Shown piece by piece: positions 1 through 35,084 of a stretch of 35,084 bases of DNA (its first letter is position 1; each line of letters begins with the position of its first letter). This stretch comes from Parcubacteria group bacterium RIFCSPLOWO2_01_FULL_48_18 (GTDB taxonomy: Bacteria > Patescibacteriota > Minisyncoccia > UBA6257 > WO2-01-48-18), in the NCBI GenBank assembly GCA_001824435.1, contig MHXH01000023.1, positions 1 through 35,084 of the forward strand. Reading direction: 5' to 3'. The position numbers were made by a program, and so were the translations under genes. Under the pieces are notes generated by a model that saw nothing but the letters and a program-made list of their open reading frames with translations, was not told the origin of the DNA and made no database searches.

Positions 1-130
1 CTTCCCAGGCGGCCGACTTAACGCGTTAGCTTCGCCACCCCGAGGGTCGATACTCAAGATAGCTAGTCGGCAACGTTTAGGGCGTGGACTACAAGGGTAT
101 CTACAATTTTGTTACTGCGTAACAAAATTG

Positions 131-330
131 GAATTTCTAAATCCGAATTTCTAATTTCTAAAACAAATTCGAATGATTAAAATTCCAAACTTCATTACGG
201 GATAGGACATTTCTGCCTATCTCTGTATATCGCTATGCAGTTCGGACTATATCATACCGCTGTTTCACAGCGGAAATCCTAAATCCTAATTTCTAAATCC
301 TAAAGTTTAGAATTTAGAGTTTCGAATTTA
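131..330. repeat. AT-rich degenerate repeats (ATTTCTAAATCC type) within the S788 intron
   Basis: This stretch contains many near-copies of AATTTCTAAATCCTAA and of its reverse complement, for example at 131-165, 276-305 and 301-330. A short palindrome, CCGCTGTTTCACAGCGG, lies at 258-274. The same degenerate unit recurs at 781-850, 2664-2790, 22495-22560, 22828-22850, 24950-24975 and 25777-25805, and inside lepA and cysS. The repeats lie in peripheral parts of the intron and next to, not within, the conserved core elements. I see no coding potential here. Confidence 0.75.
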
Positions 331-399
331 GTGCTTCCACTGCCTCGCAGCGGCCTTGGCGTATAGTCTCTACGGGATTATTTGCTCAAATTTTCGGAC

Positions 400-428
400 T
401 TGACATAAGATATGTTCTGTGCTAAACC
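400..428 (+). promoter_or_regulatory. Promoter of the gene nested in the S788 intron
   Basis: A perfect -35 box TTGACA (400-405) is followed after 17 bases by TAAACC (423-428). That weak -10 box is extended by TGC just upstream. Transcription would begin near 435, antisense to the rRNA and about 23 bases before the start codon at 458. Confidence 0.6.
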
Positions 429-457
429 ACTCAGTGGGACCTCAACTAGGAGCGGAC

Positions 458-664
458 ATGTTGATCGGTACTGCAGTCGATGATGGACGCAACAGGGGCA
501 TCAAACTACGCGCCGAGTCAAACGAAGAGGCGGCTCGGCTTCATGAGTTCTCGATATTTCTGAAAGCCAATCTCGCTTCTCGGTATTCGAAGGTCGAGTT
601 CGAAGATCCATCAGACGATCGTTATCCCGAACTCTCGATCATCCACGTCACTCACACCACATGA
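458..664 (+). CDS. Small protein (68 aa) encoded antisense inside the 16S intron
   Basis: I do not recognise this protein. The ATG at 458 is chosen because AGGAG (448-452) lies five bases upstream. The in-frame upstream extension to 419 would start with TTG and overlap the promoter. The product is soluble and acidic, with a predicted central helix (SNEEAARLHEFSIFLKANLA) and a later strand-like segment (ELSIIHVTH). No LAGLIDADG, GIY-YIG or HNH motif is present, so it does not look like a homing endonuclease. Its promoter, Shine-Dalgarno site and terminator are all recognisable, so this is a self-contained expression cassette. It is opposite in orientation to the rRNA and could not be translated from the excised intron. 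Confidence 0.7.
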   Translation: MLIGTAVDDGRNRGIKLRAESNEEAARLHEFSIFLKANLASRYSKVEFEDPSDDRYPELSIIHVTHTT

Positions 665-686
665 CCAGCCTCGAAAGAGACTGAAT

Positions 687-720
687 TTGTGCCACCACTC
701 CAAGGTGGCACTTCGTTTTT
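687..720 (+). terminator. Rho-independent terminator of the intron-nested gene
   Basis: GTGCCACC (689-696) pairs with GGTGGCAC (704-711) around a seven-base loop and is followed by TTCGTTTTT. It lies 25 bases after the stop codon of the nested gene. Confidence 0.85.
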
Positions 721-767
721 AACTAAATCCAAAAATTTGAGCAAATAACTTCCCTCGGGATTGTCCA

Positions 768-850
768 ACCGCTGTTGCACAGCGGAATTTCTAATTCCTA
801 AATATCCAATTTCCAATAAAAATTCATTAGAAATTGGCAATTGGAAATTT
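768..850. repeat. Palindrome plus AT-rich repeat in the S788 intron
   Basis: CCGCTGTTGCACAGCGG at 769-785 differs by one base from the palindrome at 258-274. It is followed by ATTTCTAATTCCTAAAT-type repeat units and an internal inverted repeat. On the minus strand this palindrome is just 5' of the Q-like element, while the other copy is just 5' of the S-like element. Both copies therefore sit next to core strands. Confidence 0.65.
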
Positions 851-1630
851 GACACTCCGTTGATCTGCAATGGCTGGGTTTTCCCCGATATAGCTCCGCC
901 GTCGCCTTGCGACTATGACGGATCCTCGATTTTGTAGATTCGCCTTCACTCATACAAAATCGGGACAAGTTTGCTCTTCGATATTTGGCGTTGCCAAATT
1001 CTCAGAGGGACTAGTGCTCGATGTACCCCTTACATCTCGCCTTTAAAAATCTTTCAACCTCAAAAAGCGAATAATTGTGTTTTCGCGGCAACTTTGTGAA
1101 AACGTGTCAAAACTTTTCGAGGAATATTTTCTGCGAACGATATAGCGGAGCGATAGCTCACAAATTTGAGAACTTTTTCAGCAAAACTGCGTTGTTTGAA
1201 GAATCCCGCTAAAAGCGGGACGACGAGTTCGCAGTTTTGCGTTAAGAAAAATTTCCAAGTTTGTCTATCGCGCAGCGTCTAGTGAGCAAAAAATATTCCG
1301 AGTTTGCGTTTCCAATTCCAAAGTATAGTTGCGAGAAAATACAATTATGAGCGTCAATCCTTTTTGCTCCCCACGCTTTCGTGCATCAGAGTCAGGAACG
1401 CGCCAGCTTGCTGCCTTCGCCTTTGGTGTTCCGCACGATATCAACGGATTTCACCCCTACACCGTGCGTTCCGCAAGCCTCTCGCGCCCTCTAAAGTTTT
1501 GCAGTATCTCATGCGGCCCCCCCGTTGAGCAGGGAGATTTAACACAAGACTTACAAAACCTCCTACGCACCCTTTACGCCCAATAATTCCGGATAACGCT
1601 TGGGGCCTTCGTATTACCGCGGCTGCTGGC

Positions 1631-1945
1631 CCCGTCACACAACTTTATGTTGTTTGATAGGACATGGACTATATCACCACCCCGAAATAAATCGGGGGCT
1701 CTGCGTGTTAGCCATCATTTTGTGATGACTCCAACCATCTTTCAGGTCAAGTCTCTGAGGGGTCAATCCCGCTAAGCGAGATGACTTCCCTGCTGATTGC
1801 CAATATGTAAGTCAAGCCCTGCAAGGGGCTGACCGCCGCACATATCAGGTTCCAGCATATAAGCAAAGTTATTCAATCATGATTGCTCATGAAGGTCGCG
1901 CCAGATTCAGCCCTCGCCACACAAAGTTGTGTGAACGGGGCTGGC
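1631..1945 (-). mobile_element. Compact group I intron at 16S position 516 (S516)
   Basis: On the minus strand the 5' exon ends ...CTTCGT (E. coli U516) and the 3' exon resumes GCCAGCAGCCGCGG. The intron ends in G. Core signatures are present in the right order: AATCAGCAGGGAAGTC (Q-like, near 1790), CCTCAGAGACTTGACC (R-like, near 1755) and TGATATAGTCC (S-like, near 1670). P7 can form from GACT and AGTC. With 315 bases and no open reading frame it is a minimal ribozyme intron. S516 is a recurrent group I site in SSU rRNA genes. Confidence 0.87.
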
Positions 1946-2005
1946 ACGAAGTTAGCAGCCCCTTATTCCTCTGGTACTGTCAATCCAGTCCTCTTGAATT
2001 ACGAC

Positions 2006-2033
2006 TTGACAAAGTAGAACTTCGTGTTAAAAT
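2006..2033 (+). promoter_or_regulatory. Promoter of the gene in the helix 17 insert
   Basis: TTGACA (2006-2011), a 16-base spacer and TAAAAT (2028-2033) preceded by TGT form an extended -10 promoter. It points opposite to the rRNA transcript and gives a predicted start near 2040, about 32 bases before the ATG at 2072. Confidence 0.75.
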
Positions 2034-2071
2034 TAGTTTTAGTATTTTTCTGAACCCATGGAGACAAGCTA

Positions 2072-2317
2072 ATGATCTACCATTATCACCTTTTACTTGT
2101 AGCAACTAGAACTAAATACCAAGAACAGCACATTGAATCATTCGAAATCGATACGGGTCAAAATAACTACGACGAAAAATTAGCTGACGGACTGGCCTTA
2201 AGAAAGGCTCAAGGGCTCAGCGAAAATTATCCAACTGACCGACCCGATAAGGATCAACTCATCGTTTGTCGGACAATTGGTAGCACCGGCTGTCCTCGTC
2301 TTCGACCTGATTCCTAA
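2072..2317 (+). CDS. Small protein (81 aa) encoded antisense inside 16S helix 17
   Basis: I do not recognise this protein. GGAG at 2060-2063 is correctly spaced from the ATG at 2072. The N-terminus begins with a hydrophobic strand (MIYHYHLLLVATR), followed by a hydrophilic charged segment and a C-terminus with two cysteines (LIVCRTIGSTGCPR). There is no signal peptide or transmembrane helix. It shows no obvious similarity to the other 16S-nested protein at 458-664. Promoter, Shine-Dalgarno site and terminator are all in place, so expression is plausible, but the function is unknown. Two stop codons follow each other (TAATAA). Confidence 0.7.
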   Translation: MIYHYHLLLVATRTKYQEQHIESFEIDTGQNNYDEKLADGLALRKAQGLSENYPTDRPDKDQLIVCRTIGSTGCPRLRPDS

Positions 2318-2343
2318 TAACTAGTTCTTTAATCTAGGTTTGG

Positions 2344-2367
2344 AAGCCGCGCATAAAGCGGCTTTTG
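2344..2367 (+). terminator. Terminator of the helix 17 gene
   Basis: AAGCCGC (2344-2350) pairs with GCGGCTT (2358-2364) around GCATAAA, followed by a short T run. It lies 27 bases after the stop codon and just inside the 16S helix closing arm. Confidence 0.75.
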
Positions 2368-2564
2368 TCATACTCCAAAAGGACTGGACTTCATCCCAAA
2401 GAAAAGCAGTTTACGCCCCGAAGGGTTTCTTCCTGCACGCGGCGTCGCTCGATCAGGCTTTCGCCCATTGTCGAATATTCTCGACTGCTGCCACCCGTAG
2501 GTGTACGAGCCGTGTCTCAGTCTCGTCGTCGGGGAACAGGCTCTCACCCCCCCTACCGGTCATA

Positions 2565-2599
<35 letters not shown>

Positions 2600-2620
2600 C
2601 GGGCCTAGGCCGCTCCTAGA

Positions 2621-2820
2621 GCGATTTGCATCTTTACTGATAACCGAATTCTGTATGCAAATCGCTAAATTCCCAATTTCTAAATCCTAATTTCTAAACA
2701 AAACCCAATGACTAAAAAAACATTTTTAGACACTAAAAATTAGTACTTGTTTAGGAATTAGAAATTAGATATTAGAAATTTTCTGACTTTCATACAAAAT
2801 TCGGCTATCAGACAATTTGG
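2621..2820. other. AT-rich expansion in the 16S helix 8-11 area
   Basis: Between the conserved block GGCCGCTCCTAGAGC and the block starting at about 2825, the rRNA holds two extra inverted-repeat structures. GCGATTTGCAT (2621-2631) pairs with ATGCAAATCGC (2655-2665). The next arm, made of ATTTCTAAATCC-type repeats (2666-2700), can pair with AATTAGAAATT-type sequence near 2755-2780. It contains no credible ORF. The AT-rich unit is the same family found in the S788 intron and between genes. Confidence 0.65.
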
Positions 2821-2896
2821 AATTACCCCACCTTTCGATGGGCTATGCCAAACTCTAGGGTACGTACCAAGGTATTACTGACTCGTTCGCCACTGC

Positions 2897-3012
2897 CTCG
2901 CGCATAGCGCGAGACGCAGAATAACGCAGATAGCAAGCAGGTGCACGCAGAAAATTTCTGCGGTGTTCTGCAATGGTATCTGCGAATTTCCGCGACTTGT
3001 GCTACGCACAAG
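2897..3012. repeat. 116-bp direct repeat, copy A, inside 16S helix 6
   Basis: This sequence is nearly identical to 3211-3327; the first 66 bases are the same. It replaces the short helix 6 tip of a normal 16S gene. It holds several palindromes: CTCGCGCATAGCGCGAG, GCAGAAAATTTCTGC and CTTGTGCTACGCACAAG, plus an outer CGCAGATA...TATCTGCG pair. The palindromes suggest a folded RNA hairpin or a mobile palindromic element. Confidence 0.85.
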
Positions 3013-3036
3013 GCCGTTCGACTTGCATGCCTTATC

Positions 3037-3076
<40 letters not shown>

Positions 3077-3210
3077 AAATAGATGTCAAAATTTTCAATT
3101 CACTTAGACGCAGAAAATTTTGTCACAGTTTTAAACTGTAACAAAAATTTCTACGCCTTCGGCTTGAAATTTTTGACATTTTAGGGACAACTGGAAAAAA
3201 TCTACCTTTT

Positions 3211-3327
3211 CTCGCGCATAGCGCGAGACGCAGAATAACGCAGATAGCAAGCAGGTGCACGCAGAAAATTTCTGCGAAGTTCTCGCGTTGATATCTGCGG
3301 ATTTCCGCGGCTTGTGCTATGCACAAG
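3211..3327. repeat. 117-bp direct repeat, copy B, in the 16S leader
   Basis: This is the second copy of the element at 2897-3012, in the same orientation 315 bases away. It lies between the rRNA promoter and the mature 16S 5' end. Differences from copy A lie mainly in loops. In the 3' palindrome the loop base changes from TAC to TAT while both arms are kept (CTTGTGC/GCACAAG). Between the two copies, the leader also holds an inverted repeat (3084-3094 with 3167-3178) and a palindrome around 3125-3139. Confidence 0.85.
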
Positions 3328-3510
3328 ATTTATGTTTTCAAAGTTCTCGATAGCCAGAAACTCAACCGGTTCAGAAAGTCAGAAAAATACTCCCGCCTTT
3401 ATCCCGATCCTCTCGGAACGAAGGCGGAAGTACACCACGATACATAATCCGAATGTACGCTAATAATGTTTACATGGACCAAGATCCTCTGTCCTCTATA
3501 TTGTACCCTT

Positions 3511-3538
3511 ATTATAGATCATACCGGAAACTTGTCAA
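3511..3538 (-). promoter_or_regulatory. Strong promoter of the 16S rRNA transcript
   Basis: On the minus strand, TTGACA (3538-3533) and TATAAT (3516-3511), both consensus, are separated by 16 bases. It is the only strong minus-strand promoter upstream of 16S. Transcription would begin near 3504, giving a leader of about 420 bases that includes repeat copy B. Confidence 0.88.
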
Positions 3539-3562
3539 GGGAGCCGCAGCTGTGGATAAACA

Positions 3563-3592
3563 TTGACATCGTGAGGATAATGGCATTATGCT
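3563..3592 (+). promoter_or_regulatory. Promoter of rpsF-ssb-rpsR
   Basis: TTGACA (3563-3568) is followed after 18 bases by TATGCT (3587-3592). The predicted start near 3599 is only about three bases before the rpsF ATG at 3602, so the mRNA would be leaderless or nearly so. The promoter lies back to back with the rRNA promoter, 25 bases away. Confidence 0.7.
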
Positions 3593-3601
3593 GATAGCAT
3601 T

Positions 3602-4045
3602 ATGGCCACCGAAGAACAACGCGCCTACGAACTAGGCCTGCTCATCAACCCGACACTCGGAGACACCGGGGCAGAATTGCATCTAGGCAAGGTCACGCAA
3701 TCGCTCAAAGAAACAGGGAGCACTGTTAGTAAAACGAGTCCCTTAAACAAAATCACCCTTGCGTATCAAATCGAAAAAAAACAGAGCGCGTATTTCGGAT
3801 CGATCAACTTTAACGCCGCGCCTTTGCACATCGCACCTCTCAGGCACCAACTCAACCTCGATAACAATGTCATGCGTTTTCTTATTATCACATCAAAGAA
3901 ACAAACAACTATACCGGTTAGGAGAGACGACTCCGATGCCAAACCGCAGAAAATAAAACAAGCTGAGCCGGCCGAAATCATCTCAACGCTCGGCTCATTA
4001 AACAACGAAGAGCTGGAAAAAAGGTTGAAGGAAATACTAAAGTAA
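3602..4045 (+). CDS. rpsF: 30S ribosomal protein S6
   Basis: S6 binds the central domain of 16S rRNA together with S18 on the small subunit platform. The 147-residue product has the S6 pattern: an N-terminal YELGLLINP strand, a central segment KITLAYQIEKKQSAYFGSINF matching the A..I.....G.Y....F core, and RHQLNLDNNVMRFLI near residue 90. A charged C-terminal tail rich in lysine and glutamate follows, which makes it longer than a minimal S6. It is first in the conserved order rpsF-ssb-rpsR. There is no Shine-Dalgarno site, and the promoter -10 box is about ten bases from the ATG, so translation is probably of leaderless type. The 81 bases after the stop are a hairpin element shared with the grpE-dnaK gap. 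Confidence 0.95.
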   Translation: MATEEQRAYELGLLINPTLGDTGAELHLGKVTQSLKETGSTVSKTSPLNKITLAYQIEKKQSAYFGSINFNAAPLHIAPLRHQLNLDNNVMRFLIITSKKQTTIPVRRDDSDAKPQKIKQAEPAEIISTLGSLNNEELEKRLKEILK

Positions 4046-4567
<522 letters not shown>

Positions 4568-4793
4568 GGGCTTTGTCCAAAATTTCGAATCGAAGACGAT
4601 GAAATTTTGGCAACAAAACCTTAACCGAGCACTCAAATTTGCAAGTTATGTGATTTTGCAAAACAGCGAGTGCCGGAAAATTGTTTCTTAACCAAAGCAT
4701 AATTTATAAATTTGTGCTCGGTGCTCAATTTTGCAACCAATCGAGCTGCGCAACTCGCAAAGCTCATTTCTTGCTCTCTTGGGCAAAATTGGC
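4568..4793. other. Gap between ssb and rpsR with hairpin-forming sequence
   Basis: CCGAGCAC (4625-4632) and GTGCTCGG (4714-4721) are reverse complements, and CTCAAATTTGCAA (4632-4644) recurs nearly exactly as CTCAATTTTGCAA (4724-4736). No coding signal or U-tract terminator is seen, so the operon probably reads through. The gap is unusually long for this operon. Confidence 0.5.
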
Positions 4794-4991
4794 ATGCAGT
4801 GCTTGTTCTGTTCACAAAATATTCAGGAATTTGATTATAAAGAAACCGACCTGCTCAAGCGGTTTATTTCAGCGCGGGCAAAAATCAAAAATACCAAACA
4901 CACTCACGTATGCGCAAAACACCAGCGCCACCTCACCATCGCAATCAAACGCGCGAGATTTATGGGACTGCTGCCGTTTGTAAGGCAGTAG
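4794..4991 (+). CDS. rpsR: 30S ribosomal protein S18
   Basis: S18 pairs with S6 on the 30S platform. The 65-residue product [19 protein letters not shown] continues with [12 protein letters not shown] and [23 protein letters not shown], which is the S18 signature. CxxC at the N-terminus together with CAKH forms a zinc-binding-type S18. The frame is open upstream to a TTG at 4731, but the ATG at 4794 gives the standard S18 start, so I use it. There is no clear Shine-Dalgarno site. It closes the rpsF-ssb-rpsR operon, with a terminator 45 bases later. Confidence 0.95.
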
Positions 4992-5035
4992 ATCGCGCGA
5001 CAAAAATGCAATAATACGAAATACAATGCGAATAC

Positions 5036-5072
5036 AAAAAGGGCCGGGCGCTTGAACCGGTCTTTTTTATAT
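5036..5072 (+). terminator. Terminator after rpsR
   Basis: GGGCCGG near 5040 pairs with CCGGTC near 5059, with one mismatch, around a CGCTTGAA-type loop, followed by a run of six T. It ends the rpsF operon before the convergent coiled-coil gene. Confidence 0.8.
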
Positions 5073-5115
5073 AAAAACATCTCAGATTTTAGATTCCAGA
5101 TTCAAAATTCTCCGT

Positions 5116-5568
5116 TTATGCCAACCTGTTTTTATACCGTTCCAATTCTTTTTCGACGTTCACGAGCCGGACTTCAAGTTTAAGCACCCGTTCTAAATCT
5201 ACTTTTCGTTTCAACTCTTCTTTTATTTCTTTTAACCCCGCCTTGACGGATTGAAGTTCGTCGTCGACCCGGGAAAGGTATTCAAAAACTGATTTAAAAT
5301 TGGCTTCTATTCCTTTAAAGTTAACATCTACCCGTTTAAAATTGTTCTCTGTCTTTATCTCAAAATTTCTCAATTCCTTGCCTAATGCATCAAATTTAAA
5401 ATCGGAGTCCCGAATATGTTCATCGAGTTTTTCGTCAACGTCGTCAATCTGCTTCGCAATCGCCTGCTGTCCTTCAACAACGGTATTCAATCCATCGTCC
5501 ATGTGCTCGATCAAAACTCCGAGTTGATCAAAGGATTTTCTATTTTTTCGCTTGCGTATTCTTTTCAT
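5116..5568 (-). CDS. Coiled-coil protein of unknown function
   Basis: The 150-residue protein starts with a strongly basic segment (MKRIRKRKNRK) and is otherwise heptad-rich from about residue 15 to the end. It includes VDEKLDEHIRDSDFKFDALGKELRNFE and repeated NNFKRVDVNFKGIEANFKS units of about seven residues. No signal peptide or transmembrane helix is present. Similar small helical proteins are common in reduced bacterial genomes. The ATG at 5568 lies only 22 bases after recA, so it is probably cotranscribed with recA. That suggests, but does not prove, a DNA-related or structural role. Confidence 0.75.
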   Translation of the reverse strand: MKRIRKRKNRKSFDQLGVLIEHMDDGLNTVVEGQQAIAKQIDDVDEKLDEHIRDSDFKFDALGKELRNFEIKTENNFKRVDVNFKGIEANFKSVFEYLSRVDDELQSVKAGLKEIKEELKRKVDLERVLKLEVRLVNVEKELERYKNRLA

Positions 5569-5590
5569 AAAACCCCGGATCTATCTATTT

Positions 5591-6604
5591 TTATCCGCCG
5601 CTCTCCGCCTTCGCCTTTTCTTTTATCTTCTTCGCGATTTCACCGGCCAGTTTTTTGTCTTCTTCGAGTTTCGCTTTTGCCGCATCCATGCCAACCCCAA
5701 GCTTCTCTCCCTCGAACGAATATGTATTACCGGTGCGAACAACAACCCCGTATTTCAAACCGGTAGTAATCGCGTCGGCCTCATATGATATGCCCTCGCC
5801 GAACATCAAGTCGAACTCCGCGAGCTTAAACGGCGGCGAAACTTTATTTTTCACCACCTTCACGCGAATGCGCCCGCCGACAATATCTTCTCCCTTTTTG
5901 ATTTGCGCAACCCTTCGCACGTCCAACCGGACCGATGAATAGAACTTCAGCGCGTTTCCTCCGGTTGTGGTTTCAGGATTTCCGAACACAACGCCAATCT
6001 TCATCCTGATCTGATTGATAAAAACAATCATCGCTTTATTTTTCGAAGCAATCGCGGTGAGTTTGCGAAGCGCCTGCGACATCAATCTCGCCTGAAGCCC
6101 CATATGAGACGCGCCCATCTCGCCCTCGATTTCTGCACGGGGAGTAAGAGCCGCCACCGAATCAACAACAATAATATCGATGCCTCCGGAGCGAACGAGC
6201 GTCTCCAAAATATTCAAAGCCTCTTCGCCGCTATCCGGCTGGGATATCAACAGTTCATCAATCTTCACGCCGATTTTTTTCGCATACTCGGGGTCAAGCG
6301 CGTGTTCGGCATCAATAAAGGCGGCTCTGCCCCCTCGCTTCTGCGCCTCGCGAACGGCATGAAGCGCAAGCGTAGTTTTCCCCGAGCCCTCCGGGCCGAA
6401 AATCTCGATAATTCTTCCCCGCGGAAAACCTCCCGCGCCAAGCGCCAAATCAAGAGAAAGCGAACCGGTCGGTATGACATCGACATCGACTTTCGCCGCC
6501 TCGCCGAGCCGCATAATTGCGCCTTCTCCGAATTTCTCCCGGATGGCATGAATAACATCTGCCAATACATCTTCCTTTTCCTTTTTTGGATCTTCCTTCT
6601 TCAT
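5591..6604 (-). CDS. recA: Recombinase RecA
   Basis: RecA forms filaments on single-stranded DNA, drives strand exchange and activates the SOS response. The 337-residue product has Walker [10 protein letters not shown] (residues 70-78), Walker [13 protein letters not shown], the loop region with [21 protein letters not shown], and [22 protein letters not shown]. The C-terminus is a lysine- and glutamate-rich helical tail. Length is normal to slightly short. Its ATG overlaps the stop of the upstream RodZ-like gene by one base (TAATG), so the two are translationally coupled. The coiled-coil gene follows 22 bases later. There is no strong Shine-Dalgarno site. Confidence 0.98.
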
Positions 6605-7320
6605 TATTGATTATTCTCTATCACGGTGCTCGTTTCGTCAACCCCTTGACTGACTTCAGAGATCGGCGCCGTTCCCCCCGGCGGAGACAGCACATAACGC
6701 ATTCTGCGCACCGCAACTGTTTCTCTTCCCAATAATGTTCTTGCGCGCAGCGTGAACTCATTCAACCCTTCCTGCAAAGTAAATCTTTTCTCGAACGTAC
6801 CGTCATCTCCCACAAATACGGATTCATCATTGATAGTCAACGAATCTCCCTCGAATATCGAACCGCTGACAATAAATTCCGGATTATTCACGGTACTATC
6901 TGCTTCCGGAAACTTAACAATCAAGCGGGGAGGACGAATAAGGCCGCTCCCTTGAAATACAATATACACGAATGCCGCGGCGAAGATAACCGCGGGTGCG
7001 GAAAAAACCGCCCGCCTCCATGGAGAAACAGATTTTTCGCTAGAATGACTGCCGGGAAAATGATCCTTGGCGCCCGAGGATAGACGATCCCCTTTCTCGC
7101 GCTTATACATCTCCCATAAACCATTTCCATCTACCGAATAGACTTCCGCCAGTTTCATCAAATACCCGCGCACATACGTATCCGGCGGCAGTTTATCGCG
7201 TCTTCCGTTTTCAAGATACTCGAGAAACCGCGCAGGAATGCCGGTAATAAGCGAAAGTTTTTCAAGGCTCAACCCTTTAAGCTCCCTCTCGGATTTTAAA
7301 ATGTCTTTGAGTTCTTCCAT
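6604..7320 (-). CDS. RodZ-like membrane protein with N-terminal HTH
   Basis: The 238-residue protein starts at [23 protein letters not shown]. It has a RodZ-type helix-turn-helix (residues 1-65, with [29 protein letters not shown]), a basic linker and one transmembrane helix (about residues 103-122, [19 protein letters not shown]). An external beta domain follows ([34 protein letters not shown]), resembling domains found in surface proteins. RodZ links cytoskeleton and cell-wall synthesis, and the architecture fits, but orthology is inference. The frame extends 12 codons upstream to a TTG at 7356; the ATG at 7320 begins at the domain itself. It is translationally coupled to recA. Confidence 0.8.
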
Positions 7321-7460
7321 AATTAAATCGGTGAACCCCGTTATAACCCGGCCCAAGGTCCGGGGCTTCTATAAAATTAGCTTTCTAAAACTTCTCCCTT
7401 CCTCCCCTGTCTAAAGATTGGAGCTTCCGGGTTGTAACTAGGTAAAACATTATTATGTTG

Positions 7461-7532
7461 AGCCGGAGGGGAGATTCGAACTCCCGACCTTTGCTTTACG
7501 AAAGCACTGCTCTACCGCTGAGCTACTCCGGC
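7461..7532 (-). tRNA. tRNA-Thr (anticodon CGT)
   Basis: The reverse strand folds as a tRNA: acceptor GCCGGAG with CTCCGGC, D arm GCTCAGCGGTAGAGC, anticodon loop TTCGTAA, and T arm GGGAG-TTCGAAT-CTCCC. The anticodon CGT reads the threonine codon ACG. The discriminator is T and CCA is not encoded (CAA follows). The first anticodon-stem pair appears to be a G-A mismatch. Confidence 0.93.
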
Positions 7533-7549
7533 TCAAAATTCGGTTTTGG

Positions 7550-7620
7550 AGCGGGAGACGGGAATCGAACCCGCGCTCTTAGCTTGGGAAGCTAAAGTAC
7601 TGCCACTGTACTACTCCCGC
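7550..7620 (-). tRNA. tRNA-Gly (anticodon CCC)
   Basis: The acceptor GCGGGAG pairs with CTCCCGC. The D arm is GTACAGTGGCAGTAC, the anticodon loop TTCCCAA is held by TTAGC/GCTAA, and the T arm holds GTTCGATTC. Anticodon CCC reads GGG. The discriminator T is followed by an encoded CCA (7549-7547), unlike the neighbouring tRNA-Thr, 17 bases away on the same strand. Confidence 0.95.
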
Positions 7621-7677
7621 AAAATGGAATCTCGATTTTTTGTTTCGATCAAAATTGAAAAGAGGTCGCTAAAAACA

Positions 7678-8034
7678 TCAAAAACCGAAAAACTTTTTGA
7701 ATTTCTCCCAGGGCGTTTCTTTCTCTTCGACTTTTGTAGAAGTCGCATCCTCTTGAATGGCATCGTTTCCGTTCCTAAGCGTAATGATAATAAGCTTTTC
7801 TCCTGGTTTTATCATATTCAACCGCGCCCTTGCTTCCCGTTCTACGTTTTCCGAATTTGAATAGTGGTCGATGCCCCTTTCCAGCTCTTCGTTTTCCCCG
7901 ACAAAGCTCACGATCTGCGCCTCTAGCAACGCGAGCTCGCGGGCTAAGTCATCTCCCCGAAACCTCATCCGATACAGTCCATAACCAAGCAATAGAATGG
8001 CCGTGATTAAAACTGTGTTCATAAAAACTTTCAT
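7678..8034 (-). CDS. FtsB/DivIC-like septum formation initiator
   Basis: FtsB/DivIC proteins are bitopic divisome components that bind FtsL and FtsQ. This 118-residue protein has an N-terminal transmembrane helix (MNTVLITAILLLGYGLY, about residues 5-21), then a coiled coil (DLARELALLEAQIVSFVGENEELERGI). The family's closing motif ENVEREARARLNMIKPGEKLIII follows, and the tail is charged. I start at the ATG at 8034. The frame is open to TTG 8100, which would overlap lepA and place 22 extra residues before the membrane helix. It lies 58 bases after lepA on the same strand. Confidence 0.85.
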   Translation of the reverse strand: MKVFMNTVLITAILLLGYGLYRMRFRGDDLARELALLEAQIVSFVGENEELERGIDHYSNSENVEREARARLNMIKPGEKLIIITLRNGNDAIQEDATSTKVEEKETPWEKFKKFFGF

Positions 8035-8092
8035 CGCATGTTCATTATATTCCCCCCCGAATCGTTTTTCCAGCGAAAGCAGAAAGCTCACG

Positions 8093-10003
8093 CTACCCAA
8101 TTCCTCGCTTCAAAATCTTTATATACACTTCATGCGGGATGTTCACGCGAGCGAGCGAGAGAAGTTTTTTCTTTCCCCGTTGCTGCTTCTTCCATAATTT
8201 CATTTTCCGGCTCCGATCTCCTCCATACAGGTAGCCGGTGACGTCCTTCTTTAAAGCAGGAAGGTTTTCTCGCGCGACGATTCTTCCTCCTGCGCACGCC
8301 TGAATGGCTACCGGGAAATTCTCGCGCGGGAGCACTTCTTTCAAATGCCCCACGAAGCGGCGCGCCTCGCGATCCAATTTGTCCCGCGGCAGCACGCGTG
8401 AAAATTCAGGAATTTCCTGCCCTGCAAGCAAAATATCCATTTTCAGAATGTCGGCAGTCTCATATCCTTTCAGTTCGTAATGTACGGACGCGTATCCGCT
8501 CGTAGTGCTTTTGAGACGATCGTGGAAATCGGTTAACAGTTCGGCAAGCGGCATCAGGTACTTCACCAACACGTTCGTACCGAAATACTCGACGTCCTGA
8601 TACGCCATCCGATAGTGACCCGTAAGTTCCATAATCGTGCCGTAATCTTGCTTCCGGGAAATAATGTGTATGGAAATAAAGGGCTCTTTTATTTCCTGTA
8701 TCTGTCCTTCCTGCGGAAAATCCTGTGGTTTATACACCATCGCAACCGTGCCATTTTTACGTTTTATTTCATATGCAACGGACGGAGCCGTGGTAATGAC
8801 ATCGATGCCGAATTCACGGCGAATCCGTTCTGCGATAATCTCAAGGTGCAACGTGCCCAAAAATCCGAGACGGAATCCCCTGCCGAGCGCATCGGACGCC
8901 TCAGGCTCGAAGCTGAACGATGAATCGGTAAGATGAAGCTTCTCAATAGCGTTTTTTAAAATCTCAAAGTCGTCGGCTCCCTGCGGATAGAACGACGCGA
9001 ATACAACCGGTTGCGGCTCGCGATAGCCGGAAAGAGGCGCTGCCGCTCCCCTTGTCTCAAATCGTGTCAGTGTATCTCCAATTCTTACCAATCGCGGCTC
9101 TCGAATGCCCAGAGCGACATAGCCGATTTCCCCCTCCCCCAAAGACGTCCCCGGCCTTAAATCAGGAATAAAATATCCGACTTCAAACGCCTCTGCTCTC
9201 GCGCCGGCCGCGCAAAGCCATAGCGGATCTCCTTTTACAATTGCTCCATCAAACATCCTCACAAATGCAATAATTCCTTTATGACTGTCATATACAGAAT
9301 CGAAGAGAAGCGCGCGAGCCGCCGTCGCAACAATCTCTAATCTCTGGTCTTTAATACTCGAACCCTGGTTGTCAAACAATGCTGCACCCAGAGACCTTGG
9401 AGGAGGAACCCTCTCTATTACTGCACCAAGAAGGCGCTCGACTCCCTCTCCGGTTTTGGCGGAAACTAGAAAAATTTCTTCCTCTCCAATACCGGTTAAA
9501 GCACGGATGTCTCTTTTCAACTCCGAAGCTTCTGGATTCAAATCGATCTTATTGATGGCGGGAATGATCGCGAGTCCGAGTTTTTTCGCCGCGGCGTAAT
9601 TCGCGATTGTCTGCGCCTGAATCCCCTGCGTCGCATCAATAAGCAATATCGCGCCCTCGACTGCCGCAAGCGCGCGAGAAACTTCGTAGGAGAAATCGCT
9701 ATGACCAGGGGTGTCAATCAAATTCAAAACAAATTCTTGTTTTGAATTTGATGAATTTGGAATTTGGTCCGCCGGCCGGCGGATGGAATTTGGAATTTCC
9801 GTATGATTTACTTTGTAAATCATACGGACCGGGGCCATTTTGATGGTAATCCCGCGTTCACGCTCAAGTTCCATCCGATCCAGGTACTGCGGCTGCATTT
9901 TGCGCGGATCGACCGTTTTCGTAATTTCCAAAAAACGGTCGGCCAAGGTCGACTTCCCATGATCCACATGCGCCATGATGACAAAATTCCGAATAGCGTT
10001 CAT
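8093..10003 (-). CDS. lepA: Elongation factor 4 (LepA GTPase)
   Basis: LepA/EF4 is a ribosomal translocase-like GTPase involved in initiation or back-translocation. At 636 residues from MNAIRNFVIMAHVDHGKSTL it has G1 (AHVDHGKST, 11-19), G3 (DTPGH, 97-101), G4 (NKID, 151-154), EF-G-like domains and the LepA C-terminal domain (YGGDRSRKMKLWKKQQRGKKKL). It is longer than the usual 600 or so because of two in-frame insertions. One is at residues about 66-91 between switch I and DTPGH, encoded by palindromic AT-rich repeats. The other is at about 205-228, before ALLFDSVYDS. The frame extends upstream to 10099, but the ATG at 10003 matches the family start. Confidence 0.96.
   Translation of the reverse strand: MNAIRNFVIMAHVDHGKSTLADRFLEITKTVDPRKMQPQYLDRMELERERGITIKMAPVRMIYKVNHTEIPNSIRRPADQIPNSSNSKQEFVLNLIDTPGHSDFSYEVSRALAAVEGAILLIDATQGIQAQTIANYAAAKKLGLAIIPAINKIDLNPEASELKRDIRALTGIGEEEIFLVSAKTGEGVERLLGAVIERVPPPRSLGAALFDNQGSSIKDQRLEIVATAARALLFDSVYDSHKGIIAFVRMFDGAIVKGDPLWLCAAGARAEAFEVGYFIPDLRPGTSLGEGEIGYVALGIREPRLVRIGDTLTRFETRGAAAPLSGYREPQPVVFASFYPQGADDFEILKNAIEKLHLTDSSFSFEPEASDALGRGFRLGFLGTLHLEIIAERIRREFGIDVITTAPSVAYEIKRKNGTVAMVYKPQDFPQEGQIQEIKEPFISIHIISRKQDYGTIMELTGHYRMAYQDVEYFGTNVLVKYLMPLAELLTDFHDRLKSTTSGYASVHYELKGYETADILKMDILLAGQEIPEFSRVLPRDKLDREARRFVGHLKEVLPRENFPVAIQACAGGRIVARENLPALKKDVTGYLYGGDRSRKMKLWKKQQRGKKKLLSLARVNIPHEVYIKILKRGIG
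9721..9827. repeat. Triple palindrome repeat block inserted in frame in lepA
   Basis: Three palindromes follow each other inside the coding sequence. AATTCAAAACAA pairs with TTGTTTTGAATT (9721-9748). TCCGCCGGCCGGCGGA lies at 9768-9783. CCGTATGATTTAC pairs with GTAAATCATACGG (9799-9827). Between them are GGAATTTGG units of the AT-rich family. The block encodes residues about 60-91 of LepA and keeps the frame open. Confidence 0.85.
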
Positions 10004-10302
10004 AAATAATGCGATGTCCCCCGCCTTCCCGAATACCCCGCCTTCGCGGTGCCGTAGCCCGCTTCGGCAGGGCGAAGGCCTGCGGCTTACCCCGTACAAA
10101 ACAAAACTTCTATGGGACTTGCTGGTCGGAGGTTCATTACTCCCATGAAAAGGTGAAGGAATTTATTCCCGATTCACGTTTTTCGCGTTTATCCATTTCG
10201 CGTTTATCCATCCTCCGATTCGCGCGAATCGGAGGATAAGCATGGTAAAATTATTCAACTCATAATCGTTGGATTCAATCTCAAGGCATCGTCTTAGACG
10301 CA
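10004..10302. other. Gap upstream of lepA
   Basis: The gap contains GCCTTCGC (10040-10047), which pairs with GCGAAGGC (10072-10079), an AT-rich stretch, and the CCGATTCGCGCGAATCGG palindrome at 10210-10237. I see no convincing gene. The lepA promoter should lie here but is not clear. Confidence 0.4.
10210..10237. repeat. Palindromic repeat P1, copy 1
   Basis: ATCCTCCGATTCGCGC and its mirror form a perfect 28-base palindrome around the core CCGATTCGCGCGAATCGG. It shares that core with the copies at 10650-10683 and 12200-12233, but the outer arms are TCCT/AGGA instead of TCCC/GGGA, changed on both sides so that pairing is kept. Confidence 0.85.
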
Positions 10303-10575
10303 TTACGCAAGCTCTTTCATGGCAACAAGCGCGAGATGTGCAAATTTATTGAGCGGTTTATTCAACGAATAATATGCCGTGCCCTTTCCTTGCCTACGAT
10401 CCAGAATCTTCGCATTATAAAGCATGATTGTATGTTTCGATGTTGCCTTGATTGATAAATTCACCCGATCGGCAATGTCACTCACGGTAAGTTCGTTATG
10501 CTTGGTAAGAAGCTTCAGGATCCCCAACCTTTTCTCATTGCTCAACACTTTAAATAATTTTGCGGCTTCTTTCAT
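10303..10575 (-). CDS. ArsR-type winged-helix transcriptional regulator
   Basis: ArsR-family regulators are small dimeric repressors. This 90-residue protein covers one winged-helix domain: KLFKVLSNEKRLGILKLL near residues 6-23, the recognition helix region DIADRVNLSIKATSKHTIML, and the wing ILDRRQGKGTAYYSL. The CxC metal motif of ArsR/SmtB sensors is absent, so metal sensing is not supported. Its target is unknown. GAAGG lies a few bases before the ATG. It is monocistronic on the minus strand, flanked on both sides by copies of the P1 palindrome. Confidence 0.88.
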   Translation of the reverse strand: MKEAAKLFKVLSNEKRLGILKLLTKHNELTVSDIADRVNLSIKATSKHTIMLYNAKILDRRQGKGTAYYSLNKPLNKFAHLALVAMKELA

Positions 10576-10649
10576 ACCTTCTTTTGTATCATATCAATAC
10601 GGCAAGCACAATACCGCGCGTTTTTACAGCGCGTTTTTATAACTCACGG

Positions 10650-10683
10650 CCTATCCCCCGATTCGCGCGAATCGGGGGATAGG
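10650..10683. repeat. Palindromic repeat P1, copy 2
   Basis: This 34-base perfect palindrome has the core CCGATTCGCGCGAATCGG and arms CCTATCCC/GGGATAGG. It is identical to the copy at 12200-12233. No gene is seen in the surrounding 10576-10814 gap. Confidence 0.9.
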
Positions 10684-10814
10684 TATTTACAAAAAAATTG
10701 GTAATCCGCCTAATCATGTCATACCGAGAAAAGAATAGTTGGACGTCGCGGTTCTATCGCTGCCCCGAGCAGGAAGCATAAAAAGTAGGACTTTATAGAT
10801 TTCGTGCGGCAGTT

Positions 10815-11552
10815 TTACCGGTTTTCGAACGACCCCATGTAAAGTAGTCTTTGTGAAAAAAGATTTATCAAATACTGATGGGCTCTTGCGCGAGGCAAGA
10901 GCCCATGGTGAGGCTCGTTCGACTTCAAACTCCCATCACGCGCCGATACAGCGGTGAGCATTCGATTTTCATGCAGGGCGCGCCCGAAACGGGAATGGGC
11001 TTCTCTGATAGATCTCTCCAGAGCTTCTTCTTCTCCGCGACGAGCGCGCCGTTCTTCCGGCGAGAGCTTCATGCGCTCGATCTCTTCCACGATCTCCTCC
11101 ACGGAGAACGTGGGCGAGCTCGCGTAGAGCTTCTCGACTGCTTTGCGGACCCGTTCGGCGGGGAAAATCGCAAAGAGTTTCTGCCACAGTTCGCGAAGGA
11201 GTCCAGAATACGGCTGGGCAAACGATCGTCTATGCACTCCACGATTCTCGACCGTCCCCTGTTGAGCGCAATGCCTCAACACATACAGCGCGATCTCGAG
11301 CTTCAGGAACGGGACTGGTGCGCAGAGTATCTTGTTCATGCCCTCGATACGCAAGATATCGTAATGCATAGACGGATCATTCTTCTCAACTTCCCAGACG
11401 AGTTGAACGCCCACACCGGATGGCGAATACAGCACCTCGTCGAGCGCGACGGCGAAAACGGCATTCGCGACGGTGTATTGCAGGTAACTCTTTGCCCGCT
11501 CCGCGACTTGGACAAGCCGCGCAAATGCCGGAGAATTCAGGTAATGGAACAT
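10815..11552 (-). CDS. Hypothetical protein, charged and helical
   Basis: I do not recognise this 245-residue protein. It starts MFHYLNSPAFARLVQVAERAK and has a middle part with hydrophobic strands. A charged helical stretch follows at about residues 140-195 (SVEEIVEEIERMKLSPEERRARRGEEE), then a basic C-terminus. There is no signal peptide or membrane helix. AAGGGCGG lies upstream of the ATG as a weak Shine-Dalgarno site. The minus frame is preferred over the overlapping plus frame (10878-11576) because its composition is protein-like. The last 35 or so codons include a strong perfect hairpin (10878-10906), so the original gene may have ended earlier. Confidence 0.6.
   Translation of the reverse strand: MFHYLNSPAFARLVQVAERAKSYLQYTVANAVFAVALDEVLYSPSGVGVQLVWEVEKNDPSMHYDILRIEGMNKILCAPVPFLKLEIALYVLRHCAQQGTVENRGVHRRSFAQPYSGLLRELWQKLFAIFPAERVRKAVEKLYASSPTFSVEEIVEEIERMKLSPEERRARRGEEEALERSIREAHSRFGRALHENRMLTAVSARDGSLKSNEPHHGLLPRARAHQYLINLFSQRLLYMGSFENR
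10878..10906. repeat. Strong hairpin in the 3' end of the hypothetical gene
   Basis: ATGGGCTCTTGC (10878-10889) and GCAAGAGCCCAT (10895-10906) are perfect reverse complements around GCGAG. On the minus strand it is followed by AT-rich sequence with a T run some 20 bases later, so it could act as a weak terminator or be a coding repeat. Confidence 0.6.
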
Positions 11553-11750
11553 GGAAAACCGCCCTTCTGCCGCTAATCCGTGGCGTTTGCTGGTGTGTGC
11601 TTCCGGCTGCTAAACCGCAGCCACCGCATCAAAGAACAACATCCCAATCATAACATAAAGAAAGCGCCATGTCAGGGCAGGCAGAAACTCAACTCTGAAA
11701 TGCGACAAATAGAAACATTTCCGAATGGGTATTCTTGCGAAAAAACAATA

Positions 11751-11774
11751 AATAACGAGCTTATATCAAGCTCG
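11751..11774 (-). terminator. Terminator of the small membrane protein gene
   Basis: CGAGCTT (11756-11762) and AAGCTCG (11768-11774) form a hairpin. On the minus strand it is followed by TTATTTATTGTTTTTT. The stop codon at 11766-11768 is part of the stem. The 200 bases beyond, up to the next gene, show no other feature. Confidence 0.75.
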
Positions 11775-12083
11775 CTGCGCTTTTTTAACCAGGAGATATA
11801 CGACGTAGAGCACCACCACAGATACGAAGGTGCTTAATGCCGATGCTGCTCCAGCCGGTTGAAACATTTCATAAATCAATTCGGAAAAAGCCAAAAATCC
11901 CAGAAGTCCCGCCAGGTAGAAATAAAACCATCTCGGACAGCCCATCAAATTTTCGGTTTTTAAATAAAATCCCAGGAAGCTTTTCACCCTGCCCGATAAT
12001 AAGACTGCCGTTGCTACAAGGGGTAATAAGAGAACAGGGGCGAACAAACCAAGAAGCCACGGCGCGAAAGGCAGGATATTCAT
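11766..12083 (-). CDS. Small integral membrane protein
   Basis: The 105-residue protein has three hydrophobic segments: PFAPWLLGLFAPVLLLPLVATAVLL (about residues 5-29), WFYFYLAGLLGFLAFSELIY (about 52-71) and ALSTFVSVVVLYVVYLLV (about 81-98). It ends with a short basic tail (KKAQRA). The start at 12083 is set by a GGAGGTG Shine-Dalgarno site about ten bases upstream; the upstream in-frame extension lacks one. I do not recognise a family. It stands alone, between the hypothetical gene and ftsK, with its own terminator. Confidence 0.72.
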   Translation of the reverse strand: MNILPFAPWLLGLFAPVLLLPLVATAVLLSGRVKSFLGFYLKTENLMGCPRWFYFYLAGLLGFLAFSELIYEMFQPAGAASALSTFVSVVVLYVVYLLVKKAQRA

Positions 12084-12199
12084 GGCGTACACACCTCCAT
12101 GTTTGATGTTTCTCTGTTTTGTTAAACCGCTGCTTACAACAATAATTACTCTTCCCGGCCTTGTCAATGGAAATGGAATACCGGCCTCTCCTCGTCCTT

Positions 12200-12233
12200 C
12201 CTATCCCCCGATTCGCGCGAATCGGGGGATAGG
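12200..12233. repeat. Palindromic repeat P1, copy 3
   Basis: Identical in all 34 bases to the copy at 10650-10683. It lies in the 12084-12364 gap between ftsK and the small membrane protein; nothing else coding is seen there. Confidence 0.9.
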
Positions 12234-12312
12234 GATAAAAAGGCTGAGCTTCGCGAGCTTACGCTCATGGGTTTCTGACGTATGGGTTAAATCCGCATCT
12301 TATTCCAACCTC

Positions 12313-12347
12313 AAAAATCTTAAAATCCGCCGAGAGTCCGGCGGATT
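12313..12347 (-). terminator. Terminator of ftsK
   Basis: AATCCGCCG (12324-12332) pairs with CGGCGGATT (12339-12347) around GAGAGT. On the minus strand it is followed by TTAAGATTTTT. It lies 17 bases after the ftsK stop. Confidence 0.85.
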
Positions 12348-12364
12348 ATGTATAGAGATTTCCG

Positions 12365-14512
12365 TCATTCACCTTTCTTCACGTATACCTCTCTCGGCTT
12401 CGCGCCTTCTCCCGGGCCGATGACGCCGTTTGCTTCCATGATATCGAGCAGGCGCGCAGCGCGGGCATAACCGACTTTTAACCGACGCTGGAGCAGCGAG
12501 GCCGACGCCTTGCCCGCATTTTTGACCGTTTCCACTGCTTCATCATACAGAGGATCGTCCGCATCAGCATCTTCATGTTCTTCCAAATTCAAAGATGAAT
12601 TTTCAAACATGGAGCGATCATCTTTCTCTTCTGCGTGAGCAAACGAAACTTCTTCCGCCGTGCGCCGATTATGCGCAGCAATGAACTCCGCCACCTTTGT
12701 AATTTCCTTATCGCCGATAAACACTCCCTGCAGGCGCCTCGGTTTCGACAATTCGCTTGATATATACAGCATGTCTCCGCTGCCCAGGAGTTTCTCGGCG
12801 CCGGCAGTATCAAGAATCGTGCGCGAATCCACCTGACTTGCCACTTGGAGCGCGATGCGGGAAGTAATATTTGCTTTAATGAGGCCGGTGATGATTTCTA
12901 CCGACGGCCGCTGGGTTGATACCACCAAATGGATGCCGGTTGCCCGCGCCATCTGCGCAAGACGCACGATCGAAGCTTCAATCTCCCTCGGATACATGCT
13001 CATCAAATCCGCAAGCTCGTCGATAATCACTAGCAGATACGGAAGCGGCTGCATGTGTAACTTCACGGCATGCTGGTTGAAACTGGCAATGTCTCTCGCT
13101 TTACGCTCAAGCAACATGCCATACCTGCGCTCCATCTCTTTGATGGCGAACTTGAGCGCCAAGATAGCTTTTTTCGCATCGGTGATTACCGGCGTGACGA
13201 GGTGAGGAATATCTTCATACACGGAAAGTTCCACCCGCTTGGGATCGATCAAGATAAACCGCATGAGCTCCGGAGCATTTTTATACAGGAGCGATACGAT
13301 AAGCGAGTGTATGGCGACCGATTTCCCGCTGCCCGTGCTGCCGGCAATCAGGAGATGCGGCATCTTGGCGATATTGGCAAATACCGCCTCGCCGCTCACG
13401 TCTTTGCCAAGCGCAAGCGCCAAGGGGCCGGACGTTTTGAATGCATCAAGCACGAGCACGTGCTTGATCCGCACGAGCGCCGACGTTTTATTGGGAACCT
13501 CAACGCCGACGAGTGATTTTCCAGGAATCGGCGCTTCAATGCGCACCGGATGAGCCGCAAGCGCGAGCGCGAGGTCATTACTAAGCGTGGTGATCTTTGA
13601 AACCTTCACTCCTTCAGCAGGCTTGAGCGAATACCGCGTTACTGCCGGACCGACATGCACTTCGGTTACCTCAACCGGTATGCCAAAACTCATGAGCGTC
13701 CGGCGTATGATATTCGCATTCGCTTTAATGTCGCCGCTCGAGGGTTTATCCGAAGTATCGTCAAGCAGGGAAAGCGGCGGCGGCACGTACATTCGTGCTG
13801 CACGCGACGCATGCGCCAAAATACTTTCGTCGCTTCCGCTTTTTCCTTTTCTCGTCTCTTGCGCCGATCTCTGCCGAGAAACCCCTTCTTCCTTCTCGAT
13901 CGCCCGTTCCACTTCAGCCGCCACATCCCCTTTTATTTCCGGACTCACCACGCTTACCGTGGGCGCAACCGAGCTCTTCACGCTTACCGCTATCTCGCCG
14001 TTTTTCTCGCCCGGACGCGGCAATTTCAATGGAATATTAAATGCAACCAGAAATCCCGCCGCAAACAGAAAGAGATTCACCAGTAAGCCGGCGGAAAATC
14101 CAAACGGTTTTTCAACCAGTCCGCCGACAGCACCCACAAGCCCCCCTCTTCCCGATTCCAATATATCCGCAAAACCGAGGCCGCTCGTAAAAATGATCAG
14201 TCCGCCGACAAGCACCATCTTCGGCCGATATCGGACGCTTAACAAAAGCAATACGCCTCCGACAACAAGGAAAGAGGGTACCGCAAAATATCCGATACCC
14301 AACAGATAATCGAACACTCCATGCAGCACCTTCCCGGCAGGGCCGGCCCTGTCGAATGCGCTCAATATAAATACAGCCGCAAGGCACAAAAACACCAGCG
14401 CAGAAATGCTCTTTTTCGTCTCCGGATGCAGGTCCAAACGCGCATGTTTTCCGATTTCCTCTCTGGCGAATCTTTTGATGTCCTTTTTGAATTTCTTCGA
14501 TATCTTTGCCAT
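12365..14512 (-). CDS. ftsK: DNA translocase FtsK/SpoIIIE
   Basis: FtsK pumps DNA through the closing septum and aids chromosome dimer resolution. The 715-residue protein starts MAKISKKFKKDIKRF, with four hydrophobic N-terminal segments (about residues 36-160) and a short linker. The motor follows, with Walker A GSTGSGKS (about 391-398) and Walker B LLVIIDELADLM. The C-terminal gamma winged helix (YDEAVETVKNAGKASASLLQRRLKVGYARAARLLDIME) recognises KOPS-type sites. The short linker is typical of SpoIIIE-like forms. The ATG at 14512 fits the family; the frame extends to 14608 without support. Monocistronic, with its own terminator. Confidence 0.96.
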   Translation of the reverse strand: MAKISKKFKKDIKRFAREEIGKHARLDLHPETKKSISALVFLCLAAVFILSAFDRAGPAGKVLHGVFDYLLGIGYFAVPSFLVVGGVLLLLSVRYRPKMVLVGGLIIFTSGLGFADILESGRGGLVGAVGGLVEKPFGFSAGLLVNLFLFAAGFLVAFNIPLKLPRPGEKNGEIAVSVKSSVAPTVSVVSPEIKGDVAAEVERAIEKEEGVSRQRSAQETRKGKSGSDESILAHASRAARMYVPPPLSLLDDTSDKPSSGDIKANANIIRRTLMSFGIPVEVTEVHVGPAVTRYSLKPAEGVKVSKITTLSNDLALALAAHPVRIEAPIPGKSLVGVEVPNKTSALVRIKHVLVLDAFKTSGPLALALGKDVSGEAVFANIAKMPHLLIAGSTGSGKSVAIHSLIVSLLYKNAPELMRFILIDPKRVELSVYEDIPHLVTPVITDAKKAILALKFAIKEMERRYGMLLERKARDIASFNQHAVKLHMQPLPYLLVIIDELADLMSMYPREIEASIVRLAQMARATGIHLVVSTQRPSVEIITGLIKANITSRIALQVASQVDSRTILDTAGAEKLLGSGDMLYISSELSKPRRLQGVFIGDKEITKVAEFIAAHNRRTAEEVSFAHAEEKDDRSMFENSSLNLEEHEDADADDPLYDEAVETVKNAGKASASLLQRRLKVGYARAARLLDIMEANGVIGPGEGAKPREVYVKKGE

Positions 14513-14599
14513 TTCCACTATCACTATACCATGAATGTAGCCATATGAAAATAGATCGGGTGGCTTGCCCGAAAAGCAAAGAAAGAGAATTTGCTTCGG

Positions 14600-14631
14600 A
14601 TAAAACAAACAACCGAATCGCTTCGGTTGTT
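14600..14631 (-). terminator. Terminator of the ParS/MbcA-like gene
   Basis: AACAACCGAA (14608-14617) pairs with TTCGGTTGTT (14622-14631) around TCGC. On the minus strand it is followed by TGTTTTATCC. It begins three bases past the gene end. Confidence 0.88.
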
Positions 14632-14633
14632 AC

Positions 14634-14927
14634 TTAAGAAGGTATGCCACTAAGGGCATTCTCTAGTATAGTCACTACTGCGCCCACAAGACCCTCATTA
14701 ATGACAGATTGCGGAGTCCTATTGCCTAAATCAGGATGTGGAGAGTTGAGCCACTGATCAACATTTTCCTCGCCGATAACGAGAGCTAGAATTGCTCTCA
14801 CGCGAGCTACTTTATCGGGAATTGCAAGAATTTCAGTAATTTCTTCTGATTGTTTCTTAAGTGGGCACAAGTAATCCGGGTGTGCGTTTCCATGAAAAGG
14901 ACACTTCGTGTTCAGCGCCATTGTCAT
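14634..14927 (-). CDS. Small protein with MbcA/ParS/Xre-type toxin-binding domain
   Basis: The 97-residue protein ends in a segment (about residues 50-95: IGEENVDQWLNSPHPDLGNRTPQSVINEG, then VGAVVTILENAL) that matches the antitoxin Xre/MbcA/ParS toxin-binding domain, formerly DUF2384. In known systems this domain neutralises a RES-domain NAD-degrading toxin. The N-terminus has CPFHGNAHPDYLCPL, a possible C-H-H-C zinc site, in place of the usual Xre helix-turn-helix. No RES toxin gene is adjacent, so it is solitary in this window. GGAAGGAG lies just before the start. It has its own promoter and terminator. Function as an antitoxin is inference from the domain. Confidence 0.7.
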   Translation of the reverse strand: MTMALNTKCPFHGNAHPDYLCPLKKQSEEITEILAIPDKVARVRAILALVIGEENVDQWLNSPHPDLGNRTPQSVINEGLVGAVVTILENALSGIPS

Positions 14928-14964
14928 TTCTCCTTCCTATGTATGTAGCTGATGAACTAACGGT

Positions 14965-14994
14965 ATGTTAGCACGACAAGCGCCAACATTTCAA
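14965..14994 (-). promoter_or_regulatory. Promoter of the ParS/MbcA-like gene
   Basis: On the minus strand, TTGAAA (14994-14989), 18 bases, then TAACAT (14970-14965) preceded by TGC. The start of transcription would be about 30 bases before the ATG. Confidence 0.6.
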
Positions 14995-15085
14995 GCATAA
15001 ACCGTGTATTAAGTAATTGGACGCGCAGAACCCTCCCGCACTCTTTTTAGAGCTACGGCGGACAGGCTCTCGCTCTAAATACGAA

Positions 15086-16960
15086 CTACTGCCCCCCTTG
15101 TTCTTGCGGCCCGCCGGATTCCTGTTGTCCTTCCTGTCCAGGTGGCCCCTGCCGGTACATCGACGCGCCTATTTTTTGAAGTTCTTGAGAAAGTTCTTCG
15201 TGCGCCCGCTTGATCGAATCGGCATCGCTAGAGTCTTTAAACTTCTTGAGCGCATCTGCTTTTTCCTCAAGCGCCTTTTTATTTTCTGCGGGCATCTTCT
15301 CTCCGGCCTCGCGGATCGTTTTTTCGGTCAGATACACCAGATTCTCTGCATTGTTACGCGCTTCTGCCAATTCTTTTCTCTTTCGATCTTCTTCAGCGTG
15401 AACCGCCGCCTCCTGCTTGAGCCGCTCGATTTCATCTTTTGAAAGCGCGGTCGTGGCTTCTATTTTAATTGACTGATGCTTTCCGGTTGCTTTGTCTTTG
15501 GCCGACACAGACAAAATGCCGTTTGCGTCAATATCAAACGTCACCTCCACTTGAGGGATGCCGCGTGGCGAAGGAGGGATGCCGTCCAAAATAAACCGCG
15601 CGAGCGTCTTATTGTCCACAGCCATTTCCCGCTCTCCTTGCAATACGTGGATCTCTACCGATGTTTGGCTGTCCGCAGCGGTTGAAAATATCTGGCTTTT
15701 TGCCGTCGGAATGGTCGTATTTTTTTCGATCAATTTCGTGAATACGCCGCCGAGCGTTTCAATACCGAGAGAAAGCGGCGTGACATCCAGCAAAAGCACA
15801 TCCTTGACGTCTCCCTGAAGAATTCCTGCCTGGATTGCGGCGCCTACTGCCACCACTTCATCCGGGTTTATGTCTTTATGCGGTTCTTTGCCGAAAAGAT
15901 CCTGCACCGCCGCCTGTATTGCCGGCATTCGGGTCTGACCGCCAACGAGAATAACTTCGTTGAAATCCTTCAGCGCAAGCCCCGATTCTTTCACCACTTG
16001 TTTTACCAACTCAATTGAGCGTTTTATATAATCATCGACAAGCGACTCCAATTTAGCCCGCGTCAACTTCAAGACGAAGTGCTTCGGGCCGGATGCATCC
16101 GAGGTAATATAAGGAAGGTTGATCTCGCTTTCAAGAGTGGTGGACAACTCATGTTTCGCTTTTTCCGCCGCCTCTTTAATTCTCTGCACCGCAAGCGGAT
16201 CCTTTGTTAAATCGATACCCTCTTGTTTTCTAAACTCGGCAACCAAGTGCTCGATGATTCGCTTGTCAAGATCATCTCCGCCGAGATGCGTATCGCCGCC
16301 GGTGGATTTCACCTCAATCGTATCATCGCCGATTTCAAGCACCGAGATATCGAACGTGCCTCCGCCAAAATCGTATACCACGATTTTTTCATTGCCCTTT
16401 TTGTTGAGACCGTACGCCAATGCGGCTGCCGTCGGCTCGTTGATGATCCGCCGCACGTTGAAACCGGCGATCTCTCCGGCATTTTTAGTCGCTTGCCGCT
16501 GGCTATCATCAAAGTAGGCGGGCACCGTGATGATTGCCTCGGTTATTTTTTCTCCCAATTTCGTTTCTGCGTCGGCCTTGAGTTTCGCCAACACCATTGC
16601 CGAAATTTCTTCCGGCTTGTACCAGCCGCCAACCGGCGGATCTCCCATCTTCAGCTCAACGCCACTGGCGCTTGAACGCTGAAGATCATAGGATAGCCAC
16701 GTTTTATCCCGCTGCACTTCAGAATCTTCAAACTTCCGACCGATCAGCCGTTTCACCGAATACAGGGTATTTTTGGGGTTGGTAACCGACTGCCTCTTAG
16801 CCAATGTTCCCACGAGCCGCTCGTTGTTTCTGGAAAGCGAAACCACCGAAGGGGTCGTACGATTACCTTCGGCGTTTTCAATAATCCTCGGCTGACCAGC
16901 TTCCACAATGGCCATCGCCGAGTTGGTTGTACCTAAATCGATACCGAGTATTTTAGACAT
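15086..16960 (-). CDS. dnaK: Chaperone DnaK (Hsp70)
   Basis: DnaK is the ATP-driven Hsp70 that folds nascent and stress-damaged proteins with GrpE and DnaJ. The 624-residue protein has [15 protein letters not shown] (residues 5-19), [31 protein letters not shown], the hinge [23 protein letters not shown], and a substrate-binding domain with a helical lid. The tail is glycine- and glutamine-rich ([13 protein letters not shown]) and lacks the common EEVxDK end. It is third in hrcA-grpE-dnaK; dnaJ is not in the window. The ATG is directly preceded by the hairpin element shared with ssb, without a Shine-Dalgarno site. Confidence 0.98.
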
Positions 16961-17044
16961 TTTTAGCTTGTAGCTTTTAGCTTGTAGCTTGTAGCTGGTT
17001 AGAATATCCTAAAAAGCTAAAAAGCTACCAGTTAATAAGCTCGA
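16961..17044 (-). repeat. Intercistronic hairpin element, copy 2 (grpE/dnaK gap)
   Basis: The element fills the whole gap between the grpE stop and the dnaK ATG. The last 29 bases before the ATG (two CTACAAGCTAAAA-type units) are identical to those before ssb (4046-4126), and the first 40 or so differ at only a few positions. The apical segment differs (TTAGGATATTCTAA here, AGAAATAGTTTCT there), but both are self-complementary, which suggests a conserved fold. One extra CTACAAG unit makes this copy longer by three bases overall after small gaps. Confidence 0.85.
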
Positions 17045-17584
17045 TTACTTTACTATCTTCACTCTCGCCGGCCTGATCACTTTACCGTGAAGCATATAGC
17101 CGGCCTCAATTACTTCAATAATGGTCTGGGGTGGCTTGTCCGATTCAACCTCTCCAACCGCCTCATGAAAGGCCGGATCAAAAACGTCTGTTCCGACGTT
17201 CAGCGTGATTTCCTCAAGCCCTTGCGCCTTCAACGCATGTTCAAACTGGGACTTCATGATGTAAACGCCTTTCTGCGCCGGATTCTTCTCGTCCAAAGAC
17301 GCAAGCGCGAGTTCGAAACTATCAAGCACCGCAAGCAACTCCCGTACCAGCGCCTCGTTTGCAAACTTCGCAAATTCTTGAAAGCGCCTTGTTTCATCCT
17401 TCTTGTAATTGATAAAATCCGCCTGCGCGCGCTTCCAGCCGTTCAAATACTCTTCTGCTTGTTTTTTGCATTTTGCCAGTTCGTCCTCCGGCGGCGATTC
17501 TTTCGCCGGCGGCTCCGATGATACCGACTGGTCCTGCGGTTGCTGCACTTGATGATCGTTTTTTAAATTGGAATCGTCGCTCAT
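17045..17584 (-). CDS. grpE: Nucleotide exchange factor GrpE
   Basis: GrpE releases ADP from DnaK. The 179-residue protein has a disordered polar N-terminus and a long helix (EDELAKCKKQAEEYLNGWKRAQADFINYKKDETRR). The GrpE signature follows (FEHALKAQGLEEI, then DVFDPAFHEAVGEVESDKPPQTIIEVIEAGYMLHGKVIRPARVKI). Size is normal. It lies 20 bases after hrcA on the same strand, with no Shine-Dalgarno site, and is followed by the hairpin element before dnaK. Confidence 0.97.
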   Translation of the reverse strand: MSDDSNLKNDHQVQQPQDQSVSSEPPAKESPPEDELAKCKKQAEEYLNGWKRAQADFINYKKDETRRFQEFAKFANEALVRELLAVLDSFELALASLDEKNPAQKGVYIMKSQFEHALKAQGLEEITLNVGTDVFDPAFHEAVGEVESDKPPQTIIEVIEAGYMLHGKVIRPARVKIVK

Positions 17585-17604
17585 GTATCAAGTCTTTTAA
17601 AAAT

Positions 17605-18327
17605 TTATCTACGGGATCGCCGTTCCTGTAATTTATTTTTCACGGTTTTCATTACTGCAAGGTTCCTTCTATAATTCATCCTTTTGGGTCCGATGACAAC
17701 CATCATTAGTTCCTCGTCGCTCGGAAGACGATAGTGTTCCGCAATGAACGAAAGCTGAGTGCTTGTGGTGAGCGGACTTTCGCTCCCGATAAACACCTGT
17801 GGAAGATCTTCTTCCCTAAATCGCCGGACAAAATCCGCGAGTCGCTCATCCAATTTTTCAAAATCGTCAACGACTTTTATTGTTTCGGCCCGGTCTTCTG
17901 TTTCAACGCGCCGCAAGAGAAAACGTAAACCGCGCTTACATATGATTGCACCCTCTGGTTCGTATCCCACGCTTAACGTTTCTAGGCGATCCGAAAAGAA
18001 TTTTACCGCGGCATCCAAAGAATTCCAAATACTTCCTTCCAAAAAAGAGTCCGCGTACCGAGTTTCTCGTTCAATCGTTCGGGAAGGTTCGACAATCAAA
18101 GCATCAACGAAAAATCGCAGCCCTTTATCCGTTGGAATGCGGCCGCCCGAAGTATGCGGCTGCTCCAAATAGCCTTGATCCATCAAGTCGTGCAGCTCAG
18201 AACGAATGAGCGCCGGGCTAATGCCAAAATCGAAATTCTCGTAGAGAAGACGCGAGCTCACGGCATCGCCGATTTTAATATATTCTTCCACAACCGTATT
18301 AAGTATGTGCTGCTGGCGGGATCTCAT
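17605..18327 (-). CDS. hrcA: Heat-inducible transcription repressor HrcA (short form)
   Basis: HrcA binds CIRCE operators and represses chaperone genes until heat or GroEL loss releases it. The N-terminal winged helix is clear: RQQHILNTVVEEYIKIGDAVSSRLL, then SPALIRSELHDLMDQGYLEQPHTSGGRIPTDKGLRFFVDAL. The C-terminal part keeps VFIGSESPLTTSTQLSFIAEHYRLPSDEELMMVVIGPKRMNYRRNLAVM. At 240 residues it is about 100 shorter than typical HrcA, with the middle dimerisation insert reduced. It is first in hrcA-grpE-dnaK, and a CIRCE element lies in its own promoter, so it is autoregulated. Confidence 0.93.
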   Translation of the reverse strand: MRSRQQHILNTVVEEYIKIGDAVSSRLLYENFDFGISPALIRSELHDLMDQGYLEQPHTSGGRIPTDKGLRFFVDALIVEPSRTIERETRYADSFLEGSIWNSLDAAVKFFSDRLETLSVGYEPEGAIICKRGLRFLLRRVETEDRAETIKVVDDFEKLDERLADFVRRFREEDLPQVFIGSESPLTTSTQLSFIAEHYRLPSDEELMMVVIGPKRMNYRRNLAVMKTVKNKLQERRSRR

Positions 18328-18357
18328 GCCTTACATTGTATGATTAATCTATCACTC

Positions 18358-18396
18358 ATTATACTCAAGGTAGCACTCTCATGTCAAGAGTGCCAA
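18358..18396 (-). promoter_or_regulatory. hrcA operon promoter with CIRCE operator
   Basis: On the minus strand the operator reads TTGGCACTC, nine bases, then GAGTGCTAC (18396-18370), against the CIRCE consensus TTAGCACTC-N9-GAGTGCTAA. The -35 TTGACA (18387-18382) lies inside the nine-base spacer. The -10 TATAAT (18363-18358) follows after 18 bases. HrcA bound here would block RNA polymerase. Confidence 0.92.
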
Positions 18397-18406
18397 TTCT
18401 TCGCCC

Positions 18407-18436
18407 TTGACACGAAGTGTCGCTTGGCGCTATAAT
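18407..18436 (+). promoter_or_regulatory. Divergent promoter of the M48 peptidase unit
   Basis: TTGACA (18407-18412), 18 bases, then TATAAT (18431-18436), both consensus. A palindrome GACACGAAGTGTC (18409-18421) overlaps the -35 box and may be an operator. The CIRCE element ends only ten bases upstream, so HrcA could affect this promoter too. Confidence 0.85.
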
Positions 18437-18442
18437 TAGCAT

Positions 18443-18590
18443 AGAAACTTGAAATCCCTCGCGGGAAAGAAAAGGGCAAAGCTCGTACGCGAGCCGTTCG
18501 ACTCTATTCCTACGCAAGTATATGGGCGCAAACGTCCGTATTTCGCGTTGGAAACGAGCGGTTGGCGCATCAGCTTTGCTTTTTTGTTAA
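18443..18590 (+). ncRNA. Long structured leader or small RNA upstream of the M48 peptidase
   Basis: From the predicted start near 18443 to the ATG at 18614 there are about 170 untranslated bases. GCAAAGCT (18476-18483) pairs perfectly with AGCTTTGC (18572-18579), followed by six T (18580-18585). Inside, ATATGGGCG (18520-18528) pairs with CGTCCGTAT (18533-18541) around CAAA, and ACGC (18512-18515) pairs with GCGT (18545-18548). The outer stem plus U-run resembles a terminator closing a multi-stem domain, as in attenuators and riboswitches, or the end of an independent RNA of about 140 bases. I match it to no known family. Confidence 0.55.
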
Positions 18591-18613
18591 CCATAAAACA
18601 GGGAGCGCAAGCC

Positions 18614-19552
18614 ATGCCTAAACTATTACGCTTTGCCCTCCTTTTCCTTGGGGGCATACCTTGCTACGCAACAGAACGGCCACAGGAACATCCGACAGCA
18701 AGAGCAACCGACCGGTCCGCAATCATATCACAAGACACGTCCGCTGTTGCAAATGCGATTGCGCTTGTTGACGCCTTCCTTCAAAAACGCATACCAGAAT
18801 ACAACCTCACGCCGGGAACATGGAAGACGGTCATTGGTGCGGGCGATAGCATTTACGCGCTTAACGCGCTTGATGACCGCGAAGAAGTACGGCTTATTGT
18901 CGTCGCAGGCGCAGGATTTCTCAGAACGGCGGCTGCCGCCAACGAATCAATCGAACCGGTCATCGTTACGCTCCAAAACACGCTTGCTCTCCTCGGCAAC
19001 ATCCTACGTCAAGTGACTGAAGCAAATGACATAGATCTCGAACAATGGAGCATTGTCTTGGATACCAATGACGATATGAGCATATCCGACATTATCGGCA
19101 ATGTTTCCGAACCTTCCCATAATATGCTATTTGCGGGGTCAAAATTTCTCATAGAGGCTGAAAATGAAGCCGCTATCGCTGCGGTCATGGCTCATGAAAT
19201 GGGACATCAACAGCTCAATCATGAACTGAACGCTGATACGCCGTTCATTAACGAACTGCTCATACAAGTTGAGGCCGACTCGGTTGCTTTAGTCCTCGTC
19301 TCCCAAACGGGGTATAACCCGCAAAGCCTGGAACGCTACTTCGCGCAACGAGAAGAAATCGCCGCCAGAAGTCTTAAAAACGCTAATAAGGGTGCGGGCG
19401 GCATATTGATAGGATGGAAATTCCGCCTCCAAAAATTACGAGAATTCATCACGGAAGGAAGATTGAAAAACGGAAAAAACTATATTGTCACCAACAAAAA
19501 AGACTTCCGCCTCTGGCAGCAAGCTCTTCGCAATGATTCCACGCCCCATTAA
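18614..19552 (+). CDS. Secreted M48-family zinc metallopeptidase
   Basis: M48 peptidases (HtpX, BepA, Oma1) degrade misfolded membrane or envelope proteins. The 312-residue protein has an N-terminal signal or anchor (MPKLLRFALLFLGGIPCYA). It has the zinc motif HEMGH (residues 194-198) after EAENEAAIAAVMA, and the third ligand Glu220 in EADSVALVLVSQTGYNP, as in M48. It lacks the four transmembrane helices of HtpX and is closer to periplasmic forms. The start at 18614 is set by GGGAG upstream and by the signal peptide; the frame is open to TTG 18449, but that part is the structured leader. The shared region with hrcA suggests a heat-stress link. Confidence 0.88.
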   Translation: MPKLLRFALLFLGGIPCYATERPQEHPTARATDRSAIISQDTSAVANAIALVDAFLQKRIPEYNLTPGTWKTVIGAGDSIYALNALDDREEVRLIVVAGAGFLRTAAAANESIEPVIVTLQNTLALLGNILRQVTEANDIDLEQWSIVLDTNDDMSISDIIGNVSEPSHNMLFAGSKFLIEAENEAAIAAVMAHEMGHQQLNHELNADTPFINELLIQVEADSVALVLVSQTGYNPQSLERYFAQREEIAARSLKNANKGAGGILIGWKFRLQKLREFITEGRLKNGKNYIVTNKKDFRLWQQALRNDSTPH

Positions 19553-19560
19553 CCTCGAAT

Positions 19561-19590
19561 GCCGGTGCCCCGTGCGCCGGCTTTTGTTTT
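19561..19590 (+). terminator. Terminator of the M48 peptidase gene
   Basis: GCCGG (19561-19565) pairs with CCGGC (19577-19581) with further GC pairing inside, followed by TTTTGTTTT. It lies eight bases after the stop codon. Confidence 0.85.
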
Positions 19591-19653
19591 ATTGTTTCTC
19601 TGCGAGAATACCTCGCCGCTCTGCGGCGAGGATGAATCGCAGCAAGAAACAAT
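19591..19653. repeat. Nested palindromic element N, copy 1
   Basis: An outer stem (ATTGTTTCTCTGCGA with TCGCAGCAAGAAACAAT) encloses an inner GC-rich palindrome CCTCGCCGC/GCGGCGAGG (19611-19631). In reverse complement it reads CATCC, stem, loop, stem, GGTATTC. The same layout is seen at 26085-26153, with different but self-paired stem sequences. Related forms are at 25911-25957 and inside the pilin gene. The rest of the 19553-19775 gap is GC-rich repeat (GGCCTGA, TTCAGGGC units) with no gene. Confidence 0.8.
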
Positions 19654-19775
19654 AAACCCCGTTCAGGGCCTGAAAGCCCTTCAGGGCCGAAGGCCTGAGC
19701 GACGAACGAAGCGAAGAGTCGAAGGATTGCCTTCGTAGATACACAACGTCCGGGTTTATGATATACTCAATATAC

Positions 19776-20060
19776 ATGGCAAGTCTTAAAGAACAATTCA
19801 AAAGAGTTAACTGGTTTTCGGTTTTGATCTCGCTTCTTATTGGATATACCGTCATCGGCGGGACCTTAATATCTTTTTATTTCAACACAATTGCGCAGAT
19901 GCAGAGCCTAAAAGAACAACTTGACCACGTACGGGCATACATCAACAGGCTGGAAAAGTTACAAATTATTTCAGAACAACTGAAACTCCTCGATCAAAAC
20001 GAGGAAACGAGCCCCATGGAAGAATCAGGCAATCTCCCAACAAAAAATCTTACTCAATAA
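19776..20060 (+). CDS. Small membrane-anchored coiled-coil protein
   Basis: The 94-residue protein begins MASLKEQFKRVNWFSVLISL. It has one transmembrane helix (about residues 13-37, WFSVLISLLIGYTVIGGTLISFYF). A coiled coil follows (MQSLKEQLDHVRAYINRLEKLQIISEQLKLL), then a polar tail. The ATG at 19776 is preferred over an in-frame ATG at 19758 because it directly precedes the basic segment of the anchor. It ends 14 bases before the pilin-like gene on the same strand. That makes a role in pilus assembly conceivable, but it is not a recognised pilus protein. Confidence 0.7.
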   Translation: MASLKEQFKRVNWFSVLISLLIGYTVIGGTLISFYFNTIAQMQSLKEQLDHVRAYINRLEKLQIISEQLKLLDQNEETSPMEESGNLPTKNLTQ

Positions 20061-20074
20061 TCCGTAATCCCTCA

Positions 20075-20866
20075 ATGGAATCAAAACGAAACACGGAACA
20101 ATCTTTCTGTCCTCCCTCCGAAACAACCCAAGCACGACTTTATCCGCCTTCTCAGAAGACCGCGGGCGTAAGCCCGCGGCTGAATGCGAGCCAATCTTCT
20201 GCTTCGGCGGATTTCGCTCCGCCCTCAATTCGGAAAGGATACCGCGGGCATGAGCCCGCGGAGCTTTATAATCCTATACGGGGATTTACGTTATTAGAAT
20301 TACTCGTCGTCATCTCAATCCTTGCGCTCCTCGCAACGACGACAATTCTTGTCATAAACCCAGCGGAGTTGCTAAAACGCGCGCGGGATTCAGAGCGCAT
20401 AAGCGACCTATCGGTAATGCAAAGCGCGATACATTTCTACCTCGGAACGACAAAAACCATAGACCTCGACGGATCGACCGGCAACTGCGCCAACGAATGG
20501 TTTACCCACAAAAGCGGCACCGCGAATCCATTTCAAGGACCAACGACCATGGCGGCGACCACCTCTCGAACCATCGATGGCACCGGCTGGATTCCCATCG
20601 ATTTCTCTTTATCCTCTGCGGGAACTCCATTAACTATCCTGCCAATTGATCCTCAATCCGACGGCACAACCTACTATTATGCGTACGGCTGCGACAACAG
20701 CTCAAGCACATATGAGCTCAATGCAAATTTTGAAAGCGAAGGATACTCGTGTGGCGGCAATACCGACGCAGAAAGCTCTGATGGCGGCGATCGGCCGCCT
20801 GGAGGCGCCGGCTGCACCGAGCCGACACGCTATGAAGTAGGAACCGAGCCGGGGCTCGACATGTAA
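20075..20866 (+). CDS. Type IV pilin-like protein with a long repeat-derived leader
   Basis: GFTLLELLVVISILALLATTTILVINP (about residues 70-96) is a class III prepilin signal: cleavage after Gly and methylation of Phe, with Glu at +5. It is followed by KRARDSERISDLSVMQSAIHFYL, the usual pilin helix. The mature part of about 190 residues includes several cysteines. The leader is odd. A normal one has 5-25 residues, whereas here the only available ATG (20075) gives about 69 residues. Most are encoded by two palindromic repeat insertions (20141-20211 and 20242-20261). ATT or ATA starts nearer the signal are possible. A strong terminator follows. Confidence 0.85.
   Translation: MESKRNTEQSFCPPSETTQARLYPPSQKTAGVSPRLNASQSSASADFAPPSIRKGYRGHEPAELYNPIRGFTLLELLVVISILALLATTTILVINPAELLKRARDSERISDLSVMQSAIHFYLGTTKTIDLDGSTGNCANEWFTHKSGTANPFQGPTTMAATTSRTIDGTGWIPIDFSLSSAGTPLTILPIDPQSDGTTYYYAYGCDNSSSTYELNANFESEGYSCGGNTDAESSDGGDRPPGGAGCTEPTRYEVGTEPGLDM
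20141..20211. repeat. Nested palindromic element N inside the pilin leader
   Basis: The outer arms TCCGCC...AGAAGA and TCTTCT...GGCGGA enclose CCGCGGGCGTAAGCCCGCGG (20160-20179). It is in frame and encodes about 24 residues of the pilin leader. Confidence 0.75.
20242..20261. repeat. GC palindrome, second copy in the pilin leader
   Basis: CCGCGGGCATGAGCCCGCGG shares the stem with 20160-20179 but has loop ATGA instead of GTAA. Flanking AGGAT and ATCCT can pair outside it. In reverse complement it is followed by GGTATCC, close to the GGTATTC of the other N elements. Confidence 0.75.
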
Positions 20867-20899
20867 TGCTTTTTTCGTTGTAACGGAACGAATGGCTAC

Positions 20900-20937
20900 C
20901 GCGCAATCTTGCTAAACAAATTGCGCGATATTTTTTA
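20900..20937 (+). terminator. Terminator of the pilin-like gene
   Basis: CGCGCAAT (20900-20907) pairs with ATTGCGCG (20920-20927), followed by ATATTTTTT. Confidence 0.88.
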
Positions 20938-21012
20938 TATGATTTCGTTCCTCGTTGCACGTTCAAAAAAACACGCGTATCTTTAACTATAAGGTTTCGT
21001 TTTTTGTACAAA

Positions 21013-22509
21013 ATGATCAAGGTTTACAATACCCTCACCGATAAAAAAGAACCACTTCCAAAAACCGGAGTGCAAATCAATATGTTTGTCTGCGGGCCCA
21101 CGGTCTACGACTACTCTCACATAGGACATGCGCGAACGTATATTGCTTTTGACATCATCGCGCGCTATCTCAGAAGTCGCGGATTCAAACTTTTCTATCT
21201 TCAAAACATTACGGACGTCGACGACAAAATCATCGAACGCGCGCGCCGGGAACGTAAACACCCTCTCGTTTTTGCCCGAACATTTGAAAAAGCATATTAC
21301 AAAGACATGAAGCTCCTCGGCGTCCGCTCCGTTACTACCTATGCCCGCGCCTCCGACCACATTTCCCAGATCGTCACCCAAATACAAACGCTCGTCAAAA
21401 AAAGACACGCCTATCTCATCGAAGGCGGCGGGTACTACTTCGATCTGAAAACTTTTCCGGAGTATGGAAAGCTTTCGCGGCGGACAACCGAACAGGCCGA
21501 GGACGCCCTGACTAGAATCGACGAACACATCAAAAAAAGAAACAGGGGCGACTTTTGTCTCTGGAAATTTCCAGCCGTCCTAAAGAATCCCGACGCATAC
21601 GAACACGGAAGAAAAAAATCCGCCCAGAAAAAAGCGCTCGCGATCATTGACGGAGAACCGGCGTGGTGGACCCTACTCGGATGGGGCAGGCCCGGATGGC
21701 ATATTGAGGATACGGCCATAACCGAGAAATATTTCGGGCCGCAATACGATATTCACGGCGGCGGCGTAGACTTAAAGTTCCCTCACCATGAAGCAGAAAT
21801 CGCCCAGCAAGAATCTGCCTCCGGAAAAAAGCCCTTCGTCAAAATATGGATGCACACTGGCTTCCTTCTCGCGGGAGGAGAAAAAATGTCGAAGTCGCTC
21901 GGCAATTTCATCACGATCAAAGACTTCCTAAAACGGTTTCCTCCGCCTATCCTGCGATGTATGATCGCCTCGGTCCATTATCGCTCGCCGTTTGACTATT
22001 CGGGGGAAAGGGCAACGCAGGCAGAAGCCACCCTTGAACACATCAGAACATTTCTCGCACGCCTAAACTATATCGGCTCCGGCGCCAAACACTGGAAATT
22101 AGCAATTGGAAATTCTAGAAAAAGTATTCCACAGCTTATTAAGAAATACCGCCTTGAATTCTTCTCCGCAATGGACGATGATTTCAATACTCCGCTCGCG
22201 CTCGGTGCAATCTTCAATCTCATCAATCAAACCGAAACTGCTTTGCATGCGCTGAACAAAGCATCCGCGAAAAAAACATACGAGGCTGTGAATGAAATGC
22301 TTGAAGTTCTGGGAATAGCAATTACAATAGAAAGGATCCCAAGACGCATTATAAGCTTGGCGAAAAAAAGAGAAGAAAGAAGAAAAAACAGAGAGTGGTC
22401 GCAAGCTGACGACATCCGCAAGCGCATACAGGAACTCGGATACAACGTGGAAGATACAATGCGCGGCCCAATAGTTTTTAAAACAAGAGGGCTAGAATCT
22501 AGAATATAG
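21013..22509 (+). CDS. cysS: Cysteinyl-tRNA synthetase
   Basis: CysRS charges tRNA-Cys with cysteine. The 498-residue protein has FVCGPTVYDYSHIGHART (HIGH motif, residues 36-39), GWHIEDTAI, FPHHEAEIAQ, the KMSKS motif (290-294) and the C-terminal helical domain. In E. coli the catalytic zinc is held by Cys28, Cys209, His234 and Glu238. Here Cys27, His258 and Glu262 are kept, but the Cys209 position is Asp233 (HIED instead of HIEC). Residues 357-370 (AKHWKLAIGNSRKS) are encoded by an AT-rich dispersed-repeat-like sequence. The start ATG at 21013 is taken instead of TTG 21004. No Shine-Dalgarno site. Confidence 0.97.
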   Translation: MIKVYNTLTDKKEPLPKTGVQINMFVCGPTVYDYSHIGHARTYIAFDIIARYLRSRGFKLFYLQNITDVDDKIIERARRERKHPLVFARTFEKAYYKDMKLLGVRSVTTYARASDHISQIVTQIQTLVKKRHAYLIEGGGYYFDLKTFPEYGKLSRRTTEQAEDALTRIDEHIKKRNRGDFCLWKFPAVLKNPDAYEHGRKKSAQKKALAIIDGEPAWWTLLGWGRPGWHIEDTAITEKYFGPQYDIHGGGVDLKFPHHEAEIAQQESASGKKPFVKIWMHTGFLLAGGEKMSKSLGNFITIKDFLKRFPPPILRCMIASVHYRSPFDYSGERATQAEATLEHIRTFLARLNYIGSGAKHWKLAIGNSRKSIPQLIKKYRLEFFSAMDDDFNTPLALGAIFNLINQTETALHALNKASAKKTYEAVNEMLEVLGIAITIERIPRRIISLAKKREERRKNREWSQADDIRKRIQELGYNVEDTMRGPIVFKTRGLESRI

Positions 22510-22560
22510 GATTTAGGAAATCTATTTCCGTTCGCCAATCCCTCCTTCCCTAAATCCTAA

Positions 22561-22826
22561 AGACCTCTTGCGTAATAACTTTTCGTCGCGAAATTGCTTG
22601 CGTTTTGGCGAGCCCCGTACGAAAATTACCGAACCCGCACTAAACCAAAAAGCATTCTTTCGTATCCTCCGTGCCCTCTACAGAAATTTCTGTTAGTAAT
22701 TTTCTAACGGGGCGAGACAAGAAGCGACGACGAGGTTGTATACGGAGTTATACGCCAAGGAGGAGCGACGCAGTCGTAGCCAAACGCGAGCGATTGCAAC
22801 AGAAAAGGTTATTATGCAAGAGGTCT
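22561..22826. mobile_element. MITE with long inverted repeats and a TAA target duplication
   Basis: The 266-base element begins AGACCTCTTGCGTAATAAC and ends with the near-perfect reverse complement; imperfect complementarity continues for about 50 bases. TAA flanks it on both sides (22558-22560 and 22827-22829), as a 3-bp target duplication. It contains no transposase gene. A 3-bp TNA-type duplication is known for some IS5-family groups, so a relative of those may mobilise it. Its internal part (22733-22782) resembles sequence inside dapF at 35037-35084. It lies between cysS and dnaB and ends 25 bases before the dnaB TTG. Confidence 0.85.
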
Positions 22827-22851
22827 TAAGTTCTTAATTCTGAATTCTAAT

Positions 22852-24246
22852 TTGGATAGCTTTCCCAAAAAAGTAAACTATCAGGATGCCCTCAAGGTTC
22901 CTCCGCACGACATTGAAATAGAACAGTCGGTGCTCGGAGGCCTTATGATCGACAAAAATTCCATCATCAAGGTGGCGGATACGCTCGTACCCAGCGATTT
23001 TTACAGCGCCTCGCATCAGAAAATTTACGACACGGCGCTAAGGCTATACGAAAATCGCCACCCGATCGACATCCTCTCGCTTTCGGCAAAACTGAAAGAG
23101 CGCAACTACTTCGATGAAGTGGGCGGACACGGCTATCTGGCTTCGCTCGTCAACATGGTGCCCACTGCAAGCCACATCCTCCACTACGCAAATGTCGTGA
23201 AGGAAAAAAGAATCTTGCGCGACCTTATTTCCGCCTCTTTCGAAATCGCGGAACACGCCTTTGCCAGCGGCCATGAAAAGAACGTAGAGGAACTGCTCGA
23301 CGAGGTCGAACAGAAAATATTCAATATCACCCAACGATCGGTGTACCAACAGTTCATCAGTCTCAAAGAAGAACTGATAGGAGCGTTTGAACGGATAGAA
23401 AAACTTAGTCAGGGAAGCAAGGCACTGCGCGGACTCGCGACCGGATTTGAAAAAATGGATCAATACCTATCGGGGTTCCAAAAATCGGACCTTATTCTTA
23501 TTGGCGCGCGGCCCTCGTTGGGTAAAACGTCACTCGCGCTCGATATTGTCCGGCATGTTGGCGTCAAGCTGAAAGAACCGGTAGGAGTGTTCAGCCTGGA
23601 GATGTCACGCGAACAGGTCGTAGACCGCCTACTCGCCGCAGAGGCTCAAATCAACTTATGGAATCTTAGAAACGGCCGCCTCTCTGAAGAAACAGACTTC
23701 ATGCTTTTACAGGAAGCGCTCGACCGACTCTCGCAATCACCCATTTTTATCGACGATACCCCTTCGCCGAATATCATGCAGATGCGAACGATGGCAAGGA
23801 GACTTCAAGTAGAACACGGCTTAAGTCTTTTGGTGGTTGACTATCTCCAGCTCATCCAACCGAGAAACACCAGGGACAATATGGTGCAGCAAATTACCGA
23901 AATTTCAAGATCGCTCAAAGCTTTGGCCCGCGAACTTAATATCCCCATTCTCGCCGTATCCCAGCTTTCACGGTCGGTGGATCAGCGGGAAGTGAAAGTA
24001 CCAAGACTCTCGGATCTGCGCGAGTCCGGCGCGCTCGAACAGGACAGCGACGTGGTATTGCTCATCTACCGCAAAGATCGTGAACGGGCCGACCTTCCGC
24101 CGGAAGAACAAAACACCGCGGAAATCATCATCGCCAAACACAGAAACGGCCCCCTGGGTACGGTGAAACTGCGCTTTGATCAAGATAAAGTAAGCTTCAA
24201 AAATATCGATTATACGCATGATACTGATGAAGCGTTTAGCGTTTAG
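22852..24246 (+). CDS. dnaB: Replicative DNA helicase DnaB
   Basis: DnaB is the hexameric helicase that unwinds DNA at the fork. The 464-residue protein has the N-terminal DnaB domain (PPHDIEIEQSVLGGLMIDKNSI), Walker A GARPSLGKT (about 218-226), Walker B LLVVDYLQLIQP, and the arginine-finger region DLRESGALEQDSDVVLLIYR. The frame has no ATG near the domain start, and TTG at 22852 is the best start. It lies in AT-rich repeat sequence just after the MITE, with no Shine-Dalgarno site, so the original start region may have been altered. recR follows 25 bases after the stop. Confidence 0.95.
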   Translation: MDSFPKKVNYQDALKVPPHDIEIEQSVLGGLMIDKNSIIKVADTLVPSDFYSASHQKIYDTALRLYENRHPIDILSLSAKLKERNYFDEVGGHGYLASLVNMVPTASHILHYANVVKEKRILRDLISASFEIAEHAFASGHEKNVEELLDEVEQKIFNITQRSVYQQFISLKEELIGAFERIEKLSQGSKALRGLATGFEKMDQYLSGFQKSDLILIGARPSLGKTSLALDIVRHVGVKLKEPVGVFSLEMSREQVVDRLLAAEAQINLWNLRNGRLSEETDFMLLQEALDRLSQSPIFIDDTPSPNIMQMRTMARRLQVEHGLSLLVVDYLQLIQPRNTRDNMVQQITEISRSLKALARELNIPILAVSQLSRSVDQREVKVPRLSDLRESGALEQDSDVVLLIYRKDRERADLPPEEQNTAEIIIAKHRNGPLGTVKLRFDQDKVSFKNIDYTHDTDEAFSV

Positions 24247-24271
24247 CGTTGGAGATTATTTTTATGGAACG

Positions 24272-24949
24272 ATGATTATTCCCGATCCTATCAAGCGCCT
24301 CATTGAAGAATTTGCTTCTCTTCCTTCCATCGGTCCGCGCCAAGCCACTCGCTTGGCGTTTCATCTATTAAATTCGGGACGAGCAAAAATTGAATCTCTC
24401 AAAAACGCAGTTGCCGCCTTGAATGCCGTCACCTATTGCAAACAGTGTTTTTTTTATTTTTCGCCGAAGAAGGCTGATTCCGAAAATGCCCTTTCGAAAA
24501 CGCCGATGAGCGCAGACAACGGACTATGCGAAATATGCAGACGCAAGGACAGGGGTCCCAAAACGATCTGCTTGGTTGAAAAGGAAACCGACCTCATCTC
24601 CATTGAAACAAGCGGCGTTCACACCGGAATATATTTCATTTTAGGAGGGCATCTCACCCTTGAGTCTTCTTTGATTAAAAAGCATATGAAAAACGGCCCC
24701 CAGCTCGCCAAAGCGCGCCTCGGAGCCCTCAAACGCCTTATTGAGGTCAAGCTCGACGGCCAGGCAGATGAAATAATCATTGCATTTAGTCCGACCACAG
24801 AGGGCGATCTAACGTCGCTGTATCTCAAAAAAGAACTAACCCCCTTCGCAAAAAGAATCACCCGTCTTGGACGGGGAATTCCAACCGGCGGGGATATCGA
24901 ATTCGCCGACGAACAAACGCTTGAGGAGGCTCTGAAAAATAGAAGCTAG
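24272..24949 (+). CDS. recR: Recombination protein RecR
   Basis: RecR, with RecO or RecF, loads RecA at gaps. The 225-residue protein starts MIIPDPIKRLIEEFASLPSIGPRQATRLAFHLL (helix-hairpin-helix). It has a zinc finger CKQC...CEIC, with a longer linker between the pairs than usual, then a TOPRIM domain (ICLVEKETDLISIE, then IIAFSPTTEGDLTSLYL). The C-terminus is RITRLGRGIPTGGDIEFADEQTL. The ATG at 24272 matches the family; the frame extends upstream to 24218, overlapping dnaB. It is cotranscribed with dnaB and followed by a terminator. Confidence 0.96.
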   Translation: MIIPDPIKRLIEEFASLPSIGPRQATRLAFHLLNSGRAKIESLKNAVAALNAVTYCKQCFFYFSPKKADSENALSKTPMSADNGLCEICRRKDRGPKTICLVEKETDLISIETSGVHTGIYFILGGHLTLESSLIKKHMKNGPQLAKARLGALKRLIEVKLDGQADEIIIAFSPTTEGDLTSLYLKKELTPFAKRITRLGRGIPTGGDIEFADEQTLEEALKNRS

Positions 24950-24980
24950 AAACCAGGATCTGGAATCTTGAATTTAGAAA

Positions 24981-25010
24981 AAACGAGCGCGTTATGCGCT
25001 CTTTGTTTCT
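24981..25010. terminator. Bidirectional terminator between recR and the zinc-ribbon gene
   Basis: GAGCGC and GCGCTC (around 24985-25001) form a short stem around GTTAT. The plus strand continues TTTGTTTCT and the minus strand continues GTTTTTTC. The stop codon of the minus-strand gene (24992-24994) lies in the loop, so the two convergent genes share it. Confidence 0.8.
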
Positions 25011-25342
25011 GGATACAACTGCTTTGCTCGCCGCGGAGCACCAAACAAGGCATACAGAGACGTTAAGCTACCGCCCACCAATATTAGTGATATCGCAATA
25101 TCTTGAGAAACTTTGATACCGACGAGGTTCAAAAAAGCTACAACTAGTATCGGACCGAAAACCGAAAGAACAATTCGATTCGCCCACATCCCCACATAAG
25201 CATTTTGTTTTTCCCTCTGTAAGGCAGAAAAAACTTCCTCGGCCGTATATTCTCTGCTGCAATATGCGCAGTACTTTTTCTCCTTCCCATACTCATTAAA
25301 CTTGCTACAACCCCCGCACCGAAAACCGGTTTCAATACGCAT
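24992..25342 (-). CDS. Zinc-ribbon protein with two transmembrane helices
   Basis: The 116-residue protein has an N-terminal zinc ribbon (CGGCSKFNEYGKEKKYCAYC: CxxC plus CxxC, about residues 9-28), a short helix, and two membrane helices (IVLSVFGPILVVAFLNLVGI and DIAISLILVGGSLTSLYALF). A basic C-terminus follows. The start at 25342 is fixed by GGGGGAG just upstream. The family is not recognised; such small ribbon-membrane proteins are frequent in small bacterial genomes. It is monocistronic. Confidence 0.72.
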   Translation of the reverse strand: MRIETGFRCGGCSKFNEYGKEKKYCAYCSREYTAEEVFSALQREKQNAYVGMWANRIVLSVFGPILVVAFLNLVGIKVSQDIAISLILVGGSLTSLYALFGAPRRAKQLYPETKSA

Positions 25343-25464
25343 AACTCCCCCCTGAAGATCCATTGGTTTTGCTACGCGCCCCAAAACAAAACAAGGCACT
25401 TCTGCTATTCAAAACATAACAAAAGAGCTGTTCGGTGTCAATTCAAAACAAAGAGTCAACCCTT

Positions 25465-25770
25465 TCAAAGTACTTTGATTTCAGTAAAGTGCTGCCGGTG
25501 CCCTTTTTTCTTGCGGTAGCGGGTTTTGGAATGATAACGGAATACGATTTTCTTCTTCTCACGGCCATGGCGCAATACCTCGGCTTCAACTTTCGCGTCT
25601 TTCACAAACGGCGCGCCGACAGCTACTGCTTCTCCATCTACTACTAATAATACTTTATCAAGCGCCACGCGCTCGCCTTCTTTGGCGGCAATCTTTTCTA
25701 TTTTTAATTTTTGACCGGCAGAAACCTTATACTGCTTTCCGCCGGTTTCAATAACCGCAAATCTCGTCAT
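25465..25770 (-). CDS. rplU: 50S ribosomal protein L21
   Basis: L21 binds 23S rRNA and L20. The 101-residue protein starts MTRFAVIETGGKQYKVSAGQ, with DKVLLVVDGEAVAVGAPFVKDAKVEAEVL and the family end KTRYRKKKGHRQHFTEIKV. In most bacteria rpmA (L27) follows directly; here it does not, and the next gene is the zinc-ribbon protein. There is no Shine-Dalgarno site; the 5' flank is an AT-rich TCTAGAATTTGG-type repeat. Confidence 0.96.
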   Translation of the reverse strand: MTRFAVIETGGKQYKVSAGQKLKIEKIAAKEGERVALDKVLLVVDGEAVAVGAPFVKDAKVEAEVLRHGREKKKIVFRYHSKTRYRKKKGHRQHFTEIKVL

Positions 25771-25893
25771 GATGGTAGAGCCTAGAATCTAGAATTTGGA
25801 ATTTGGAAACATAGGTTATGGATTCCCATTCCTTAATTACCTTTAAAGATACACAGTTCCTTTCATAAAATCAAGGTTTGGCCTTCCAACGGG

Positions 25894-25957
25894 CTCGAGG
25901 CAGAGCCTCGAATAAAAGTCTATTGTGACCACGCCGTAAACGGCGTGGTATTTTATT
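25894..25957. repeat. Paired palindromes upstream of rplU
   Basis: CGAGGCAGAGCCTCG lies at 25895-25909. CCACGCCGTAAACGGCGTGG (25929-25948) follows, with AATAAAA (25911-25917) and TTTTATT (25951-25957) as outer arms and GGTATTT after the stem. The second is a member of the nested N family. Confidence 0.75.
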
Positions 25958-25964
25958 CTTTTAA

Positions 25965-26082
25965 TATCCTTCGACCCTGCTCAGGCCGTTCAGGTCTTCG
26001 ACTCCGAGTCTCAGACTCGAGGAGCTCTGAGAGCCCTCAGGACATTCGTCTCCGAGAGACTCAGTCTCGACGAGCTCGAGGA
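25965..26082. repeat. GAGTCTCAGACTC-type repeat cluster
   Basis: This block holds short overlapping inverted repeats (CGAGTCTCAGACTCG, GAGCTC, GAGACTCAGTCTC) and a TTCGACCCTGCTCAGG unit. Close relatives of that unit are found in dapF (35000-35036). No gene is seen in the 25771-26195 gap. Confidence 0.65.
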
Positions 26083-26084
26083 GA

Positions 26085-26153
26085 TTATTTGTTTCTTAGC
26101 CGCGCTCATCCCCGCGGTAAACCGCGGGGTATTCGCGCGGAGGAACAAATAAA
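26085..26153. repeat. Nested palindromic element N, copy 2
   Basis: The outer stem (TTATTTGTTTCTTAGCCGCG with CGCGCGGAGGAACAAATAA) encloses CCCCGCGGTAAACCGCGGGG (26110-26129). CTCATCC precedes the inner palindrome and GGTATTC follows it, matching the reverse complement of 19591-19653. Confidence 0.82.
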
Positions 26154-26169
26154 TTTCAACGGGTCAAAT

Positions 26170-26190
26170 TAAAACCCCGATTGCTCGGGA
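26170..26190 (-). terminator. Terminator of the orphan 248-residue gene
   Basis: CCCGA (26176-26180) pairs with TCGGG (26185-26189). On the minus strand it is followed by GTTTTAATTT. It lies six bases after the gene end. Confidence 0.75.
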
Positions 26191-26195
26191 TTCTT

Positions 26196-26942
26196 TTAGC
26201 GCGGCCTCATGATGCGGGATTGTTTCCGCGGATCAGAGGGCCAGCGGGAAATTACTTCTTCCACCATTTCGAGCGCCTGGGAAAGCGTTGCTTCGGGACC
26301 GGAACCCGGGTACAAACGTTCCGGGTTGCCGTGCTCTCCTATAAAATGGATTGTTGTACGGCTTGATCCCCACCCGCGGCAGAAGATGACGCCTACTGAT
26401 CCGATAACATAGTTTGTCGCAAGTTTTGTCTTGCCGAATGTTCCGCGAAGCGTACGGGCGGAAGTGTTTTTTTCGAGTTCACAAAGACCTTGTTGCCAGA
26501 CGCGCTTGCAGAATCGGTCTGCCGCTTGTTCAAGCGTGATATATTTTGCGTTCCAATAGGCTGCGAGGAATGGGCCCAATTCTTTGATGCCGGTGATTTT
26601 TTGAAGTAAGTCGGTAAGAGACCTGATTTTTTCGGCGCGGAGCATTTCTTCCGATCCGCTCGAAACCAATTCCGTAAGCGAAGAAAGATTGTCAGAAAAA
26701 ATGCCTAATCTTTTCTCGTGCTGCGGCCGCCTCGCGTCATCTTCTATTCCTTCGGCAATGTGCTTGGCGAGATGCTGAAGCGTGTCATAATGAGGCATAT
26801 CCGGCATACCAATCGAAGCAAGATAGTCTGTAAGTGTCTTACACCGTACTCGATCCGAATATGAATGTGCCGGATTGCGTTCGAAGTTTCGGAACCTTTC
26901 AAAAAGTTCTGTCATATTCATAAAGTGTTCAAATCCCATCAT
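26196..26942 (-). CDS. Orphan protein of unknown function (248 aa)
   Basis: I do not recognise this protein. It starts MMGFEHFMNMTELFERFRNF. The N-terminal half is helical (HYDTLQHLAKHIAEGIEDDARR, then RAEKIRSLTDLLQKITGIKELGPFLAAYW). The C-terminal half has likely strands (NYVIGSVGVIFCRGW, TTIHFIGEHGNPERLY). No membrane segment or signal is visible. It has a consensus-like promoter (26989-27017), an AAGGAG Shine-Dalgarno site eight or so bases before the ATG, and a terminator, so it is a complete single-gene unit. It lies just downstream of the nad operon on the same strand, but has its own promoter. Confidence 0.75.
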   Translation of the reverse strand: MMGFEHFMNMTELFERFRNFERNPAHSYSDRVRCKTLTDYLASIGMPDMPHYDTLQHLAKHIAEGIEDDARRPQHEKRLGIFSDNLSSLTELVSSGSEEMLRAEKIRSLTDLLQKITGIKELGPFLAAYWNAKYITLEQAADRFCKRVWQQGLCELEKNTSARTLRGTFGKTKLATNYVIGSVGVIFCRGWGSSRTTIHFIGEHGNPERLYPGSGPEATLSQALEMVEEVISRWPSDPRKQSRIMRPR

Positions 26943-26988
26943 TTAGTGCTCCTTACTGTATTGATTTGATTTCAAGAAAGCCATGATT

Positions 26989-27017
26989 AGTATATACTAT
27001 ATACGAACTTTTGTAAA
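26989..27017 (-). promoter_or_regulatory. Promoter of the orphan 248-residue gene
   Basis: On the minus strand, TTTACA (27017-27012), 17 bases, then TATACT (26994-26989). The start would be near 26983, 40 bases before the ATG. Confidence 0.75.
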
Positions 27018-27045
27018 TGTTTGTGTTGCCCGTAAATGTCGTACC

Positions 27046-27073
27046 AAAAACCCTGCGCAAACGAAACGCAGGG
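27046..27073 (-). terminator. Terminator of the nad operon
   Basis: CCCTGCG (27051-27057) pairs with CGCAGGG (27067-27073) around CAAACGAAA. On the minus strand it is followed by TTTTTGG. It lies about 20 bases after the nadC stop. Confidence 0.85.
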
Positions 27074-27094
27074 AAGATTATTATTCGAGGAGTA

Positions 27095-27958
27095 CTATTC
27101 ATTGTGCGCGACGACGACCGCCGAAACGTTCAATGGTTTTACGCCGCAGGTAAGCGAGGAAAGTGAAATGCAGTCTACTCCGGTCAGCGCTACGTCGCGA
27201 AGCGACAAACTACCCACCCCCGACGCCTCAATCAGGTACTTCTTATTCGATGCCCTGATCCGCTTCATTGCCTCGCGAAGCACATCAAGGTTCATGTTAT
27301 CAAGAAGGATCGCATCAACTCTTCCGTCGTTCAATACCTCATCCAACGCGTCCAATGTTTCCACTTCGATCTCGATCTTGGTCAGCTGGCGTACTTCTTT
27401 CAAACGCCGGTCAATCGCCTGACAAATGCCGCCATAGACCGCAATATCGGTCTTCTTAACAAGGATGCCGTCCGTAAGATTATATCGATGCTTCCTTCCT
27501 CCGCCGATTACAACTGCCTGTTGGCGCGCGCTGCGCATCAAGGAATTGTCTTTGCGCGTATCCGAAAGATAGACGCCCGTGCCGGCAACTTCTTCTACTC
27601 TGCGGCGCACATGCGTTGCGATTCCCGAAAGCTCTCCAACAATGTCGCAGATAACCCGTTCGGATTTAAGAAGAATTTCCCCGTTTCCGTACAGCTCTAC
27701 CAACACATCTCCGGGATCGATCGCATCTCCTTCTTGTTTGCGCAACACGAAATGCGGAGGAAAACGGTACGGCGATGCGCTGGAAAAGAATTCGTTGACG
27801 ACTAGCTCAACTATCAACGGGACTGCAAACATGCCATACAGCATGCCTTTTTCGCGCCCGATGATGTTCATGTGGGCGAAAGGCGCTCCATCAACAATGT
27901 AGGATTCATCACCCAAATCGCGATGCAAACGGACTCTCAAAAATTCCTTAAAATTCAT
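27095..27958 (-). CDS. nadC: Nicotinate-nucleotide pyrophosphorylase (carboxylating)
   Basis: NadC converts quinolinate and PRPP to nicotinate mononucleotide, the third step of de novo NAD synthesis. The 287-residue protein begins MNFKEFLRVRLHRDLGDESY. It has VICDIVGELSGIATHVRRRVE (helical N-terminal domain), SDTRKDNSLMRSARQQAVVIGGGRKHRYNLTDGILVKK (substrate-binding DTRK and GGxxxHR motifs), IEVETLDALDEVL, AILLDNMNLD, and IEASGVGSLSLRDVALTGVDCISLSSLT. Its ATG overlaps the nadB stop (ATGA), with AAGGAGGAG inside the end of nadB. It is last in nadA-nadB-nadC. Confidence 0.95.
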   Translation of the reverse strand: MNFKEFLRVRLHRDLGDESYIVDGAPFAHMNIIGREKGMLYGMFAVPLIVELVVNEFFSSASPYRFPPHFVLRKQEGDAIDPGDVLVELYGNGEILLKSERVICDIVGELSGIATHVRRRVEEVAGTGVYLSDTRKDNSLMRSARQQAVVIGGGRKHRYNLTDGILVKKTDIAVYGGICQAIDRRLKEVRQLTKIEIEVETLDALDEVLNDGRVDAILLDNMNLDVLREAMKRIRASNKKYLIEASGVGSLSLRDVALTGVDCISLSSLTCGVKPLNVSAVVVAHNE

Positions 27959-29538
27959 GCCACTCCTCCTTTCTCGTCTTCCCTGAAGTGGCATCCACGA
28001 CTTTCGCGGTGCCCAAGCGCATCGCGCACTACAAGAATTGCAGCGGTTATTGCATGCCGCAGACCGATCAGTTCATCTGTGAGCCTGCTATCTTCGTATA
28101 TCAATTCGACCTCCCTGCTCATTTCCCACAGCCGTTGCCTGGCTTCGCGAAGTCCCTGTCTTGACCGCACAATACCGACATTAAACCACATAATATCTCT
28201 CAGGCGCTCGTAATACGGCGCAAGGTCCGGATGCGTATCGTAAAGAACGTCGGATTCATCCCAGTCGGGAATATCCCATTCATTCAAATTTTGCCGCTCA
28301 AACGTTCCGCAGATGTTTTCTGCCGCGCGCTTGCCCCAGACGAGCGCTTCGGCAAGCGAGACAGACGCAAGACGGTTTCCGCCGTGAACGCCGGTACGCG
28401 ATACTTCTCCAACTGCTCTCAATCGCCTCAGGCGCGGCCTTGTTCTCCCCCATTCATCAACATTAACTCCGCCGCAAAGAAAGTGCGCTGCGGGCGCAAC
28501 CGGCACCGGATCACTGCTCGGATCGACACCGCAAGCTAAACAGGCATTAAGCATTTCCGGATCAATGACAAGTCCTCTCTTTACGATCGGCCTCATATCA
28601 AGATATACGCACGGCAGATTCTGGCGCAGCATCTCCGAACGGATAGCCCGCGCAAGTTCATCGCGAGGCGCAAGTTCCAGTTTTTCCAACGGATAATCTT
28701 TTAAGAATCGTCTCCCGCTCGGACGATCGAGGAGTATCGCGCCCTTGCCGCGCATTGCTTCCGAGATCAAAAATGTCTTACGTCCCTCTTTTCTGAACGC
28801 CGTGGGGTGGAACTGCACGTATCTCATGTCCGAGACGTACGCTCCGGCGCGATACGCCATTGCAATGCCATCGCCTCGCGCACCGTCCGGGTTCGTCGTA
28901 TATCGATAGAGCGCTCCAACGCCGCCGGTTGCAAGAATCGTATACTGCGCGCAGATCGCTATAATCGTTTTGTTCGCGCGGTCGAGCACATATGCTCCCA
29001 AAATTAACGGCTCATCAGTCCCTCTTCCTTTCCACGCGTGGTGGGAAGAGCTGATGAGATCAACGGCAGTATGATCGGTTAACACCGTAATATGGGGATA
29101 GCTGCGAGCCCTCTCAACGAGTTTTTCCATAATGACCTCGCCCGTGTGCACTCCAACATGCGGTATGCGCGGTTTCGAATGCGCGGCTTCGAGCGCAAAA
29201 TCGATAGATCCATGCGTGTCCGTGTCGAACGGAACGCCGACTTCTTTGATAAGAAATGATTCGACGAGCGGCCCTATCTCTTCAGCAAGGATTCGTATAG
29301 CCTTTCGGCTCCCGAACTCGTCGCCGGCAACGTCAATGTCATGCGCGAGAAGCTCGGGCGAATCATTGATGCCCCGCGCAATAATGCCTCCTTGGGCGTA
29401 CCGCGTGTTTGATTCGTGCGGATCGGATGCGCGGTTCAAAAGTATTACGTCTTTGCCGTGTTTCGCAAGAAATATCGCAGAAGTCAATCCGCCGATCCCG
29501 CCTCCGATAACCAGCGCGTCGCACTCCATCCGGTTCAT
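27955..29538 (-). CDS. nadB: L-aspartate oxidase
   Basis: NadB oxidises L-aspartate to iminoaspartate with FAD, feeding NadA. The 527-residue protein has an N-terminal dinucleotide fold (ALVIGGGIGGLTSAIFLAKHG), ESNTRYAQGGI near residue 45, ATGGVGALYRYTTNPDGARGDGIAMAYRAGA, FHPTAF, and GEVSRTGVHGGNRLASVSLAEALVWG. The last corresponds to the family's GE(V/C)ACTGVHGANRLASNSLLE. A C-terminal helical domain completes it. AAGGAGG lies eight bases before the ATG. It starts 12 bases after nadA and overlaps nadC by four bases. Confidence 0.96.
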   Translation of the reverse strand: MNRMECDALVIGGGIGGLTSAIFLAKHGKDVILLNRASDPHESNTRYAQGGIIARGINDSPELLAHDIDVAGDEFGSRKAIRILAEEIGPLVESFLIKEVGVPFDTDTHGSIDFALEAAHSKPRIPHVGVHTGEVIMEKLVERARSYPHITVLTDHTAVDLISSSHHAWKGRGTDEPLILGAYVLDRANKTIIAICAQYTILATGGVGALYRYTTNPDGARGDGIAMAYRAGAYVSDMRYVQFHPTAFRKEGRKTFLISEAMRGKGAILLDRPSGRRFLKDYPLEKLELAPRDELARAIRSEMLRQNLPCVYLDMRPIVKRGLVIDPEMLNACLACGVDPSSDPVPVAPAAHFLCGGVNVDEWGRTRPRLRRLRAVGEVSRTGVHGGNRLASVSLAEALVWGKRAAENICGTFERQNLNEWDIPDWDESDVLYDTHPDLAPYYERLRDIMWFNVGIVRSRQGLREARQRLWEMSREVELIYEDSRLTDELIGLRHAITAAILVVRDALGHRESRGCHFREDEKGGVA

Positions 29539-29550
29539 ACGCGTTCCTCC

Positions 29551-30750
29551 TTATCTGACGGCGAGCATTCGTTCGATTGCGGTCTTGGCCTTTGCCGCAA
29601 TGGTCTTTTGAATATGGGTTACGCCCTCATCTTGGTAAGGATGTTTCGGATCGCAGCAGTCGTCGCAGAAAACAACTTCAATCCTGTCCCGCTTGAGAGA
29701 ATCAAGCAGTTTTTCAAACGTACATGCTTTCATAAACGGGCAGCTTGCTTTATACGAAACAGGAATGAATTCCCTGTCGGGCAGTTCTTTGCGCAATCTG
29801 TATACCAATCCTTTTTCTGTGGCCACGAGAAACCGTCTGTTCGGCGAAGACCGTGCATGTCGAATCATTCCTTCAGTCGAAAGGTAATACGCCTTGGTGT
29901 CGGGCAGTTCGTGTTTCTGAATTTTGAGCATACAACTTGAAGCGCAGCCGCACTCCGGATGAATCATGAGTTCCGCGTCAGGATTTTCGACGATTGCTAA
30001 TTCAATGGCATCGGAGGGTATGCCTTCTGCGTCATGAACGATGCACGACGCGTTCCAATGCGCGCCGGTTCTCACGATCGGCAAAGAAGGCTTACCCGGT
30101 TCAACGGGCTTTCTGAATTCATACACCTCTATCAACTCTTCGGGAACGCCCCGCTCAATGGCCTTTGCTTTCATGACGTATCCCAGGAATTTGTCAGGGA
30201 GAAGAAGGATGCGCCTATTCGGATAATCTTTGTGCGCTTGAACAACCACCTTATCAAAGTTACCCGAAGTGCCCACGTATTCGCTCAAGGACTTAAGATA
30301 CGGCGAGCTGTTGATATACGTTACCAAGACTCCGCCCGTCCGATCTTTCCATTCTTCAATCCAGCCGTAGTCTGTGCCGAACACAAGCGAACAGCCGATC
30401 ACCTCCGGATAATCCGGTATAAAAACCCTCGTGGCGTCTCCGGTAATTATCTTGGCGGTTTGTCCCATGAATGCCACGGACTCAAAGTCAACACGCCCCG
30501 CATTTGCGTCGCGCACAAAAAAACTCAAACCGAGAGAGTCGCCGACCCTATCGGCGATCTCATGGAATTCCGGGTACAGATAATTGTGGACAACAACAGT
30601 CGAACGCTTTTCTCGCTTGAGGTCCAGAATTTCAGTCTCTTGCTCCGCAATTTCTTCGCATTTTTCTGCGGTATATCTGCCGGGATAGAGGTCGCCGGCA
30701 AACCGTAAGAATAATTCACGTCTCATCCTTGCCAATTCGCGCGTATTCAT
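29551..30750 (-). CDS. nadA: Quinolinate synthase (4Fe-4S)
   Basis: NadA condenses iminoaspartate with dihydroxyacetone phosphate to quinolinate using a [4Fe-4S] cluster. The 399-residue protein has the expected cysteines at 120 (VIGCSLVF), 236 (WNASCIVHD) and 337 (SCPFMKACTFEKLL). It also has LVTYINSSPYLKSLSEYVGTSGN, LLLPDKFLGY and MIHPECG. Extra cysteines occur (HPECGCASSC, VFCDDCCD), so it is a divergent NadA. It heads nadA-nadB-nadC behind a good promoter, with GGAG before the ATG. Confidence 0.93.
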   Translation of the reverse strand: MNTRELARMRRELFLRFAGDLYPGRYTAEKCEEIAEQETEILDLKREKRSTVVVHNYLYPEFHEIADRVGDSLGLSFFVRDANAGRVDFESVAFMGQTAKIITGDATRVFIPDYPEVIGCSLVFGTDYGWIEEWKDRTGGVLVTYINSSPYLKSLSEYVGTSGNFDKVVVQAHKDYPNRRILLLPDKFLGYVMKAKAIERGVPEELIEVYEFRKPVEPGKPSLPIVRTGAHWNASCIVHDAEGIPSDAIELAIVENPDAELMIHPECGCASSCMLKIQKHELPDTKAYYLSTEGMIRHARSSPNRRFLVATEKGLVYRLRKELPDREFIPVSYKASCPFMKACTFEKLLDSLKRDRIEVVFCDDCCDPKHPYQDEGVTHIQKTIAAKAKTAIERMLAVR

Positions 30751-30791
30751 TCGTTCTCCGCCTTCGTTGATTTTATCAATATGCTGCCTAC

Positions 30792-30820
30792 TTTATAGTA
30801 TAAAATTCACGCGATGTCAA
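30792..30820 (-). promoter_or_regulatory. Promoter of nadABC
   Basis: On the minus strand, TTGACA (30820-30815), 17 bases, then TATAAA (30797-30792). The start is near 30786, about 36 bases before the nadA ATG. No clear operator for NrtR- or NiaR-type regulators was recognised. Confidence 0.82.
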
Positions 30821-30840
30821 AGTCCGAACTGATTTGATTA

Positions 30841-32019
30841 TTACAAACTCATAGCTGACATTCGCGTCGCCGCCTCCTTAACGTCTTCAAGAGAACAAAC
30901 AAGGGCGAGGCGCACGTAATTTTTCCCCGGATTTATTCCGGTATCCGAAGCAGGGTCGGAAATCCACTCTCCCGGAGTTACCACAATCCCCTGCTCCAAA
31001 AATTTCCGGGCAAATTCAATTCCCGTCATCCCGTTGGGAGCTTTTTGCCAAATGTAAAACGTGGCATCGCTTATGCAGGATGCCAAACCCGCGGTACGAA
31101 GCGCGGAAAAAGTAATTTCCCGTTTCCGACGATATTCTTCACGCATGGTGCCGATATGCGCCGTATTACGAAGCGCTTCGATTGCCGCATCCTGGATAAA
31201 CGTTGGCGTGCCTGAATCAATGTTGGTTTTCACTTTTTTGAGGCCGTTGATAAGTCGCTCATCGCCCGCACAGAATCCAACGCGATAATTCGTCATATTA
31301 TTCCGCTTTGATAACGAATAAAACGTAATGATGCCTTCGCGCTCAATTTCCAGAATGCTTGCCGGTTTTTCTCCAAAATAGAGGTCTATATAACAACCTT
31401 CGTCTGCGGCGATGATAATGTTATATTTGCGCGCCCATGCAACCAAATCTTTCAGCCACTTACGAGGCGCAATTTTACCTGTCGGAGAATTCGGATAATT
31501 CGTCCAGATAATGCGAGCTTTCTTGCGCACATCCTCCGGAATTGCTTCCAGATCGATTAAAAAATCATTTTCTTCAAGCAACGGAACAAAGTACGGCACG
31601 CCACCGGCAAAACGCGTGCCGGTTTTATACGGCGGGTATCCCGGGGTCGGACAGATAACGACGTCCCCCGGGTCAATAAATCCCAACGGAAAATGAAATA
31701 CCGCTTCTTTTGAGCCGATGGTCGAAGTTATTTCTTTTTCCGAATCCAACACAACGCTAAACTCGCGCTTCATATATTCGGCGCACCCTGCCCTGAATTC
31801 GGACTGACCGACATAACTCGGATAGCCGGAAGCCGCCCGCCTTATCGCAGATTCTTGAAGCGCCTTAATAACAAAATCCGGCGCGGGGCTATGCGGGTCG
31901 CCCACGCCAAAATCAATTACCTTCACTCCCTTAGCTTTCAGCGTCGCAACTTGCTTATCCACCTCTGCAAACGCATACGGCGCAGTCGAAGAAATATTTT
32001 TTGAAAAACGAATATCCAT
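30841..32019 (-). CDS. Class I/II aminotransferase, DapC/DapL type
   Basis: This is a PLP-dependent fold-type I enzyme. The 392-residue protein starts MDIRFSKNISSTAPYAFAEVD. It has VIDFGVGDPHSPAPDFVIKAL, YPSYVGQSEFR, TPGYPPYKTG, NYPNSPTGKIA (binding Asn), AADEGCY (Asp), and SLSKRNNMTNYRVGF with the PLP lysine at 238. SLSKR.NMT.YR is closest to the DapC (succinyldiaminopimelate) and DapL (LL-diaminopimelate) groups. With dapF nearby, a role in diaminopimelate and peptidoglycan synthesis is likely, but which of the two reactions is not decided by sequence alone. The ATG at 32019 is preferred over 32040. No Shine-Dalgarno site. Confidence 0.85.
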   Translation of the reverse strand: MDIRFSKNISSTAPYAFAEVDKQVATLKAKGVKVIDFGVGDPHSPAPDFVIKALQESAIRRAASGYPSYVGQSEFRAGCAEYMKREFSVVLDSEKEITSTIGSKEAVFHFPLGFIDPGDVVICPTPGYPPYKTGTRFAGGVPYFVPLLEENDFLIDLEAIPEDVRKKARIIWTNYPNSPTGKIAPRKWLKDLVAWARKYNIIIAADEGCYIDLYFGEKPASILEIEREGIITFYSLSKRNNMTNYRVGFCAGDERLINGLKKVKTNIDSGTPTFIQDAAIEALRNTAHIGTMREEYRRKREITFSALRTAGLASCISDATFYIWQKAPNGMTGIEFARKFLEQGIVVTPGEWISDPASDTGINPGKNYVRLALVCSLEDVKEAATRMSAMSL

Positions 32020-32058
32020 GGTCACAAAAATTTCAATCAAGTTCGCATTTTCCGTCTA

Positions 32059-32088
32059 TTGACAAATACTACCCGGACATGTTATAAT
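32059..32088 (+). promoter_or_regulatory. Promoter of the orphan gene at 32287
   Basis: TTGACA (32059-32064), 18 bases, then TATAAT (32083-32088), both consensus. The predicted start near 32095 leaves a leader of about 190 bases. Confidence 0.88.
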
Positions 32089-32107
32089 CTTGACAGTGCT
32101 TTTAAAT

Positions 32108-32165
32108 GTCTTCCCCCTGCAAAGCACCTCGTATTTACATTATAGATGTTTTGCAGGGGGAAGAC
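32108..32165 (+). promoter_or_regulatory. Long perfect hairpin in the leader of the orphan gene
   Basis: GTCTTCCCCCTGCAAA (32108-32123) and TTTGCAGGGGGAAGAC (32150-32165) are perfect 16-base reverse complements around a 26-base AT-rich loop. It lies about 13 bases after the predicted transcription start and 120 bases before the ATG. There is no U run after it, so it is not a terminator. It may be an RNA-stabilising or regulatory hairpin, or a protein-binding site. Confidence 0.75.
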
Positions 32166-32286
32166 CCATAAGTGAATTTCTCCCTCTCAGCAACCTACTT
32201 TGCAGAGAACACTAAACCGCATAACTTGTCATGGAGAGTAGGATCCTGACGCGTAATCGGTCCAGCGGTTGGACCAGGAGGAAGGT

Positions 32287-33030
32287 ATGTACCAGAAACT
32301 GATCGACGCGCTCATCCGGGTGCGGGAAGTGATGTCATCGACGATGGCCAACCCCTACACTCTCACCCAGGAAGATCTGACTGTGCTGAGGATCCAGGAA
32401 ATGATCATCAGCCAGCCGCTTCAGAAGGACGGGCGTAGAGGACACCTGTCGGAGCTCTCGGACAAGGATTTTCTCACCAAGCTTCCGACAAATCTTCGAG
32501 ACGGACTGAAAGACCTCATCGATGGTTACAGCTACGAACATTGGGGAATGCGTGATGCAATCCTCAGTGCCGCGACCAACTATCGACGGGCCAAAAAAGA
32601 GGATGGACTTCAGCGAGACAACTGGTTTCGCAGCGCGGTCATCGATCACCTCCGTGCCCTTGGTTACCAAGAACACGTAGCAAGTAAGATTGCCGCCGCC
32701 ACAAGCGAGCGGTTGGTAATCGATGCTGTCAGATGGGCAAGAGATGCCTTTCGACGCGAGCTTACGGCACATCCCAAAAGCTCATTTCGTGACACTGATA
32801 CCTGGAAAGACATACGCAAGGGTATCAAGACGACGCTCATCTGCATGCTTCGAGGCCTCGTGGAAGAGGGCAGAGAAGATCACCTCAGCCACAAGATCAT
32901 ACGGAACGCGCTCAAAGCGCGAGGGCATCAACTCCCGAGAGTGGACATGAAAAATCGGGAAACGGTTCTCGGTTTCCTCGAGGCTGCCCGGCTCAGTCTT
33001 CTAAACATGCCATGGCATCTCGTAGGGTAG
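32287..33030 (+). CDS. Orphan helical protein (247 aa)
   Basis: I do not recognise this protein. It starts MYQKLIDALIRVREVMSSTM and is predicted to be mostly helical and basic: TNLRDGLKDLIDGYSYEHWG, SAVIDHLRALGYQEHVASKIAAATSERLVIDAVRWARDAFRR, TTLICMLRGLVEEGRE, HKIIRNALKARGHQL. There is no signal or membrane segment. AGGAGGAAGG just before the ATG at 32287 fixes the start, so the upstream in-frame ATG at 32269 is not used. Codon choice is GC-richer than in neighbours (many CTC, ATC and GAG). It is a single-gene unit with a strong promoter, long leader and terminator. Transfer or fast evolution is possible. Confidence 0.78.
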   Translation: MYQKLIDALIRVREVMSSTMANPYTLTQEDLTVLRIQEMIISQPLQKDGRRGHLSELSDKDFLTKLPTNLRDGLKDLIDGYSYEHWGMRDAILSAATNYRRAKKEDGLQRDNWFRSAVIDHLRALGYQEHVASKIAAATSERLVIDAVRWARDAFRRELTAHPKSSFRDTDTWKDIRKGIKTTLICMLRGLVEEGREDHLSHKIIRNALKARGHQLPRVDMKNRETVLGFLEAARLSLLNMPWHLVG

Positions 33031-33050
33031 ACCGCTAACAACAACGATCC

Positions 33051-33092
33051 GGCCCCGACCAAGCACACAGTATGCTAGTCGGGGCCCTTTCT
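33051..33092 (+). terminator. Terminator of the orphan gene
   Basis: GGCCCCGAC (33051-33059) pairs perfectly with GTCGGGGCC (33078-33086), followed by CTTTCTC. The U tract is weak, but the stem is very stable and lies between convergent genes. Confidence 0.75.
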
Positions 33093-33103
33093 CAATAAAT
33101 CTC

Positions 33104-34414
33104 TTATGCCGTCGATATTTTGTCAGCCGCTTTCTTTATCTCTTCCTGCACGATAATCCGCGATTTTCGCACGTACACCTTTCTTCTCAGGTCATCTAAC
33201 ACCACCAAATTATCTACGTCCGAATCCATCAATCCTTTCTCCTCCATACGCTTATGTATCGTGTCTTCCAGAAGAGAAAAGGCCAAACGTATTTTGCTCC
33301 ATTTCGCCTTTTTGATGAGTTCGCCGATCTCTCGATCGGAAAAACCAAGCGCGTACAGACGCTTTACCGAATGGATCGCGACAACCGTCTCAAGTTCTGC
33401 GTCTGCACCCGAAAATTTGGGAAGCGGAAAAGAATCCTTGACACGATTCTTTAAGGTATCGCTATCGGGCGCTTCGCTATCACGGGCATATCTCGCAGAA
33501 CCGAAATACGCCTGCGCCTCATTCAATAAATAACGCGCTCTTGCCATGCCTATTCTTTTCTCGAGTTCTACCGCTTTCAGTACGGATAACGACAGACCGG
33601 CTCCGACGCCCACCAAAACACCGGCTGCCGCGATCGCAGCCAGTGAAACAGCGTCCCACCAACACATCGTAACCAAACTGTTTTTAACTTTCTCGGGCGC
33701 ATGATGCTGCAAGGAATGAATAAACTCATGATGCAGGGTTACAAGCGGATCGCTGCTTCCGCGACGCGCCAATGAAAAAATGACACGTATCGGCTGAAGT
33801 CCTTCCATGTATACGTCAGAAATTTTAATCTTGCCGCTCAAAATATTATATGCCGCAACACCTATCAGTTTTTCATCCGGCGGCGCATCATCACTTTTCT
33901 GTGTTCGCGGCTGCGCTTTATACGGCTCTTTGGACAGCAACGAAATAGCATCGTTAACAACTCCGAATGTTCCCGGCTCTCCACACTCCGCATATATTCG
34001 TCCCACTATGACATTAAGAAATTCATTTGTCTTTTCATGAACGAGTACCGTCATTTTCTCGGCAATTTTCTTCTTTGTCTCTTCACTCGGTTTATCCGTT
34101 TTTCCGTCACGCGCATCTGGCAATGCAATGCCCTCTCTTTCAAACGCCTCCTCAAGCACATCATTAAAAATGCGGCCAAATATTTCCGACACCGCCGCAT
34201 TTACCTCCTCATCAGACATATGGGGCTGTTTTTCCAACGTCTCAAGTTCTGCAACAAACTTACGCACCTGCGCCTCAATGTCTTCGCGCATACGCTCGCC
34301 CTCATCATTTCTTTCATCTTTAATGGTCCGCGCTACATTTACGCCTTCTGCAACAAAAGCGCCACTATTTACATCATCATCCTCCAAATTATGATTATGT
34401 CGAGGCCTCTCCAT
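33104..34414 (-). CDS. Putative membrane zinc metallopeptidase (HEFIH)
   Basis: The family is not recognised. The 436-residue protein has an acidic N-terminal part (about residues 1-180). HHEFIHSLQHH contains HExxH (His229, Glu230, His233). One hydrophobic segment follows (about residues 255-280, AVSLAAIAAAGVLVGVGAGLSLSV), then LLNEAQAYFGSAR with Glu299 as a possible third ligand. The C-terminus is charged and helical. The HExxH...E pattern with membrane segment between is typical of gluzincins, but activity is inference. No signal peptide is evident. There is no Shine-Dalgarno site. The gene is flanked upstream by an inverted repeat and by dapF. Confidence 0.65.
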   Translation of the reverse strand: MERPRHNHNLEDDDVNSGAFVAEGVNVARTIKDERNDEGERMREDIEAQVRKFVAELETLEKQPHMSDEEVNAAVSEIFGRIFNDVLEEAFEREGIALPDARDGKTDKPSEETKKKIAEKMTVLVHEKTNEFLNVIVGRIYAECGEPGTFGVVNDAISLLSKEPYKAQPRTQKSDDAPPDEKLIGVAAYNILSGKIKISDVYMEGLQPIRVIFSLARRGSSDPLVTLHHEFIHSLQHHAPEKVKNSLVTMCWWDAVSLAAIAAAGVLVGVGAGLSLSVLKAVELEKRIGMARARYLLNEAQAYFGSARYARDSEAPDSDTLKNRVKDSFPLPKFSGADAELETVVAIHSVKRLYALGFSDREIGELIKKAKWSKIRLAFSLLEDTIHKRMEEKGLMDSDVDNLVVLDDLRRKVYVRKSRIIVQEEIKKAADKISTA

Positions 34415-34431
34415 TGTTTAATGTAGAAAGA

Positions 34432-34475
34432 ACATGCGATGTCCCGAAGTTGCGCAATATGAGGACATCGCGTGT
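34432..34475. promoter_or_regulatory. Inverted repeat upstream of the metallopeptidase gene
   Basis: ACATGCGATGTCC (34432-34444) and GGACATCGCGTGT (34463-34475) are reverse complements with one mismatch. They lie between the dapF stop and the start codon at 34414. It could be an operator or a leader hairpin; no clear -10/-35 pair was confirmed. Confidence 0.5.
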
Positions 34476-34491
34476 CCTAATACTTATACTT

Positions 34492-35084
34492 TTAAACCTC
34501 AGTTTCTCCCGAAAACACGATTTCCACCGGGCCGATCAAGATACAATTTCCTTCACCGTCCTCTTCAATCATAAGTGTCCCGCCCGGGAACGCAACTTCG
34601 CAGGCGCCGGAAACCATGCCGGATTTCTTTGCAGCCGCATATACGGCGCATGCGCCGCTGCCGCATGCCAGCGTAATACCGCAGCCTCGTTCCCAGACAC
34701 GCGCTTTTATTTTGCCGTCAGCGGCTTTCTGCGCAATTTCAAAATTGATGCCGCGCGGAAAAATCTTGTTGCGCTCGACGCGCAAACCAATAGATTCAAG
34801 TCCAAACGAATCCGTATCACCTACAAACGCAACTGCATGCGGATTTCCCATCGAAACGCAGTGAAGTGTTAACCCCTCCGCAGTAACCGTATCAGCCGGA
34901 AAGTCTCCGCTTTCAAAAACCGGCTTCCCCATATTCACCGAATACAGAGCATGTCCGGAAACCCCCTTTTCTGCTGCAATCTCTTTCGTTCGTCCTTCGA
35001 TTCTACTCAGGACGACCCTGAGTTTATCGAAGGGTCGGCTACGGCTTCGTCGCTCCTCCTCGGCGTATCCATAGGATACAACCT
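34492..35084 (-). CDS. dapF: Diaminopimelate epimerase, C-terminal part (runs off right edge)
   Basis: DapF interconverts LL- and meso-diaminopimelate, the peptidoglycan and lysine precursor. The frame is open from the right edge, so the N-terminal part is missing. Family motifs present: [29 protein letters not shown], and [16 protein letters not shown] with the catalytic Cys in ACGSGA. Before these, residues encoded by 34980-35084 read [12 protein letters not shown] followed by [19 protein letters not shown]. This is not DapF sequence but the translation of palindromic and MITE-like repeats inserted in frame. It supports a diaminopimelate pathway together with the aminotransferase at 30841. 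Confidence 0.9.
34983..35084. repeat. MITE-like and palindromic repeat inside dapF
   Basis: CGTCCTTCGATTCTACTCAG and CTGAGTTTATCGAAGG (34991-35034) form an imperfect palindrome of the TTCGA...CTCAGG family also seen at 25965-25990. From 35037 to the edge the sequence closely matches the internal MITE part 22733-22782 in reverse complement (CGTCGCTCCTCCT, GGCGTAT, ATACAACCT). The reading frame stays open throughout. Confidence 0.75.

Follow-up and report, generated by a model that had tools for sequence, protein, structure and literature searches.

An antisense gene cassette in a 16S rRNA group I intron looks like one of a little-noticed family of cassettes in bacterial rRNA genes

Positions 378–748 of the window (the whole stretch of 35,084 nucleotides that was analysed, from Parcubacteria group bacterium RIFCSPLOWO2_01_FULL_48_18, a tiny uncultured CPR bacterium) hold a self-contained unit that is antisense to the 16S rRNA and is enclosed by the stem in the P6 region of a group I intron at S788. 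Units with the same anatomy, partly with the same ends, are found at different 16S and 23S rRNA sites with different cargos, and all of them have the same orientation. This looks like an rRNA-dwelling family of cassettes that has been little noticed rather than one odd intron. We assign a probability of about two in three to the reading that these are IVS-like (intervening-sequence-like) stand-alone cassettes in rRNA genes, ended by terminal inverted repeats (TIRs) whose arms would form stems and with an antisense orientation that would be fixed by selection. The original prediction of an oddity of a single intron is too narrow, as cassettes with conserved ends and exchanged cargo are also found at helix tips outside introns.

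The arms of the first cassette (cassette 1; left arm 378–401, right arm 725–748) are 24 nt long and 92% complementary according to the inverted-repeat search. The left arm contains TGCTCAAATTTTYGGACT, which is also present in two cassettes of the 23S gene. The promoter (400–428) consists of TTGACA at 400–405, a 17-nt spacer and the extended −10 element TGC-TAAACC at 420–428. The −10 hexamer is weak, being missed by a standard promoter scan and recovered by a scan that credits the extended TG. A Shine–Dalgarno sequence AGGAG (448–452) precedes an ORF of 68 codons (68 amino acids; ATG at 458, stop at 664), and the unit is closed by an intrinsic terminator (689–720) made up of an 8-bp stem (689–711) and then TTCGTTTTT. 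All of these elements are on the plus strand, which confirms the predicted series of promoter, Shine–Dalgarno site, ORF and terminator between the arms of the P6 stem. The description of the unit as antisense, self-contained and non-endonuclease is upheld by the coordinates and by the lack of an endonuclease domain match, and the suggested fold was run: in the rRNA-sense strand the arms pair over 24 positions into a 24-bp helix.

The host 16S rRNA gene, which also carries a second cassette, is on the minus strand. An Rfam match spans its 5′ part (1243–3082), while the exon continues at 1–103 past the intron and the contig begins within the gene. The intron occupies 104–1353 on the minus strand, with boundaries to within a base or two. 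Its exon flanks map to E. coli 16S 789/789, and the intron is therefore located at S788. The P7 pairing GACUAUA/UAUAGUC can be read directly and, together with the S788 site and a terminal G, identifies a group I intron. The match to Intron_gpI is weak (18.6 bits, E 0.23) and is broken up by the cassette. Cassette 1 is flanked by the motifs GTCTCT.CGGG and CTTCCC.CGG and lies immediately upstream of P7; as far as the sequence indicates, this position fits P6. In other introns of this type the same interval is occupied by a short hairpin or by a longer insert, in some cases a sense LAGLIDADG-like ORF.

The 68-aa ORF is probably a gene, with its expression predicted. An ORF of at least 68 codons led by a Shine–Dalgarno sequence appears on the same strand in 1.1% of Markov shuffles of the cassette 1 loop. 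The codon score of 0.106 is above that of 99.95% of shuffles, although slightly exceeded by one reverse frame, and falls just under the range of the real genes of the window (0.12–0.31). A single-sequence model of the protein is a compact β-β-α-β-β arrangement with a mean pLDDT of 70, and a fold search with this model returned nothing interpretable (best E 0.1). No homing endonuclease domain (LAGLIDADG, GIY-YIG or HNH) was matched in Pfam, PHROGs or NCBIfam, and no relatives of the protein were found in these three libraries or in phages, viral contigs and genome contigs. Matches in 384 genomes of the class were rejected, having E values of 0.008 or worse, being short and in many cases lying within long unrelated frames. 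The check through protein homologues that came with the original prediction thus found no relative in any library or genome searched. It is the wrong test for cassette 1, since the cassettes have ends and not proteins in common. As the cassette proteins are without recognised relatives, the case for their reality is made by codon score, Shine–Dalgarno sequences and TM-like sequence.

Cassette 2 (1984–2388, plus strand and therefore also antisense) is inserted in helix 17 of the 16S rRNA (E. coli 453/479), outside any intron. It is bounded by a left arm at 1984–2005, seen both in the inverted-repeat search and in the fold, and a right arm at 2367–2388 from the inverted-repeat search. The promoter at 2006–2033 (TTGACA, 16 nt, TG-T-TAAAAT) has 11 of 12 matches, and the ORF at 2072–2317 encodes 81 amino acids behind the Shine–Dalgarno sequence GGAG. 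The 81-aa protein has no known relative. Its codon score is equalled by 11% of shuffles and is not significant, and its structure model was too poor to be used (pLDDT 56). The terminator-like hairpin AAGCCGC...GCGGCTTTT at 2344–2366 was read directly; it has a short T tract and falls just below the threshold of the terminator scan. Two further antisense cassettes are present in the 23S gene of the same genome (contig C17, region L044). One is inserted in helix 45 (E. coli about 1157/1186); its 22-bp arms are perfect, and between them lie a promoter and ORFs whose 34- and 21-residue peptides have hydrophobic stretches. The other, near E. coli position 236, has a 12/12 promoter and no ORF; its cargo is an RNA that folds into a hairpin and is followed by a terminator. 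The same 23S region also contains two introns with sense ORFs on its minus strand (2845–3426 and 3776–4408; 193 and 210 aa) that resemble LAGLIDADG homing endonucleases.

Three more antisense cassettes come from other genomes. The host of the L066 cassette is the MAG Ca. Harrisonbacteria RIFCSPHIGHO2_02_FULL_42_16, where the cassette occupies a group I intron of the 23S gene. It has paired TIR arms, a strong promoter (TTGACA-17-TATACT) and a terminator that is likewise strong, with a long T tract behind it. Its cargo of about 220 nt contains no convincing ORF, folds far better than shuffles (z −4.9) and matches no Rfam family. The 23S rRNA of this bacterium is only about 76% alike to that of the source genome over the aligned stretches, introns included, and the two are therefore not close. 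The other two came to light in a survey that covered 428 kb in 201 rRNA regions (145 16S and 56 23S); nearly all of the roughly 150 genomes surveyed belong to the class. L269, near helix 10 of the 16S rRNA in a genome of another family, encodes a 42-aa membrane peptide, while L133, in helix 9 of the 23S rRNA of a genome of the same order, has perfect arms and a 70-aa membrane-protein ORF. The cargo thus differs from cassette to cassette and can be small soluble proteins, membrane peptides or structured RNA.

The arms provide the strongest evidence that cassette 1 exceeds chance. The TIR 18-mer TGCTCAAATTTTTGGACT is common to cassette 1, the 23S helix 45 cassette and the 23S cassette near position 236. 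A search of the 1.2 Mb genome for pairs of this 18-mer (at most two mismatches per arm) gave only three inward-facing pairs, all in rRNA genes and all antisense. The original prediction took the arms for the expected P6 stem; they do pair as a stem, but they are not merely P6, being a TIR that recurs at 23S sites. When 257 Gb of genomes were scanned for exact copies of the arm, 51 loci were found, one of them paired (L066). The 50 others are single and, having no partner arm, were taken as chance. The TIR and promoter-edge patterns gave no matches in viral contigs, where 28 matches to a 15-mer were treated as chance. If the ORF had arisen by chance in a P6 stem that is extended but otherwise ordinary, with promoter, Shine–Dalgarno site and terminator all coincidental, this would agree with the weak −10 box of cassette 1, the lack of relatives of its protein and the variability of P6 in introns of this type. 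We nevertheless consider this very unlikely, since the same arms enclose promoter–terminator units elsewhere (two 23S sites outside introns, and an intron of another bacterium), promoter–terminator pairs are antisense only and shuffles seldom yield the 68-codon ORF.

Terminal inverted repeats in several copies, here with differing cargo, are also a property of MITEs. The cassettes could in that case be non-autonomous transposons that insert throughout the genome, served by a transposase from elsewhere, and survive only at tolerant rRNA stems. This is unlikely, as the 1.2 Mb genome has copies in rRNA genes only, although intergenic ones should survive, and no target-site duplication was seen at the ends. 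Direct reading of the sequence adjoining the arms of cassette 1 and the two 23S cassettes revealed no such duplication; an imperfect CCTTA/ACTTA direct repeat is present at one 23S cassette (site b). No recombinase, integrase or transposase with matching ends was seen to accompany the cassettes. Since neither a target duplication nor a recombinase was seen, we do not call them transposons, and the shared ends alone are what suggests movement.

Pairwise alignment of the seven cassettes reveals likeness at the ends, in the promoter region and in the T tract, and nothing beyond chance words in the cargo. In related pairs 28–52 nt on the left and 25–44 nt on the right are alike (77–89%). The sequence TTTGGACTCTTGACAAAA, which covers the left end and the −35 element, was found with at most two mismatches in 2.2 Mb of fetched DNA only in the two 23S cassettes and in L269. 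The L269 copy is identical (18/18 bases) to the one in the 23S cassette near position 236, and the outer arms of L269 differ from those of the cassettes with the matching left end. Cassette 2 and the L133 cassette have the same build with arms of their own. In an L133 intron the same TGCTCAAA arms make up an empty P6 hairpin, which could represent a footprint or else a stem that was there ancestrally. That such an empty hairpin exists, and that tRNA genes (L130) or structured RNAs are found in other P6 loops whose arms are repeated, would suit host genes parked by recombination in pre-existing rRNA hairpins, with arms made alike by gene conversion. We regard such parking as improbable: the likeness extends beyond the arms into the promoter and the T tract of the terminator, and the shared left end recurs in L269, in another family, within different outer arms.

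Among 166 rRNA insertions, promoter–terminator pairs amount to five distinct antisense cases and no sense case, with none on either strand in a reversed-sequence control; as the scan thresholds were fixed after the first cassettes were known, these counts are descriptive and not a test. Once the helix 17 cassette and L269 are counted in, seven of the seven cassettes are antisense. With carriers limited to four of about 150 genomes, this bias represents seven cases, of which the four in one genome do not stand for four independent lineages. IVP and GIY-YIG sense inserts in relatives, used as a control, are without a promoter–terminator pair. Four inserts with inverted repeats and sense ORFs (L235, L266, L213 and L226) were set aside as known IVP or GIY-YIG kinds. 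We infer that cassettes persist only in the antisense orientation because a terminator facing the rRNA sense would stop rRNA synthesis, and selection would in this way fix the orientation.

Our preferred reading of IVS-like cassettes makes them a reverse-facing form of the rRNA IVS. Each unit is built from an inverted repeat of 17–25 bp at either end, with the −35 element of an extended −10 promoter adjoining the left arm, a variable cargo (a small protein, tiny membrane peptides or a structured RNA) and, next to the right arm, a terminator. In the precursor of the rRNA these arms would pair into a stem that lengthens either the tip of an existing helix or, in a group I intron, the P6 region, and we propose that ribosome assembly or splicing tolerates the insert because of this pairing. 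The insert would be removed by intron splicing in the case of cassette 1 and L066, or by RNase III at the helix sites, after the example of known IVSs (PMC4990558). The cassette's own transcript would come from the strand opposite to the rRNA. Ends that are alike, combined with unrelated cargo and unrelated sites, suggest that the cassettes, or the cargo between the ends, are copied across sites and lineages; the presumed copying route has left no trace in the data. A further-reaching and more tentative reading, to which we give somewhat less than even odds, is that of a mobile rRNA-specialised family in which the ends would serve at once as terminal repeat, rRNA stem and promoter edge, cargo would be exchanged across 16S and 23S sites and CPR lineages, and expression would run inverse to rRNA transcription.

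The genome bin holds a second 16S gene on contig C3, about 86% identical over the aligned parts, and some contamination is therefore likely. Contig C3 measures 11 kb, compared with 122 kb for C23 and 86 kb for C17. The second gene (C3 8933–11095; regions L054 and L290) ends at the contig edge, and its S788 intron has a small sense ORF in P6. It is likely to be either contamination or a second rRNA type, and the 23S contig and the 16S contig of the window might in principle come from two organisms.

The closest known systems are bacterial 23S IVSs such as those of Coxiella and Leptospira, in which an inverted-repeat stem replaces rRNA helix tips (9, 25 and 45); they are a few hundred nucleotides long and may contain an ORF, and a spread from site to site and from lineage to lineage has been proposed for them (PMC4990558). 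The cassettes likewise have inverted repeats that extend rRNA helix tips (at helices 17, 45, 10 and 9, and at about position 236), with the difference that cassette 1 lies within an intron and not at a helix tip. According to the Coxiella paper, the IVS ORF has the same direction as the rRNA transcript (PMC4990558). IVS ORFs (S23p/IVP) are sense and without a promoter of their own, whereas the cassette genes are antisense, have their own signals and vary in cargo; seven of seven ORF or RNA units are antisense, with no IVP match. Insertions described in CPR rRNA genes encode homing endonucleases (LAGLIDADG, GIY-YIG) and IVP (Tsurumaki et al. 2024; PMC11270868), and the main text of that paper is silent on antisense units, promoters, terminators and inverted repeats. 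They share with the cassettes the host group, the kinds of site and the 16S and 23S group I introns. In Didymium, the nuclear rDNA group I intron S956-2 contains an antisense homing endonuclease gene (PMC3679873). As in cassette 1, this gene is opposite to the rRNA strand and is housed in a peripheral loop of the intron, but Didymium is a eukaryote and the product is a homing endonuclease. We know of no antisense genes of the Didymium type that have shared terminal repeats or lie outside introns. Integron cassettes are also small exchangeable single-gene units with conserved ends; they are mostly promoterless, carry attC and stand in arrays beside an integrase, whereas the genes in the rRNA cassettes come with promoters and do not form arrays. 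In open-access papers we came across no description of bacterial rRNA cassettes that are antisense, self-contained and non-endonuclease and that share their ends.

If expressed, the cassettes would place protein and RNA genes backwards inside rRNA genes, which are usually deemed the most protected loci. Stem-forming ends combined with antisense orientation would be a simple rule for foreign genes in rRNA and a possible answer to why IVSs carry inverted repeats. Such genes are likely to be dropped by standard annotation because they overlap with rRNA. With the cassettes one could test how an rRNA gene tolerates head-on transcription passing through it, and whether a duplex of antisense transcript and pre-rRNA aids removal of the insert by RNase III.

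Several other repeats and P6 inserts were observed. In L130 (genome G385) two tRNA genes, tRNA-Phe (GAA) and a second one, lie in the rRNA sense in the P6 loop of a 23S group I intron (2165–2348, minus strand), and another intron of this 23S gene has the same P6 arms enclosing a different structured-looking RNA. In L284 (genome G389) the P6 arms TTTTGTGATTTAAAAAAGT of a 23S intron (about 1885–2120) flank about 160 nt of structured-looking RNA containing AGGGAAAGUCCGGA, which is reminiscent of RNase P and has no match in Rfam. Hairpin repeats of AATTTCTAAATCCTAATTTC are found in the window at 132–167, 274–309, 786–821 and 2668–2780 and on contig C17 at about 60152, 63644 and 64896; within the source genome they are confined to rRNA genes and introns, and constitute another rRNA-restricted repeat. 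Finally, two direct repeats (2897–2969/3211–3283, 73 nt, 97%; 2974–3012/3289–3327, 39 nt, 90%) have one copy in an insertion in helix 6 of the 16S rRNA and the other just upstream of the 16S 5′ end.
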